In this document: piece after piece, positions 1 to 64,000 of the stretch | Layout: the number at the start of each line of letters is the position of its first letter | Position numbering within the stretch: the first letter of the stretch is position 1 | Assembly: GCA_938743325.2 (NCBI GenBank) | Contig: OW568873.1 | Span: forward strand, 124,001-188,000 | Length of the DNA stretch: 64,000 bases | DNA from: Pycnococcus provasolii | Taxonomy: Eukaryota; Chlorophyta; Pseudoscourfieldiophyceae; Pseudoscourfieldiales; Pycnococcaceae | Reading direction: 5' to 3' | Program-made: the position numbers and the translations under genes | Notes under the pieces: generated by a model | The model's database searches: none | Told to the model about the DNA's origin: nothing | What the model saw: the letters and a program-made list of their open reading frames with translations, nothing else

Positions 1-2997
1 ATTCGTGTGCATCTGATTTAGCTCGTGCCTCAAATGTGCCGCCGCGGCGTGATTCGGTGATTCGGTAGGAAGGCCACCGGCGTAGGCAACATGCGTGTCA
101 TCTGGCATCGCCCAAGCAGCTGGACGTGCCGCCTGCGAATGCGGGGTAATCATGTCTGCATCAGCTGGTGCGTAGGATGCAGGCGCGTGTGTCGCCACCG
201 CGGGTGCAGGTGCCGCAGGTGCCGCAGGTGTCTCAGCGGGCCTGGCAGATCGTGGGCCGCTGTCACCAACGGTTGAGGTGCCGCCGTCGGTGGCAGCGTC
301 CGCTGGACTTGCACCGCTGGAAGTTCTGCCCAAGGTGTGCTGAGATCGCAGCTGACGAAGCTCGGTCTTGATCAGATTGAGCTGAGCCATCGCGTCGAGC
401 GTGGCATTCGTGGGCTGCGGAGGCGGCGTCTGCTCATTCACGGCGGGCGATGGCGTCGCCTCGCTCTGGATGTTGCCAACATTAATAAGTCGCTCCATCT
501 CCGCTCGCATCATTGCCACACTCTCGCGCAGTTTCTCATTCTCTTCCTGAAGCAGCTTTTGCTGTTTCGTCTGATATGCTGAGGCACCCCCACTCGGCGC
601 GGGTGCGGGTGGCACAGGCGACATCTCGAAGCTTGAGCGCAAGCTTGGCACAGTGAAATCGCCTGGGCTCTGCAGCGGAGACGAGTCTGAAATGTTGCCA
701 CGATCGGGCGTGCGATGATCTGACGGGAGGGTGAGAGGCGACACGCCAGGCTGGTTGGGTGCGCGATGAGCGGGGTAATGAGCCGTCTGGCCCGCAAATG
801 AGGAGGGTGCTTCCGCCGGAATTCTAGCCTGCGAATCGGGATGCCTAGTGCTTGCCCCGGCATTCGGGATGATGGTCTGCTGGGGCATGGCTGCCGCGCC
901 GCCTACCGCGCTAGGTATCGCTGCTCCCGAGACGAATCCTGTGTGATGAGTATAGTACGTCTGCGGAGGTACTGGTGCCGTTCCACCACCTACTGCAGGT
1001 GGCACTGCTCCCGAGACAGATCCAGTATGCTTAGGGTTGCTCAGGATAACCTGAGGATGACCGGATGTAGAGGGTTCCGGTGCGGCTCTTGCGTGACCTG
1101 CCTGTGGATGAGTCGTCGTCTGCTGCGAATCGCTTGCCGCTGCACTCTCGGGATATCTCCCCGAGGATGTGTTTGGCTCTCTTGAGTAAACGAGGTGGCG
1201 CGGTGTTTGCGCAGCCGACACCGTGCCAGTTGCCGTTTCGTGAGTTCCAGGGACCGCGGTATGATGATAACTGACGTTTTGCATGGGCGCGTCTTCCGCA
1301 GCATTGGAGCTGTTTCTGTTGTTGTTGTTGTTGTTGTCATAGCGAGGCTGGGCGCCGATGCTACCACTTGCCGTGGGAGCTACAATAGCTTCTTGCCGGC
1401 TTTGTCCATCAAGGGCATGCGCAGTGCTGACGGGAGCACCGCCACTTGCCTGCAGCCTGGCACGCAGCGCCGCTCTTTCCTGGTCGCTCTCCTCCAACTT
1501 GCGTTCGCAAGCAACAAGGTCGTTGCGTCGTTGCGCTATTGTCTCCTTCATGCGCTCCAGCTTCGCCTTGAGAGATCTGATCTCCTCGTCGCGAGCCCAC
1601 ACGCGCTCCTCCACCTCGCGCACTCCCTGCACCGCAGTCGCCTTTGCCATACGAACCGCGTGCTCCGCGCCATCTGAGGCTGCCTCTGCAGCTGCCTCCG
1701 CCTTTGCACGCGCCTCGTCAGAACTGCGCAGCTCAGCGCGAACATCCGCGACACGGCGCTCCGCATCCTCCGCCGCCTTGCGCAGCTGCTTGTGGAGGTC
1801 ATCTACCTGCCCCAGCAGATGCGTTTGCGCGACGAGGTGTCTCTCCTTCTCCGCCTTGGCATTGCTTGCCACCTCCAGCCTCGCCTGCTCGAGCGCCGCC
1901 TCCATGCTCGCAACCTTCGCCGCCTCCTCGCCGAGTCGTGCCTGGAAGCTCGCCACCTCCATAGACCTCGCGTCGTCAGCCTCCTGCCTCTTCCTTGAGA
2001 AGCTCGCCTGTGCATTCGCCGTCTCGCGCTGCGCATTGTCACGTTCGAACGTCACCTGCGCGAGCTGTCTCTCCAGATCTCGCTCATTCTTTTCAGCCTC
2101 GGAGCACCTCGCGGCAGCCTCCGCGCTCTCCTCGCTCGCCTTCTTTTCCGCCGCTTCGGCAGTTTCGGCGCGCCTGAATGCGCGATCGCGATCTGCTGTC
2201 AGCGCGTCCATCTCCGCGGCGTGTTGCATCTGCATCTTGCGCACCACCTCGTCGTGGTTTTGTGCCATTTCAGTGCGCACTGCAGATAGCTCGTCCGCGC
2301 TCGCCTGCACCTTTCTCGCGCACGTTCTCCTTTCCTTCTCGATTTCTTCCCTGGCTTTGAGCGCGTTTTCGCTCGCGGTGAATCTGCTATCGTCGAGTGC
2401 GGTGCGCAGCTCCCCCAGCCTCCTTTGGTAGTACTGCTCCGCCTCCGCGAGCCTCGACGTCGACGTCCTGGCGTCGCTCTGCGCTTCTAGCAGCGCCGCG
2501 TTCGCCTCCTCGAGCGCCGCCCTGGACGCGTCCAACTGCTGCCTGAGTGCCGCTCCGTTCGTCTCCCACCTCGCGAGTTCTGCGTCACGCTCTTCGACGA
2601 GCTTGACGTTGTACCTGAAGTCCTCCTTGATTTGCTTGAGTTGTGCGAGCGCCTTTGCGCGTTCCGCGTCAGCTCGCGCCGACTTTTCCTCGAGCATGCG
2701 CACGCGCAGGTCTCTCAGTTCGTTGCACTGCTTCTCCGCGACAGCAATCCTCGGCGCGAGCGCGGCCGACGAGTCGGACGCGGGTACGGACGTCGTGTGT
2801 TCAGCGTCGGACGTCGTCCCCATCGCAGCGGACACCTGAGACAGGCGGCCGCGAGTCGCCGGGATATTCTGAGAATGAGAATGAGCCTCAGGAGGTTGCG
2901 AGGAGACCCCTAACGGCGCTGGCCTAGTGACTGAGGTAGACGGCTGATGCTGATGCTGATGCTGATGCAAGGCCGCACCATCGACGTTCGACGGCAT
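1..2997 (-). CDS. Large coiled-coil protein, 3' end beyond the window
   Basis: An uninterrupted minus-strand frame runs from ATG at 2997 off the left edge (999 codons visible). The N-terminus is His/Gln-rich (HQHQHQHQ). From about residue 85 to 560 it is almost continuous Glu/Arg/Ala/Lys heptad sequence typical of a long coiled coil, followed by a Pro/Ser/Thr/Gly-rich low-complexity stretch with a run of Asn and a second short coil (KQQKLLQEENEKLRE). Alternative starts are ATG at 2823 (just before the coil) and ATG at 3138; the frame is open back to 3183. The dense plus-strand open frames over it are antisense shadows. No catalytic domain is seen. A cytoskeletal, centrosomal or scaffold role is a guess from composition. 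Confidence 0.72.
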   Translation of the reverse strand, partial: MPSNVDGAALHQHQHQHQPSTSVTRPAPLGVSSQPPEAHSHSQNIPATRGRLSQVSAAMGTTSDAEHTTSVPASDSSAALAPRIAVAEKQCNELRDLRVRMLEEKSARADAERAKALAQLKQIKEDFRYNVKLVEERDAELARWETNGAALRQQLDASRAALEEANAALLEAQSDARTSTSRLAEAEQYYQRRLGELRTALDDSRFTASENALKAREEIEKERRTCARKVQASADELSAVRTEMAQNHDEVVRKMQMQHAAEMDALTADRDRAFRRAETAEAAEKKASEESAEAAARCSEAEKNERDLERQLAQVTFERDNAQRETANAQASFSRKRQEADDARSMEVASFQARLGEEAAKVASMEAALEQARLEVASNAKAEKERHLVAQTHLLGQVDDLHKQLRKAAEDAERRVADVRAELRSSDEARAKAEAAAEAASDGAEHAVRMAKATAVQGVREVEERVWARDEEIRSLKAKLERMKETIAQRRNDLVACERKLEESDQERAALRARLQASGGAPVSTAHALDGQSRQEAIVAPTASGSIGAQPRYDNNNNNNRNSSNAAEDAPMQNVSYHHTAVPGTHETATGTVSAAQTPRHLVYSREPNTSSGRYPESAAASDSQQTTTHPQAGHARAAPEPSTSGHPQVILSNPKHTGSVSGAVPPAVGGGTAPVPPQTYYTHHTGFVSGAAIPSAVGGAAAMPQQTIIPNAGASTRHPDSQARIPAEAPSSFAGQTAHYPAHRAPNQPGVSPLTLPSDHRTPDRGNISDSSPLQSPGDFTVPSLRSSFEMSPVPPAPAPSGGASAYQTKQQKLLQEENEKLRESVAMMRAEMERLINVGNIQSEATPSPAVNEQTPPPQPTNATLDAMAQLNLIKTELRQLRSQHTLGRTSSGASPADAATDGGTSTVGDSGPRSARPAETPAAPAAPAPAVATHAPASYAPADADMITPHSQAARPAAWAMPDDTHVAYAGGLPTESPNHAAAAHLRHELNQMHTN

Positions 2998-4018
2998 GGA
3001 CTGGCTTCCACTGCACTGCCAGCACTGATTCGGCCGTGTGCGAAATCTTGCCTTGCGGGGAGCTGCGAGCCAAAGCGCGGGCAAGGTTTGAAAAAGCAGG
3101 ACAGGACAGTGTAATTTTAGTGTGAAAAAGGAGTTCATGCAAGAGCGTATCCCCAAAGAAAGCTGAGCTTGAGCCTGAAAGCTTCAGCTGCTTCGCCTCT
3201 CACGGCCTGGCCTCCTCTCCTTCCTCCTGGTCATTTTCTTTGGCATCGCTCGCTGTCTCGACCATCTGTCTCGACCATCGTGCGATGATGGACTTCGCGC
3301 GATGTGATGTGATGTGTGCAATCACGTCCTTCACTTGGCTCGCAATCACCACCTTGGCTTGGCGAGTGGCGAATTTGCCGAATTTTTTTGAGTACAGTAG
3401 AACTACGTATGTAGGTGCGCCGATGCTGGTGGTGGGTAGGACTACTGGCCAGTGGCTGAGCCGTGAGCGTGTCAGCGTGTGTGCCTTTCTTACTACCGGG
3501 CGGTGCAATGCGCTCGCTGTTAATTAGACACGCAGCACCTGACACGCAGCAAGGTTGCAGCGCAGTCCAGTGCAGTGCAGGCAGACGGTAAACTTTACGG
3601 TGGCCGAGAGCTGCACTTGCGAGCACCTCACTCAGCGAGGTGGTCAACTTCACACTCCCAAGTAGCGCATCTAGCTAGGACGCGCTTTTCCTGTACAGTA
3701 ATTGGCGCAAACCCTCCTCCGCGCAAGCGGCGCAACGCGACGCCGTCTTACCGCTACCCGGTAAAAACACCTTGCGCGCACGGAGAGAGACTGCACTGCT
3801 TGAAGAGTCTGCGACCTTTAGCCGCGGGCGTGTGCGTTGTGCGTTTGCGTGCACATACAGTACGTATCTGCACTTAAGGTTAGTGTGTAAGCACACAAGC
3901 CTTCAGTTTCAGCCTCAAGAGTGTGTGCTGTATTGCCATCCGCTCCACACGGAAACGAAACACACACTTTCTGCTCTTAACGAACTACCTACCTAGGGAA
4001 AAACGATAAAGCTCTCGT
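2998..4018. other. Divergent intergenic region
   Basis: It separates the leftward coiled-coil gene from the rightward ankyrin gene and so should hold both promoters. No coding frame with protein-like composition was seen and no clear TATA box or repeat array was recognised. Confidence 0.5.
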
Positions 4019-6265
4019 ATGACGCTCTCGTTCGCCGACCAGAGGGAGGCGGCGCAAGCCGCGCAAAGAGCAGTGAGCGGCGACGCGCAGCAAGAAGTGC
4101 ACGCGTCAGAAGCTCAGGCCTTGCAGGAAATTCCGCACGAAACGTACATAAACGACGTCTACGTCACGAAGCTGTTCCGGGCTGCAGGTCAGCAAGATGT
4201 CGAACTCGTCCGCGCGCTCGTCGCGAGAATCGGTTCCACGGACGTGCTTGACAAACGCAAGAGAACACCGCTGTGCGTCGCAAGCGCGCAGGGCGCGATA
4301 AGCACCATGCAGCTGCTGCTCGAGGGACTGCCGCCCGCCACGAAGTACGGGAAACCAATCAAGGGTGCCAACACCGCGCACTGCGACGTCGATGGGGCTA
4401 CGCCGCTGCACTTCGCGTGTGCGGGAGGGCACGAGAGCGCAGCAGCCGAACTCATCAGGCGAGGGGCGCCCGTAGACGTCTGCGACAACGCCGGAAAGAC
4501 GCCGCTCACGTACGCGTGCGAGAGACTCAGCAAGAGCTGCGTGACCCTGCTCCTGAATAATGGCGCAGCTGTCAACGCAGTGCGAGCGGACGCCGTAGCG
4601 CCCATACTTGCGCTCGTCGCAGTCGACCTTTCCGCCGCGGAGAAGACGTACGGAGACTCGCAGACGGTCGCGCAGGTGGCTAACGACGTTCTTACCAAGC
4701 TTGTCGAGAGTGGCGCGAAGCCGAACGTCGCCGACGACGACGGGAATACGCCGCTGCACGTGGCGACGTCCAACTCCCGCGCACACTTCGTGAAGACGCT
4801 CACTCGCACCGAGGGCGTGGCGCTGGCGCCCTTCAACTACAACGGCCAGACGCCGCTCCACATCGCCGCCTTCCTCGGCGACCGCATCGTCGCGACGCTT
4901 CTCGTTGACTCCGTCACAAGAGGGACGCCGGAGATTTCCATGGCTGCGCCAGCCAAGAAGCCGGGGCAGAAGTCGAGGAGAGAAGGCGTGCCCGTGCCGG
5001 TGCCCGGCGCCGGCATCACGCCGCTGCACTGCGCCTGCCTCGGAGGTCGCGAGGAGATTGCCAAGGTTCTGCTGCACGCTGGAGCGCGAGCGGGCGCGGA
5101 GGACGCGTCCGGACGATCGCCGCTGTACTACGCGGCGTTCTGCGGGCACGCCGACCTCGTCAAGCTGATGCTGACGCGCCAGCAGAATGCCGTGGCACCC
5201 ACACAGATTGATGGCGCGGACATGGGTGGCCGATCGGCGCTGCATGCCGCCGCCTTCATGGCGCGCGACGAAGTGGTCCATCTGCTTGCGGACCAAAATG
5301 CCGATCTCGCTCAGGCTGACGCCGAGGGACGCACGGCGCTGCACCTCGCGGCAGCGGCGGGCAACGCATCGACATGTGAGGCGATGCTCGAGCACCCGCG
5401 CGCGTCGGCGTGTCACCTGTCGACGGTGACGGACGACGACGGCCGGATAGCAAGCCACCTTGCCGCGGCGCAGGGGCATGCCGAGACACTAGAGGCGATC
5501 CTGGACTTTGGCGCGCCTGCGGATGCGCCTACCAATCCGCTCGCGACGACGACATCTAAGGCCGGGTGGACACCCCTGCACGCCGCGGCGCACGCGGGCG
5601 CGAGCGAGTGTGTGGCTGTACTGCTGTCGCGTAACGCGGATCCGGCGGCGGTAGACGCCGAGGGTCGCACGCCTCTGCATCTCGCGGTGTACTCGGGCGT
5701 CGCGGAATCCGTGGCATTGATCATCGAGGCGCTGACCGAGCCGCGCAAGGGCGGGAGGCGGTCATCGACGCCCGACCAGCGGCGTAAGTCGGTGGTGGCG
5801 GCGGCATCGGGTACGCCGCTCGAGGCGATGGAGTCGGGTGAAGGCTTTACCGCGCTTCACGTAGCCTCGCAGTTTGGACAGATTGCATGTGCCAAGCTTC
5901 TTATTGACTCAGGTGCGAACGTGAATGCGGTGACGTCGAAGCATCAAAGCACTCCGCTTCACCTCGCGGCCCTGCACGGCCAGGCGCAGATGGCGCTCTT
6001 CCTCGCGCAGAGCGGCGGTGCCGTGTCTCTCGCTGACTACGCGGGTCGCACGGCGCTTCACTGCGCGGCGTACTTCGGCCACACACTCTGCGGCCTTGCT
6101 CTCGTTCGCATGGGAGGCTCTCTTGCGGCGAAGGACAACGGCGGCAACACCCCCGTGACAGCGGCTGTGCTTGGCGGATACCGCGAGTTGGCCCGCGCTC
6201 TGGAGGAGGAATCTCGGCGTCCCGACGCCGAGGGCGTTTCGCGGCAAGGTCAAGGTCAGTCGTAA
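4019..6265 (+). CDS. Ankyrin-repeat protein (about 16 repeats)
   Basis: A 748-residue protein made almost wholly of ankyrin repeats. About 16 copies of the TPLHxAAxxGxxxxxxxLL motif can be counted, for example TPLHFACAGGHESA, TPLHIAAFLGDRIV, TALHLAAAAGNAST and TPLHAAAHAGASEC. Two basic/proline-rich spacers (around residues 305-325 and 578-600) interrupt the array. No signal peptide, transmembrane segment, kinase, SOCS or BTB domain is visible, so only a protein-binding scaffold role can be inferred. The start is the ATG at 4019 in an open upstream region. The stop lies 206 bases before the helicase start, the two genes being co-oriented. A leftward frame at 4106-5479 is an antisense shadow of the repeats. 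Confidence 0.85.
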   Translation: MTLSFADQREAAQAAQRAVSGDAQQEVHASEAQALQEIPHETYINDVYVTKLFRAAGQQDVELVRALVARIGSTDVLDKRKRTPLCVASAQGAISTMQLLLEGLPPATKYGKPIKGANTAHCDVDGATPLHFACAGGHESAAAELIRRGAPVDVCDNAGKTPLTYACERLSKSCVTLLLNNGAAVNAVRADAVAPILALVAVDLSAAEKTYGDSQTVAQVANDVLTKLVESGAKPNVADDDGNTPLHVATSNSRAHFVKTLTRTEGVALAPFNYNGQTPLHIAAFLGDRIVATLLVDSVTRGTPEISMAAPAKKPGQKSRREGVPVPVPGAGITPLHCACLGGREEIAKVLLHAGARAGAEDASGRSPLYYAAFCGHADLVKLMLTRQQNAVAPTQIDGADMGGRSALHAAAFMARDEVVHLLADQNADLAQADAEGRTALHLAAAAGNASTCEAMLEHPRASACHLSTVTDDDGRIASHLAAAQGHAETLEAILDFGAPADAPTNPLATTTSKAGWTPLHAAAHAGASECVAVLLSRNADPAAVDAEGRTPLHLAVYSGVAESVALIIEALTEPRKGGRRSSTPDQRRKSVVAAASGTPLEAMESGEGFTALHVASQFGQIACAKLLIDSGANVNAVTSKHQSTPLHLAALHGQAQMALFLAQSGGAVSLADYAGRTALHCAAYFGHTLCGLALVRMGGSLAAKDNGGNTPVTAAVLGGYRELARALEEESRRPDAEGVSRQGQGQS

Positions 6266-6471
6266 CTGAACGTTGAAGATTTTTGAACGTGGTTTTTCGT
6301 TGCATGGTCCATCCATAGACTATCCGTCCGTCCAGGTTCCCGGCAGCCAGGGATGATTTTTCCCTTCCCTTTTTTTGACCCCGAATTCGAATTTTCAGCC
6401 GATTGAGATTTTGGGGGTCGGTTCTGACCCGCCGCCGCATTCCACCGATCCGCCACGAAAGCGCCGCCGCG

Positions 6472-8469
6472 ATGCCGATGACCTGCGTCGACGAGGAGGA
6501 TGAGGAGGACGGCTACGTCGAGTACGTGCCCGCGCGCGAGCGCAAGCGCCAGCGTCTAGGCATGCTCGCAGCAGGCAGTGCGAAGAAGCGTGGTGGTGCA
6601 GCTCGTGGTGGTGGTGATGGTGGCAACAGTGCAAGCGGGGCGAAAGATACGCAAACGCAAAGAAGTGCGCCGCACGCCGTCGCAGCGACGACGCCTGCCG
6701 TAGCTGCGACGCCACAGGGGAACGACGCGCCAACGCCAGGTCAGCCGCCATCGGATGCGCCGAAAATGCAGTCGAACACGTCGCTGCTCGCGCAGACGCT
6801 CGCCATACGCGCGGCGCAGGCGCACGAAACGGAGGCGGAGCGCTTGTACAAGGAGGAGCTAGAGCTGCTGCGCGACGTCACGGAGAAACGTGCGCTCATG
6901 TCCGCAAAGGAACTCGCGACCGACAACAAAGGGAACGCGCAGATCTCCGACGGGAAAATTGCCATCGAAACGGGCTGGAGACCACCCGAGAAACTGAGAC
7001 GACTCACGGAGAAGGAACGCAGGGAGATGCGCGACGAGCTCGGGATCATTGCGGAGGGGACGGAAGTGCCGCCGCCGATCGACTCCTTCGCCGCCATGAA
7101 GCTGCCACGTGCGCTCGTGCGCCGCCTCGACGAAGATGGCATCGTCAAGCCGACGCCAATCCAAATGCAGGGACTTCCCGTCATCCTGTCCGGACGCGAC
7201 ATGATTGGAGTCGCATTCACTGGCTCAGGAAAGACGCTGTCGTTCCTGTTGCCACTACTCATGGCGTGTGCGTCGGCTGAGATGAAAGCGCCACTCACTC
7301 GTGGCACTGGTCCAGTGGGTCTGGTGCTCTGCCCGTCGCGCGAGCTTGCGAGGCAGACGTACGAAGTTCTCATCAAGTTCTCCAACGCGCTCACGATGCC
7401 ATCCAACGCCGCTGGTGCGGGAGGCGAGACGCCGTTCCGTAATCTGGTGCACATGCTGTGCATGGGAGGAGTCGACGCCAAACCTCAGATGGACCAGCTT
7501 CGCGTCGAGCCCGTTCACGGTATGATCGCGACGCCTGGAAGGCTGAAGGACTACCTCAATCGACGGCGCATCACGCTGTCGAGATGCACATACCTCTGCC
7601 TCGACGAGGCTGATCGCATGATCCTCGACAACGAATCTGGAGGCTTTGAGGAGGACATTCGCCACGTGCTGAGCTTCTTCGAAGGTCGGCGGCAGACGGT
7701 GATGTTCTCAGCAACCATGCCGACGAAAATCAAAGATTTCGCCAAGAGCGCGTTGATCGAGCCCATTATGGTTAACGTGGGACGAGCGGGCGCCGCAAAC
7801 CTCAACGTTACTCAGGAGGTGGACTACGTCAAAGACGACGCGAAGGCGCCGTTCCTGCTCGAGTGCCTGCAAAAAACCGCGCCGCCGGTCATGGTATTTT
7901 CCAGCAACAAGGACGACGTGAACCACGTACTCGAGCACCTCCTGCTCGCGGGCGTGGATGCGTGCGCCGTTCACGGCGACATGGACCAGGAGGACCGCTC
8001 CGCATCGACTGACGCATTCAAAAGGGGTGAGAAGGATGTGCTGATCGCCACAGACGTGGCTGGTAAAGGTTTGGACTTTGCGAACATTCAGCACGTGATA
8101 AATTACGACATGCCAAAGGAGCTTGAGATGTACGTGCACCGCATTGGCCGTACTGGTCGAGGCGGCAAGCGCGGCATGGCAACGACATTCGTGAACAGGG
8201 CGGACTCGGAGAGCATTTTGCTAGATCTCAAGCACCTTCTCGTGGAAGCGAAGCAGCGCATTCCTCCCTTTCTGGCTGCGATTGATGACCCAGCTGACCA
8301 CTACGACGAGCTCGAGAAGCTAAGCGGCACGCGCGGCTGCCTGTACTGCGGTGGTCTTGGCCATCGCATCGCGCAGTGTCCGAAACTTCTCTGGGAGGGT
8401 GAGGCGAAAGCGCGCGGCATGATGGTGACTTTGGGCAACGAGCGCAAGATGTACGGTGCCGAAATGTAA
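6472..8469 (+). CDS. DDX41: DEAD-box RNA helicase, DDX41/RH35 (Abstrakt) family
   Basis: ATP-dependent RNA helicase of the DDX41 subfamily, which acts in pre-mRNA splicing and, in animals, nucleic-acid sensing. Visible in order: acidic N-terminus with GYVEYVPARERKRQR (matches the YVPYVPLRQRR signature of DDX41), Q motif (PTPIQMQG), Walker A (AFTGSGKT), PSRELARQ, TPGRL, DEAD box (CLDEADRM), FSATMP, ATDVAGKGLDF, HRIGRTGRGG, and a C-terminal CCHC zinc knuckle (CLYCGGLGHRIAQC), diagnostic for this subfamily. I chose ATG 6472 because it begins the protein directly before the acidic/YVEYVP block and sits in GCCGCCGCGATG; an in-frame ATG at 6403 would add 23 residues unlike the family. About 665 residues, near the usual length (~620). 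Confidence 0.93.
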   Translation: MPMTCVDEEDEEDGYVEYVPARERKRQRLGMLAAGSAKKRGGAARGGGDGGNSASGAKDTQTQRSAPHAVAATTPAVAATPQGNDAPTPGQPPSDAPKMQSNTSLLAQTLAIRAAQAHETEAERLYKEELELLRDVTEKRALMSAKELATDNKGNAQISDGKIAIETGWRPPEKLRRLTEKERREMRDELGIIAEGTEVPPPIDSFAAMKLPRALVRRLDEDGIVKPTPIQMQGLPVILSGRDMIGVAFTGSGKTLSFLLPLLMACASAEMKAPLTRGTGPVGLVLCPSRELARQTYEVLIKFSNALTMPSNAAGAGGETPFRNLVHMLCMGGVDAKPQMDQLRVEPVHGMIATPGRLKDYLNRRRITLSRCTYLCLDEADRMILDNESGGFEEDIRHVLSFFEGRRQTVMFSATMPTKIKDFAKSALIEPIMVNVGRAGAANLNVTQEVDYVKDDAKAPFLLECLQKTAPPVMVFSSNKDDVNHVLEHLLLAGVDACAVHGDMDQEDRSASTDAFKRGEKDVLIATDVAGKGLDFANIQHVINYDMPKELEMYVHRIGRTGRGGKRGMATTFVNRADSESILLDLKHLLVEAKQRIPPFLAAIDDPADHYDELEKLSGTRGCLYCGGLGHRIAQCPKLLWEGEAKARGMMVTLGNERKMYGAEM

Positions 8470-9682
8470 AAACAATTTTCTTGATACTTCGCCTCCCGGA
8501 CAGCCGGATGGAATAGAAAGAAAGAATGGGGTTTACGCATTTGCACCGGGCGCGTTGAATGAAGAGCGTCTCGTTTGGGTCATTGCCGCAAGGGAGAGGG
8601 GGGCAAATAGGGTAAGTGTCATAAACCGTAAATGGCGCTTACATGTACGTTTTGCTGCCGTATAAGGTGCATATGAAATTCTAGCACTTATTCCAGATGA
8701 TTGTCTTTTGTCTCCCAAAAAAATGTCCCGATCGTCAAATCCAGCGCGGTGCTCGAAGTGATCGGGCGGGTTCAGTTCAGTTCAGTTCATCGGGCGGGAA
8801 TGATCGGGCGGGAATGATCAGTAAGCACGATTCGGATTCGGATTCGGGTGGATTCGGAATTCGGAATTCGATTCGGGTGGATTCGGATTCTCATTCTCAG
8901 TTCAACCCCGAATCTGACAACCTAGGAAGTGAACTTACCTACCTCTTCCAACGATCAACCACGGATCCCCACATCACAAGCAAGTTTCCAAAACAACCTA
9001 TCCTATAACTTGTGTGCACCACGCTCGCTAAAAAGTCTATAAAGGTAAGTTATGAAGGCGTTGAACGTCGTCCTGAACGAATATCATGAAAGAAGGAAGG
9101 AGGGGGAAGGAGGGGAAGCAAGCAAGCCAGCGACCTGCGAGAGGGCGAGTGCACGACCGGTCGGTTATCAGCTGAGCAGGTGATCAGATGATAAGGGGAG
9201 GATAGGCGGCGAGTTCGAAGAAACAGTGGAAGAAATTGAGAAATTCCCTTCCCTCTGGTGATGGTGATGGTGATCGAGTTTGGTGACCGAGTTTGGTGAT
9301 CGAGTTTGATCGGGAATGATGGGAGTGATCGTCACCCGCACGCAACAACACGTGCACGCAACGCATCAGTCTGGTAACGTTGCAGCAACCCCCTGCGCAC
9401 GCCCTGCGTTGCGTTGCTTGTCGTGCGCCATGCGAATATTCCTTTTTCGCGATTCATTCTCTGGCATCGCTGGCTTTCACTGTGCTATCGTAGCTTGCCG
9501 CTCCTGGTACGGGCCTTAAGTGCGTGTGCCGTCTTGCTCCTTGCATTACCATTACGTGTGAAGTGTCTTAAGGCGCACTTTACTTTAGTGTTTGCCTGAT
9601 TGCGTTTGGGTTTGGTTTCGGCGTCGGCGTCTCGTCTCATTTCGGCGACTTCTGTCTGGCTGGCCGACGGTGGTGAGAGCTC
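8470..9682. other. Intergenic region with short simple repeats
   Basis: No convincing gene. It contains short direct repeats (TTCAG x3 near 8770, GATCGGGCGGGAATGATC near 8786-8820, GGATTC-rich repeats 8830-8895, and (TGATGG)n/GAGTTTGG repeats near 9255-9310). The right end should contain the promoter of the ankyrin-kinase-TIR gene. Confidence 0.5.
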
Positions 9683-12600
9683 ATGGTCTTGGAATCCGAG
9701 CCGGACGTCGATGAGGTGCGTCGTTGGATTCAGGAAAAGGAGAGATACGGCGACGTCATCGAAGCCGTGCAGACATATCCGGAACTGGCGAAGGAGAAGG
9801 ACGATGATGAAGACCTTCTCATTCACGATGCAGCACGTTGCAAAGCGCCGCTTAGTGTTATAGAATGTCTGCTTGCAGTTTACCCCGACGGCGCCAAGTG
9901 CGAAAACAAAGACGGCGAACTGCCTGTGTACTATGCGGCCAAATATGGAGCGACGCGTGAGGTGGTGAAGTGCCTGCTTGATGCGACTCCTGATGGCGTG
10001 AAATACATGAAGTGGACCAAACTTCATATCTCCATCATCATCGAAGGTGCGTCTTTGGCCGCGATACGTGACATTGTCGACGGAGAGGAAACTTTGTCTC
10101 GCACCACGGATAGGCTTGGTCTGCTCCCTCTGCAGTACGCGGCGATATACAATGCGCCATTCGACGTCGTCGATCGCCTGCTCACGGCTCACCCCGACGG
10201 CGCCAAGTGCCAGGATAAGAACGACCGTCTGCCTCTGCACATGGCGTTGAGCAACGATGCGCCGCTCGATGTCATCCAGCGCCTGATCGACGCTCGCCCC
10301 GACGGCGCCAAGTGCAAGGATAAGGACGGCAAACTGCCTCTGCACGAGGCAGTGGAAAACAAAGCGCCGCTCGACGTCGTCGATCGTCTGCTCGCGGCTC
10401 ACCCCGACGGCGTCATGTGCAAGGATAAGAACGGCGATCTGCCTCTGCACATTGCCGCGGCACACCAAGCACCCCTCGACGTCGTCGATCGCCTGCTCGC
10501 GGCTCACCCCGACGGCGCCAAGTGCCAGGATAAGAACGACGCTCTGCCTCTGCACATTGCCGCGGTAGGCAAAGCGCCGCTCGACGTCGTCGATCGCCTG
10601 CTCGCGGCTCACCCCGACGGCGTCATGTGCCAGGATACGAAGGACGCTCTGCCTCTGCACTGGGCGGCGAGAGGCCAAGCGCCGCTCGACGTCGTCGATC
10701 GCCTGCTCGCGGCTAACCCCGACGGCGCCAAGTGCCAGGATAAGAACGGCCGTCTGCCTCTGCACATTGCCGCGGCAGGCAAAGCGCCGCTCGACGTCGT
10801 CGATCGTCTGCTCGCGGCGCACCCCGACGGCGCCAAGTGCCAGGATAAGGACGGCAATCTGCCTCTGCACTTGGCGGCGGAACAGAAAGCGCCGCTCGAC
10901 GTCATCGATCGTCTGCTCGAGGCTCACCCCGACGGTGCCATGTGCCAGGGTGAGGACGGCAAACTGCCTCTGCATTATGCGGCGGAATACAACGCGCCGC
11001 TCGACGTCGTCGATCGCCTGCTCACGGCTCACCCCGACGGCGCCAAGTGCGGGGATAAGAACGGCAATCTGCCTCTGCACTATGCGGCGAGAGACAAAGC
11101 GCCGCTCGACGTCGTCGATCGTCTGCTCGCGGCGCACCCCGACGGCGCCATGTGCCAAGCTGGGTACTTCAACCATCTGCCTCTGCACAAGGCGGCGGAA
11201 TACAACGCGCCGCTCGACGTCGTCGATCGCCTGCTCACGGCTCACCCCGACGGCGCCAAGTGCCAGGATAAGAACGGCAATCTGCCTCTGCACATGGCGG
11301 CGAGAGACAAAGCGCCGCTCGACGTCGTCGATCGTCTGCTCGCGGCGCACCCCGACGGCGCCATGTGCCAAGCTGGGTACTCCAGCCATCTGCCTCTGCA
11401 CTATGCGGCGGAACACAAAGCGCCGCTCGACGTCGTCGATCGTCTGCTCGCGGCGCACCCCGACGGCGCCAAGTGCCAGGATGAGGACGGCAATCTGCCT
11501 CTGCACATGGCAGCGGAAAACAAAGCGCCGGTCGAAATCATCAAGTGCCTGCTCGCGGCTCACCCCGATGGTGCTACAGTCAAGAACGAGAAAACTCAGA
11601 CTCCGATTGACATCGCCATCGGTCTTGGCACCAACGGCCACGACGTTCTTGCAATTATTTATGCATCACGATACTTCCTTGGGCGCTACGAGCTTCATGC
11701 TGGCGTACCTGCACATCGCAGTCGCACGTGCGTGGTCATCTTCGCCATCGATCACCACGAAGGAGCGTCAACTCCCGTCGCTCTTAAATTCATGCGTGAT
11801 CGTGGCCAGTTCGATCGCGAGCTTACATTTCGTCATCAGCATGCACTAGAAACGAAATTCGTGCTCAATGTACTTCGTTCGCATACATCATTCGAAGATG
11901 AACTCTCCTCCTCTTCATCTTCCTTCGCATCATCTGTGCAAAAGTATCTCGCACATCATATCGACGACGCTTCATCCATCACGTGCTGCCTGGTGCTCCC
12001 ACGCGCCGATCAAGGGTTGCATGCTGCCCTCGCGCACGAACTCTTTGCAGGCACAGATATTCTCAAGGTGCGACAGGTAGCGACGGAAGTGGCGATGGCG
12101 TTGCAGCACGTGCATGAGCAGGGATTCATCCACGGTGACATCAAGCCTCTTAATATCATGCAGTGTGGAAATCGATACTTGCTGATTGATCTCGACTGTG
12201 CGTGTCAAATCGGATGCGCATTCGGATCGAAACAACCGTCGACGGGATACTGTCCACCGGAAATGGCCCGTGCCATACGGTCTGATGACATTCAATCATA
12301 CCTCGCATCTCCGGCATACGACCTGTGGAGTTTCGGCGTGCTTCTCTTTCTGCTCTACAGCGGACAAACACTCTTTCACGTGGAACTGAATGACGATATC
12401 GCACAATCCGCACAGCTCGATACGCTTGCAACTTGCTGGAATGAGACGATGCTCGAGAAGATGCTACCAACACCTCCATTTGTGGACGATGTTCGCGCAG
12501 AGGCACTTGTGGACCTGATTCGATGGCTTTTACGCGCTGATGCCTCTGAGAGACCGCCTTCGATGACAGATGCACTGCGCCACTCCTTCTTCCAGGAGGA

Positions 12601-13873
12601 TGTTTCCAAAGGCATTCGTGGCGTGTATGGTTCAGAGTCTCCCGGTCTGTTTGTATCTCACTACCAGGAAGGTGGAGGTGGCGTGACCGCACGTGAGCTG
12701 AAGGCGTCTCTCGTCGCAGAACAGCCTTGGCTTGAACGTCACATCTGGCTAGATGTGGATGCGAAGCACATTAGCGAAGATGCGATGAAAGAGGGTGTCC
12801 GAACGCATCGCCATTTCTTGCTATTTCTCACGAAGGGGTACTTCACTCGATGGTTCTGCAAGCTTGAGCTTTGCACAGCCTTTGACACCGGACGTAAGCT
12901 TATTCTCGTGCACGAAACCAGTCCAGAGCGAGGAGGATACGCGAGCTTTGGAAGCTACATTGACGAGTTGAAGGAGCAGATGCAAGAGGGTGGGCTGTAC
13001 GCCGACTTTCCCGAAGCTATAGATTGGATCTTTGGCGTCGACTCTATTCCACTATACCACGACGCTACGCTCGAAGCAGTCAGCTTGACGCGCATTCTTG
13101 CGCGAATGGGCTTGGCGGAGCCGCCTTCAAATGCTTCACTACTAGCCGCGGCATCGCGCGTTCCTAAGGATGCGTGCCTGACAATGCTTACATCGAGCAG
13201 TGCGATGCCCCAGGCTACAACGGCAGTAGCAGATATGCGACGTGTCTGCCGAACGCTCGCATGTACTTTTTCCGCCACCGACGAATCACACCTGGTCGTG
13301 GCTTTCGTCACCCAAGATGCCCTGGATGAGCTTTCGGATCTAGTCGTGTCGCTGCAAGCAAAAGAACGCCGCGTGATTGCATTGTGTCAGGTGGACGAGC
13401 GCAAAGGTTACGATGGCGTGCAACGCCACGTGCTATCTGCAGATCAGCGTTGGCAAGACGTGGAGCTGTTGCCATGGTCAGTGTACAGCGACTTTCGGTA
13501 TGCGGCGCTCACGCAAGTTCTAGTTGCGCTTGCGGAGGAGGCGCGACGTGTGGGCATCCTCCTGAATAAACCAATACTTGAATCAGCTGATGCTGCTCAC
13601 GACGTGGATCCGGATATGCGCATGTCGGATATACTCCGACAACTCGAAGACGCGCAAAAGAATGTGAAACGTGCGAACGAGCGCTGCATGTACATGCAGC
13701 ATGCTCTTGAGAGGAAAGATCGTACGAATCGTATTTTAGAAGCTCAGCTGATGCGTAGCTCGCGCATGCTCGCGAGCCGACCTTCTTCTCCTCCGACGAG
13801 GGCAGCATATGTGGCAAATGGGTACATTTCCTTGCCACGGCTGAATCGGCGCGAAAGCGCGAGCAATGTGTGA
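9683..13873 (+). CDS. Ankyrin array + protein kinase-like domain + TIR-like domain + coiled coil
   Basis: A 1396-residue single-exon protein. Residues ~40-650 are about 17 ankyrin-type repeats of 35 residues with the signature LPLHxAAxxxAPLDVVxRLLxAHPDGA. Residues ~665-975 form a protein kinase fold: VALKFM (candidate ATP-binding Lys702), HGDIKPLNIM (catalytic loop, Asp819, HGD instead of HRD), LIDLD (DLD instead of DFG at 836-838), YCPPEMA, and YDLWSFGVLLFLL. Residues ~988-1130 look like a TIR domain: GLFVSHYQ strand, HIWLDVD, RHFLLFLTKGYF, and WFCKLEL, where Glu1062 sits where TIR NADases carry their catalytic Glu. Residues 1160-1330 may be a second degenerate TIR/Rossmann-like unit; 1335-1375 is a coiled coil. 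It could be a stress or immune-type receptor kinase. Function is inferred. Confidence 0.85.
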   Translation: MVLESEPDVDEVRRWIQEKERYGDVIEAVQTYPELAKEKDDDEDLLIHDAARCKAPLSVIECLLAVYPDGAKCENKDGELPVYYAAKYGATREVVKCLLDATPDGVKYMKWTKLHISIIIEGASLAAIRDIVDGEETLSRTTDRLGLLPLQYAAIYNAPFDVVDRLLTAHPDGAKCQDKNDRLPLHMALSNDAPLDVIQRLIDARPDGAKCKDKDGKLPLHEAVENKAPLDVVDRLLAAHPDGVMCKDKNGDLPLHIAAAHQAPLDVVDRLLAAHPDGAKCQDKNDALPLHIAAVGKAPLDVVDRLLAAHPDGVMCQDTKDALPLHWAARGQAPLDVVDRLLAANPDGAKCQDKNGRLPLHIAAAGKAPLDVVDRLLAAHPDGAKCQDKDGNLPLHLAAEQKAPLDVIDRLLEAHPDGAMCQGEDGKLPLHYAAEYNAPLDVVDRLLTAHPDGAKCGDKNGNLPLHYAARDKAPLDVVDRLLAAHPDGAMCQAGYFNHLPLHKAAEYNAPLDVVDRLLTAHPDGAKCQDKNGNLPLHMAARDKAPLDVVDRLLAAHPDGAMCQAGYSSHLPLHYAAEHKAPLDVVDRLLAAHPDGAKCQDEDGNLPLHMAAENKAPVEIIKCLLAAHPDGATVKNEKTQTPIDIAIGLGTNGHDVLAIIYASRYFLGRYELHAGVPAHRSRTCVVIFAIDHHEGASTPVALKFMRDRGQFDRELTFRHQHALETKFVLNVLRSHTSFEDELSSSSSSFASSVQKYLAHHIDDASSITCCLVLPRADQGLHAALAHELFAGTDILKVRQVATEVAMALQHVHEQGFIHGDIKPLNIMQCGNRYLLIDLDCACQIGCAFGSKQPSTGYCPPEMARAIRSDDIQSYLASPAYDLWSFGVLLFLLYSGQTLFHVELNDDIAQSAQLDTLATCWNETMLEKMLPTPPFVDDVRAEALVDLIRWLLRADASERPPSMTDALRHSFFQEDVSKGIRGVYGSESPGLFVSHYQEGGGGVTARELKASLVAEQPWLERHIWLDVDAKHISEDAMKEGVRTHRHFLLFLTKGYFTRWFCKLELCTAFDTGRKLILVHETSPERGGYASFGSYIDELKEQMQEGGLYADFPEAIDWIFGVDSIPLYHDATLEAVSLTRILARMGLAEPPSNASLLAAASRVPKDACLTMLTSSSAMPQATTAVADMRRVCRTLACTFSATDESHLVVAFVTQDALDELSDLVVSLQAKERRVIALCQVDERKGYDGVQRHVLSADQRWQDVELLPWSVYSDFRYAALTQVLVALAEEARRVGILLNKPILESADAAHDVDPDMRMSDILRQLEDAQKNVKRANERCMYMQHALERKDRTNRILEAQLMRSSRMLASRPSSPPTRAAYVANGYISLPRLNRRESASNV
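10120..11570 (+). repeat. Tandem array of 105-nt ankyrin-coding units
   Basis: About 14 consecutive units of 105 nt (35 codons) inside the ankyrin-kinase-TIR gene, nearly identical at DNA level, with blocks such as CGCCGCTCGACGTCGTCGAT recurring in unit after unit. Synonymous sites are as conserved as the rest, which points to recent unequal crossing-over or gene conversion rather than only selection on protein. Confidence 0.9.
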
Positions 13874-14031
13874 CAGATAGATACGTTGGTATTACTTCCA
13901 ACCTCACGACCTTGGACATTCTCCAAACCTATTGACGAAGGAAAAGAATTTTTAGGAACTATGTCTTTTTATGTGTATTAAGTATTTCAAGGCAATTTGC
14001 CAAGTGACAAAACCCACAAACGAGATTAAAT

Positions 14032-17007
14032 TTAGCTTGGGAAGTCGTCGTCGCCGTACACGTATTCGCCGTCGTCGTCGTCGTCGTCGCCGGTATCCTC
14101 CGGAAAGCATCCACGCTCACGCAGGTACGAAAAGCCGTGCGCCATGGCGGCATCTTTCATCTTGATGGTGAACATGCCAGCGTCGGGGTTCGCCTTGGCG
14201 ATGGCCGTCGCAAGTCCAGCATCTCCTCCAGCCTGGAGCTCTCCCTTCACACCGGCATCCCCGCAGACGCTCTTCAGCCACTCCGTGGCGTTGATGCGGT
14301 TTTGCTTGTCCTTGGGCACGTACGCGACCATGGACATCACCTCCGTTCCGGCGGAGAAGAGCATCTTGCCCACGTGTCCTGATCCACCACGTCGCTCCTC
14401 GCCCTCGGGGTCAGGCACCTCGTTCATCGCCTCCATGGACATCTTCAGGAACTTCAGCTCACCGTCCGGCTTTTCCATGGTAGTGCAGAAGAACTCGAGT
14501 CCTCCCATGTCCGCGGCACCTTCGATCTCGACACCCTTCTTTCCACCCTCCTTGGTAACATCCTTGATGAGCTTCTTTTCGATTTCCGCCTGCTTGGCCG
14601 CCTTCATCGCGGCGATCTCCTCGGCGGATGGCGGTCCCTTCCTTCCCTCTCCACCTGCGGCAGCACCCTTCTCCTTCTTCTCCTTCTTCTCCTTTTTCTT
14701 ACCACCGCCGTCAGCCGCCGCCGCCGCCGGTGCCTGCTTCTTCGCGGGTGCCGCAGCCTCCTTCTTATTCCCATCGCCCTTGTCAAAGTCCTTGCCGCTC
14801 GATGGGACGAAGTGGAGAATCATCGGCTCACCTTCCTTCGTGTACGCTTTGTCGACGTAGAAGAAGCCCTTACGCTCGAGCTGCAGGTGCTGGCCATGCT
14901 GCAGGCCGCGCATATTCGCATCGCCAAGCACGTAGTACGTCTTCAACGAGTTCTTGTTCACCACATCCTCGATCTTCGTGTCCTCTTCGATCTTCTTCAC
15001 CGTCACGAGCATGCCAAACTCTTTCACCTGCACGGGAACGAGCTCGGGCGTGTCCGCGAGCCAAGTCAGCTTCAGCTTCGTCGTCTTGACGTCGCCTTCA
15101 AGGTGAAGGTGTCCCTTGATCTCCACGACACTATCTCCGCTGCGTACCACCTCGTCGACAATCGCATTGCCCCAGTCCATGAGCGTCACCTCCATGCCAT
15201 TCTCGAGCTGAACGGCATCGTCAAGGTCGATCAAGATCTTGTTCGAGTACGCAGTCAGCTTCGTGCCAAGTGACTCGTTCTTCTTGTGCTTCGGCACCGT
15301 GCGATACTCCACCTCCGCCGGGCCGTCGGAAAGCTTCCACATCACCTTCCGGTCACGCGAGACGGCCGTGTGACGAGGACAGGTGGGGTCGATGACGCGC
15401 TTGTTGACCACGAAAAGCTTGTCCCACTCCAGGTTGATGACATTCCTGCTCGCTCCCATCGTGAGCATGAACTCGCGCAGCGCGGCGATCGTCAAGCCGC
15501 GGCGCACCATGCCCTGCACGGTGGGAAATCGCGGGTCGTACCACCCGTCGACGATACCCTGGTCGACGAACCACTGCAGCTTGCGCTTGCTCATGACCGT
15601 CTGAATGAAGTTCACGCGCGCAAATTCCCAGATGTGCACCTTGCGCACGCCCATGAGCTCAGTCACCCAGTAGTACTGCGCCTCACGGTCCTTGTACTCG
15701 GTGGTTCTCAGCGCGTGCGTGACGCCTTCCTTGGCGTCCACAAACGGGCACGCGCAGTCGTACGTGGGGTAGCACTTGTACTTCGTTCCCGTGCGATGGT
15801 GCGGCGTCAGGTTCGTGCGGAATGCCACGGGATCGCGCAGCGTCTTGTTGTTGTTCTTCATGTCCATCTTGAAGCGCGCCGCACACGTCTGCCCAAACTC
15901 CGTGGCGGCGAGCATTTCGTCCCACCGACGAAGGTTCTCCTTCACGTCCAGGTTGCGGCACTTGGACTCGATTCCCTTCATGCGTTCGTCGCGCATCGTG
16001 TCAACGTCCGTGTCGTCGACGTACATCTTGCCCTGCTCGATGAGCTTCTTTCCCATCTTGATCAGGTCCTCGAAGTGGTCGCTCGTGTACGTCACGCACG
16101 CGTAGTTGATGCCGAGCGTCTTGATGTCTTTCATGATGTTGTGAACAAACTCGTCCTTTTCCTTGGACGGGTTCGTGTCGTCGAAACGGACGATGAGCTT
16201 TCCCTTGTATTCCTTGGCGAAGTAGTCGTTCAGCAGCGCCGCCTTGGCATGTCCGATGTGCAGGTATCCGCTCGGCTCGGGTGGGAATCTCGTGCACACT
16301 TCGCCCATCTTTGCATCCTGCAGTCCGATGTCGAAGCTTCCTCCGGTATCCTTGAGCACGCCTCCACTTTCCTTTTTCTTTTCAATTTCCGCCGTTCTTT
16401 TCGCAGCCTTGGCTTTGATTTCCGCCTCTCTTTTGGCAAGCGCGGAGTGTGCGTCAAACGCCGCGGCGAACTGCGTTTGCGCGTGCATGTGGTCGAAGTA
16501 CCTCTGCACGTGAACTAAGTTGTGCATGCGGCACAGGCTTTCCATTTGGTTTTTGGCGGCGGCGAGTTGTCCCCACAGCGCGGCGTCAGCGACGGTAAGC
16601 TTGTGTCCCACAAGGTACGTGCGAGTTTTCAGGAACCCGTCGAGCGCGGCGAGCTGGTGCGCCAACGTCTGTCCTTTCTTGACATTCGCGACGGCATAGT
16701 CGACCCACGCGTCGATCTCCGACAGGCGCCACGCCTCCGCGAGCGGATCAGGAGACGCGGCGGGAGCGGCGGACGCCAACGGCGACGTGCGTGCGAGCAG
16801 GCGCAAGACGCTCGGCAGGCCTGTGATGAGACGTTTTCCCAGAGACGCGACGACATCCACTCCCGCTCCAAGGGACGCGGGTGCACCCGTGGCTGCGCAC
16901 AGCTCGGGTGCGGAGGCGTGCGCGACGAGCGTGGTTTCGTCGGTGTTCGCGATGGCGAGCGCCGCGAGCGCGGGGCTCGCGCTGAGGTAGTGCAGCGTGA
17001 CCGGCAT
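14032..17007 (-). CDS. GluRS: Cytosolic glutamyl-tRNA synthetase with C-terminal extension
   Basis: Class I aminoacyl-tRNA synthetase that charges tRNA-Glu. Residues 1-190 resemble the GST-like N-terminal module of eukaryotic GluRS; a Lys/Glu-rich linker follows; the catalytic core begins at TRFPPEPSGYLHIGHAK (HIGH motif, about residue 244) with LIVRFDDTNPSKE and continues to VMSKRK (KMSKS-equivalent, about residue 471), then the beta-barrel anticodon-binding region. After a Lys/Ala-rich linker there is an unusual folded-looking tail (about residues 816-991) ending in an acidic run. Start chosen at ATG 17007 (MPVTLHYLSAS); the frame is open upstream to 17292 but that part is Pro/Gly-rich translation of an adjoining foldback repeat. 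About 991 residues, longer than the usual ~720 because of the tail. Confidence 0.92.
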   Translation of the reverse strand: MPVTLHYLSASPALAALAIANTDETTLVAHASAPELCAATGAPASLGAGVDVVASLGKRLITGLPSVLRLLARTSPLASAAPAASPDPLAEAWRLSEIDAWVDYAVANVKKGQTLAHQLAALDGFLKTRTYLVGHKLTVADAALWGQLAAAKNQMESLCRMHNLVHVQRYFDHMHAQTQFAAAFDAHSALAKREAEIKAKAAKRTAEIEKKKESGGVLKDTGGSFDIGLQDAKMGEVCTRFPPEPSGYLHIGHAKAALLNDYFAKEYKGKLIVRFDDTNPSKEKDEFVHNIMKDIKTLGINYACVTYTSDHFEDLIKMGKKLIEQGKMYVDDTDVDTMRDERMKGIESKCRNLDVKENLRRWDEMLAATEFGQTCAARFKMDMKNNNKTLRDPVAFRTNLTPHHRTGTKYKCYPTYDCACPFVDAKEGVTHALRTTEYKDREAQYYWVTELMGVRKVHIWEFARVNFIQTVMSKRKLQWFVDQGIVDGWYDPRFPTVQGMVRRGLTIAALREFMLTMGASRNVINLEWDKLFVVNKRVIDPTCPRHTAVSRDRKVMWKLSDGPAEVEYRTVPKHKKNESLGTKLTAYSNKILIDLDDAVQLENGMEVTLMDWGNAIVDEVVRSGDSVVEIKGHLHLEGDVKTTKLKLTWLADTPELVPVQVKEFGMLVTVKKIEEDTKIEDVVNKNSLKTYYVLGDANMRGLQHGQHLQLERKGFFYVDKAYTKEGEPMILHFVPSSGKDFDKGDGNKKEAAAPAKKQAPAAAAADGGGKKKEKKEKKEKGAAAGGEGRKGPPSAEEIAAMKAAKQAEIEKKLIKDVTKEGGKKGVEIEGAADMGGLEFFCTTMEKPDGELKFLKMSMEAMNEVPDPEGEERRGGSGHVGKMLFSAGTEVMSMVAYVPKDKQNRINATEWLKSVCGDAGVKGELQAGGDAGLATAIAKANPDAGMFTIKMKDAAMAHGFSYLRERGCFPEDTGDDDDDDGEYVYGDDDFPS

Positions 17008-17119
17008 TGATCGACTCGGAGACGTGATCAAGATCAGGCAGCGCGAATGACTGACAAGTTTGATTGGGATCGGCGCCGCCGCCGCCGCAGGAGGGCAAAT
17101 CGGGGGAAGAACGAACTCC

Positions 17120-17505
17120 CCCGCCCCCGCCCCCGGGGGCCCGGGCCCGGGCCCCGGGAGGTGGTCCAGGAGAAAGAGTATCTCGGGCAAGGTTTTCCCA
17201 GGGGGTATTCCCAGGGCCTGGCATTGGCTTCCAGGGGTCAAGGGAGGGGGGGGAGAAAGAGTCTTTGCCCAGGTTCCCCCAGACCCTTCCAAGGGGAGAT
17301 TAGGTCGAGAGAAAACTCCGACCTAAATCCTGGTTAAAAGTCCAATGCCAAGGAGGGGGAACCTGGGCAAAGACTCTTTCTCCTTCCCCTCCCTTGACCC
17401 CTGGAAGCCAATGCCAGGCCCTGGCAAGTGCTCTTGCCAGGGCCTGGAAAACCTCTCCCGAAATACTCTTTCTCCTGGGCCACCCTCCCGGGGCCCCTTG
17501 GTCAG
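17120..17505. repeat. Foldback (long imperfect hairpin) element
   Basis: Left arm about 17128-17280 is answered in reverse complement by about 17355-17502. Matching blocks include GTCTTTGCCCAGGTTCCCCC against GGGGGAACCTGGGCAAAGAC, GGCATTGGCTTCCAGGGGTC against GACCCCTGGAAGCCAATGCC, and GAGAAAGAGTA against TACTCTTTCTC, with GC-rich outer ends. Length, lack of coding content and hairpin form suit a MITE or foldback element just upstream of the GluRS start. No clear target duplication was found. Confidence 0.7.
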
Positions 17506-17547
17506 GACCCCCTTGCCTATCCCGTCCTTTGGATTGAGTACTTCCTA

Positions 17548-17787
17548 CTACTGTGCGGTAATATCGGGCGTGACGAAAAGAACAGCGGGAAGTGCAGGCG
17601 CCTTCTCGGACGCGCCGATAAGCGACCTACACACGGCGTCACGGTCGCACTCTTGCGACGAGTCAACGCGCGCGACACTCACACCAGCGTCTTGCAAGCG
17701 CCGAACGTGGTGATCCCCAGCAAAGGCAGCAAGCGCAAGGAGAGGAAACGACGATTGGGCCACTCCGTTACGAGCCGGGTGCACCAA
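17548..17787 (-). pseudogene. Fragment of a RecQ-type helicase gene
   Basis: The minus strand reads PLLALAAF, then VRRLQDAGVSVARVDSSQ, then VCRSLIGAS and LPAVLFVTPD before a stop. This order matches RecQ helicases between motifs Ia and Ib (SPLxSLxxDQVxxL, then SxQ, then LLYVTPE). The DQV element is replaced by AGDHH. Neither Walker A nor the DEAH box is present nearby, so it is at best one broken exon of a helicase. The identification rests on about 65 residues only. Confidence 0.42.
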
Positions 17788-18394
17788 AGAACGTCCATTT
17801 TGGACCCGTAGATAATCCGTGACGACAAATTACGTCTCATCGGCGGGATTGGGATGGTCATGACCTTAAGAAAGCTTAAGAAAAAATACAGTATGAGCGC
17901 TACGCCCAACTTGCGGCTGTGCGCGTACGCCGTAAAGGCGAAGTGCCAGTCCGCCCATTCAACGTTCGACGTCGCCGTCGAACGTCGGGGCGAAGCGCGT
18001 ATCCGTTCCGCCGCGTGTGTTCTCGACTTCTCGCTCGTCGCGAGCGTGAGTGCCAACAAGTGACTCGCGATTTCAGGTTCGCTTGTGCAAAGGGGCCCGA
18101 GCGGGATCCCGAGGCCCGAGTGAGGCCCGAGGGAAAAAGAAGAAAAAGCGATTCGATTCCGGAGAACGCACCAACGAGGTATCCCGGGAAAACAGTACAG
18201 GGGGGGAGGTGGACCGGTAACAGCGTATCTGTCTGTCGTCGTGATTTCCGGATCGCGCACCAATCAATCCACTTTTAGAACTCCGGATGACGCCAACGGC
18301 GATGCCGACGTCTTCGTCTTGCAGCAGCAGAAGCAGGAGAAGAAGAAGAAGGCCACAACCACTCCTTCACCTTCACAGATCTTACCAGTGTCCT
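17788..18394. other. Intergenic stretch without recognised gene
   Basis: Open frames exist on both strands (the longest, 17679-18263 minus, 194 codons), but their composition is not convincing and they show no family motifs. The right end probably carries the promoter of the secreted-protein gene at 18395. Confidence 0.4.
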
Positions 18395-19525
18395 ATGCTG
18401 ACGTGCACACTTCTTCATTCTCTTTCTCTTTCGTTGTGGCTCTTATTAGTAGTTTGCTTTGCCTCTGGTGATTCTGGCAATCTTGGTGATGGCGTTGGTT
18501 CCTTGTCGTCGTCGTCGTCATTTTCATCATGGTTGGCGTCTCATTCTTCGTCATCTCCGCTATCTCGTCATCACCGTCGGCTCCTGCTTCGGCATAGTGG
18601 TGGTCGTGCCTCTTCATCTTCGTCATCCTTATCCTTAACTCGAGCGCTCCTGCAAGACACCAACAACGACGGTGATCAGGACCAGGACGACCTGTCCGAT
18701 GCCGAGCAGCAGGACGACCGTGATGATGAGACCAACATGGACGAGGACCTGTCCAACTGGTCGGCGGATGCGAGCGCATTCCTAGGGACGGGGGAAAGTG
18801 GTAGTAGTAGCAGCAGCAGCAACGACGACGAAGCGGCGGCAAACGACAAAAACAACGCAACGGGGCAGGACACCTCGTCCGACGCCGATGATAGCAGCCA
18901 GCTCGTCGACGCAAGCCTTGCCGCGGAATTTGGACTCGACTTGGAGGAGTCGCGCATCGAAAGAGCACGCAACAGAGAGGAAAGCAAAAACATGCCGCAG
19001 GGCCCGCCTGCACTCAACGAGGAGGATAAGCTGCGCATGAAAAGGGAGGCGATCGTGCGCAGGTTCGAACACGACGTCGCGGAGCGGCTCAAGGAGCTGC
19101 AGCAGCAAGGGGGGGGCGGCGATGGCGGCCTGCACGACGCCAAGAGGCAGCGCGACCAGTCGTGGGAAATTCGAAAGGAGCTCGCGTTCGCGAAGGGTGG
19201 GCCGTGCACGGGCAACTACCACGAGCAGCCCAAGTTCTGCAAGGATCTCGCAAACCCGCAAAGCGCCAACGTACCGGAGACGAGGCAGGAACGGTGGGAA
19301 CGTATGCAGAAGGCTGCCAAGGAACGCGGTTGGGATCGCAGAAACGACCACGCCGTCTCGTACACGAAGCTCAAGCACATGGCACGCGTTGCCTCCTCTC
19401 AGGACATGCGCGCCTACGCGCATTCGCTCGGCAAGGGTGCGGAGGAGATGGTGGAGGCTATTCTCGAGAAGCAAGGACGTGGCAAGCTTTGGGTGCACAA
19501 GTCCAAAATCAAGGACAAAAAGTAA
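18395..19525 (+). CDS. Secreted or membrane-anchored acidic protein of unknown family
   Basis: From ATG 18395 the protein starts with a classical signal sequence (hydrophobic LLHSLSLSLWLLLVVCF, then a small-residue site ASG), followed by a long Ser/Asp/Asn-rich low-complexity region (residues ~25-190) and a conserved-looking basic/acidic C-terminal half with GGPCTGNYHEQPKFCKDL, RWERMQKAAKERGWDRRNDH and a helical end. Two Cys in that half could pair. The frame is open back to an ATG at 18287, which would put an Arg-rich segment before the hydrophobic stretch and make it a type II anchor. I do not recognise the family. A TGTAA lies 9 nt after the stop. About 376 residues. Confidence 0.7.
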   Translation: MLTCTLLHSLSLSLWLLLVVCFASGDSGNLGDGVGSLSSSSSFSSWLASHSSSSPLSRHHRRLLLRHSGGRASSSSSSLSLTRALLQDTNNDGDQDQDDLSDAEQQDDRDDETNMDEDLSNWSADASAFLGTGESGSSSSSSNDDEAAANDKNNATGQDTSSDADDSSQLVDASLAAEFGLDLEESRIERARNREESKNMPQGPPALNEEDKLRMKREAIVRRFEHDVAERLKELQQQGGGGDGGLHDAKRQRDQSWEIRKELAFAKGGPCTGNYHEQPKFCKDLANPQSANVPETRQERWERMQKAAKERGWDRRNDHAVSYTKLKHMARVASSQDMRAYAHSLGKGAEEMVEAILEKQGRGKLWVHKSKIKDKK

Positions 19526-19533
19526 GCACAGCT

Positions 19534-19538
19534 TGTAA
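19534..19538 (+). promoter_or_regulatory. TGTAA poly(A) signal
   Basis: TGTAA 9 nt past the stop at 19525. Similar elements follow other stops in this window. The pentamer is the standard poly(A) signal of chlorophyte green algae. Confidence 0.5.
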
Positions 19539-19583
19539 TATAATACAGTACATTAAAACTGAAATCAGGTCGTCTATCTATCA

Positions 19584-19588
19584 TTACA
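19584..19588 (-). promoter_or_regulatory. TGTAA poly(A) signal (minus strand)
   Basis: TTACA on the plus strand, 43 nt past the stop of the leftward giant coiled-coil gene. The two convergent genes are only about 105 bases apart and their 3' ends interdigitate here. Confidence 0.4.
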
Positions 19589-19630
19589 CCGTTTAATTGT
19601 TTTGGAAAAAATACAATACACAAGAATCGT

Positions 19631-22600
19631 CTACTCGCCGCCTTGAGCGGCGACAGGTCTCGGCGAGTTCGCCGCGACAAACCCTTGCACAAATCCTTTG
19701 AGGCTTTCCACTGACACCTTCCTATCCGTCTCCTCCTTTCGCACCGCGTCGTTCAGCTGCTCGACGCGCTCGTTCAGCGACTCGGATGCCGCCACGACGT
19801 TCGCGCGCACTTCTTCGACGCCAGCCGCAAGCTGCGTCGCGAGCTCGGCGCGAAGCTCAGCCGTGCCCGCCTCGCGCTCCTTGCGCTCATCGCCGACGAG
19901 CGCCTCGAGCTCCTCCTTGGTCACGGACGGCACGCTCTTCACTTCCGCGACGTCGTGGCCCAGCTGCTCGACGCGCTCGTTCAGCGACTCGGATGCCGCC
20001 ACGCCACTCGAGCGAACTTCTTCGATGCCAGCCGCAAGCTGCGTCGCGAGCTCGGCGCGAAGCTCAGCCGTACCCGCCTCGCGCTCCTTGCGCTCATCGC
20101 CGACGAGCACCTCGAGCTCCTCCTTGGTCACGGACGGCACGCTGGGCTCGCCATCCTGCTTCGCCTTCATCTCCGCGACGTCGTGGCCCATCTGCTCGAC
20201 GCGCTCGTTCAGCGACTCGGATGCCGCCACGCCACTCGAGCGAACTTCTTCGATGCCAGCCGCAAGCTGCGTCGCGAGCTCGGCGCGAAGCTCAGCCGTA
20301 CCCGCCTCGCGCTCCTTGCGCTCATCGCCGACGAGCGCCTCGAGCTCCTCCTTGGTCACGGACGGCACGCTGGGCTCGCCATCCTGCTTCGCCTTCATCT
20401 CCGCGACGTCGTGGCCCATCTGCTCGACACGCTCGTTCAGCGACTCGGATGCCGCCACGCCGCTCGCGCGCACCGCCTCGAGCTCCTCCTTGGTCACGGA
20501 CGGCACGCTGGGTTCGCCATCCTGCTTCGCCTTCATCTCCGCGACGTCGTGGCCCAGCTGCTCGACGCGCTCGTTCAGCGACTCGGATGCCGCCACGCCG
20601 CTCGCACGCACATCCTCAATTGCGCGTGCGAGATCATCCTTCACACCCTCCGACGTTTCAGTCATGCTCGCCGCGAGCTGCGTCGCGAGTTCGGCACGAA
20701 TCTCAGCAGTCTCAGCCTCACGCTCCTTGCGCTCACCGCCGACGAGATTCGTGAGCTCCTCCTTGGTCGCAATTAGAACGCCAGATTCGTCGTCGAGGCG
20801 ACCCACCATGTCGTCTCGCAGCTGACTGATTGAACTCTCCATTTCCTCAAGAGAGCTGCCCAGCAAATCAGCCTGCTTCTCTAGCGCATTGCTCATCTCT
20901 CCATTCAGCTCCTCGCGGAGAGATGTCTCCGCCGTCGTGCGCTGATCATTGAAGCTTTCGAGCTCCTTCTGCAGCTCGTCGCGCAACTGCTTTTCTGCAG
21001 CCTCGCGCTCGACACGCTCAGCCTCGGCACGCCTCTCCTGCTCTTGGATCGCCTCGAGCACCTTCTCCTCGGCTAATTTCCGTTGGTCTGATTCGACCTG
21101 GAAGAGCGCCTCCATTTCTCGCTTGGCGTCAGCGACGAGCTCCACGGATGCATTGCCGGTGGATTCTGACAATTCGCCCAGTCGTTTCTGCATTTCTTCG
21201 CTCATACCGGTAAACTGCACTTCGCTATCCGCAAGTTTGGCATTCACCTCGCTCAGTGCGCCCTCCACCGCGGTCGTAAGGCGCGCGGCAAATTCAGCCT
21301 TGACCTCCTCTGTACCATCCTGCCGAGCCTTCGACTCACGTTCCGCCGCATTTTCAAGTGTACTCATACGCTCTTTCGCATCCGCCTCTTGGGCAGCAAT
21401 CTTAGCATTGAGCTCTGATGCAAACTCCGCGCGAAGCTCCGTCGCCTGCGCGTCGATCTGACCACCCAGGTCCTCGCGAACCTGGCCCAAAGCGCCCTCA
21501 ACCTCCTCCAGTGAGCTGCCAAGCAAATTAGCCTGCTTCTCCAGAGCGCTGCTCATCTCGCCGTTCAGCTCCTCGCGCAGTGCCGCCTCCGCCGCGCGAC
21601 GCTCGTCCGCCTCCGCGTCGATGCGGCTTCCCATGTCGCCACGGAGCTCGTCGAGCGCCGCCTTGCGCTCGTCCGCCTCCGCCGTCACGAGCGACGAGAG
21701 CGCCTCGTGCGCGTTGGCGGCGTTCGACGCGACGCCCTTCAGCTCCGACGCACGCTCGTCGAGCTTTTCGGCAAACTCGCCCACCGCCCCTTCAACAGCG
21801 GTGGTAAGCTGCGTCGCAAACTCCGCGCGCAGCTCCGTTGCCTGTGCGTCGACCTGGCCACCGATTTCCTCTCGAAGCTTTTCTTGCGCCGCCTTGCGCT
21901 CGTCCGCCTCCGCCGTTACAAGAGAAGACAGCATATCGTTCGCGCTGGTAGATGCTGCGATGCGACCTTCGAAAGACTCGCCGATCTCAGCCACCGCGCT
22001 TTCAACAGCTGTGGTGATTCGCGTTGCAAATTCAGCGCGGAGCTCGGTCGCCTGTGTATCCACGCGTGTCGAAACCTCCTTTGACACCTCCTCGAGCTGG
22101 TCACGGAGCTTGCTCTCGGTTTCAGCACGGCTCGCCGCCTCCTTGGAGGCCATCTCGAGCGCCTCCGCAGCCACCCGAGCAGCCGCGGCATCTGCGGAGC
22201 TAGCACTCACCTCGAGCTTTTCGCCAATTTCAGCCAATTTCGCAAGCGTGCTCGCCTCGCTCTCACCAAGCTTATCATTCACATCACTTACCGCGCTCTC
22301 CACAGCTGTCGTCAACTGCGTCGCAATTTCTGCACGAAGCTCCGTCGCCTGCGCGTCGATCTGACCACCCAGGTCCTCGCGAACCTGGCCCAAAGCGCCC
22401 TCAACCTCCTCCAGTGAGCTGCCAAGCAAATTAGCCTGCTTCTCCAGAGCGCTGCTCATCTCGCCGTTCAGCTCCTCGCGCAGTGCCGCCTCCGCCGCGC
22501 GACGCTCGTCCGCCTCCGCGTCGATGCGGCTTCCCATGTCGCCACGGAGCTCGTCGAGCGCCGCCTTGCGCTCGTCCGCCTCCGCCGTCACGAGCGACGA

Positions 22601-25600
22601 GAGCGCCTCGTGCGCGTTGGCGGCGTTCGACGCGACGCCCTTCAGCTCCGACGCACGCTCGTCGAGCTTTTCGGCAAACTCGCCCACCGCCCCTTCAACA
22701 GCGGTGGTAAGCTGCGTCGCAAACTCCGCGCGCAGCTCCGTTGCCTGTGCCTGTAGATTTGCACTTTGAGTGGAATCCAGATTCGACACGGCAGTGTCAA
22801 CCTGTTTCAACACAGCGGCTTCGCCGGCCACCCTCGCCTCCGTTTCCTGTGCAAGCTTTGCTTCCACCTCCGCGACAGATGTTGCCAGTGTATCGCCCGC
22901 CTGCACGGTAACATCCGCCACTCGCCCATCCAAATCAGTCACTCGCAAGCTCAGTGCATTCACCTCATCCGACACTTCGCGTGCAACTGCTCGCGTATCA
23001 TCTCGCGCCTCAGTCAGTGCGCTCTCCACGGTGGCTGTCACGCGCGTCGCAAACTCCGCACGGAGCTCGTCAGCCGTCTCACGTCGGGAAACAACCTCCC
23101 GATCAAGCGCCCTTTGTAAGCCTCGAGACCTCTCATCGGCGTCAGCCTCATGCGCCGACATCTGCGCATTGAGCTCTGATGCAAACTCCGCGCGAAGCTC
23201 CGTCGCCTGCGCGTCGATCTGACCACCTAGGTCCTCGCGAACCTGGCCCAAAGCGCCCTCAACCTCCTCCAGTGAGCTGCCAAGCAAATTAGCCTGCTTC
23301 TCCAGAGCGCTGCTCATCTCGCCATTCAGCTCCTCGCGCAGTGCCGCCTCCGCCGCGCGACGCTCGTCCGCCTCCGCGTCGATGCGGCTTCCCATGTCGC
23401 CACGGAGCTCGTCGAGCGCCGCCTTGCGCTCGTCCGCCTCCGCCGTCACGAGCGACGAGAGCGCCTCGTGCGCGTTGGCGGCGTTCGACGCGACGCCCTT
23501 CAGCTCCGACGCACGCTCGTCGAGAAGCTGCGCTGTATCGAGTCTCGCCTTTTCCAAGTCGGTCGCGAGACGCACACTCATATCATCGATTCCTCCTTGC
23601 ATAACTTCAGTCTTGGAGTCTAGCTCCGCGCGAATCACCTCCGTTTGCAACGTGATTGCGGCAGCAGAATCTGCGGCATGATGCTCGATCGTCTGCTTAG
23701 TCTCACGCAGTCCCTCCTCCCTTGCCGACGCCTCGTCCTCGAGTGCCTCGAACACATCGGCAACCGCCTCAGCCACCTCGTCGTGCATAGCCTTGAGCGC
23801 GGAAACACGAAATTCCGATTCTTCCGACACCTTTGCCTCGAGGATGGTCCGCGTTGCCTTGATGGCGCTAACAAATTCACCCTTCAGCTCGTCGTGCTCC
23901 TCCTGCTTTGCGGTCATCGCACTCTCCATCGTCTCGGCAAGTTCCGCTACGGCGTCGGCGAGATCCGAGCGCACATTCTCTACCATCTCTTCCGTGCGGG
24001 CGTGTGATTCCTGGCGCATGACGGAAATCTCGGCGTTGATCGCCTCCGTGTCGGCAACTTGCGCCGCCGCCGCCGCCGCCGCATCCTCAGAGAGGCTATG
24101 AATCGCAGCACCGTGCTCCTCAAGAGTTGCCTTGTGCTCTTCCACAGCTTCCAAAGCTGGGATGACGTGATCATTCGCAAACTTCTCGTGCTGCTCAACG
24201 GTAAGATATGTCTCGCTATGCGTTGCGGCAGATGCTGCCACCTTTGCCTCGTGCGCAAGAGCAGCTGCCTGCGCTGCCTCGGCGCTCACGGCAGCAACAT
24301 CGATTTCATGTGCAGCAACGAGATCGGCGACATCCGCCTCGAGCGTGGATGCTCGATCTGACAAGACGCCGAACTGCTCGCTGTGCCTGAGTCGCGCCTC
24401 CACCTCGGCATTCACGTCGAGCGCCAGCGTGCCGACATTCGACTCTATCTTCTTGATCGCGTCCGACATCTCGGTGATCGCGTTGATCGCCTCCTCTCGC
24501 ACCGCCTCAGATGTGCTATGAGCTGCGGCGAGTGCCTCGCCGCGCACAGCCTCGCGCTGAATTTCCTGCTCCAGGCTGGCGTCGAGCCACTCCGCGCGCA
24601 GAGCATCCAGCTCCGCGAGATGCGAGACATCGCGCTCCTCCGCCGCGACGCGACTTGCCGCAGTTGCCGCGGCGTGCGCATCAACCTCTGCCACGAGTCC
24701 GTCGACGCGGACGTCCACCCCCTTCGTCTCGTCACGTGCTAGGTCGATGCTATCGAGCAAGTCGATGCGAAGCATTTCCTCGCTGACCACCGAGGCGCAC
24801 GCGTTGCCAGCTTCTTCCTCAAGGAACTGCGCCCCACGATCGTGGAACGCAGATTCAGCCGCGAGCTGCCGCCGGTGCACGGATCGCTGGCTCGTCAGGA
24901 TGGCTGACGTACGCTCCTCGAGTTCGTTGGCCTTGTCCTGGAAGACGCGCATCGTGCGCAGCACATCCTTACGCACGCGCCCGACTGCGGACGCGACCAC
25001 GGACTTCACAGCCTCCTGACCCTGCATGCGGCTTTGGATCTCCATTTTCACCACCGTCTCAAGCGACTTGCGTCCACGCTCGAGGTGCTCCTCGAGGTCG
25101 CGCGAGAATGCGCGCATTTTCAGGAGAGAATCCTCCACCTCATTGCGCAGGATTTCCGCGCCGTCGTCGAAGCGCGACTGCGCGGCGGACATGGCCGCCT
25201 CGACGTTGCTCTTCATGGCCGCCTCGGCTGTTCGGCGGCTGCGCACCTCCTCGACGAGCGCAGCTTCGAGGCGCTGGAGACTTTCCTCCTGCCTGCGTCT
25301 CTCCGCGGGCAGTTCCTTCCACAGCTCGCCCACCGCACCACCGAGCATGGAGGCGGCGTCAGTCGCGGAGTGGCGAACGTTTGCCACCTCCGCGGCATTT
25401 CTGTCGGAGATTTTATCCAGCTTGACGTCGAGGACGCGATTCAGGCGGCCGAAGATGCGCTCTTCGAGTGCTGCTCGAGCGCCACCCTCCTCCTTGACGC
25501 GGAGGTCGGTGTTGCCCATCGACTGCTGCAGCTCCGCGACCTGCGACTTGAGCTGCGCGAACGCCTCGGCTGAGAATTTCGCCGACGTGTCGCCTGCGGC

Positions 25601-26497
25601 TCTCACCTTGTCTAGGTACGTCTCCGAGCTTTCGATGCGCGCCTGCATTCTCCTCACTTCACTTTCGTGCGACTCGCGCTCCTTCGCGCTTGCGATGCGC
25701 TGCGTGTCAAGGTCGCTCGACAGCGCGACAATCTGCTCCGACAGCAGGCGTTCGCGTGCAAGGCTCTCCTCTCGCGCCCGCGTCGCCGCGGCGTCGCGCG
25801 CCTGCAGGTCGTTGAGTTGCCTTTTGAGTTCCTCGGCAAGCGCACCTTCGAGTCTCCTCATCTCCGAGACTCCCGTCTCTCCGTCGACCGCCGCCCGTTC
25901 CGCGCGCCTGCGCGCCTCCGCCGCGCCCGTCTCCGCGCGCATGGCTGCCGCCGCGACGTCGCGCAGCCTCCTTTCAAATTCCTCGCCCTGTGCGAGCATC
26001 GCGCTCTGCGCTGCTCTAGCGGCCGCCTCCGCGGAGTCGGCGCGCCTCTCCGCGACAGCGACGCGTCTCTCGACGTTCCTTCGCTCGCCCTCCTCGATGA
26101 TAGCCCCCTCTCTTCTTAGTAGGTCGTTGTTGTTGAAAATGTCTTCGTTTCTGCGCGTCGCCGGCGCGGTGGGCGGCGGCGGCGGCGCTTGCAGCTGCGG
26201 CACAGCGCCGAACGCGCCAATGGGCGCGCGTGGCGGTGCTCGCGCCACAGCCTGCGCGGCAGCCTGCGCGCCGAGTCCTCTTGCGCCCAGGTTGGGTATA
26301 TTCGCACGTCCGATTCCAGGCGGCGTGACTGGCGGTAGAAGAGGAGCCTGAGCGACGGCCCTCTGCCTCCCATCGACTTCGTTGAGACGGCCAGGCTGCA
26401 CACCGCTAGCGCGTCGTCCAGGTTCAGGCGGTCCCCCACCGTTCCTTAAGGGGTCGACGACGCCGTACGCGCGCAGGTTGTCGAGGGGCGCGGCCAT
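19631..26497 (-). CDS. Giant coiled-coil protein with homogenised internal repeats
   Basis: About 2288 residues from ATG 26497 (MAAPLDNLRAYGVVDPL); the frame is open to 26569. The N-terminal ~140 residues are Pro/Gly/Ala-rich and probably unstructured. From about residue 125 to the end the sequence is almost entirely Glu/Ala/Arg/Leu coiled coil with no catalytic motif. Three near-identical ~320-416-bp modules lie in the middle and several ~228-bp units near the C-terminus (separate entries). It may be a cytoskeletal, basal-body or Golgi-type rod protein; this is inference from composition. The extensive plus-strand open frames over it (Ser/Ala/Arg-rich) are antisense shadows. It shows the same design as the leftmost gene (disordered terminus plus rod) but no obvious sequence relation. 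Confidence 0.85.
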   Translation of the reverse strand: MAAPLDNLRAYGVVDPLRNGGGPPEPGRRASGVQPGRLNEVDGRQRAVAQAPLLPPVTPPGIGRANIPNLGARGLGAQAAAQAVARAPPRAPIGAFGAVPQLQAPPPPPTAPATRRNEDIFNNNDLLRREGAIIEEGERRNVERRVAVAERRADSAEAAARAAQSAMLAQGEEFERRLRDVAAAAMRAETGAAEARRRAERAAVDGETGVSEMRRLEGALAEELKRQLNDLQARDAAATRAREESLARERLLSEQIVALSSDLDTQRIASAKERESHESEVRRMQARIESSETYLDKVRAAGDTSAKFSAEAFAQLKSQVAELQQSMGNTDLRVKEEGGARAALEERIFGRLNRVLDVKLDKISDRNAAEVANVRHSATDAASMLGGAVGELWKELPAERRRQEESLQRLEAALVEEVRSRRTAEAAMKSNVEAAMSAAQSRFDDGAEILRNEVEDSLLKMRAFSRDLEEHLERGRKSLETVVKMEIQSRMQGQEAVKSVVASAVGRVRKDVLRTMRVFQDKANELEERTSAILTSQRSVHRRQLAAESAFHDRGAQFLEEEAGNACASVVSEEMLRIDLLDSIDLARDETKGVDVRVDGLVAEVDAHAAATAASRVAAEERDVSHLAELDALRAEWLDASLEQEIQREAVRGEALAAAHSTSEAVREEAINAITEMSDAIKKIESNVGTLALDVNAEVEARLRHSEQFGVLSDRASTLEADVADLVAAHEIDVAAVSAEAAQAAALAHEAKVAASAATHSETYLTVEQHEKFANDHVIPALEAVEEHKATLEEHGAAIHSLSEDAAAAAAAQVADTEAINAEISVMRQESHARTEEMVENVRSDLADAVAELAETMESAMTAKQEEHDELKGEFVSAIKATRTILEAKVSEESEFRVSALKAMHDEVAEAVADVFEALEDEASAREEGLRETKQTIEHHAADSAAAITLQTEVIRAELDSKTEVMQGGIDDMSVRLATDLEKARLDTAQLLDERASELKGVASNAANAHEALSSLVTAEADERKAALDELRGDMGSRIDAEADERRAAEAALREELNGEMSSALEKQANLLGSSLEEVEGALGQVREDLGGQIDAQATELRAEFASELNAQMSAHEADADERSRGLQRALDREVVSRRETADELRAEFATRVTATVESALTEARDDTRAVAREVSDEVNALSLRVTDLDGRVADVTVQAGDTLATSVAEVEAKLAQETEARVAGEAAVLKQVDTAVSNLDSTQSANLQAQATELRAEFATQLTTAVEGAVGEFAEKLDERASELKGVASNAANAHEALSSLVTAEADERKAALDELRGDMGSRIDAEADERRAAEAALREELNGEMSSALEKQANLLGSSLEEVEGALGQVREDLGGQIDAQATELRAEIATQLTTAVESAVSDVNDKLGESEASTLAKLAEIGEKLEVSASSADAAAARVAAEALEMASKEAASRAETESKLRDQLEEVSKEVSTRVDTQATELRAEFATRITTAVESAVAEIGESFEGRIAASTSANDMLSSLVTAEADERKAAQEKLREEIGGQVDAQATELRAEFATQLTTAVEGAVGEFAEKLDERASELKGVASNAANAHEALSSLVTAEADERKAALDELRGDMGSRIDAEADERRAAEAALREELNGEMSSALEKQANLLGSSLEEVEGALGQVREDLGGQIDAQATELRAEFASELNAKIAAQEADAKERMSTLENAAERESKARQDGTEEVKAEFAARLTTAVEGALSEVNAKLADSEVQFTGMSEEMQKRLGELSESTGNASVELVADAKREMEALFQVESDQRKLAEEKVLEAIQEQERRAEAERVEREAAEKQLRDELQKELESFNDQRTTAETSLREELNGEMSNALEKQADLLGSSLEEMESSISQLRDDMVGRLDDESGVLIATKEELTNLVGGERKEREAETAEIRAELATQLAASMTETSEGVKDDLARAIEDVRASGVAASESLNERVEQLGHDVAEMKAKQDGEPSVPSVTKEELEAVRASGVAASESLNERVEQMGHDVAEMKAKQDGEPSVPSVTKEELEALVGDERKEREAGTAELRAELATQLAAGIEEVRSSGVAASESLNERVEQMGHDVAEMKAKQDGEPSVPSVTKEELEVLVGDERKEREAGTAELRAELATQLAAGIEEVRSSGVAASESLNERVEQLGHDVAEVKSVPSVTKEELEALVGDERKEREAGTAELRAELATQLAAGVEEVRANVVAASESLNERVEQLNDAVRKEETDRKVSVESLKGFVQGFVAANSPRPVAAQGGE
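19815..20620 (-). repeat. C-terminal ~228-bp tandem units in the giant coiled-coil gene
   Basis: Units encoding EELEALVGDERKEREAGTAE and ASESLNERVEQMGHDVAEM recur at 228-bp spacing (compare the block starting at 20024 with that at 20252), with shortened relatives on both sides. The unit is 76 codons, so the frame is kept. Confidence 0.85.
21431..23524 (-). repeat. Three near-identical modules in the giant coiled-coil gene
   Basis: Copies at about 21431-21846, 22334-22749 and 23200-23524, spaced about 902 and 859 bp. Each encodes SNAANAHEALSSLVTAEADE, RKAALDELRGDMGSRIDAEA and EEVEGALGQVREDLGGQIDA. The first two copies look identical by eye over about 416 bp; the third matches over about 320 bp with a few changes. 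The sequence between modules is diverged, so the modules were copied or converted recently. Confidence 0.88.
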
Positions 26498-26790
26498 ATT
26501 ATGGGGAGAATGATTCCGTTCCAAGGGACGCCCCAAGGGCCAAGGGGGAGGGAGGTCAAAAGCAGTCAAGGGGTTCTAGGAAGGGGAAATAAAGTACACT
26601 GGGGAGGCCACTAACTCCTTTCCCCTTGCACTTGGTTCTAGTGGTACAGTCGCATCCTTAAACCCTGCGGCCTGGCCTGCGGGTGGGTCCCATTCATCTG
26701 CGGGGTTGTCCTCCCACCTAACCTTAGGGGGCCCTGGAGGTTGGGGGAAAGAAGAACCTTAAAAGCCGTTGGAGGTTGGAGGGGGACCCG

Positions 26791-27500
26791 ATAGACCTTG
26801 TCGACGAAGCCCTATTTTGGAAATAAGGTCGCGGGTCTATTTCCCCATCGCATTCCCCACTCATCTTTCCCCCATGTGAAAATTAGAAAACAACGGGGGC
26901 AAAAGACCGGCATCCCGCCACAGCCTGATAATTTTCCCTTCATAACGGCGATCCCCGTCATAAATTAATGGCGCTGGGGCTAGCGCTGTGTGCGTGTTCC
27001 ATCAACGCAGTAATGGGATATTGAACAGCACACATAGAGCTACTGTCAGTCACAAACCAATTCTTGTTTTGACCTGAAACGGAGAAGTTATCGACGTTTT
27101 GCATAATGGCCGTATAACCATAAATTTGGTCGGGATCTGATCAAAACTCCCTTTCCCCCGACCAAATTTCCCGTTATACGGCATAATACGGAGATCAACG
27201 AATACATGTCCGTTTCAGGTCGGATAAAGACGGGGTTTCTCGCAGGTGGCTGCCCAATGTGTCCTCTTCAATAGCCCATAGAGTGCGTTGATGGAACACG
27301 CACACAGCGCTAGCCCCAGCGCCATTAATTTATGACGGGGATCGCCGTTATGAAGGGAAAATTATCAGGCTGTGGCGGGATGCCGGTCTTTTTCCCCCGT
27401 TGTTTTCTAATTTTCGCATGGGGGGAAGATGAGTGGGGAATGCAACCGGAAAATAGACCCGAAACCAACGCGACCTTATTTTTCTGTCGACAAGGTCTAT
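26791..27500. mobile_element. ~710-bp foldback element with ~210-bp inverted arms
   Basis: The left arm (about 26791-27009) and right arm (about 27281-27500) are reverse complements over most of their length. Examples are TAGACCTTGTCGAC at the left tip against GTCGACAAGGTCTA at the right tip, and long matching blocks around TTAATGGCGCTGGGGCTAGC. The central loop holds a second small palindrome around ATTTGGTCGGGA and TCCCCCGACCAAAT. No coding capacity. This suits a MITE or foldback-type non-autonomous DNA element. No unambiguous target duplication was seen. Confidence 0.75.
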
Positions 27501-27879
27501 AGAAAATGGTCCGCCAGCGATGTGGGTGTTGGTAGACTAACCTTAAGAACTAAAAAAGACTAAAAGTAAAAGGTAAGGGAAACCACAGGTACATACACAC
27601 ACAAATGTGACATCACAAGTCCATGCATGCCCCATGCCATGCATCGTCGCGTCATATTGCGATGCCACCCTACTTCCTAGTTGGTACTTCCTACAGGCTC
27701 GTTTCCGGTTTCTTTCCCCCCGCTTTCCTTCCTTCGAAGGAAGGCTTCGACTTGCCCCGGAACTCGCCTCTCCCTCCGGTCCAGTCAACGACAACAGGCT
27801 TGCAACAGGAACGTCAGGCATCAGGAAGGAAGTTTTTTCTCCGGCCGCGTTCTTAACGGGCTTGTTTCTTTTTTGCCCA
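27501..27879. other. Upstream region of the 27880 ankyrin-like gene
   Basis: The frame of the following gene is open back to 27607, but that stretch is not protein-like and lacks the conserved start context. It probably holds the promoter and 5' UTR. Confidence 0.4.
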
Positions 27880-29517
27880 ATGGAGGCGACTCCTCCTCCT
27901 CCTCCTCCGCGGCCGCACGTCTTGCCTGACGTCCTTACCAATGATAATGGTGGTGGTGACGATAACATCAATTCGACCTTAACCGTGACGCCGCCGCGAT
28001 CTTTAGCCCAACCACCCACAGCAGTTTTGGTTTCAACAGGCGTGGTTTCAACAGGTGGTCACAGAAAAACCATATGCACGCCGGCGTCCGACGCCAAAGT
28101 CGACAGAAAAGGTAGGCCGCTCTACCAGCAGGAATCTGCACTGCTCGAAAACGACTTCAACATGCTCGAGCAGTACGGCAAGTACATCAAGGAACTTGAC
28201 ACGAAAAAGGCGTACGCAGTCAAGGCGCTCAAACACTTCAAGTCAGGCTTGACGGGCACGGCGGAGGTGGGCGACGCGGCCGGGACAACACGAGCGGGGG
28301 CAGGAGCAAAAGCAGCAGGAGGTGGTGGAGACGCATTCAAAAAAGGAGGTGCCAAAGGCGCGTGGAGAGTCATCAGCGGCACCGCGCAGGGAGGTACCAG
28401 GCCGGCGGCCAAACAAGCGGGAGTATGGTTGCACAAGGCGATACGCGAGAAAGACTGGGGCGAGGTGATTCACCTCGTGCGCGCGTCCCCAAAAGCTGCA
28501 AAGGAACCAGCCGCCGTTGACCTCAGGAGAGGCGGCGACATGGCCAGGCAGTGGGGTGCCGTCCTGCCGCTGCACCACGCACTGCTACGGTGCGCCCCAT
28601 TCGATGCTGTGCGCGCTCTCGTCGCCGCGGACCAGGACGCCGTGCGCGAACGAAGCAAACAGCCGCAGTTCGAGGTGCCCGAAGGATTCGAGGCGCTGGG
28701 TGAGCTGCCGCTACACCTCGCTCTGTGGGCTGGCTGCACCGACGACGTCATCGAGCTGCTCGTCGACGTCTACAAACCAACCACAAGGGAGCAAGCTGGT
28801 GGCCTGAAAAAGGTACACGGTGGCATCGTCAAGGGTGACGGACATCACGACCTAGCGTTGCACGTCATGCTGCGAAGTTCGAGAAGAACGCTGCGCGCCT
28901 TCAACGCCATTGTGAGGTGCTACGACAAGGTGTTGAGCCAACCAGGCGACGACGGCGCTTATCCGCTGCACCTCGCCGTCTCAAACGAGGCGTATCCGTG
29001 CAACCCCGACGGAAGCACGCCCTCGGAGGATGTCGATATCGCGCTCGAGTGCACGAAATTACGCCCGGCTGTGGCAAGCCTGGACGGAACTGGCGACTAC
29101 GCGGGAAAGCCGATTCACATCGCGTGCCGCGTCTCACGTTCGCCGCAAGTGATTGAGCAGCTTCTCAACGTGGACCCGAATTTATCCAAAGAGCGCGATG
29201 CTTTCGGCGATCTTCCGCTCCACAATTGTCTTCGTCGCTTCCGCGATATAGACAACCCTCATGGCGCGGCGGAGAGTGTCTGCCTGAAACTGATCCACTC
29301 CTTTCCAGGCTCGGCGAAGCCGCTCGAACGCTCGTCGGATGGTCAGTGCAGCGCAGTTCTGGCTTCGTGCCATCAGGGAGCCAGCTTCAAGCTGCTTGAC
29401 AAAATCCTGCAAATTTCGCCAGACTCGGCGTTTCAACTGAAGAAATTAAAGCATTTCGAAGGCCTTGATGAGATTCTCAAGGCGAAGGTTCTGGCGATTA
29501 CCGACGGAAAGCGATGA
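27880..29517 (+). CDS. Ankyrin-like repeat protein
   Basis: Start chosen at ATG 27880 (MEATPPPPPPRPH), giving about 545 residues. The N-terminal ~75 residues are low complexity, followed by a helical segment (ESALLENDFNMLEQYGKYIK) and a Gly/Ala/Lys linker. From about residue 185 degenerate ankyrin-type repeats appear: WLHKAIREKDWGEVIHLV, LPLHHALLRCAPFDAVRALV, LPLHLALWAGCTDDVIELLV, YPLHLAVSNEA, KPIHIACRVSRSPQVIEQLL and LPLHNCLRR. The LPLH/APFD style resembles the array in the 9683-13873 protein, but no kinase or TIR part is attached. Possible scaffold; function unknown. A TGTAA follows the stop by 40 nt. Confidence 0.8.
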   Translation: MEATPPPPPPRPHVLPDVLTNDNGGGDDNINSTLTVTPPRSLAQPPTAVLVSTGVVSTGGHRKTICTPASDAKVDRKGRPLYQQESALLENDFNMLEQYGKYIKELDTKKAYAVKALKHFKSGLTGTAEVGDAAGTTRAGAGAKAAGGGGDAFKKGGAKGAWRVISGTAQGGTRPAAKQAGVWLHKAIREKDWGEVIHLVRASPKAAKEPAAVDLRRGGDMARQWGAVLPLHHALLRCAPFDAVRALVAADQDAVRERSKQPQFEVPEGFEALGELPLHLALWAGCTDDVIELLVDVYKPTTREQAGGLKKVHGGIVKGDGHHDLALHVMLRSSRRTLRAFNAIVRCYDKVLSQPGDDGAYPLHLAVSNEAYPCNPDGSTPSEDVDIALECTKLRPAVASLDGTGDYAGKPIHIACRVSRSPQVIEQLLNVDPNLSKERDAFGDLPLHNCLRRFRDIDNPHGAAESVCLKLIHSFPGSAKPLERSSDGQCSAVLASCHQGASFKLLDKILQISPDSAFQLKKLKHFEGLDEILKAKVLAITDGKR

Positions 29518-29557
29518 GACCGGGCGACATTGTTCCGCGCGCAACAAAATTTGTACT

Positions 29558-29562
29558 TGTAA
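29558..29562 (+). promoter_or_regulatory. TGTAA poly(A) signal
   Basis: TGTAA 40 nt past the stop of the ankyrin-like gene ending at 29517. Confidence 0.4.
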
Positions 29563-29650
29563 GAGATAAATTTCATACAGAAATGAAGGATGGAATGGTG
29601 ACCAATACACACATAATCAAAAGAATAGAACAAAGTTGTTTTTTTTAAAT

Positions 29651-32023
29651 TTATTTTGTTCGTTTTCCGAAATTTCCGATTGTGAATCCAAAGCCGCGAC
29701 TCCGTAGGGTATAGCCAGCACCTACGACGACCACGACAGCAAAGCCGACAAGGAATTCGCGCAGGGTGAGCGCAAAGCCGGAGGCAAAGTTTGTAGATCC
29801 ACCGCCAGGGACCTTGCCAATCAGTGAGGTTGCGCCTTCCGTTCCGTCGCGCAAGTCGAACACCAGCGCACCGAGCGTCCACTCCACCTCCACCGTTTTT
29901 CCATCCACCTCTTTGCTTGCTACCTCATCCATGAACATCACGTTGCCAGCATCCTGGAGCAGACCAAAGCCGACGAAAGGCTTCGGCTTGGCGGGCCATG
30001 CTGGAGGCGGTGGTGGTGGTACCATTTTGTGAACCTCATCCTCGGGTATGCCCATTACCTCAGGGTCAAAGTGAGGGTCTATGGGCACGCCGTAGTTGGG
30101 TGTGCCCGCGGGCGGCGTATAGTCCGGATATGCCAAAATCTCGGCGCGACGCGCGGCATCCTGATCTGGATCGTCGTGGCCCCCCAACAGTGCCGTCACG
30201 AGAACCGTGTCGAAGCACCTTCCCCACAATCTGTCCTCGGGCGTATTCGGATCGCGATTCTTGAAATTGATCATGACCTTCGCGTAATTCATCCGACACA
30301 GGCGGCGGCCAGCCTCTGCGATGTGCCGCAGCGTTGGTCGTGGGAAATTGAGCAAGACCGCCCCCTTCTGTCCCTCCACCGTCTCGATCAAATCCTTCAC
30401 AACATCGAGGAAGTGAGTGGTGTGGTAAAAGAGCGAAATGCCCGTGAACCAAGACGTGCCAAGTGTGCCTGGAAGTTGCATATCCACAGCGCCCGTTTTC
30501 GTATCACGCGTGTACCCAGGACGGTACCATTCTTTCGAAAGCTGCTTGTCGCGTAGTGCAGCTCGCGCAAGGCGGAGGCACTGGTCGAACTGTCCCGTGC
30601 CCTTGATATTGGTCATTGCGCCAAGCACCGCATTGTGATCGCGCTCCTGGCTCATGCCACCTTCCACTTCGATGTCGTGGCTCGTTCCGTTGAATGCGCA
30701 GGGGTTGGTGTGGCAGAATTCCGCCAGGTGTGTGTGCAGGTCCTTGCGCACGTGCAGGACGTTGTGGCACTCCGCACGTCCCGTCTCCCTGAGCACCTGC
30801 GCCATGTTCGGGCGCGTCTTCGGGTCAACGGTCTGCGGCAAGGCGATGGCCATCTTGAGTTCCTCGTAGAACTGCATCGCACCCACGCCGAGGTACGTTC
30901 GGATGTACAGCTGGCTGAACAGGTCGCGCATCGTCTGCACGCCCGCTATTGCCTTGGCCGAGCGGAGGCGTCGACGTCCAACCACTTCACCGCCGTCACA
31001 AGCCTTTCCTAAGCACTTTCCCTTGTCAAGTTTTGTGAGTTTCGCCGCGGCGCTCGAGGTGGCAGCCTCGTGTACATCCTTGCCGTTGTCAAAGACGCTG
31101 CTGAGCCCTCCGCTCGCCTCGTGGGCAAGGCGCACCATCTCCATGCTCATGCCCACCACCTGAGCGGACCCTCCGCCGAGGTCGAGCGCACCCACAGCCT
31201 GCAGGAGGTCTGAGTACGGGAGCGGGAACTTCTTGAACGTGAGGCCGTTGAGGTAGTTGACGGCGATCCACCCGAAGAAGCCCTCCTCCTCGCCGCTGAT
31301 TGTGCGCACGGTGACGGGTCTGAACGCCGTATTTTTCTCCACCGCCTCGCGCACCGCCTTCTCCACCGCCTCCCTTTCTTTCGTCCCGACGAGTCGCATG
31401 CCCGCCGTTGCCATGAGGTGCACGGCGGTGTGTTTGTGGTGCTCCACGGGAAGTTTGTTTTCGACGGCGACGAAGAGCGGCGCGAGGCTTGCCCACACCT
31501 GGTCGGCGTCAAATCCCACGAAGCCGGACAGCGGCACCTTGGGCTTCTTGACGACGTCCACCTCCTTGATGATGAAGTCGCTTCCCTCGAGCACGCCGTC
31601 TCCTTCCTCGTCCTTCGCGGGATCGTCGACGCGGTATATGTGCAGTCGTGTTCCCGTCGATCCGCAGTCGCCGTACACGACGTACCTGCTTCCCTCAGGC
31701 TTGAAGTTGTCGACGATCCTGTCCATGTCTCCCCGCTCCATCGACTCTTTGATTTTGAACGCCGTTTCGTTGTCGAACGTCATCGTCACATACCTCGAGG
31801 CGTCCGGGTCCGTAACTCCCGGCGGGTTTGCCGGCGGCGGCGTGCCTGCCCAGTAAGACCCTTCGATACCGTCGCCGTCGTTCTCCGGCCCCTCGAGTAA
31901 AACAGGCGTAGAGGATACTCCCTGTGCAGACGTGCAAACAAGCAGAGAGCATACGACTAACACACTACTTGTTAAGGTAAGGAACAAACATCCCAGACCT
32001 GGATAACAACTTAAGACACGCAT
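29651..32023 (-). CDS. GDA1/CD39-family apyrase (NTPDase)
   Basis: Nucleoside tri/diphosphatase that hydrolyses NTP and NDP, usually in the Golgi/ER lumen or outside the cell. ATG 32023 begins a hydrophobic leader (LGCLFLTLTSSVLVVCSLLVC). The apyrase conserved regions are visible: VYGDCGSTGTRLHIY (ACR1, about residue 116), LMATAGMRL (ACR2, about 204), SGEEEGFFGWIAVNYL (ACR3, about 241, with the catalytic Glu) and ALDLGGGSAQVV (ACR4, about 278). A C-terminal hydrophobic segment (LVGFAVVVVVGAGYTL, about 751-775) predicts the two-TM topology of the membrane NTPDases. About 790 residues, longer than the typical ~500-600 because of insertions. In ACR1 the usual DAGSSGT reads DCGSTGT. Confidence 0.9.
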   Translation of the reverse strand: MRVLSCYPGLGCLFLTLTSSVLVVCSLLVCTSAQGVSSTPVLLEGPENDGDGIEGSYWAGTPPPANPPGVTDPDASRYVTMTFDNETAFKIKESMERGDMDRIVDNFKPEGSRYVVYGDCGSTGTRLHIYRVDDPAKDEEGDGVLEGSDFIIKEVDVVKKPKVPLSGFVGFDADQVWASLAPLFVAVENKLPVEHHKHTAVHLMATAGMRLVGTKEREAVEKAVREAVEKNTAFRPVTVRTISGEEEGFFGWIAVNYLNGLTFKKFPLPYSDLLQAVGALDLGGGSAQVVGMSMEMVRLAHEASGGLSSVFDNGKDVHEAATSSAAAKLTKLDKGKCLGKACDGGEVVGRRRLRSAKAIAGVQTMRDLFSQLYIRTYLGVGAMQFYEELKMAIALPQTVDPKTRPNMAQVLRETGRAECHNVLHVRKDLHTHLAEFCHTNPCAFNGTSHDIEVEGGMSQERDHNAVLGAMTNIKGTGQFDQCLRLARAALRDKQLSKEWYRPGYTRDTKTGAVDMQLPGTLGTSWFTGISLFYHTTHFLDVVKDLIETVEGQKGAVLLNFPRPTLRHIAEAGRRLCRMNYAKVMINFKNRDPNTPEDRLWGRCFDTVLVTALLGGHDDPDQDAARRAEILAYPDYTPPAGTPNYGVPIDPHFDPEVMGIPEDEVHKMVPPPPPPAWPAKPKPFVGFGLLQDAGNVMFMDEVASKEVDGKTVEVEWTLGALVFDLRDGTEGATSLIGKVPGGGSTNFASGFALTLREFLVGFAVVVVVGAGYTLRSRGFGFTIGNFGKRTK

Positions 32024-32585
32024 AGATATTAATACAGTACACAACGAAACTTAAGAGCTAACTTAAGATACTTAAAATCGCGTCCTGTATGGTTAGGGAC
32101 CACTTCCTTCCCGTACCCTAACTTACTTGTTTTAGGGTTTTGCTCTCCGTCGGAAGGGCAGAGAGAGGTAACCTTTACCGTACTGTACGGGGTTCGGTGT
32201 CCCGGCGCATGTACCTCGAAATCCGCCAAAAGAAAACCCGCGGTGGATAATATTAGGACCACTCCCCGCCGTACATTTTCGACATACAGGAGGTGTCTGA
32301 CTGTCTGTGGGTGTGAGGATGGTCTGTTGAGTGAGACTGTGGATGTTTCCGCGATACTGTCACACAATGGTTGCTCTTTTTTTAAAATGTGATGAAGACT
32401 CATAAATAATAACCCACAGGGATGTTGTGAGTCTCTTCTTATTATCTATAATAATTTATTATCTATAATAATAACAAGTCTAGTCTATGTTATTGTGTAA
32501 CACTGCACAACTTTTTAAAATATCATGTCACAAATTGAAAATAGCGAAGAAGAGCGAAGGGCAGGCAAGTCTGCAACGTCAAACC
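32024..32585. other. Intergenic, AT-rich tract between two leftward genes
   Basis: It lies upstream of the apyrase start and downstream of the FG-GAP-like gene. It includes a direct repeat of TTATTATCTATAATAAT near 32438-32475. No coding sequence recognised. Confidence 0.5.
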
Positions 32586-34388
32586 CTACTTAAGTTCATC
32601 TTTCACTCGACTTGGTCTGATCCAGCCGTTATCACCCTCGTCGAGGCCATATATGTACACGGCTCCATTTCGATCATAGTCGCTGAACTCGCGTAAAAGT
32701 ACAGCATCCTCGCTCATGTCATAGTCATCGATTTCTTCTAAGTCCGCGGCTATGAAGGGGTCATGTAATGCACCAACCGCGATCGCACTACCGTCAGCAT
32801 TTATGCTAACGGCTCGACCAAAATTCCTTCCGCCAAATTGCTTATCAGATGGCATCAACTTGGCAATCTGACTCCATTCGCCATCCTTACGCCTATGCAC
32901 ATAGGCAGCGCCGGCAGCAGATTTACCGGTATTCTCAGCCTCTGCACCAATAACCACTGTCGTGCCATCGGCTGATAGGTCGGCCCAAATGCCATAGTAG
33001 TCTCCATCTTCGCGGTCGTTCGCAACGATCGCAGCTTGCTGCGTCCACGGTGCAGAGAGCGACGGTCCATCGCGCTCAAATATGAACGCACCTCCACCTC
33101 CGTTGTAGCCCTGAGCAGCTGTGAGAATCGTGCGGCCATCCGCAGAGATGGACACCTTTGAACCATTCGAGTCTTCTTGGTCTCGTTTTTGGAAATCGTC
33201 ATTGTGAATCAGTTTGGACGACTCAGTGTATGAATACCTGCCGTTTCCACCTTTGTTAATAAATACGTACGCCGCACCAAAATCTCTACCCTCAATGTCC
33301 GTTCCAGACGCGCCCACAACGATCGTCGACGCGTCAGAAGACATGGCAACACTTTCTCCAAAGTAGCCGTATTGTGTAATAATACAACTCGGAGAGAGTT
33401 TCTGTACTTCTCTAAACGAGCTTGAAGGCGAGTCGCGCGCCGTGCGAACAAAAATGTAGACAGAGCCGTTATCATCGTGTTTCTTATAAACGTCCACGAG
33501 AAACGAACCGACGGCAATAACGTTCCCGTCGTGACTGACGGCGACGGAATTTCCAAAATAGTCTTCCCTCATTGGGTCTGACGCCCACAACTTTCGTGTA
33601 CTGTAGTTTTGCTCCCAGCTCACCTTGTTTTTATTCACTTTCGAGAAAACCCACACAACTCCACCTTTAACCGTGCCGTCTTTTCCTTCGTGGTTCCATG
33701 CACTCGTGACGATTGTATTTCCGTCTCCGCTGATGTCGACGTCGCTTGCAAATTCGTCCTCCGGTACCGTTCCTGGTGGCGAGTGGATCCGAGCCCTCTC
33801 CGTCCAATGGGTACTCTTCAAACTCGGTCTTGAGTACACCAACAGTGTTCGTACCCAAGAGTCAGGACCGTCTGACCCTCTCGTATCGCCCACTGAAGTG
33901 ACCACCATGGTCAAGCCATCGGCACTGAGTTCCACGTCTTTTCCAAACCAGTCGGTAAGCATCTCTTCAAGATGGTCAAATTTCGTGTATTCTGCTGTGA
34001 GCTTCGTCTGCTCTTTGTATGGCCCGAGTTCAGCGAGAGACGCGCCCGTGAACCACCTGTACGATAAGTTGCTCAAGCGCAGAGCTTTCCACACATCAAG
34101 CATAACAGGGAACTTGACTTTGTTTCCATCTTCAGGATCTTCGTCTGCTTCGTCTGGAATGCCATCGCCATCCTGGTCGTAGTCCGTTGTGATGTCAACA
34201 GACTTAAAGAGTTTTTCGACGTGGTCGTTGTCGTTGTCGTTGTCGAAGAAGCCACCACCGGACTTCCACGTAAGTCCACGTGACACAGACTCGCGAGAGT
34301 GCTCTGCGCGCACAACATAAGATATGCAAGATAGGAAGAGAAGAGAGAGAAAAAGCAAGCGCACCACAAGAAGAGAGAGAACAAACAT
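32586..34388 (-). CDS. Secreted FG-GAP/beta-propeller-like protein
   Basis: ATG 34388 opens a clear signal peptide (MFVLSLLVVRLLFLSLLFLS, small residues CISYVVRA). A short acidic element DYDQDGDGIPDEADEDPEDG looks like a type-3-thrombospondin Ca-binding loop. Five or six repeats of the FG-GAP type follow: DWFGKDVELSADGLTMVVTS, EDEFASDVDISGDGNTIVTS, EDYFGNSVAVSHDGNVIAVG, YGYFGESVAMSSDASTIVVG, NGSKVSISADGRTILTAA and GRNFGRAVSINADGSAIAVG, each leading to a G(A/S)(V/A)Y(I/V)(F/Y/H) strand. This predicts an extracellular beta-propeller. About 600 residues. An in-frame GTG at 34397 would add three residues. Ligand unknown. Confidence 0.82.
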   Translation of the reverse strand: MFVLSLLVVRLLFLSLLFLSCISYVVRAEHSRESVSRGLTWKSGGGFFDNDNDNDHVEKLFKSVDITTDYDQDGDGIPDEADEDPEDGNKVKFPVMLDVWKALRLSNLSYRWFTGASLAELGPYKEQTKLTAEYTKFDHLEEMLTDWFGKDVELSADGLTMVVTSVGDTRGSDGPDSWVRTLLVYSRPSLKSTHWTERARIHSPPGTVPEDEFASDVDISGDGNTIVTSAWNHEGKDGTVKGGVVWVFSKVNKNKVSWEQNYSTRKLWASDPMREDYFGNSVAVSHDGNVIAVGSFLVDVYKKHDDNGSVYIFVRTARDSPSSSFREVQKLSPSCIITQYGYFGESVAMSSDASTIVVGASGTDIEGRDFGAAYVFINKGGNGRYSYTESSKLIHNDDFQKRDQEDSNGSKVSISADGRTILTAAQGYNGGGGAFIFERDGPSLSAPWTQQAAIVANDREDGDYYGIWADLSADGTTVVIGAEAENTGKSAAGAAYVHRRKDGEWSQIAKLMPSDKQFGGRNFGRAVSINADGSAIAVGALHDPFIAADLEEIDDYDMSEDAVLLREFSDYDRNGAVYIYGLDEGDNGWIRPSRVKDELK

Positions 34389-35340
34389 GGCCGCCACGGT
34401 TATTTCCAGTTATATTGTAAGGCCAGGAACGACAATCTGAGATGTGAAAAAAAGTTTAAGGGATTTTGATCCAGATCCAAAACCAAAATTCTGAATGGCG
34501 AGGAGAAAAATATGTAGGCTTAACCTTAAACGAAAAAAAGAGAAGAGGGGAGGGGGGGGCGAGAGGAGAGCGAGAGATTAAGGCGGCCGGAGAGAGGAAA
34601 GTTCAGAATTATTTTCCCAGATTGATTTCAACATCGAGATGCCAGAGGCCAGAGGAGAACAGGAGGGAGCTCCGGAGGGAACACACTTCTAGAAAGCGCG
34701 TGACCAGTATCCTTTGAAAGACAACCAACAACTTGCCATTTGGAAATACTGTATTAGCAAGGTGATTGGGAAGCACTCCTTGTATCGTGTCCTATGGCGC
34801 CATCACAGGGAGGACTTGGGGGAAAGGCGTACGTTCCGTTCCGTACTACCTTTCCCAAGAGGATTTCTCATCCACGGGATCCCGAGCTCACCTCACTCCT
34901 GGCCCCCCTGAGCGGGTGAGAGATTTGGATTGGGGGTTTGATTGTGGGATTGGAGCTCGCAGACCCCCCGAATCTATTTTGTTGCCCCTGGGTGGTGATG
35001 GTTTGCCTTCCCACCCAGGAAACGTCTTGAGTTGGGAAAGTGACAGCCCCGACCAATCAGACCACGTCTTGAGCAGACTACGTCTTGAGTAAATACGGAA
35101 TAATGGTGATGATAAGCAATATGTGGCTAGGAGAGCGCAGCATGGGCATCTCTGGCGGCGCGACGCGTCGCGCGCTTGCAGCTCGCTCTCTCTCTTCTAC
35201 TTTGTAACTTCATTCTCCTTTTCAATATCGTCTGTCGTTACACAACACACACGGTAGGAGTAGTGACGGCGCACCTCAACGCCGTGCACACACACCCACA
35301 CATCACGTTCACCGCCACAGCCTGTCGCGTGACGGCGAAC
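34389..35340. other. Intergenic region, no gene recognised
   Basis: It holds the promoter of the leftward FG-GAP gene, a purine-rich stretch (34533-34610), and about 300 bases (34790-35095) with small open frames lacking protein character. The right end adjoins the copia fossil, whose non-coding leader may begin near 35180. Confidence 0.4.
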
Positions 35341-35348
35341 CGCGCAAG

Positions 35349-36300
35349 ATGCCTTCGATGCCTACGCCAACCAAACCCACTTTCACTGGTCATCCAGGAG
35401 ACTTCGTGACGTACAACGAACAACTGAGGACGTACATGGAGCACTTCAATCTCATCAATGAAATCGACCAGCCAGCATCAGCGGGAAGCTCGAAGGACAA
35501 CAACCGCGCCACCGCTTATCGCATCCTGAAGGAGTCTGTGGACGTCAACCAATCGTACGCGAGGCACATCAGGCTGCCGCCGATATACGAACGACAAGTC
35601 GTACAATCGATGGTACACCAAGCGAAGGATCCCCACGTGGCATACCAACAGATGTGCGACTACTTTCATCTACGAGGTACGAATACACGCCGCCAGACGA
35701 TGACCGTGGAATTTCTCAACAACCGCCAACGAGATAAACCGATCATGGAGTGGCTCGTGGAAATGCAACAGGCGGCAGCGGAGCTGGTACGCTTGGGCGT
35801 CAGTGGCATGAACGACGAAATGATCATCAACACGACTGTAGCAAATGCCAACGAGCTGTGGTCAGAGAAAATTAGCTGGGCACAGGAGCAGGTGGGCAGC
35901 GACTTCTTGCGCATCATCAGCAAGATGCGCGAGAAAGATGATCAGTTCAAAGCGCGCAAACACAGCACGACGAAAAATGACGAACGCCATAAAGACACCA
36001 CGAAGCGCCAATCGTCATCTGAAAAACTCCGCCGCACATTCAACGTGGACCTGCGAGGACGATGCCACGGATGCCTCGCAACAGGACACCGACAATTCGA
36101 CGTCAGCCCGGATGGCAAAACGTTTGTCTGCCCTGAAACCCAAAAACGCTGCGAGGATGCGAGCATTCCTCTGGGACGTCGTAAGACTCCTCATGATAAC
36201 TGAAGAATTCGACGTAAAAGCTGCCTATCTACACGCGAAACTGGAAGAACTCATGGTCTCATCCGAAATTTCACGCGTTAAGTCACTTCGCGGATTACAT
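35349..36300 (+). mobile_element. Ty1/copia LTR-retrotransposon fossil, internally deleted
   Basis: The left part encodes a copia-type Gag (UBN2-like, with a degenerate Cys/His knuckle near its end). It is followed directly by a short piece resembling the copia reverse transcriptase region (EEFDVKAAYLHAKLEE) and nothing else of pol. It is therefore a deleted, non-functional remnant. No flanking LTRs could be matched. It belongs to a different family from the element at 59848-61763. Confidence 0.7.
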
Positions 36301-36461
36301 GGCAAAGTATGGAACCCTCTCCTAACTGCAGAATGCACGCCCACACTCTCCGCCAAACATCTAAAAGAAACCACTTTCAAAGAAGAACTAATCAATCAGA
36401 TCATGAACTGCTCCCCGCCAACAATACACGCAACACAACAGGACTCTTAAGTCTACTCAAC

Positions 36462-36803
36462 ACGTCTACTTCTTGGACAGCGGCCTCACGCGGGCGCGGC
36501 GTACTTCCAGAAGCCGCGTGAGGCCGCGTGAGGCCGCAAGAGGCCGCGTGAGGCCTCACGCGGCGTCTGGAGGGGTCTGTGGCCGCGTGAGGCCTCTAGA
36601 GGGGTCTGAGGGGTCCCTCTCCATCGGGTATCCCCTCTGACCCTTGGAGGGGTCAGAGGCCTCGTGGGGCCTCGTGGGGCCTCAAGGGGCCTCATAGCCC
36701 TCCGTGGGGCCTCGTGGGGCCGCATGAGGAAGGGGGGGCCACATGAGGGGGGGTGGGGCCACCGGATGAGGCCTCCGGAGGCCGCTGTCCAAGAAGTAGA
36801 CGT
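36462..36803. repeat. Hairpin (MITE-like) element rich in GAGGCC repeats
   Basis: Terminal inverted repeat of about 25 bp: ACGTCTACTTCTTGGACAGC at 36462 is answered by GCTGTCCAAGAAGTAGACGT ending at 36803. The interior is a tandem mixture of GAGGCCGCGT and GGGGCCTC units with no coding capacity. It abuts the dispersed repeat that begins at 36807. Confidence 0.75.
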
Positions 36804-36806
36804 ATT

Positions 36807-37185
36807 TATTTGATCATCCCCCCTTGGCCCTTGGGCCAGTTGGGCGTCACTTGATGGAAAAGAGAGGCGCCTTGAAGCGCCACCAAGCGCGAGAAATAAG
36901 GCGAGCAGTTTGGTAGTTACGACGCCATTGAAGTTTTGACCCGCGGGTAAAAAGTACCCGGTACCGACCAAACTTAACGTGCGCGACCGGGATCCCGAAA
37001 CCCATGGGTCCGAGCCCCGAGTCCGGGCCCATTCCCATTTCGCTGTCAATGGGGTATCCCCGAATCCCAGACACCCCCGGGACGCGTCACAGAAGGCCCC
37101 CCCACCCAACCCAGTCTCGAGTACTCATCTTTCCCCTCCGTCATATCATGCGAGCATGCGATGTCGCTCGTCGATCAGCTCATAG
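36807..37185 (-). repeat. Dispersed repeat, copy A (uninterrupted)
   Basis: Reverse complement of sequence at 59600-59847 joined to 61764-61890. Shared blocks include GGTCGGTACCGGGTACTT, GCGGGTCAAAACTTCAATGG and the stretch ending at CGAGCATGCGAT. Copy A has no LTR element in it and so represents the empty site for the copia insertion in copy B. Its outer end overlaps the first codons of the transporter gene. Confidence 0.82.
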
Positions 37186-38608
37186 TGCTACAGCAGTACG
37201 CTTAGTAGCACGTAGTCCACGCTTATTAAGCTCATTCGCCATCCGCCGTCGCTCATTCATCATGCGTCGTGCTTCTTCGTCATCATCGCCGTCCTCATCC
37301 GCATCGTCAGCGCGTGTTGGCTCTTCAGATAAGAAACGTAGACGACTCTCAGGAGAATGCACTCTCAGAAATAACGACGCCTCTATAAGCCGTGATTCGC
37401 AAATTTGGATTCCCATGGTATTCTTAATCACAATCGCCATCGCGACGTGCTACGCAGACAGGAGCAACATATCCGTCGCGGCCATCAGCATGGCGAAAGA
37501 ACTCGAGTGGAGCAAGACGACAGAAGGTGTCGTGCTCAGCGCGTTTTTCGTCGGATATGCAGGAACGCAGCTTGTAGGAGGAAGGGCGGCGGACGTCGCC
37601 GGAGGGAAACGTGTGCTCGCAGTCGGAGTCGCCGCTTGGAGCATCGCGACGGCACTCACGCCTCTATGCGCACGAGGTGGCATAGGAACACTCCTATTCA
37701 TACGATGCGCGCTAGGGGCGGGAGAAGGCGTCGCATTCCCGGCGGCGCACAGTCTCATCGCCAGACACGTTCCAATGCGGAGAAGAAGCGTCGCTGTCGC
37801 CGCAATCACCAGCGCTTCGTACGTGGGTGCCGCCGCCGCCTTCTTGCTCACCCCGACGATTATCGAGAGCAGTGGTTGGCCAGCCGCCTTTTACGGTTTT
37901 GCAGCTGCAGCACTCGTCTGGATTCCCGCGTGGCTCCCGCTTGACCTTCCGCCGCCTAACAAGCCGTCAGAGAGCCCAAGTTTGCCGCAAAGCACGTCGG
38001 CGATTTGGCGACTCGCACGGAGAAAGGAGGTTTGGGCAATCATGGCTGCACAGTACGGCCAGAGTGTAGGCTTGTATGGGCTACTTTCTTGGCTTCCAAC
38101 ATACTACGATGATGTGTACGATATTCCGCTCTCGAATTTGCCTGCGCTAACTGTTGCGCCGTACATCTTGCAAGGAGTTGTCGGCGTCGGCGCGGGTTGG
38201 TTTGCCGACCGTTTGATTTCTGGTGGCGTGAGGAATCGTGACGTGCGCGTGCTGCTTCAGTCGATCGGGATGCTAGGTCCAGCTACCGCGCTTCTCTTCG
38301 TCGCATCGGCGGAGTTGCCAGCCGAGAGCGCTGCCATCGCGATTGACATCGGTCTGGGTTTGTCCGCATTGACGCTCGGTGGCGTGAGTGTGAATCACCT
38401 TGACATCTCCCCGCGCAATGCGGGGAGTGTGTTTGCACTTGGCAACACTTGTGCAACTCTAGGCGGACTTGTCGCCGTCCCTGCAATTGGGAGGATCTTG
38501 GATAATACGCACGACTGGTCGCTGGTATTCGGCTTGATTAGCGCGCACTTCGTGGTCGGCGTCGTCGCGTACGTCTCGTGGTGCGGCGGCGAACGCGTCG
38601 ACGATTGA
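37148..38608 (+). CDS. MFS anion/phosphate transporter (SLC17/PHT4-like), probably plastid
   Basis: About 486 residues with 12 predicted hydrophobic segments. The N-terminal ~60 residues are Arg/Ser/Ala-rich with few acids, like a plastid transit peptide. TM1 is followed by ADRSNISVAAISMAKELEWS and SAFFVGYAGTQLVGGRAADV, matching the SLC17/PHT4 pattern (R-x-N-xS-VA, then SxFFxGYxxTQxxGGxxAD). GKRVLAVG and GEGVAFPAAHSLIARHVPMR are the loop 2-3 and TM4 motifs. Family members carry phosphate or organic anions (for example ascorbate or glutamate) across plastid or plasma membranes; the substrate is not determinable here. ATG 37148 is chosen; the frame is open to 37004 but that lies in a dispersed repeat. 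A second ATG lies at 37262. Confidence 0.85.
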   Translation: MRACDVARRSAHSATAVRLVARSPRLLSSFAIRRRSFIMRRASSSSSPSSSASSARVGSSDKKRRRLSGECTLRNNDASISRDSQIWIPMVFLITIAIATCYADRSNISVAAISMAKELEWSKTTEGVVLSAFFVGYAGTQLVGGRAADVAGGKRVLAVGVAAWSIATALTPLCARGGIGTLLFIRCALGAGEGVAFPAAHSLIARHVPMRRRSVAVAAITSASYVGAAAAFLLTPTIIESSGWPAAFYGFAAAALVWIPAWLPLDLPPPNKPSESPSLPQSTSAIWRLARRKEVWAIMAAQYGQSVGLYGLLSWLPTYYDDVYDIPLSNLPALTVAPYILQGVVGVGAGWFADRLISGGVRNRDVRVLLQSIGMLGPATALLFVASAELPAESAAIAIDIGLGLSALTLGGVSVNHLDISPRNAGSVFALGNTCATLGGLVAVPAIGRILDNTHDWSLVFGLISAHFVVGVVAYVSWCGGERVDD

Positions 38609-38613
38609 AATCT

Positions 38614-38618
38614 TGTAA
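38614..38618 (+). promoter_or_regulatory. TGTAA poly(A) signal
   Basis: TGTAA six nt past the transporter stop. Confidence 0.4.
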
Positions 38619-38731
38619 GTCTCACCTCACCTCACTCTTGTATATTTCTAAGTTGGTTGCGTTGCGTTGCGTTGCGTTGAGTAAGTTGTGGGTTTTGTGC
38701 GTTGCGTTACAAGTAGCTAAAGAGTAGTTGA

Positions 38732-39747
38732 CTAGTCGAACAGACGCGCCGCGTCGTCCGCGAACATCTCAGCCTCCGACGGTCCTGTGATCTTCTTGCG
38801 TTCCTCCTCGAGCTGGCGCTGCCGCTCCTTCTCGCGCTGAATGCGCAGGATGCGCACGTTCTGCCGGTCCTTCATGCCGCGGAAGCCGCTTTGGATCTGC
38901 CGCGCCGCCAACTCCGTCTCCACCTCCTTCTGCATCTTCCGGTTCCGCGTATTCTGCATCGAGTTCAACGACTCCATCCACCGACGCTCGCGACGGAGCA
39001 TCATGTTGCGCCTCTCCTCGCGCTCCTTTTCGCGGCGCTCGCGCTCCTTCAGCCAGCGTGCCATGACGAGGTCCTTGTCAGCGGGGGACAGCGGAGTGGG
39101 AGGCACGGTGGGTGCCGCGCCTACCGACGCGCGCGCGCTGCTCGCACGCACGCGGTTGTGCGGAACACCGGCGGCCGAGCTCGTCGCGGCGAGGCTGTTT
39201 CGTTGTCCCCCCTGAGCGGTTGACGGCCTTGTTTGCTGTGTTGACGACGAGAGAGGCGGTCCTCTTGTGCTGGTACGCGGCTGCGCGGAGTGGCTCCGTG
39301 CGACGTTCTTCGCGGTAACGTCGGAGCGCGTCACGTGCAGTGTCGTCTTCAGCAGTTCCTCGCCCGTTTCGAATCGCGACCTGAATGTCGTGCTGAGGTA
39401 TTCAGCCATGACGCTTACTGTTCGCACGGGGTCGCGGTCCGACAGTCTCAGCAGCAGCTATGTAGGTATGTAGGATGATGGTTTGTTGTTGTGAGTCGAA
39501 GTCGAGAGCTTATTTGTTTTGTGCAATAAGACAATAAGAAAGAAGTACATACCTCCATGGCATCAGAGGCCTGCGCGGTTCTCATTTTGTGCGGTATGTA
39601 TGTCCGTGCCTTGGCAACGAATCGCGGCTGCTGCTGCTGTTGCTGCTGCTGCTCAGATTTCGAAGGCGACGTTAACGGGGAACCTGTGACTTCACCACCA
39701 CCAGGTGAAGACCCCCCTAAGCCTAAGGGCAAGGAGTCAGCCGCCAT
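38732..39747 (-). CDS. IQ-motif coiled-coil protein, two exons
   Basis: Exon 1 is 39747-39553, exon 2 is 39457-38732, both phase 0, joined across a 95-nt GT-AG intron. The product is about 306 residues. It starts MAADSLPLGLGGSSPGGGEV, passes a Gln run, and reaches the folded part AQASDAMELLLRLSDRDPV and AEYLSTTFRSRFETGEELL. A Ser/Thr/Pro-rich linker follows, then a charged helix with an IQ-type calmodulin-binding motif (ARQIQSGFRGMKDRQNVR), ending EAEMFADDAARLFD. The splice is inferred because the frame, the GTATGT donor, the TACATAG acceptor and the sense of the joined protein agree. The C-terminal half is paralogous to the gene at 41168-41581. Possible calmodulin-binding or flagellar scaffold; unproven. 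Confidence 0.75.
39458..39552 (-). other. Spliceosomal intron (95 nt)
   Basis: On the minus strand it begins GTATGTACTT and ends CCTACATAG. Removing it keeps phase 0 between MEL codons. Reading through it gives a stop after a non-conserved tail. Confidence 0.7.
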
Positions 39748-41167
39748 ACTATCGTAGGGTAGTACTTCTCACTCACTCCTGCAGGTATAAACTCAAGCCG
39801 ACAAAACTTAACTAAGGCGGCCGCGAACTTAAGGCCGCCAACTTAAGGCGTTTGAAGAACGACCTGAGAAGCGAAGCGGTACGAGACGAGACGAGGCGAG
39901 GCGCTGAATAATGATGCGAAATTCACGGAGAAGCGTTGAGGTTGCGTTGAGGTGGTCGGAGAGGTGGACGGAGGCTTTCCCTGGTCGACCACCTACCGTA
40001 CCTGTTTGTCCACCACCTGACACCTGAGGCTCAACCTGATGGCTGATGGCTGAGGCCTGAGGCGGCTTTTCAGCGCACGGACTCCTTATTAGTTATTACT
40101 CGCCCTCCAGACGGTCAAGCAGAGCCCACGGCACACGGCTGCACGGCCACAGGGACTGGTTGACCAGTCCACCACTCCACCAGTGGTCAGTGGGGTTGGT
40201 CAACCCGACAAGCAGCCCGAGTACCGAGTAGTTTACCTTGTGTTGTTAACCTTACCATAATTGATACAGTAGACTAATTCATGCGCCGTTGATGTCAACT
40301 TCAACGCCTAGCTAGGGTGCCAGCTGGGCCGCCCAGCTGGGCGAGGCATGGACGAGAAGTCAAAGAAGTTGGTTTTTTCATTGGGTGGGTGGTTGGGTTC
40401 CCAAACGACGCCTCGGGCAGTCGGGAGAAGTCGAGTCCTGACGAGTGGAGTCGAAGGACCGAGTCTGAGTCGAGCCACGACTCTCGAGGAGGAGATTGGG
40501 TTTCGACGAAAGCGCAATACTTCGGTAGGATACTGTACCCTAGGGGATACTAAGAACTACGAAACGAAACGAGAGGCTCGGAAAGAAAGAGAGGAGAGGC
40601 TCGGTCCCAAAACACCCCGACCGACAAACTGACCAACACATAAAATGTTGTTTCACGCAAAGCAAAGCAAAGCAAAGCAAAAGACAACATGCACACCCCC
40701 AACTACCTTTAAAGGTAAACTACCCCGCAGTCAGTCGGGACTCGGAAGGTCCCTGAGAGACCCCACCTAGGGGGATCCCGACCTTCTGTCTGAACTCTGA
40801 CGAGACGACGTAAACTTTACTGTACGTCCCGACACAACTACCGTCAAGGGTCCCGAAAACTGGCGAAAAGAACAGGGAACACTTTACCCTACCCGGTACG
40901 AGTGTATGGGACGACAAGAAGAGTGTTCCCCACTACGATTAACTTTCTCTTCTTCGTCCCCTCCCCTCAAGCCTGCCCGAAACCAACCGGCCTTATTACC
41001 TATCGGAAACCTTTCCTGGAATAGTATACAGGTATTAAGGTCCGTCTTAAGCATAGTTTAAGCTGTTAAGACTCGTCTTAAGGTCGTTTCGTTCCACCAC
41101 AGTTAAGTTAAGGGACCCTTAAGTCTGAAAAAGATAACTGGCCGGCCGCTTTTTTTGGCTCGTAATC
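39748..41167. other. Divergent intergenic region between the two IQ paralogues
   Basis: It contains pentamer repeats (GCAAA)n near 40657-40680, ACGAGRCG repeats near 39880, and palindromic CTGGTTGACCAG around 40157. Small open frames at 40308-40632 look like noise. It should hold both promoters. Confidence 0.5.
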
Positions 41168-41581
41168 ATGTCGTCGCCCTCCAAAGCTGGGCAGCCTCAG
41201 CCTCCGTCGCCCTCCAAAGACACGCGCGCGGATATCATCATCGAACGCTGGATGAAGCAGAAGTCGAAAAAACAGGTTGGTAACGAAAACTTAAGGCAGA
41301 AGAGGTTGACCAACGAACGGTCATTTCTCGAAAAGTTGGCAGAAAGGCAGCAAGCGCGCAACCACGTCTTCGAAGTGGAGGAGAGGAGGGAAAACGCCGC
41401 GAAGACGATACAGACTGGATTCTACGGCATGAAGGACCGAAAGGCGGTGCGCGTCCTGAAGGAGGAGAAGCGCAGGAACGACGTCGCCATGGGACGCATC
41501 GACGCCAAGGGAAACAAGCTCGAGGTGAAGAAGACAGAAGCGCAGATGCTCAACGAAGACTCCAAAAGGCTATTTGGGTAA
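41168..41581 (+). CDS. Small IQ-motif coiled-coil protein (paralogue of 38732-39747)
   Basis: 137 residues from ATG 41168 (MSSPSKAGQPQPPSPSKDT). A charged helix spans nearly all of it, with AAKTIQTGFYGMKDRKAVRVL matching ARQIQSGFRGMKDRQNVRIL of its neighbour, and with the same kind of end (EAQMLNEDSKRLFG against EAEMFADDAARLFD). It lacks the N-terminal AMELLL..EYLSTTF region of the larger copy. Likely a calmodulin-binding helix protein; role unknown. TGTAA lies about 110 nt past the stop. Confidence 0.78.
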   Translation: MSSPSKAGQPQPPSPSKDTRADIIIERWMKQKSKKQVGNENLRQKRLTNERSFLEKLAERQQARNHVFEVEERRENAAKTIQTGFYGMKDRKAVRVLKEEKRRNDVAMGRIDAKGNKLEVKKTEAQMLNEDSKRLFG

Positions 41582-41794
41582 ACCTTTTTGCTAACGTGCG
41601 CGCAAAGAAGCGTGCGGCGTGCGTGTATACTAAACGTAACTCTCTCTCACGAAAAGAACCAGAAAAACAAAAAAACATGAGCAACTAGCTGTAAATTTGA
41701 GTAGTACTTACTTCGACAGAGACGCGGAACATATACTGTACTGTACGAGACAGAAAATGAACGCGCTTGCGCTTGCGCTTGCGCGCCTTCTATT

Positions 41795-44700
41795 CTATGT
41801 GAAGCGCTCCATGATGACGCACTTCTCCTTGTGGTCAACCTCCGCCTTCTTGCACGCAAAGTACAGCGGACAGTCGCGCGATGCGCACAGGTTGTCCACG
41901 AAAGGGCTCAACTCGTGCACGCGAGCATGCTCCACAATGAGCTTACATCTCCTCGTCTCCGCCTCGTTGCAGGCACCCAGGCAGTTGAGGTAGCCAAGCG
42001 TGACGCGGCGAGGATCCGTCAAGCACTGACGGCAGAATGCCTTGCTGATCGCCTCATCCTTCTTCGGGATCGGAACGCGGCAGCCAGGGCCGAGGCACGT
42101 GAACGTCTTGACGGCAAATGCCATCAATCCGCCCGTTTTGGGCATCTTCTGCGTGACGCGGCGCGTGTGAGCGCCGTGGAATACGTCATTCACACCCTTG
42201 CTGCCAATGACGGGCTCGAGAAGGCGAGTCAGCGGATTCTTCAACTGGTTCTCGAGGTAGTACGAGTTGTCGATCGGAACATTGTTTTCCAGCACGTAGA
42301 TGGGATCCTCCGCATTTTCGCTCATCTTGCTGTTCTTCGTGCCGCTGACGATTACGTATGGAACGCGGTCGCCGATGTTTGGCGCCGTCAGTGGATCGCG
42401 CTTCGCCATGCGGTCAGCCAGCAGGACGTGAGGCTGGGCGGCGGCGTACTCGCGCTTTGACAGCTGCTTCGAGACGATCAGCAGCGACAGGTCAACCTTG
42501 TTCTGCAGGAGATCGGAGATCACCCTCTTCACGTAGGCGACCGCGGCATCGGGATCCTGGTCGTACAGAAGCTTGTTCAGAACGTTATTCAGAACGCTGC
42601 GCACGAGGCCGCAGTTGTCGCGCCGAACCGTCTCGAGGCCCTTCATGTCCATCTTGTCCGGTCCCTTGGACGTGTCAGGATTGGTGTAGATGAGGCCAGC
42701 GTACCGCTTCTTCGACACGAGCAGAAGAGGGGAGTACACCTTCTCGAACTCGAGCTTGATTGGCTTCATGAAAGTTTCTGTGATCAAGATCGCAGCCTCT
42801 TCGCCGAGGCGCATGCTCTCCGCGACGTCCGGATTTCCAAACTTCACGAAAACGCTGTCAGTGTCTCCGTACACCACCTCGCTGTCGTACTCGTAGCCAT
42901 TCGCCTTGTTGTACTTCTTCTCGACGAGATTTTTCGTATGCTCAATCATCTGACGTCCGAAAGCAGTCGTGGAGCTCGAGATCTCCAGGCACGGGAGCTT
43001 GCCCACGGTGGCACCCGTGAAGCCGTACACCGAGTTGGCGCTCACCTTCAGCGCAAGCTGCCGACCGTCGAGAACAGCCTTCTTGAATGGGTCCTTCTCC
43101 TTCTTCAGGTCCGCCTTGGCGCGCTTGCGCGCGCTCAGGAGCTCCGTAAGGATCTGCGGCAGAACGCCCTCCCGCACCGACGGACGCACGAACACGTCGC
43201 CTGTTGGCGTGCGCTCAATCTGATCTGGGCTGAAGTTCTTCACCTCCTCCTTGCGCACGAGTGTCGTGTAGCAGAGGTTGTGCGCTTGCATGATGGACGG
43301 ATACAGGCTGGCGAAGTCGAGCGTCGCCACCGGCTCCGTGTAGAAGCCCGACTTGGCGTCGAGCACCGTGGCTCCCTCGTACGTGTCGTCGCCACCCTGC
43401 GCGCCGCCACCCTGGTGCCCGAGGTTCGGCACGACGAGGGAGAGCGTCTTTCCCTTGCGCATCAGCTGGCTGAGAACCTTGATCATCTGCCCACGTCCGA
43501 GCAGATACGACAATGGCACGCCAGTCACGCGCGCCATCTCAACGTAGTTGTACACGTACATCAGCTTGTCCAGCAGGCGCTGCGGCAGAAGGGCGTCCTT
43601 GATGCAGTACCGAGCAAGGCGGGCTCTCGTGTCCGCGTTGCCATTCTGCAGGTCCGCGATGATGCTGTGATGCACATCCTCCTTCTGGTCTCCCAGGAAG
43701 TGTGCCGCAACGGCATTCAGCGTGTACGAGCTGAGCTTGTAGTCGCGCTGCACCGCCTGCATGACGTCGAAGCAGACGCGCCCCTCGAGGTTAGCCTCCT
43801 TGCTCTCTCGCGTGCCGTGCGCCTTGGAGCTGAACACCGTGTCGCGCGTCTTGGTGCGCACTCCAAGCAGCCGCGAAAGGTAGCAGAAGTCCTGGCACCC
43901 GATCGCCGCGGCACGGTCGAGGAGATACGGCACGTCGAAGTTTTGAATGTTGTATCCGGTGATGAGGTCCGGGTCGAAGCAGAGCACGAGGTCGCGGAAG
44001 GCTCTCAGCAGGTTGCGCTCGTCTTCAAACTGCAGAACCTGCGCGCCGGCAATGTCGCTGCAGGTTCCGAGCGTCATCACCACCTTCGCGAGAGGCGTGT
44101 CCTTGGACTGCCCTTGCACCGTGAGGATGGACGCAATCTGGATCACCGGGTTCTTCTCGGCTTCGGGGAAGCCCTGCGCCGAGCACTCGATGTCGAAGCT
44201 GAGGATGCGCATCGGCGCGATGCGCCCCCAGTCGCCGTCCATTGGGTCTTTGGGTGCGATGTCGCGGTAGTTGACGTGCACCTCGACCTGGCACGCCGTC
44301 TTCGGCGCGTTTGCTCCCGTTGGCGCTCGTGTCGAGGCTGCGCCACCTCCCGCCCTCGTGTTGGGCAGGATGCGGTACTTGTTTTCGGCGAGCTCCACCC
44401 ACTGCCCTCCGCTGATGTCCTGGTCAATCATGAAGCGAAGAGCGTACAGCACGTTCGACTCGTACGTCGTGCACGCCCACTCCTGGTTGTCACCAAAGCG
44501 CAGGCCACGCTCCATGATGGAGCGAGCGGGCGCGACCATGTTCGGCAGTGACATGACAATTTTCAGAAACGGGCGCAGGCCGGCAGCCTGATAGTTCATG
44601 AAGCTCTGCTTCTTCTCCAGCGTCACGCGGCGCACGTAGACGGTGGGCTGCCCTCGTGACGCCGCGCTGCGCTGCGCCTCTCCCACGCGCGCGTTGAGCG

Positions 44701-45352
44701 CTTCGCGGAAGCCGGGCACGTCGTCCGGCGTGAAGTTGGGCGGTGCGGGCACGTAGAAGTACGGCTCGAAGCCGTGCACGAAAGCGCAGACGGAGTTCCC
44801 CTCGTCCGTGACACCGAAGATGCGCACGACGGGCGTCTCGGGCGTTCCCGCGTGCTCGCGCGACAGCGCGTGGTGCGGCGGTGCGACGATGTAGTCGAGG
44901 TCCATCTGCATCATGCGCAGCGGCGCATTTCCGACGCGTTCGGTTGTCGTATCGTTTCGCAGGTGCCTCGGTATGCGCGGCCTTGCCCAGCTCCTCTTGA
45001 GCATCGCGAGGTCGACAGAGCCCGACAGCGCCTTGGTCTCGACGTGCGGCTTGGGAGGGGCAGCGGTCGCAGCAGCCTTATGGTCGTCGTCTTCCGCATC
45101 CTCCTCCTCCGGTGGCTGCTGCTGGTGCTGCTTCTGCTGCTTCTGCTGTGCGTTGTTTTCCTCATGATCCATCGCCTCAAGCTCCGCGAGCAGTTCCAGG
45201 TCGTCCATATCGTCGTCTACAGGTACATCACCACCAGGTGGTGCAGCTGCTGCTTCCGCCTTAGGCTTCTTCGAAGACAAGCCGCCGCCTGCTGCTGCTG
45301 CTGATGGTCCTGCTGCAGCTGCTTGAGATGCAGCATGAGACGAGCGCTTCAT
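41795..45352 (-). CDS. POLD1: DNA polymerase delta catalytic subunit
   Basis: B-family replicative polymerase, lagging-strand synthesis with 3'-5' proofreading. 1185 residues from ATG 45352 (an in-frame TTG lies directly before). The N-terminus is low complexity with a basic cluster (SSKKPK). Exonuclease motifs: LSFDIECSAQGFPE (Exo I, about 385), DLITGYNIQNFDVPYL (Exo II), YCIKDALLPQRL (Exo III). Polymerase motifs: DFASLYPSIMQAHNLCY (A, about 678), KVSANSVYGFTGA (B), VYGDTDSVFV (C, about 826). C-terminal CysA: CLGPGC then FCRQC (first pair spaced C-x4-C rather than C-x2-C). In CysB only LCASRDC is canonical; the expected CxxC about 12 residues earlier reads HARV. Single exon. Confidence 0.96.
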   Translation of the reverse strand: MKRSSHAASQAAAAGPSAAAAGGGLSSKKPKAEAAAAPPGGDVPVDDDMDDLELLAELEAMDHEENNAQQKQQKQHQQQPPEEEDAEDDDHKAAATAAPPKPHVETKALSGSVDLAMLKRSWARPRIPRHLRNDTTTERVGNAPLRMMQMDLDYIVAPPHHALSREHAGTPETPVVRIFGVTDEGNSVCAFVHGFEPYFYVPAPPNFTPDDVPGFREALNARVGEAQRSAASRGQPTVYVRRVTLEKKQSFMNYQAAGLRPFLKIVMSLPNMVAPARSIMERGLRFGDNQEWACTTYESNVLYALRFMIDQDISGGQWVELAENKYRILPNTRAGGGAASTRAPTGANAPKTACQVEVHVNYRDIAPKDPMDGDWGRIAPMRILSFDIECSAQGFPEAEKNPVIQIASILTVQGQSKDTPLAKVVMTLGTCSDIAGAQVLQFEDERNLLRAFRDLVLCFDPDLITGYNIQNFDVPYLLDRAAAIGCQDFCYLSRLLGVRTKTRDTVFSSKAHGTRESKEANLEGRVCFDVMQAVQRDYKLSSYTLNAVAAHFLGDQKEDVHHSIIADLQNGNADTRARLARYCIKDALLPQRLLDKLMYVYNYVEMARVTGVPLSYLLGRGQMIKVLSQLMRKGKTLSLVVPNLGHQGGGAQGGDDTYEGATVLDAKSGFYTEPVATLDFASLYPSIMQAHNLCYTTLVRKEEVKNFSPDQIERTPTGDVFVRPSVREGVLPQILTELLSARKRAKADLKKEKDPFKKAVLDGRQLALKVSANSVYGFTGATVGKLPCLEISSSTTAFGRQMIEHTKNLVEKKYNKANGYEYDSEVVYGDTDSVFVKFGNPDVAESMRLGEEAAILITETFMKPIKLEFEKVYSPLLLVSKKRYAGLIYTNPDTSKGPDKMDMKGLETVRRDNCGLVRSVLNNVLNKLLYDQDPDAAVAYVKRVISDLLQNKVDLSLLIVSKQLSKREYAAAQPHVLLADRMAKRDPLTAPNIGDRVPYVIVSGTKNSKMSENAEDPIYVLENNVPIDNSYYLENQLKNPLTRLLEPVIGSKGVNDVFHGAHTRRVTQKMPKTGGLMAFAVKTFTCLGPGCRVPIPKKDEAISKAFCRQCLTDPRRVTLGYLNCLGACNEAETRRCKLIVEHARVHELSPFVDNLCASRDCPLYFACKKAEVDHKEKCVIMERFT

Positions 45353-45907
45353 CAATCACCTAGGTGCAGCTTTGACGAAGCAGGCGAAATGACGAGAGGG
45401 CAGGGAGGGGGGGGGGAGGGGGGAGGGGAGGGGGAGGGCGCCAAGATTCAAAACCAAACCACCCTCCTCGGGGGGAAAGCAATCACTGGTTCCCCCCCCC
45501 CCTTCCCCCGGGGGATACCCTTCTTGAACCTACCATGCGCCTCTACGATAAAGTTTAGTTTGGGAAAAGGGACTTCTCGGCGGGATCCCGGTTGGGCACT
45601 TCTTGTTGTTATACTGTAGTGGGGAGAACGAACGTGCGGTGCAGCCGGTGCTTCGAATGGACGACCTTGACGCACTCGATCGTGACCCAGCAACACTTGG
45701 CAAAGTACGCTTGGAGACTACGACTTTCTCGGGATTTCAGGGGGGCGTCATGACATTACGCATTACACGCGTAATGAGTACGCGCGTCATGACTCATGAC
45801 GCATGGCAACCCTACCTGCTCGCAGTGCGACACCCCACTTGGATAGCACTTCGCGGAACAGTACGAACGACCATCCGTGCCTTTGGCCATTCGGCGCGAA
45901 CATTGCG
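45353..45907. other. Intergenic, polypurine/polypyrimidine tracts
   Basis: GGGAGG-rich tract at 45400-45440 and a C-rich tract at 45485-45510, then repeated ACGCGT/CATTACGCG near 45755-45800. These are simple sequence; no gene recognised. It includes the polymerase delta promoter. Confidence 0.5.
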
Positions 45908-46290
45908 ATGACCTTGCACGGAATGACGGAGGCGGATGGTCGCGAGTACCGCCATAAGAAGTTTGGCGAGATGTGGCGCTTCGTCACCGCCGAGCGCGGC
46001 TGCGCGGGTACACCAAGGTTCCCGCGATCACGTACGCGGATGGCACCACCGTGACGATGAAGGCCATGAAAGACGCAGGCTTCGAGGCGCACCGCATCTA
46101 CACGACCAACAATGCCATCAACGCCAACGCCGTGGAGAAGGGCGTTCACAATGAGCTGAAGCAGCATCCGGGCCGCTTGTGGAAGGTAAGCGGAGCAGGA
46201 GCGGTGCACGAGGATGGGGACCTCATCCAAGAGTTCCAGATCTGGGCGGTCGTCGGCTTTCTCCCGAGCAACATGAAGAGGAACGTGTAG
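45908..46290 (+). pseudogene. Unknown gene, probably frameshifted
   Basis: One frame reads MTLHGMTEADGREYRHKKF and then GEMWRFVTAERG; protein-like sequence resumes in another frame as LRGYTKVPAITYADGTTVTM and runs through DAGFEAHRIYTTNNAINANA and DLIQEFQIWAVVGFLPSN to a stop at 46290. The switch near 46002-46010 is consistent with a 1-nt loss (or a sequencing error). Upstream frame back to 45803 also looks partly coding. I do not recognise the family. TGTAA lies about 20 nt after the stop. Confidence 0.45.
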
Positions 46291-46690
46291 TGGTGTGCCT
46301 ACTAGGCATGGAATGTTGTAATCATCAAATCAAATTGAACGATCATGATCATCTTGGCGGTTCTGCTGCTGATGATGATGATGATGACCCGGGAGCTCCC
46401 AGGGGGTCTCCGGCTCCTGGGAGCTCCCGGGAGCTCCCAGGCAAAAGTATGACGTGTTGCTGCTAGTTGCCGCACACGTGTAGTTTGGTTGTTGGCGTAA
46501 TCGACGTGACTACCCTTACGGCCTTACCTTGTCCGCCGCAAGCGTGCAACGTCCGAGCGAGGCGCATGCCACGTGCGGACGTGCCGGTCCCCCCCTAAAA
46601 ATCCTAACAACCAAATGATCAAAAAGTTGTAACCAAAGTAATGAGTTACAATTCATTTAAGTAACAAGCCTGCATGGTTGACTAAAAAAA
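46291..46690. other. Intergenic with GC-rich palindrome
   Basis: A (GAT)n run at 46370-46386 is followed by overlapping palindromes of CCCGGGAGCTCCCAGG type at 46388-46441 that can form a strong hairpin. No gene recognised. Confidence 0.5.
46646..46650 (-). promoter_or_regulatory. TGTAA poly(A) signal (minus strand)
   Basis: TTACA on the plus strand about 40 nt past the desaturase stop. Confidence 0.4.
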
Positions 46691-48031
46691 TCATTGCCTC
46701 TTCTCATCTGACGTGAGGACGAGATTATTAGGGAGCAGCGCCTCGAGCTCCGCGCGGGTCGCGCGAGGGCGGCTGCCGTCAGCGGAGGCGTCGATGCAGT
46801 GCCCGTTCTCCTCGTGCAGCGTGAACACCTTACGCACAAAGTCCCTCGTGTCGCGGCGCTTGTAAAGACCACGCGGCTCAAGCACGCCGCGAACAGCCTC
46901 CGTCGCGCGCTCGAGCTTGTAGTGAGGCATGTCGGTGAACATGTGGTGAGCGACGTGGCAGTCCGTGATGTTGTGCGTCACCTTGTCGATGCCGAGCCCG
47001 AATTCTCGGTCGATCGTCTCCGCGCCGCCGAGCACGTACTCCCACTCACCCTCCTCGAACGTCTCGGTGTCGTGGTCGTGGTGCTGCAGGTACGTGACGG
47101 TGAACAGCCACCAGCTGAACACGAGGTACGGCGCGCCGTACTCGATCGCCCAGTTCACCGGACCGCCGGCGAACGCGAACGTGCCCGCGAGGAACGCGAT
47201 GCAGGAGGCGGAGGAGACGGCGCACTTGAGGCGCTCGTCCTTTGGCGCACGGTCGAACAGGCGGCTCCACGGCCAGAAGTGGGACCCGTCCGTGGAGGAC
47301 CACTCCGGCTCCATGAGGAGGTAGCCTGGGAAGCCGAGGTAGAGCCCGATCCAGTGGTCGAGGGCGAGCGCGCGCACGACGGCGTTCGTCTCTTTGTACT
47401 CCTCCGCCTTCATCCACGGGTGCGACATGTCCTTCGTGCGGTGGTTGTGGAACCTGTGGTGCTGCTTGTGCGAGTACGCCCACGGGTAGAAGGGCACCAT
47501 GAGCGGCGTGTGGCAGATGTGGCCCACGACGCCGTTGAGCACGTTGCTCTTGCTGAAGCTCCCGTGGCCGCAGTCGTGCCCGACGACGAAGACACTCCAC
47601 ATCGCCAGGCCCGTCACGGCGGCGTACGGCAGCGTTAGGATAGGGTGCTCCGCCACGAAGGGCGATGCGGCAAAGCAGCCGAACATCCAAGCCAGGTCCA
47701 CGGCGGCGTACTTCAGGCTCTCCCGCGTGTCCGGCTCGAAGCAATCCTTCGGTATCGCCTGTCTCAGCTCCCTCAGAGACGGCACCTCAGCCACCTGCGG
47801 CTCCGTCAACGTCAGCGCAGCCCCCACCTTGCCGCCGCTCGCGGCCCGCTTCGACGACACCCGCGCGATCGCCGATGAGGGCGTCGTCGCCCGAGTTCTG
47901 ACGAATCCCTTCGAACCACGAGGGCGGCGCGGGAGGAGGGGTGCGCTAACGCATCTGAAGAGGCGGTCTTGGCTTGGAGGCAGGCAGCCGCTCCTAACTC
48001 CTGAGAGCCTTGCAGCTTGGAGATGCGCCAT
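46691..48031 (-). CDS. Plastid-type membrane fatty acid desaturase (omega-3/omega-6 class)
   Basis: Di-iron acyl-lipid desaturase. About 446 residues from ATG 48031; the first ~75 residues are Arg/Ser/Ala-rich like a transit peptide. His boxes: VVGHDCGHGSF (about 151), SHKQHHRFHNH (about 185) and DCHVAHHMFTDMPHYKL (about 359). LRELRQAIPKDCFEP just before the first TM and SKSNVLNGVVGHICHTPLMV match the FAD7/FAD8/FAD6 group that introduces double bonds into plastid glycerolipids. The third box HVAHH with PHYKLxxATEA is closest to omega-3 desaturases, but regiospecificity cannot be settled from sequence alone. An in-frame GTG at 48124 is less likely. Confidence 0.9.
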   Translation of the reverse strand: MAHLQAARLSGVRSGCLPPSQDRLFRCVSAPLLPRRPRGSKGFVRTRATTPSSAIARVSSKRAASGGKVGAALTLTEPQVAEVPSLRELRQAIPKDCFEPDTRESLKYAAVDLAWMFGCFAASPFVAEHPILTLPYAAVTGLAMWSVFVVGHDCGHGSFSKSNVLNGVVGHICHTPLMVPFYPWAYSHKQHHRFHNHRTKDMSHPWMKAEEYKETNAVVRALALDHWIGLYLGFPGYLLMEPEWSSTDGSHFWPWSRLFDRAPKDERLKCAVSSASCIAFLAGTFAFAGGPVNWAIEYGAPYLVFSWWLFTVTYLQHHDHDTETFEEGEWEYVLGGAETIDREFGLGIDKVTHNITDCHVAHHMFTDMPHYKLERATEAVRGVLEPRGLYKRRDTRDFVRKVFTLHEENGHCIDASADGSRPRATRAELEALLPNNLVLTSDEKRQ

Positions 48032-48194
48032 CAAACGACCTGGAGCCTTTGATGGGACGGATGGTTCGATTATTCGCCTGGGCAACCAATTAAACGTGCG
48101 TGTGGGGAGAGTGCTCCAAAACACTTCCTTGTTCAGTTAAGGGCCAACAAGGGCTGAAGGGGGGACAAATCTAGACCACAAATCTATGCCGTTC

Positions 48195-48275
48195 AACGGA
48201 GGCACGTTTCGGGGTTTGGTTTGCCTGTTTGGGGGTTTGTTTGGGGGTTTGCCTTTGGGGGTTTGGCCGGTTTGG
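48195..48275 (+). repeat. G-rich repeat (TTTGGGGG)n-like
   Basis: Four or more runs of GTTTGGGGGTTTG type lie just left of the inverted-repeat segment. They could form a G-quadruplex; a simple-sequence origin is as likely. Confidence 0.5.
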
Positions 48276-48294
48276 AATTAGCCTCCCCCAGAGA

Positions 48295-48635
48295 GGGGGA
48301 TAATGGCGGAATGATCACAGTGGTAGTGGTGCAAGACCAACACCGGGTCCCCAGAATAACGGGAAAATTACTACCGAAAATTTACTGGTGCATTTACTGG
48401 TGCAGACTAAATCGCCCGTTATATCAGGAGAGTATTTCTAGGAAGCACGACCTGAGTGCCCGTACTCTCGTACCGGTTTGGTGGAGGGCCGACCTATCGC
48501 CCCGTTGTTCCCCGCCGACCTAACGCCCCGTTGTGGAGAGGTCCTCCTGGTTTTTTCGCCACCTCCAGGAGGCTCCTGGAGGTAGCGAAAAAACGGCCAT
48601 CTCCGCCATCGCCATCACCACTCACCGCCCTTCAA
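48295..48635 (+). repeat. Left inverted repeat of the 4.2-kb segment
   Basis: 341 bp, reverse complement of 52178-52519. It contains an internal hairpin (TTTTTTCGCCACCTCCAGGA against TCCTGGAGGTAGCGAAAAAA) near 48551-48594. Confidence 0.9.
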
Positions 48636-48721
48636 TACTCCCCTCCTTCGCTTGTCTGTCAGGCACCTGGGGCAACGCCCTCCTGCACAATCAAACGGGC
48701 AAGAGCCGCGGCCGCGGCCAT

Positions 48722-48753
<32 letters not shown>

Positions 48754-48802
48754 TCAGGTCAGCAAGGAGGTCGCGTGCCCTTGCCGATAGCTCAGCGCGA
48801 TG

Positions 48803-49292
48803 ACGTGGTGATGAGGGCGGTGAAGCAAGACGAGGCACGACGACGGTGTACCCCTCGGCGGCGGTCTCCATCCCCCCGATGTCTCCGTCGGTGACCGTCT
48901 CGCGCCTCGCCGTGGGCGCGGGCTTCGTGTGCGTGCCGGCATCAGACGACTCGGCGCGCTGCGCGGGAACGACCCAAGCGTCCGTCGGTCTGATCAGCCC
49001 CAACGCCTTCACCACCGTCGTCGACGGCGGCGTGTGGACGAGCGCGACGTGCGCGACGCCGACGCCGTCGCCCCCTCCTCCCTCCCCCGCTCCGTCACCC
49101 CCGCCTCCGCCGCCTCCGCCGCTGCTCGTCGCATCATCGGGCGCCGCGCGCGCTCGTCGGAGCTCGAGCCTCGAGCCGTTCTGGACGTGGTTCGCCGTCG
49201 CGGTGCTCGCGTGGGCGGGACTGAGCGTGTGCGTCTTTGGCGCGCTGGCAGCGCGACGGCAGCGGCGCGAAGTTGTGCGTGGGCGGGACTGA
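48803..49292 (+). pseudogene. C-terminal piece of an RCC1-like/proline-rich membrane protein
   Basis: The frame has no ATG before the recognisable part and begins near the left inverted repeat. It reads VSRLAVGAGFVCVPASDDSA (like one blade of an RCC1-type propeller), then SATC, a Pro/Ser-rich spacer, and one transmembrane segment (FWTWFAVAVLAWAGLSVCVF) with a basic cytoplasmic tail. This resembles the end of a type I receptor-like protein without its N-terminus. An opposite-strand frame (48659-49015) with an Asp run is the alternative. Confidence 0.4.
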
Positions 49293-49345
49293 GCGTGTGT
49301 GTCTTTGGCGCGCTGGCAGCGCGACGGCGGCGGCGCGAAGTCGTG
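49210..49345 (+). repeat. Tandem duplication of 68 bp
   Basis: 49210-49277 and 49278-49345 are near-identical copies, from CGTGGGCGGGACTGAGCGTG to GAAGTYGTG. The repeat covers the transmembrane/tail region of the fragment above. 68 is not a multiple of three, so the second copy is out of frame. Confidence 0.9.
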
Positions 49346-49405
49346 TACGCGGTTTTATGATAAGAAATACTCATGTTACAACAGCGCGCGCCGCGAGCGA
49401 CGCAC

Positions 49406-50344
49406 TCACACGGCGAGCGCGCCCGTCACGGCGAGCGTGTCGAGCATATCGGGCGTGGCCGTCCAGAGCGGGCAGTCGGTCGTGTCCACCTCCAGACAGC
49501 TCGAATATGGCGAGCGCATGAGGTCGAGCGTCGTTTCGCACTCTTTTTCGTCCTTCTCGCGCGCGGCCCACCAGCGCGCGACCGCCGCCGCGCCGGTGGG
49601 CGCCTTGCGCGCAAACTCTGCGTTGCGCGGCGAGACGCGCGCGCCCTTTGCGGCGCCCAGGGCGCGCCTGAGAACCACCTCTCGCTCGGCGCCGTCGCCG
49701 ACGCCGTTTGCGCACGCTCGCTGCATCTCGGCCAGCGCCGCCATCGACGTCTCCCTCTCCGGCTCGAAGTGGCCGACGTTCATCTTCCATAGCGGCGCCA
49801 GCGTCTTCACGACGTCCTCCCACCGCAAGTCCGTCAGACGCTTGGCAAAGAGCTCGGCCGAAACGTCGGCCTCGTCGCGTTTCGCCGCAAAGTGAAACAC
49901 GACCCGCCGCACCGTCACGGCGTCCATCATGACGTACACCTTGGTCTGATCGCGGCACACCGACCACATGGCCGTCGGCGTCAGCACCCCGCCGCGCTTG
50001 AGGCGGCGCATGGTGTGCACGGCGTCGAGCACGGACGTTTCGCGCGCCTCGTCCTCGTACACGACGCACTCTATCACGCGGCACGTCTCGCGCACGTCGC
50101 GCGCGGACGCGCAGCGGCCGGTGAGCGCGACGAGCTCCGCCACCTCGGCGGGCGCGACGCCGCTCGGGCGCAGACGCTGTCACGCTGCCGCACGCCGCTG
50201 ACGCGCTTGGGCGGCGCACGCGCCAAAGATGCTGGGTGCATCGTGAGGCGGCAGCGCTTGTGCCGGGGCAGGTGCGCGCGGGGCAACCGGCTCGCCGAGA
50301 AGACGCGCCATTGCGTCGTTGTACTGCCACGTCATATCCGGCAT
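49406..50344 (-). pseudogene. Unknown gene interrupted by one in-frame TGA
   Basis: From ATG 50344 the frame reads MPDMTWQYNDAMARLLGEPV to QARQRRAAA, meets TGA at 50182-50180, and continues in the same frame with QRLRPSGVAPAEVAELVALT, CRVIECVVYEDEARET, RGGVLTPTAMWSVCRDQTKV and WEDVVKTLAPLWKMNVGHFE to a stop at 49406 (313 codons). A C-to-T change of a CGA Arg codon would explain the TGA; selenocysteine is possible in algae but nothing here supports it. I do not recognise the family. The neighbouring cupin remnant is divergent to it. Confidence 0.5.
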
Positions 50345-50424
50345 CGTCGGTGAAGGTGGTGGAAGAGGTTGAGACGGCTGTGCAAGGGAACGCGGCAGCG
50401 GCGGAGGAGGAGGCGGAGCTGATT

Positions 50425-50461
50425 TACGCTGCTTGACCCGGAGGAGGCGGCGGAGCAGATT

Positions 50462-50492
<31 letters not shown>

Positions 50493-51096
50493 AGATTGAC
50501 CTCGCGTCGGACGCGTCGTTCTCGTGCGGATCGTGGGTGTGCACGCAGGGAGGCTGGGACAGCCCCAACCACAAAAAACCACCGAGTGGTTCGTCGTGCT
50601 CAGTGGTGCGCGCGCGGTGACCGACCCGGACGGCACGAGGCACGACTTCCGGGCGGGCGACGTCGTCGTGCTGTCAAAGGGCTGGTACGGACGTTGGGAC
50701 ATCACCGAGCAGATTCACAATGTATGGATCAACGACGCGCACGACGATATTCCTGGCGCGTCCACGACGCCTGTGGTGGCGTCGCTCGCTAGTTTTGCGC
50801 CGCACATGCTCGAACGCGCAGGCACATCGCCCGAGCGCCTCGCACGTACGTTTCTTGACAACGGGCGTACGCGTGCCGGATTCTCGTCGTGCGCGCCTGG
50901 GAGCTTCCCGGGAGGTAAGGGCAAGACCGCGGAGTGCGTGCACATTATTTGCGGAACGGTATTTCTGACGAACGAAGACGGGTCTGCACGGCGCAATTGT
51001 GCCAGCGACACCGTCGTGCTTGCTGATGGGTGGACCGGCAGGTGGGACGTCGTGGAGAGGACCGACGCAGTGTGGGCGAGCGTCACGCCGCCGTAA
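50425..51096 (+). pseudogene. Double-cupin protein (COG3450/cupin_3 type), frame broken
   Basis: Two cupin_3 units: first SFSCGSWVCTQGGWDSPNHK, then EWFVVLSGARAVTDPDGTRH and AGDVVVLSKGWYGRWDITEQ; second GFSSCAPGSFPGGKGKTAEC, HIICGTVFLTNEDGSA and DTVVLADGWTGRWDVVE. This is the pattern of ureidoglycine aminohydrolase-like EutQ/COG3450 cupins. Between PNHK and TTEW the frame shifts at a run of six A (50571-50576) where seven would keep it; this may be a real 1-nt deletion or a homopolymer error. No ATG is found in the first frame before an upstream stop, so the 5' end is also missing or spliced. Confidence 0.6.
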
Positions 51097-51163
51097 GAAA
51101 TGACTAATCTGTGTTGCTAAACTAAATTTTGATAGTGCACACGTTACATTCAATATTACAGAT

Positions 51164-52059
51164 TTACCTAATCAATGCATCCCAAACAGTGTTTTGTCTA
51201 TCCGAAAAGCACAACGCCGTCTCCGCGTCGATATTACGAATGTGCTGCGACACGTCCTTTTCCGAGAAGCCGTGCGTGACGAGTTGAAGCTTTTGCGGTG
51301 GTGTCGACCCGATCTCGTACAGGCACCACAACCTCGTCAACGGAATGACGCGATATTTATCCAGCACGACGAGTGTTGCGCGAGACGTCGCTATCGTACC
51401 AGCGAGCGTGCGGCCGTCGTCGAGCTCTTTCCTGGCTGAAGATACGCCACCCGTATCGTCCTAGTTGATGGCGAAAATGTCAAGCCACACGTATCGTTTT
51501 GAGCAGCGCCTGCGAGTGCCCCTTTCACACTTTCCACGAGGTCGACAAAAGTGCTTCCCCACGCGTGCGAAATGAAGTACGTCGGCGCGCCAACAGGAAG
51601 ATTCTCGGCTTGCGCGTAGCTCATGTGCTCTTTGCGTTCAAGCGAACGCACGAAGCACTCGACGATATCCGTCGTGTACATCTGCTCGAACGGGATCTCG
51701 CGGTACTGCACCGGAACCGGCTTGCCACTCATTAACTTTTCAGCCGCGCGTCGCTTGTCGCGGTGCATCTCTATGTTGTCAGACGTCACGATCAGGCTCG
51801 TATCCTTTCCACCTCCGTCCTCCTCAGCCATGAACTCCTTGTTAACCTCCCAGCTGTGCGTCGTTCCGGCGTGCGCCTTAACAAACTCTGCAAGCCAAGC
51901 GAGCGACACCGCGCGGCTCACGGGCGACTCGGACGAATATTCGGCCTGAGTCTTCCCATCATCGACGTCTTGCCTCGTTGGCTTGACTGTCAGCACTGTC
52001 GTCGGCCAGAGTTCTTCCTTGCGCGCCGTTGATGTTGCCGTCGACGCCCCGCACCCCAT
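51164..52059 (-). pseudogene. TIR-like (FISHAW-type) signalling protein, broken
   Basis: ATG 52059 starts MGCGAS, a myristoylation/palmitoylation-like anchor. After an acidic region comes PTYFISHAWGSTFVDLVESV, the first strand of a TIR-like domain. The expected continuation VWLDIFAIN, then DDTGGVSSARKELDDGRTLA, ATLVVLDKYRVIPLTRLWCL and YEIGSTPPQKLQLVTHGF is all present but in another frame. A 4-nt loss at an ACGT repeat (near 51487) and an in-frame TAG where CAG (Gln, AINQ) is expected break it. The end (TVWDALIR) is short. WCLYE gives the conserved Glu position. The domain class is common in protists; targets unknown. Confidence 0.65.
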
Positions 52060-52177
52060 GGCCGGTCCCGTATGTCACTTGTGAGAGCGATGGCCGGTGG
52101 TGATGGCGGTTGCAGAGTTTTTGGTCGTTCGGGACGATGCACCGTTGAGCCACTCTCACACATCGAACATTGTAAAG

Positions 52178-52519
52178 TTGAAGGGCGGTGAGTGGTGATG
52201 GCGATGGCGGAGATGGCCGTTTTTTCGCTACCTCCAGGAGCCTCCTGGAGGTGGCGAAAAAACCAGGAGGACCTCTCCACAACGGGGCGTTAGGTCGGCG
52301 GGGAACAACGGGGCGATAGGTCGGCCCTCCACCAAACCGGTACGAGAGTACGGGCACTCAGGTCGTGCTTCCTAGAAATACTCTCCTGATATAACGGGCG
52401 ATTTAGTCTGCACCAGTAAATGCACCAGTAAATTTTCGGTAGTAATTTTCCCGTTATTCTGGGGACCCGGTGTTGGTCTTGCACCACTACCACTGTGATC
52501 ATTCCGCCATTATCCCCCC
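52178..52519 (-). repeat. Right inverted repeat of the 4.2-kb segment
   Basis: Reverse complement of 48295-48635 with no difference found by eye apart from the length of the terminal C run. The broken TIR-like gene begins about 120 bases inside it. Confidence 0.9.
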
Positions 52520-52573
52520 CTCCCTCCCCCAGGCTGCCAGGTCACTTCCCTCCTCTTCACTCAGGTCTTCTTC

Positions 52574-53488
52574 ATGTGCTCCCTTGGCTCGGAGAATGGC
52601 TCTGCCACAGAAGAGTCGCTCGCGTACAAGGTGATGCGCACCGTGTGGGTGCCGTGGCAGCGCGAACGAAGACTCGGGCGAGAACAAGAACGAATACAAG
52701 CGACGCGACGAAGTGCGTGGCTCGGCATAGGATCCTGTCACGCCGCGGTGATGCGATGCGACGGGGGAGTCGCGTGCTGGGGATCGAACGATTTCGACCA
52801 GGCGCCTCCCGATGGTGTTGATGGGGACTTCGTCGCGATCTGTGCCGGTTCGTTCCACTCTATGGCACTCCGACGCAACGGCAATGTCGCGTGCTGGGGA
52901 TCGAACGAACACGGCCAGGCGCCTCCCGACGGCGTCGAGGGTGACTTTGTCGCGATCGATGCCGGTGCGCTCCACTCGCTAGCGTTGAGACGCAACGGCA
53001 GTGTCGCGTGCTGGGGCTCTAACGACGATGGCGAGGCGCCTCCCGACGGCGTACCAGGCGTCTTCATCGCGATCGCCGCCGGTGGTGGACACTCGCTCGC
53101 GTTGCGACGCAACGGCAGTGTCGCGTGTTTGGGACGTAACAATCATGGCGAGGCGCCTCCCGACGGCACACCAGGCGTCTTCATCGTGATAGCCGCGGGT
53201 AGCGAACACTCGCTGGCGCTTCGACCAGGCGTCTTCATCGCGATAGCCGCGGGTAGCGAACACTCGCTGGCGCTTCGACGCGACGGAAGCATTGCGTTCT
53301 GGGGCTCTAACCAATTTGGCCAGGCGCCTCGTGGAGGCATGGACGGCGACTTCGTCGCAATTGGTGCGGGTGCTTACTATTCCGTGGCGCTTCGACGCGA
53401 CGGCAGTGTCGCGTGCTGGGGACGCAACGACTACGGCGAGGCACCTCCCGCCGGCATGCACGGTCCTTTCAAGACGCCAGAGGTGTAA
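52574..53488 (+). CDS. RCC1-like repeat (beta-propeller) protein
   Basis: 304 residues. About six repeats of 37 residues with the core HSLALRRNGSVACWGSN plus DGEAPPDGVPGVFIAIAAGG, i.e. the RCC1/BLIP-II type blade. The first ~55 residues are not repeat-like and the true start may be further in. No signal peptide or membrane anchor is seen. In one place a blade is cut short: the 54-nt block at 53171-53224 is repeated at 53225-53278 without the rest of the unit, so one blade lacks the ACWG part. Proteins of this type bind partners through the propeller face; function here unknown. TGTAA overlaps and follows the stop. The start lies only 54 bases from the right inverted repeat. Confidence 0.75.
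   Translation: MCSLGSENGSATEESLAYKVMRTVWVPWQRERRLGREQERIQATRRSAWLGIGSCHAAVMRCDGGVACWGSNDFDQAPPDGVDGDFVAICAGSFHSMALRRNGNVACWGSNEHGQAPPDGVEGDFVAIDAGALHSLALRRNGSVACWGSNDDGEAPPDGVPGVFIAIAAGGGHSLALRRNGSVACLGRNNHGEAPPDGTPGVFIVIAAGSEHSLALRPGVFIAIAAGSEHSLALRRDGSIAFWGSNQFGQAPRGGMDGDFVAIGAGAYYSVALRRDGSVACWGRNDYGEAPPAGMHGPFKTPEV
53171..53278 (+). repeat. 54-bp tandem duplication inside the RCC1-like gene
   Basis: 53171-53224 and 53225-53278 differ at one or two bases. It encodes PGVFIxIAAGSEHSLALR twice and keeps the frame. Confidence 0.9.
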
Positions 53489-53497
53489 CATTCGAGT

Positions 53498-53502
53498 TGT
53501 AA
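53498..53502 (+). promoter_or_regulatory. TGTAA poly(A) signal
   Basis: TGTAA 10 nt past the RCC1-like stop. Confidence 0.4.
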
Positions 53503-53576
53503 AATTCGCAGACACACATTGTAGTTGAAATTACTTCATATCATACACTGGCTCAAATAAACAATAAAATTCATTC

Positions 53577-55586
53577 TTATGTTACTGTTGGCGCATTATT
53601 CACTGGCGGCGGCGGCGGCGGCGGCGGCGATGGTGCGCCCTTCTGCTCCGACGACGAAGAATTTTTCGTAGACGCCGCCTCGTTATTCTTCGTCTCCGTC
53701 TCGCGCTTCTCGAACAGCATTTGAGCGAGACCCACGAGCAGGCCGAGGATTCCTCCCGCGACGATCAGCGTGAACTCATCCTCCTCGAAAATTGGGTGAA
53801 GAACACGCTCGAAGTCAGAGGGCGCCATCGCCTTCAGTTTCGCCGTCATCTCCTCGCGTAGGCCCAGCGTCGCGTCCACGTACTCGTGCAAGCTGCGGGG
53901 CAGGTGGTCGGGCATCGTACGCACGAGCGAGTCCGCAAGGGAAGGCATGTACTCGCCCAAGCCTTCGCCCAGCGCAGACGACGAGGTGGATGCCACCGCG
54001 TCGGCGACACCGCCAGCCGCCGCGGTCGATGCGCGCTGCGCCATCGCCGCGGCGCCATCGTTGACACCCATGCCAAGGCGGTGAGAAAGGTCCACCCCGA
54101 AGCTGTCGGTGTGCGCCGCCGCGAGCGCGCCGAATGCCTTCGCGTCGCCGCCGGGGGGTAGCAGGCGCTCGAAAAAATTCTCAGACGTTAGCACGTTCTC
54201 AGCCATGTGGTCCGCGAACGTCTCGCTCACCTCGTTCTGTCTCTTGAGAAACATGCCCTGCAAGGTCCAAGGCCCCACCTTGACAGGATCGACGGGCTCG
54301 AAGATGCACTTGAGCGCAATCCAGTTCGTCAGGTACCCAACGACGGCGCCGCCCACGGGAAGCGTCCACGGCGCATCGGTGAACCCCCACACGAACATCT
54401 GAAGCACGCCAAGCAGGAAGCCGAACCACAGTCCGGAGTCGACGAGGAAGGCGAGCTCCTTCGTCGCGCACTTCTGGAAAAGCTCCACGAGAACGCGCTT
54501 GTCGTTGCACATCGCGCTGACCACCATGGTGTTGAGATCAAGCACGTGCTCGATGCCACCCTTCAGCAGCTCGACGAGCCCGACGATGTATTCGTGGTGC
54601 ACGGTGGCAAGCAGGTGAACGGCGGCGTTTGGCAGCCGAGATGCGTGGTCGGCGGCCCACGCCGTCGCCGTCGACGCGAGCGGAAGGCCCCTGCTCCACG
54701 GCCCGCCGGCGACGTCGAAGGCGCACGCCATCGCGTGCGCGGGTGCCGTCTCCAGCAGTCGCGAGGCGACGGCATTTGGATCTAACTTTGCAAACACGGA
54801 CGTGACGTCGATGAGCTGCGTGGTGACCATGGTGGTCATCGCGCCAGCCATTTTGGCGGCTTTCGCGGGAACGATTCCCTGCCACCCAAAGTACCCGAGC
54901 GGGCTGTGGTACGGCTCGCCGCACACGGATCCCAGCACAGGCTGGTGAAAAGGCGGCAAGCCAAGGAAGCCAATGGGGTAGAATATCATCTGAACCGCAA
55001 GCCAGTTGGTGACCCAGCCAACCGCCGCGGCGGCGAACGGTATGATGATTGCGCTCTTCCACTGCACTTTGATTTTCAGGAGAGCTGCTGCTGTTTTTTT
55101 AGCGATGAATGATTCCAACGTTCGAACGGGTTGCTTGAATATGCTTCGTATGGATGCGTAGATTCCAAGCTTTGGCAGAAGCAGTACGAAAGCTTTTTTT
55201 GTGGCGAGCAGGGGTGTCGGCAGCTTGAGTGCGGCTATGGAAAGTATGAGGAGGGATAATGAAGGGAGGTTGTTCTTGATGGTGGTTTTTAGGGAGAATG
55301 ACTCCTCAGGAGGCTCTGCAGAATCTGCAGCTGTATCGTTCGTCGTCGTCGAAACTGAAACTGGTGGTGGTTCTCCAGCTTCACTGTTTTGAAACGACTT
55401 CTCAGACGATGATGTGGGAATGATTTTGGCGCGTTTTCTTTGGTTGTTGTTGTTATGCCCAACCAGCTTACCTAAAACGTACCTTCTGTTGAACCTGCTG
55501 CTGCTGCGATAAAAGCAGGAAAAAGCGGGCCGAAGTGAGGACTTGTGCACGCGCCATAACATGTTGGGGGGCGGCGACATGTTCAT
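53577..55586 (-). CDS. DUF445-family membrane protein, probably plastid
   Basis: 669 residues from ATG 55586 (an in-frame GTG at 55631 is less likely). The N-terminal ~60 residues are Ser/Arg/Asn-rich with few acids, like a transit peptide. A hydrophobic segment near residue 110 (LPSLSLLILSIAALKL) precedes the DUF445 core: AAAAVGWVTNWLAVQMIFYP, GWQGIVPAKAAKMAGAMTTM and, in a second copy-like block, GGAVVGYLTNWIALKCIFEP and LQGMFLKRQNEVSETFADHM. The tail contains a last TM (IVAGGILGLLVGLAQMLF) and a Pro-rich end. DUF445 proteins (YheB-like) are membrane proteins of unknown function found in bacteria, algae and plants. Confidence 0.85.
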   Translation of the reverse strand: MNMSPPPNMLWRVHKSSLRPAFSCFYRSSSRFNRRYVLGKLVGHNNNNQRKRAKIIPTSSSEKSFQNSEAGEPPPVSVSTTTNDTAADSAEPPEESFSLKTTIKNNLPSLSLLILSIAALKLPTPLLATKKAFVLLLPKLGIYASIRSIFKQPVRTLESFIAKKTAAALLKIKVQWKSAIIIPFAAAAVGWVTNWLAVQMIFYPIGFLGLPPFHQPVLGSVCGEPYHSPLGYFGWQGIVPAKAAKMAGAMTTMVTTQLIDVTSVFAKLDPNAVASRLLETAPAHAMACAFDVAGGPWSRGLPLASTATAWAADHASRLPNAAVHLLATVHHEYIVGLVELLKGGIEHVLDLNTMVVSAMCNDKRVLVELFQKCATKELAFLVDSGLWFGFLLGVLQMFVWGFTDAPWTLPVGGAVVGYLTNWIALKCIFEPVDPVKVGPWTLQGMFLKRQNEVSETFADHMAENVLTSENFFERLLPPGGDAKAFGALAAAHTDSFGVDLSHRLGMGVNDGAAAMAQRASTAAAGGVADAVASTSSSALGEGLGEYMPSLADSLVRTMPDHLPRSLHEYVDATLGLREEMTAKLKAMAPSDFERVLHPIFEEDEFTLIVAGGILGLLVGLAQMLFEKRETETKNNEAASTKNSSSSEQKGAPSPPPPPPPPVNNAPTVT

Positions 55587-55782
55587 TGGATTGGGAACTG
55601 ACTGGCTGGACCAGACAGACAGTGCACTCACTGGTCGGCGGCGGCGCCAAAAAAACAGGTCGTGTTTTTGAATTAATCGGAATACCTCGTTGAACCAGGG
55701 TTACGTGTTGGCAAAAGTAATTTTTTCCTCCCCCCGGGGATCCCGGTCTTTTCCGTCGACACCCTCCTCGCGGCCCAGATAG

Positions 55783-55968
55783 ATGGCAGGCCCCGGCCCC
55801 CAGCGCATCCACGACACCACCAGCCTCACGCTCGCCGAGCTTGCCCGGGAATGCAAGCTCCCCGTCCGCACCGAAGTCCTCAACATGTTCACCCGCAGCC
55901 TCCCCAACGACATCCTCCTCCATCTTCCTCCTGAGTTCTTCCACGAGCGCCATGGCTACGTCCCCTAA
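55783..55968 (+). CDS. Small open frame, hypothetical or first exon
   Basis: 61 codons from ATG 55783: MAGPGPQRIHDTTSLTLAEL, then ECKLPVRTEVLNMFTRSLPN and HLPPEFFHERHGYVP. It has a plausible protein composition, and a CAG/GTAAGT donor-like site follows at about 55986-55995, but with an in-frame stop before it. An opposite-strand frame exists. Its 3' end overlaps the start of the duplicated module. Weakly supported. Confidence 0.3.
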   Translation: MAGPGPQRIHDTTSLTLAELARECKLPVRTEVLNMFTRSLPNDILLHLPPEFFHERHGYVP

Positions 55969-56033
55969 CCTTTACCTGAAACCGACAGGTAAGTACGCCG
56001 ATTTTTTCGGCCGATTATGCCAGCGATCCGGCC

Positions 56034-56330
56034 GTGCGCCGACGCGTCATGAGTGCGTTGTGGGCGCTCATGACGCCGGCGGTCGCGTATTTGTACGTGC
56101 AGGTGGATCGAGTCTATCGAGGTGGTGGAGGAGGTGGAGGTGGAGGAGGTGGAGGAGGTGGACGCCAAGATCGTGCTCGTCCCAGACTCCCAGTACGATT
56201 CCGAGTGGAACCGGGTGGAAACGCGAGGACTTGGAGGAGCTAGTGAGGAGGGTGTTAACGCGGCTTGGAGACCGCGACTTCATCGCGGTGGCGTCGCGCA
56301 AGTCCGCGTGTCAAAAAACCTCCTCTCACA
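56034..56330 (+). pseudogene. Unknown gene fragment in duplication copy 1
   Basis: The sequence encodes RRRVMSALWALMTPAVAYLY and VQVDRVYR, then a GGTGGAGGA purine tract where frames diverge. Protein-like text resumes in other frames as VEEVDAKIVLVPDSQYDSEW and EDLEELVRRVLTRLGDRDF. Tract length changes seem to have broken the frame. No start or family recognised. Confidence 0.35.
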
Positions 56331-56482
56331 ACGCACATTTTGGTGGTGCGCCCGTTTCCCTCTCTCTCGCTGGACTGTCTTGCCCTCGAACGTCTTGCTG
56401 CTCGGAACGTCGTCACCGCTCGTCGCGCTCTCAGTTCGTTTAGTGTGGTCATTGGCCTCCTCTCATGTCCCCACTGGTTAGC

Positions 56483-56492
56483 AAAAAAAAAA
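56483..56492 (-). terminator. RNA polymerase III T-run terminator (tRNA copy 1)
   Basis: Ten T on the minus strand, 17 nt past the end of the 5' half of the permuted tRNA gene. Its position after the 5' half fits transcription of the permuted precursor as one unit. Confidence 0.7.
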
Positions 56493-56509
56493 GACTTTAA
56501 TGAATAAAG

Positions 56510-56605
56510 TAAAAGTCGCACGCTCTGACCAAATACTGAGCTACAAGGACAATATTTAGAGCATAGTTATATCCTTGGCGGGACTCGAACCCGCGGCCGT
56601 GCGAT
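56510..56605 (-). tRNA. tRNA-Lys: Circularly permuted tRNA-Lys(UUU) gene, copy 1
   Basis: On the minus strand the 3' half (56605-56570) comes first, then a 19-nt spacer (56569-56551), then the 5' half (56550-56510). Rejoined: acceptor GTCCTTG/CAAGGAT with discriminator A, D stem GCTC/GAGC (12-nt loop with GG), anticodon stem TGCGA/TCGCA, loop CTTTTA + A (anticodon TTT), variable CGGCC, T stem GCGGG/CCCGC with loop TTCGAGT. At the outer ends CTTT pairs with AAGG between bulges TAC and ATA, a bulge-helix-bulge site whose cuts (TA|C, AT|A) give exactly positions 37 and 38. No CCA is encoded. A box and B box are in reversed order. 77 nt mature. Confidence 0.85.
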
Positions 56606-56792
56606 ATCCTTCCTTATGTAGCGAAGACGGCAAAATTGGGTAAAAATCCCGAAGCGGTATCCCCGGCGAAAGCGGTGACATAATAGACAAAGCACATGTC
56701 GTATGTATCCGCTCAAGCTAAATGTGCTGAGCCCTCACTCACTTCCTTCGAACGCGAAGCCCTCTTCACTCAAAATCTCAAACGAACTGCTC

Positions 56793-57020
56793 ATGGCGCC
56801 AACGACGACCACCCCACCGCCGAGCAGCAAGCGGCAAAAGGTGACGGAAAGCATCCTCGCCTCGTCCGCCTCTTTGATTGACGCGATCGTCGCCTCCTCC
56901 TTGCCGTGCTCCTCCTCCAACAACTCCAACAATCAACGAACTCTCCTCACAGCCGCTCTCTCAGCCAAAAAACACAAAAACCAAAAACGAGCATCATGGG
57001 AAAAAGGTTCGGATGATTGA
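56793..57020 (+). pseudogene. Truncated 5' copy of the gene at 62945
   Basis: Identical by eye to the first 58 codons of the 62945 gene (MAPTTTTPPPSSKRQKVTES to LTAALSA); it then leaves the duplication and ends KKHKNQKRASWEKGSDD at 57020. A partial gene copy created by the duplication breakpoint. Confidence 0.8.
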
Positions 57021-58569
57021 CTGGGGGAGGATAGTATTGCGCCATGTAACAAGCACCAGCCGCCGCCGCGCACACCGGTCAGGTAACCCTAACCCTAACC
57101 CGACCGACCTGAAAACCTGACCAGGGAATAGGGGATACGTCCGGGCCGCTCTTGCCTCTTGGTCAGGCTGTGTGCTGTGTGCCACGTCCGTCGGTTACAA
57201 CTTAGTTCTACACAACACAACACAACACAGCCGCCATGCCGTCTGGGCCGTCTGGGCCGTCTGGGCCTTGGCAGGTTGCATTCTCCTCTGGGCTGCGCTC
57301 GTGGTGTGTCTAGTGGTGGGCCGGGTCGCGGCGGAGCATCGGCCAGGTGTCACGCCAGGTGTCGAAGCACGTGAAAGCGAATCTGCAGCGAGCTCTTTCT
57401 GCGCTACGAGAGAGTGGGGAGTGAGTAAGGAGTGAGGTCTAGCCCGTAATAACCTAATAGGTGGAGTGAGTAAAACGGCAACTGTATTGTACAACAAAGA
57501 AAGAGAGTAGAGGTTGAGCAAGAAGAGGCGCAGGATACGTAGTAGAGTAACTTAGTAGTCGGTAGTAGTAGACGCCGTAGGTAGTGGAGGACTAGAGGCG
57601 AGGAGGTAAGTATGTCGTCAAGTTCTCGTCGTCGTCCGAGGGCGCGGCGGACGACGCCTTGCTTGCCAAAGCAGCCGTCTGGTGATCGCGGCGCCTGTTG
57701 CACACGCTCGCGCCTTGGGAATGCCAAAAGAGTGGTGTCTTCGTGTGCCTGTGCGGAGAGCGCGCGGCAAAATAACTTCTTCCAGGATATCTGAGTCGCC
57801 ACACACTTCTTTCTGTCTTGTGTCACCTCCTCCGACAGGTTAGCATTATGTCCGTGCACAATGAGCATGGGCGAGGTCTGGAGTTCGATTCTCCACTCTC
57901 CCCTTACCGCAGCAATGCGAAAACGGGACAGTCAAAGCGAAAGCTTTGCACCATTCCTCGGGAGTGTGGTCTGTAAGTCGAAAGATTTCGAAACCTCTTC
58001 TGCAAAGTCGATAAAACAACACCTGACAAAATAAAAATAAAAAAATAGAGATGGTATGATTCGCCCTTCGGGAGTACTCTTCTTCCTTCTGCGCAAGCAG
58101 ATACGGCACAACTGAAAAGTTGTACACAACCTTTTTTTTTTTGCGCACACATGAGCCTGGAGCAACATGGAGATATATTATTGTCGCTACAAAATGACCA
58201 TGCGCGAATATGGGCAGACGTATGTACGTTACTACTGTGTGCCAGGTTGCATCGGGCCGTCTTGCGTTTGGTAATTTCTTGTTGTAATGTCGCCTAGAGG
58301 TCGCCCAGAGGCGCGTGATCAAGAGGCGCGGCCGCTACTTGATATGGTAGTTGATTGAACACCGAATTGGGCGCTGGGCACGGGCTAGAGGCTCTTTCCA
58401 CGGAGGAGGAGACGATGGCACTAAGTGTAACAAAAAAAAGACTTTTTCAAAAGAACAAACACTCACACGGCATCCGCCATCGCCGGTGGGTCGCACACAA
58501 ACGCGGTTGGCATAGCCGCTCCAGATGCACCATCTTTAGCGCCAGTGCCGCGCGAGGTGCCGCGAGATG
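57021..58569. other. Intergenic/degenerate region
   Basis: No convincing gene. It contains a short telomere-like run (TAACCCTAACCCTAACCC, 57084-57101), small A/T-rich repeats (58030-58050), TGGGCCGTC x3 near 57245-57270, and a tRNA T-arm-like hairpin (TGGAGTTCGATTCTCCA, 57879-57895) without a matching cloverleaf. Frames at 57404-57868 and 57846-58322 (minus) look like noise. Confidence 0.5.
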
Positions 58570-58836
58570 CTTATGCGGCGGCGAGCTTCATAAGCGAAGG
58601 GGAGGCAGCCTCCGCCGCGCACGCATCGACGGCAGCAGAGCAAACCCGTCCTCCGACTTCGTGCTGTACAAGACGGACGTGCGAATGGGCGCCGTGTGGT
58701 TGTCGACGACGCGAGTCTGCGCGACGTTTGTCACCTCGCGCAGGATGCTTATGAGAGGCATGTGTGATGCCAACCCCACACCTGCGACGGGCACGGCGTG
58801 GTGCCAGCTCAGCCGCGTCCACGCGAAGTGCGTCAC
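58570..58836 (-). pseudogene. OXNAD1-like NAD(P)-binding oxidoreductase fragment
   Basis: The minus strand reads VPVAGVGLASHMPLISILRE, a spacer, and then TSVLYSTKSEDGF, closely following the NAD-binding half of OXNAD1-type reductases (IAGGVGINPLLSILRH ... KLLYSAKN). After that the sensible continuation (DACAAEAASPSLMKL) is in another frame, and the FAD-binding N-terminal half is not found intact. It is a decayed host gene copy. Confidence 0.5.
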
Positions 58837-59620
58837 CGCCCCCCACGTACACGTATGGGACCTGCAAGCGACGCAGATGCCTCACGCACGCACGCGAGAA
58901 GCGCGGACGTGCCGCCGTCGGGTAGGAGCAGCGGCGCGGCAGCGCGCAAGGCAAAGCGGCGTGCGTCTCTGAAAGCCTCTGCAAATCCGGGAACGGCGCG
59001 TGCCACCACGCCGCAAGGCGCGTGAGCGCCAGCAGCGAGCGTGACGCAGCGCCAGAGACTTTCCGCGGCTGGTGCCCCGAGTCCACCCGCGCATGCATGG
59101 CATGCATCACGCACCGCGCCCGTCGACATCTGCCCACGAGCCGCGGACGCCGTGTCCGGCGCATGGGAGAGGTGGAAGGCAAGCACCTTGCCAATGTCGT
59201 CGGAAAGGTCCCAGTGTTGCCCCATCGCGTCGTCGAGCTGCTCCTGCTCCGACGGCTGCGAGTCAGCAGCGCGCAGCATGCGGCGGCGGCGGCGGCACTC
59301 TTCCTCGCCGCGGTGGCTCGCGCGTCAAGGCTCGATCGCAGCGCTGCCGCGGCATCTGCGAGCGCAGCGTCGACACATCTCCACAGCGCGCCTGCCGCCT
59401 CGCTATTCTCACGCCAACGACGCGCCGCCGTGAAGCGTGGCGTGTACACGATCGCACAGCGCGCGAGCGGCGGTGTCAGCCCAGGCTACGGCGAGTGCGT
59501 CACCGCACAGCCTCTCCTCGTCCGCGGCGGCTGGATCCATCGCGTCCGCGTCCAACGTGCAGGGTACGTCGAGCCATGCACCCGCGCCTAGTGCGGAGAG
59601 CTGACCGACGAGCGATATCG
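58837..59620 (-). pseudogene. Decayed unknown gene sequence
   Basis: Protein-like stretches are spread over frames: SLVGQLSALGAGAWLDVPCT and EERLCGDALAVAWADTAARA (59620-59409), ALWRCVDAALADAAAALRSS, then SEQEQLDDAMGQHWDLSDDI and VLAFHLSHAPDTASAARG (59279-58900). They are all leftward and may be one Ala-rich helical gene with frameshifts, or two. Family not recognised. Its first codons lie in the end of dispersed repeat copy B. Confidence 0.35.
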
Positions 59621-59847
59621 CATGCTCGCATGGAGGTGAAAGATGAGTGAGACTGGGTGGTGGGGCCTCTGTGACGCGCGGGACGCGCGGGACGCCTGTC
59701 AGGACACGACTGGGGATTCCGACCATTTTGCCCGATCCGGGATACCCCATTGATAGCGAAATGGGAATGGGCCCGGACTCGGGCCCATGGGATTTTGGAT
59801 CCCGGTCGCGCACGTTAAGTTTGGTCGGTACCGGGTACTTCTTACCC
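59600..59847 (+). repeat. Dispersed repeat copy B, left part
   Basis: Reverse complement of 36933-37185. It is interrupted at 59847 by the copia element and resumes at 61764. Confidence 0.82.
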
Positions 59848-60063
59848 TGTGGCTTAACCCCTAATTCAGGTGGTTAACGCCGAACGAGGCTCTTGACCCC
59901 TAAGACCCCCGGGGAAGTCCCCGGGGATAGCCGCCTTAGGAACGGTTGTCTTTGTTTCCCTTTACGTGTAACTCTCACCTTTTTCCGGTTTACCTTAAGT
60001 ACTCCTTCGTAAGTGTACGCGCGGCAGAGCGTACCGCGGCAACTCAAGGCGCCACCTGCCACA
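59848..60063 (+). repeat. 5' LTR
   Basis: 216 bp, TGTGGC at the start and GCCACA at the end, same as 61548-61763. Confidence 0.9.
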
Positions 60064-61547
60064 CAAGCTTGTGTCTAAGGACCGCACGAAGGTTATACTT
60101 GGACTATTTTTCTTTACCGAGAACCAACGAACCGAAAATCTCGAAACGTAAATCTCCTGATCCTCGAAACACAGATCTCTAGATCTACAGCATCTTTGGA
60201 AATCTCGAAGTGAAATCTCTTGGACAACACCACACGGCTGCAAATCATGGACCCTATGGCCGCTGAGGGCCTTACTGACGGTATGACGCACCTGAAGCGA
60301 GAGAAATCCCGCAACAGCACTACGGACGCCATACTAAACGCTTTGGACAAAAAGAAATACGACGGGCAGCAGAAACAGTACCGTCGCTGGTTCAAGGCGG
60401 TTGTGGAGCAGCTAGAGGAAGTTGGCTTCTACAACATCGAGAGAGACATCAAACTTGAGAACCTTGAAGAGATCGACGAAGAAACTTGGGTGCAGTACTA
60501 CTCCGTTCCCGACCGACGTTATATCTATACAGCAGTGAAGGCAACGCTGTCTCAGGCTGCAAACGACGCGTACGAGAACGAGAAGAAAAACGGCATACTA
60601 CTCCTTCACCGTCTTTGGAAACTTCACGGAGCTCCTAACCTCGCGAACACCATATCAGCGCTGACGGAGCTACTGAACATCGAAACCACTATGCACCAAG
60701 ATCCCGCTCCGAACCTGCAGTCGCTGGAGCGTATTTTGACCGAGTTTTTCCCAGGCACACCGGACAACATGAAGATCGCCTTGCTCATGCGGACGGTGAA
60801 TACCGACAAATACCGCAGTATTTTGGACTCCATGTGGCAATTGTCTTTTGGATTGGTACTGCAAGCATCAGCCGTATACTACTCTGAGCAGTGGAGAGGC
60901 CGAGACCGTCGCCGGAGCGACCGCAGTCACTCATCTTCTCTATTGGAAACAGTTGTTTCTTCATGCTTTTCAACTAAGCGTGCAAACTTTCCTCTTCAGC
61001 GACTCAACTACGTGCAGAAATATCTTGACCAATCCGATTCACAACACGTCCATGAAGCATATCAGGACGCGATTGTTCTTTACGCGCGAGCACGCTCGTG
61101 CTGGAGTCTTCAAGCTCCTTCATACTCCAGGTGACGATAACCCATCTGATGCACTCACAAAACCTTTGTCTTTTCAACGAATTCAACACCTCATGCAGGT
61201 ACTTAAGTCGTGGGGTTACCGCGTACTAAATTTCATTAGGACTTCAGCGCAGGCATCGGCCGATGAGCCGTCAGCCAAACGCATGAAGCAGACCACAGCA
61301 CACGCCGATGGCGATGCATTCTAATGCGCAGGACTGATCACCCTGACGCTCTCTCATCTTTTCTTTTCTTTTCTTTTTGTTTATACGCCTTCGTGGCAAT
61401 TTTGGGTCCATGCATGGCATTGGCCGGACAGTGTCCTCATCGGTTTCATTTTCGTTTTCGGTTTCTTTTCCACCTTTTGTGGTTTTTCTTTTACCTTCAG
61501 TTTTACCTTACACGTGCAGCACCTTCGCCTGTTCGGCGTGGGTGGTG

Positions 61548-61763
61548 TGTGGCTTAACCCCTAATTCAGGTGGTTAACGCCGAACGAGGCTCTTGACCCC
61601 TAAGACCCCCGGGGAAGTCCCCGGGGATAGCCGCCTTAGGAACGGTTGTCTTTGTTTCCCTTTACGTGTAACTCTCACCTTTTTCCGGTTTACCTTAAGT
61701 ACTCCTTCGTAAGTGTACGCGCGGCAGAGCGTACCGCGGCAACTCAAGGCGCCACCTGCCACA
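61548..61763 (+). repeat. 3' LTR
   Basis: 216 bp, no difference from the 5' LTR found by eye. Confidence 0.9.
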
Positions 61764-61890
61764 TACCCGCGGGTCAAAACTTCAATGGCGTCGTAACTAC
61801 CAAACTGCTCGCCTTATTTCTCGCGCTTGGTGGCGCTTCAAGGCGCCTCTCTTTTCCATCAAGTGACGCCCAAGGGGGGATGATCAAATA
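61764..61890 (+). repeat. Dispersed repeat copy B, right part
   Basis: Reverse complement of about 36807-36950, ending at the shared TGATCAAATA. Copy A has about 16 extra bases (a GGCCCAAGGGCC palindrome) near this end. Confidence 0.82.
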
Positions 61891-61937
61891 CCTTCCTTGA
61901 GTCGTCTCCGTACGTCCCCTAACCTTTACCTGAAACC

Positions 61938-62119
61938 AGCCTTAAGAGTAACCCGCGGCCATCCTCATCCTCCCCTTTTTTGGTTGTGCCATCGCCTGAC
62001 CATTACTTTTTCGTGCAGGTATGTATGCCTTTGCTTGTCTGTCTGTTTGTCTTTGCTTGTCTGTGTTTTTTTGTGTGTGTGTGTGACCCTTAAACCTTTA
62101 CTTTTAAAAACCTTAAACC
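61938..62119. other. 182-bp insertion relative to duplication copy 1
   Basis: Flanked by AAACC on both sides (61933-61937 and 62115-62119), like a 5-bp target duplication. Content: pyrimidine-rich with TGTCTGTCTG and (TG)n runs; no coding sequence. It could be a small element or, equally, lost precisely from copy 1. Confidence 0.6.
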
Positions 62120-62129
62120 GACAGGTAAG

Positions 62130-62457
62130 TATGCCGATTTTTTCGGCCGATTATGCCAGCGATCCGGCCGTGCGCCGACGCGTCATGAGTGCGTTGTGGG
62201 CGCTCATGACGCCGGCGGTCGCGTATTTGTACGTGCAGGTGGATCGAGTCTATCGAGGTGGTGGAGGAGGTGGAGGAGGAGGAGGAGGTAGAGGCGGCGG
62301 TGGTGGAGGTGGACGCCAAGATCGTGCTCGTCCCAGTACGATTCCGAGCGGAACCGGGTGGAAACGCGAGGACTTGGAGGAGCTAGTGAGGAGGGTGTTA
62401 ACGCGGCTTGGAGACCGCGACTTCATCGCGGTGGCGTCGCGCAAGTCCGCGTGTCAG
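62130..62457 (+). pseudogene. Unknown gene fragment in duplication copy 2
   Basis: The same fragment as at 56034-56330: MPIFSADYASDPAVRRRVMS, ALWALMTPAVAYLYVQVD, then a GGTGGA tract of different length, then KREDLEELVRRVLTRLGDRD and FIAVASRKSAC. The frame relation differs from copy 1 because of the tract. No family recognised. Confidence 0.35.
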
Positions 62458-62634
62458 AACTCAGAAAACCTCCACTCTCACAACGCACATTTTGGTGGTG
62501 CGCCCGTTTCCCTCTCTCTCGCTGGACTGTCTTGCCCTCGAACGTCTTGCTGCTCGGAACGTCGTCACCGCTCGTCGCGCTCTCAGTTCGTTTAGTGTGG
62601 TCATTGGCCTCCTCTCATGTCCCCACTGGTTAGC

Positions 62635-62644
62635 AAAAAAAAAA
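62635..62644 (-). terminator. RNA polymerase III T-run terminator (tRNA copy 2)
   Basis: Ten T on the minus strand, 17 nt after the 5' half of the second permuted tRNA gene. Confidence 0.7.
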
Positions 62645-62661
62645 GACTTTAATGAATAAAG

Positions 62662-62757
62662 TAAAAGTCGCACGCTCTGACCAAATACTGAGCTACAAGG
62701 ACAATATTTAGAGCATAGTTATATCCTTGGCGGGACTCGAACCCGCGGCCGTGCGAT
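62662..62757 (-). tRNA. tRNA-Lys: Circularly permuted tRNA-Lys(UUU) gene, copy 2
   Basis: Same organisation and, by eye, same sequence as copy 1: 3' half 62757-62722, 19-nt spacer 62721-62703, 5' half 62702-62662. The bulge-helix-bulge boundaries and T-run are also conserved. It lies on the opposite strand to, and about 190 bases before, the 62945 gene. Confidence 0.85.
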
Positions 62758-62944
62758 ATCCTTCCTTATGTAGCGAAGACGGCAAAATTGGGTAAAAATC
62801 CCGAAGCGGTATCCCCGGCGAAAGCGGTGACATAATAGACAAAGCACATGTCGTATGTATCCGCTCAAGCTAAATGTGCTGAGCCCTCACTCACTTCCTT
62901 CGAACGCGAAGCCCTCTTCACTCAAAATCTCAAACGAACTGCTC

Positions 62945-64000
62945 ATGGCGCCAACGACGACCACCCCACCGCCGAGCAGCAAGCGGCAAAAGGTGACGGA
63001 AAGCATCCTCGCCTCGTCCGCCTCTTTGATTGACGCGATCGTCGCCTCCTCCTTGCCGTGCTCCTCCTCCAACAACTCCAACAATCAACGAACTCTCCTC
63101 ACAGCCGCTCTCTCAGCCAATATGTCCCGCCTCGCCCCTCACGTGCCGCCGTCTCATTTCAAACTCTCCACAACCCCTTTACTGCAATATGGACGCACGC
63201 TCAACCTGCTTCCGCTTCCGTCGGACATACCTCCGCCTCGCTCTTCTCTGGCTACGCCGCCTGTTGGGTTGGAACGATCGCACGACGACAACAACGCTGA
63301 CGACGACGACGACGAGAACAACGACGACTCACCACCCTCCGACTCACCACCACAGCAGCAGCAGCAGCTCCCAAAAGCTTTCGATGAACACCCACCTGGC
63401 AGCAGCAACGTCACTGCGCCTTCGTTCCTTTTCAACTACAAGCCTGCACAGCACAGGGCCATTGCTGCCAAGTCCGAGGCAGAATCCGAACGAATCACGC
63501 TCAACCGGGCTTGCGAGCCGCCACCCAACGAGACGGCAACCAAGTGGCACGGAAAGACGCCTATGTTCTTCGCGGCGGTTACTATTGTGGATGCTGACGA
63601 GCCCGATCGCGAGTTCAAGTTTGACCTCACGGAGCCGCTCACGTACAACAGCCACGGCGCGTGCTTTAACATTGGCATAGGAAACGACGGATCTCCGCTC
63701 ATCTCGTATAGCATCGTGCGCAGCTTCTACCAGCTTCCTGACGGCTCCATGTGGGCGGAGCACGAGGACTTTTACGACAGCGAGGACCTCGACGCGCTAG
63801 CCAAGCGCACGGGTAACAGGGCGCTGCGCAAGGCTCTGGACAAGCCTGCAACTGCCGCGAGCATTCCGGACGAGTGCAAGCCTGACATGCAGCTCGTTCG
63901 TCGAAGTGGGCGCTTTCACAGCCGCCTGGAGACGGTGGAGGAGGAGCTGTATGTGTACGACCGCGACGAGTTTGCACGCCGCGTTGCGGAGGAGAAGCTG
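62945..64000 (+). CDS. Unknown protein, 3' end beyond the window
   Basis: A continuous frame of 352 codons from ATG 62945 to the edge. Residues 1-60 are Ser/Thr/Pro-rich with a basic patch (SSKRQK); 60-170 are low complexity with Asp/Asn and Gln runs. A globular part follows: WHGKTPMFFAAVTIVDADEP, EPLTYNSHGACFNIGIGNDG, ISYSIVRSFYQLPDGSMWAE, HEDFYDSEDL. The VRSFYQLPDGSMWAEHEDFY segment faintly recalls BAH-type chromatin domains, but I would not assign it. The 5' 58 codons are duplicated at 56793-56966. Confidence 0.72.
   Translation, partial: MAPTTTTPPPSSKRQKVTESILASSASLIDAIVASSLPCSSSNNSNNQRTLLTAALSANMSRLAPHVPPSHFKLSTTPLLQYGRTLNLLPLPSDIPPPRSSLATPPVGLERSHDDNNADDDDDENNDDSPPSDSPPQQQQQLPKAFDEHPPGSSNVTAPSFLFNYKPAQHRAIAAKSEAESERITLNRACEPPPNETATKWHGKTPMFFAAVTIVDADEPDREFKFDLTEPLTYNSHGACFNIGIGNDGSPLISYSIVRSFYQLPDGSMWAEHEDFYDSEDLDALAKRTGNRALRKALDKPATAASIPDECKPDMQLVRRSGRFHSRLETVEEELYVYDRDEFARRVAEEKL

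Follow-up and report, generated by a model that had tools for sequence, protein, structure and literature searches.

With a probability of roughly 0.9, we read a duplicated locus of the prasinophyte Pycnococcus provasolii as a nuclear gene for tRNA-Lys(UUU) that is circularly permuted (type II, 37/38) and functional; its expression and processing are predicted from its structure. By itself this gene belongs to an already known class, and the novelty lies in the set to which it belongs together with the GT-AG introns found there. Genes of this permuted kind are uncommon, and neither their origin nor their use has been settled; some nineteen of them in a prasinophyte lineage for which we found no report offer a natural test set. 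Furthermore, nuclear tRNA genes with GT-AG introns would contradict the rule that assigns the introns of such genes to the tRNA endonuclease. They would also be a case of introner-type introns invading noncoding genes, and would allow a direct test of whether the spliceosome can process tRNA precursors.

Structure of the tRNA-Lys(UUU) locus

On the minus strand the locus reads, in order, upstream element, leader, 3' half, spacer, 5' half, short trailer and T10 run. Its features, and those of a second copy, are as follows, with positions counted in the window, i.e., the whole 64-kb stretch of DNA that was analysed.

56651..56664, minus strand: upstream element GGGGATACCGCTTC (pattern search)
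56606..56615, minus strand: bulge-helix-bulge leader strand, AAGGAAGGAT (pairing test)
56570..56605, minus strand: 3' half, tRNA-Lys(UUU) nt 38-73, with discriminator A73, CCA not encoded (sequence, rejoining, model R2)
56551..56569, minus strand: 19-nt spacer between the acceptor ends, presumably removed from a circular intermediate (sequence)
56510..56550, minus strand: 5' half, tRNA-Lys(UUU) nt 1-37, with A-box region and anticodon TTT (sequence, rejoining, model R2)
56506..56509, minus strand: bulge-helix-bulge trailer strand, bulge C and then outer-helix UUU (pairing test)
56483..56492, minus strand: T10 run, Pol III-type terminator (sequence)
62803..62816, minus strand: GGGGATACCGCTTC element upstream of copy 2 (pattern search)
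62662..62757, minus strand: copy 2 of the permuted tRNA-Lys(UUU), identical from nt 38 to nt 37 (sequence comparison, model R2)
62635..62644, minus strand: T10 run of copy 2 (copy offset of 6152 bases)
55974..56968, no strand assigned: duplicated segment, unit 1, which holds copy 1 (alignment with unit 2)
62110..63120, no strand assigned: duplicated segment, unit 2, which holds copy 2 (alignment with unit 1)

The permuted unit spans 56510-56605 (minus strand) and is of type II, its halves being joined at 37/38. When they are rejoined a 77-nt cloverleaf results, which ARAGORN names tRNA-Lys(ttt) and in which all stems pair (acceptor 7/7 with a G1:U72 wobble included, D 4/4, anticodon 5/5, T 5/5). 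The conserved bases U8, A14, G15-C48, G18G19, U33, TTC and A58 were read off the sequence, using position rules taken in part from the accessible text of PMC3978253; the exception to this pattern is a D-loop enlarged to 12 nt. The A and B boxes stand in swapped order. Within the spacer the longest T run is two and there is no terminator, while its 19 nt fall inside the range of 1-74 bp given for known permuted tRNA genes in the accessible part of that review (PMC3978253). The ends of the unit form a complete bulge-helix-bulge (BHB), with a central CUUU/AAGG helix (4/4 pairs), two 3-nt bulges (UA|C and AU|A) and an outer helix of 3 bp, and cutting it after nt 37 and before nt 38 gives the loop CUUUUAA. 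A sequence-only reading had proposed a minus-strand permuted gene with its 3' half first, four paired stems, swapped boxes, a BHB of CTTT/AAGG with two 3-nt bulges, cut sites yielding the exact Lys loop, and a T10 run (56492-56483) ending the unit; all of these held when the pairing was tested and the rejoined halves were analysed. That reading had overlooked copy 2, the 12-nt D-loop, the G1:U72 pair and the GGGGATACCGCTTC element, as well as the sister genes and the GT-AG introns that some of them carry.

The two duplicated units, about 1 kb each, are 96.3% identical (6 mismatches, 32 gap columns), and the gene copies within them are identical over 181 bases and form a direct pair 6152 bases apart. 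As the duplication is recent, this identity tells little about selection. Between the segments lie ORFs at window 60220-61324, which we take to resemble pieces of Ty1/copia gag and RNase H.

The recent duplication, the unusual 12-nt D-loop and the G:U at 1:72 would suit a pseudogene or rearranged relic, permuted by duplication and deletion of a normal gene and left unprocessed. We consider this improbable, given that the four stems, the exact 7-nt loop, the complete BHB and the T10 run have all been kept, that the same half order occurs in eighteen further isoacceptors (one tentative), and that a joined-sequence search found no intact Lys(UUU) paralog. Clearly less probable again is that neighbouring conventional, split or half tRNA genes, or a tRNA-derived repeat, mimic a permuted gene. 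In tandem tRNA arrays, too, a 5' start comes after a 3' end, but here the acceptor halves pair mutually over 7/7 positions and the anticodon halves over 5/5, no terminator separates them, and only two places were found in the genome, which gives no sign of a repeat family.

Detection and statistical support

For the functional permuted gene, a measure of support comes from covariance models. The training set of model R1 comprised six permuted units, Lys(UUU) among them, and 12 organellar tRNAs; because Lys(UUU) was in this set, a second model, R2, was built solely from the 12 organellar tRNAs of this genome, artificially permuted, with no permuted gene included. On the 64-kb window R2, the kind of permutation-tolerant search that the sequence-only reading had recommended, returned 56510-56605 and 62662-62757 at 64 bits each, with an E-value of 2.6e-18 that is rough by the covariance tool's own statement, and its third and last match up to E 10 scored 16.8 bits. 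The Lys(UUU) signal is far above chance. In the unmodified window no tRNA was reported by ARAGORN or by Rfam at the gathering threshold, as had been anticipated for standard finders. Although the original scan was done by eye, chance resemblance or assembly error is scarcely credible in view of the E-value from the independent model R2, the two copies, the many genes of like form on other chromosomes, and the HiFi-based CCAP190/2 assembly with its published QV of 58.2 (accessible text of PMC11130579).

Search for conventional tRNA genes

We searched 46 contigs, including C45 (mitochondrial, 24,277 bases) and C46 (plastid, 80,243 bases); the accessible text of the genome paper describes the P. 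provasolii CCAP190/2 assembly as 44 chromosomes plus a 24.3-kb mitochondrial and an 80.2-kb plastid genome (PMC11130579). Among the named hits for DNA polymerase delta, the best belong to plants and green algae. Genome-wide, the Rfam tRNA model gave 27 matches (24 organellar, 3 nuclear) among the 63 of 587 candidates that were scored. The three nuclear matches are Tyr, and Trp in two copies; all have introns and the normal order of parts, and these are the other nuclear tRNA genes resolved. The A-box pattern with at most three mismatches occurs at 24 places, four organellar and 20 nuclear, the latter comprising ten in six resolved permuted genes (tentative Met included), one in Tyr, five that are tRNA-like and partly parsed (L035, L039, L042/L043, L048) and four judged by eye to be chance (L047, L049-L051). 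The B-box pattern has 117 places in the genome, a part of which was examined.

Neither the Rfam matches (63 of 587 candidates scored) nor the A- and B-box places examined included a conventional tRNA-Lys, and the joined Lys(UUU) sequence matched only the two window copies in a genome search. A canonical tRNA-Lys(UUU), which had been named in advance as the refuting case, was thus not found by partial genome searches with patterns, Rfam and the joined sequence, and no plain intronless nuclear tRNA gene was seen in them. The standard finders applied here overlooked most of the nuclear tRNA genes resolved. Lys codons in five window ORFs are AAA in 49 of 272 cases, so a UUU anticodon is wanted.

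Several candidates were ruled out. L010/L011, taken as Gly, is Trp(CCA) by ARAGORN with introns allowed; L093, taken as a second Lys(UUU), is named Ile(aat) by ARAGORN once two GT-AG introns are removed; and an organellar origin of the Lys gene was dismissed on ARAGORN finding no tRNA-Lys in the readable organelle parts (24,000 of the 80,243 plastid bases being N). Separately, a nuclear frame at C8:308973-309701 (L016) matches RuBisCO_large and is joined to a second stretch, presumably cupin-like.

A set of permuted nuclear tRNA genes

About 19 distinct permuted nuclear tRNA genes were resolved by partial A-box and B-box pattern searches and short fetched stretches, followed by R1 and reading. 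The permuted form recurs in genes on other chromosomes, and the set is as follows.

Lys(UUU), Lys(CUU), Val(AAC), Val(CAC), Thr(UGU), Thr(CGU), Arg(CCU), Arg(UCU), Asn(GUU), Ser(UGA)
Ser(CGA), Ser(AGA), Leu(CAA), Leu(UAG), Glu(UUC), Ile(UAU), Ile(AAU), His(GUG), Met(CAU) (tentative)

Met(CAU), L040, is included as a tentative member (U:U at 31:39, U37), and L035 (as a whole gene), L039, L042/L043, L048, L058, L062, L063, L065, L084, L089, L102, L103 and L122 are left out of the 19. R2, trained on none of these genes, gave 32-68 bits to the thirteen that lack GT-AG introns and 29-35 bits to the intron-bearing Ile(AAU), Arg(UCU), Ile(UAU) and Ser(AGA), while Lys(CUU) reached 14 bits in pieces and Thr(CGU) was absent up to E 0.1. 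Given these low or absent scores, the permuted call of the six intron-bearing genes rests on the reading of their introns. ARAGORN assigned the expected anticodon to 17 of the 19 rejoined, intron-freed forms, Ile(UAU) and His not being called (by test set, 15/17, and 5/6 in the set adding Lys(CTT) and Ile(AAT)).

Lys(CUU), L036, lies at C26:15093 with an inverted copy at C26:22930 and is permuted with three GT-AG introns. Since it is itself permuted and split by introns, both Lys isoacceptors found are permuted. A G1:U72 first acceptor pair occurs in 11 of the 19 genes, and Arg(UCU), Ile(UAU) and His likewise have enlarged D-loops. U:U mismatches in the acceptor are common to Thr(UGU), Arg(CCU) and Arg(UCU); these and the recurrent G1:U72 may be a feature of the lineage or reflect editing.

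By pattern positions, tRNA loci or tRNA-like half sites often form inverted pairs about 3-13 kb apart, on contigs C3, C7 (two), C9, C15, C16, C20, C23, C25, C26 (two), C28, C34 and C37 (e.g., C7:989303+/994843- and 990293-/993853+), unlike the direct pair of Lys(UUU) copies.

Type II was assumed for all 19 genes, with junctions placed by the 7-nt loop and not by RNA. At least three of the four central BHB pairs form in 11 of 17 permuted genes tested, compared with 27% of 272 mismatched pairings in which the loop of one gene was set against the leader of another (permutation p 0.0004). All four central pairs are present in three of the 17, two of which, Lys(UUU) included, have the three outer pairs too. 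Fewer than three central pairs form in the other 6/17, so that some members of the set have a weak BHB motif. Within 220 nt downstream, 17/17 permuted genes have a run of seven or more T, compared with 3% of 2552 control stretches, which were taken from the window and not from the AT-richer flanks of tRNA genes.

GT-AG introns in permuted tRNA genes

Six of the permuted genes, Lys(CUU), Ile(AAU), Ile(UAU), Arg(UCU), Ser(AGA) and Thr(CGU), contain nine GT-AG introns of 69-80 nt. For each of the nine, out of 8 to 15 GT-AG excisions of 60-90 nt only the claimed one attains the best pairing, under a custom-made scoring that takes one intron per run with the gene's other introns already out. The best score after the claimed excisions is 19-21 of 21 pairs, a value reached by 2-8 of 2541-3781 arbitrary excisions. 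For a tenth intron, in the partly parsed L035, removal restores the T-stem and acceptor by inspection. In our own numbering the insertion points are 6|7, 8|9, 23|24, 28|29, 29|30, 31|32, 33|34, 63|64 and 67|68, with 64|65 in L035, and one of the Lys(CUU) introns sits between U33 and the first anticodon base.

One intron family, GTAAGTCTACC ... CACTAAYAACCTAACACACTAA ... AG, of 69-75 nt, is represented in Ile(UAU), Arg(UCU), Ser(AGA) and L035, the boundaries of its members being fixed by the family and not by the fit to the tRNA. Four of the ten tRNA-gene introns belong to this shared family and show 87-96% identity to whichever of seven protein-gene copies is nearest; the six outside it are each 73-80 nt long (one in Thr(CGU), two in Ile(AAU), three in Lys(CUU)). 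The family tail occurs in the genome at 122 places with at most three mismatches, some of the three-mismatch places among those listed being telomere-like CCCTAACAC runs, and at 22 places exactly, whereas the reversed pattern has none. Three of the 22 exact places are in tRNA genes, and eight of the other 19 were examined. Removal of GTAAG..CAG (73-84 nt) left a frame open across the junction in 8/8 of these non-tRNA places, with a stop further downstream in one; the test took the best of three frames over about 240 nt, where open frames also arise by chance, a second frame being open in L157 and likewise, with another AG, in L154. Going by motif labels, two of these places are presumably kinesin-like and metallo-beta-lactamase-like stretches. 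Near-identical introns of the family, most of them about 73 nt long, are scattered across many chromosomes of the genome.

A search with the spliced form of Ser(AGA), which covered near-identical matches, found only the two intron-bearing copies on C34. Several partly parsed loci, i.e., L122 (C7:498911), L035 (C16:504313), L039 (C7:591971), L089, L065 and L084, seem to be split by at least one GT-AG intron; in L039 the A-box exon lies between CACAG and GTAAGT.

Judged by their sequence, the tRNA-gene introns look like the spliceosomal type, the removal of which would fall to the spliceosome, and permuted tRNA genes with such introns appear to be new. We think it likely that much nuclear tRNA is made from scrambled precursors through two splicing machines, the spliceosome removing GT-AG introns from acceptor, D, anticodon and T stems, in part derived from introners, and the tRNA endonuclease circularising at 37/38, such that both Lys isoacceptors found would depend on permutation and Lys(CUU) would need three spliceosomal excisions. 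If true, the spliceosome would be essential for translation through tRNA itself, and the question would arise whether Pol II makes these tRNAs, or Pol III acting with an upstream element common to protein genes.

Upstream element

An element akin to GGGGATACCGCTTC precedes other tRNA genes and also occurs at many further places in the genome, and 10 of 17 permuted genes have GGATACC no more than 120 nt upstream. GGGGATACCKGTTC is strongly over-represented, with 70 exact places and 287 at no more than one mismatch, compared with 5 for a control pattern. R1 found a permuted tRNA at 0 of 20 exact GGGGATACCKGTTC places examined elsewhere, several of which resemble upstream regions of protein genes by eye. 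With 287 against 5 places and 0/20 with a permuted tRNA, GGGGATACC was ruled out as a tRNA-specific promoter, and GGGGATACCKGTTC may be a general promoter element.

Proposed maturation

We infer that the Lys(UUU) gene is transcribed, circularised, processed at its ends and used in decoding, by steps that would, by analogy, follow the pathway of algal permuted tRNAs, in which BHB cleavage leads to ligation into a circle, spacer removal and CCA addition (accessible text of PMC3978253). A linear precursor of leader, 3' half, spacer, 5' half and trailer would be transcribed up to the T10 run, and its ends would fold into the BHB, where the tRNA-splicing endonuclease would cut behind nt 37 and ahead of nt 38. 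The cut ends would be ligated into a circle, from which RNase P and tRNase Z would excise the 19-nt spacer, and CCA would then be added to the 3' end. The tRNA-endonuclease domain PF01974 has matches at two genome loci.

Comparison with known systems

In the accessible part of a 2014 review, 34 permuted tRNA genes are listed for seven species, with at most 11 per genome and none from Pycnococcus (PMC3978253). Later reports, as far as their text is accessible, add two permuted genes in the Amorphochlora nucleomorph and further ones in Auxenochlorella (PMC12633428). The term tRNA is absent from the accessible main text of the P. provasolii genome paper (PMC11130579). In literature searched without most subscription papers, we found no paper joining 'permuted tRNA' with 'Pycnococcus' and, in the accessible text, no report of spliceosomal, introner or mRNA-type introns in tRNA genes.

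The closest systems are Ostreococcus, Micromonas and the Bigelowiella nucleomorph (Maruyama et al. 2010, via the accessible text of PMC3978253), which share with the Lys gene the half order, the 37/38 BHB junction, the nuclear or nucleomorph location and the green lineage; the earlier comparison with prasinophytes stands, and Pycnococcus is itself a prasinophyte. Their type II spacers of 5-64 bp are similar in size to the 19 nt of the Lys gene. The differences, within what is accessible of the review, are that its table gives no Lys for green algae and 3-6 genes per green nuclear genome versus 19 in Pycnococcus, that their junctions are described as hBH whereas that of Lys is a full hBHBh', and that GT-AG introns go unmentioned for their permuted genes but occur in six of those in Pycnococcus (PMC3978253).

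As regards the introns, members of the Pycnococcus introner-like family lie within tRNA genes, for which we found no counterpart in the accessible reports on introner elements. Auxenochlorella belongs to another green-algal group than Pycnococcus. Its chlorophyte nuclear permuted tRNA genes were found, according to the accessible text, after tRNAscan-SE had given an incomplete set (PMC12633428). Introner elements are spliceosomal introns that spread as families, as their accessible descriptions have it, and the Pycnococcus family is similarly near-identical and dispersed (PMC12730881, PMC11782384).

In Cyanidioschyzon merolae (Soma et al. 2007, via the accessible text of PMC3978253), Lys(UUU) is permuted too and many tRNA genes are disrupted. 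There, however, the Lys(UUU) gene is of type IV (59/60) with a spacer of 38 bp, compared with type II and 19 nt in Pycnococcus, and the extra tRNA introns are described as BHB-mediated, whereas those of Pycnococcus are GT-AG introns partly common to protein genes (PMC3978253).
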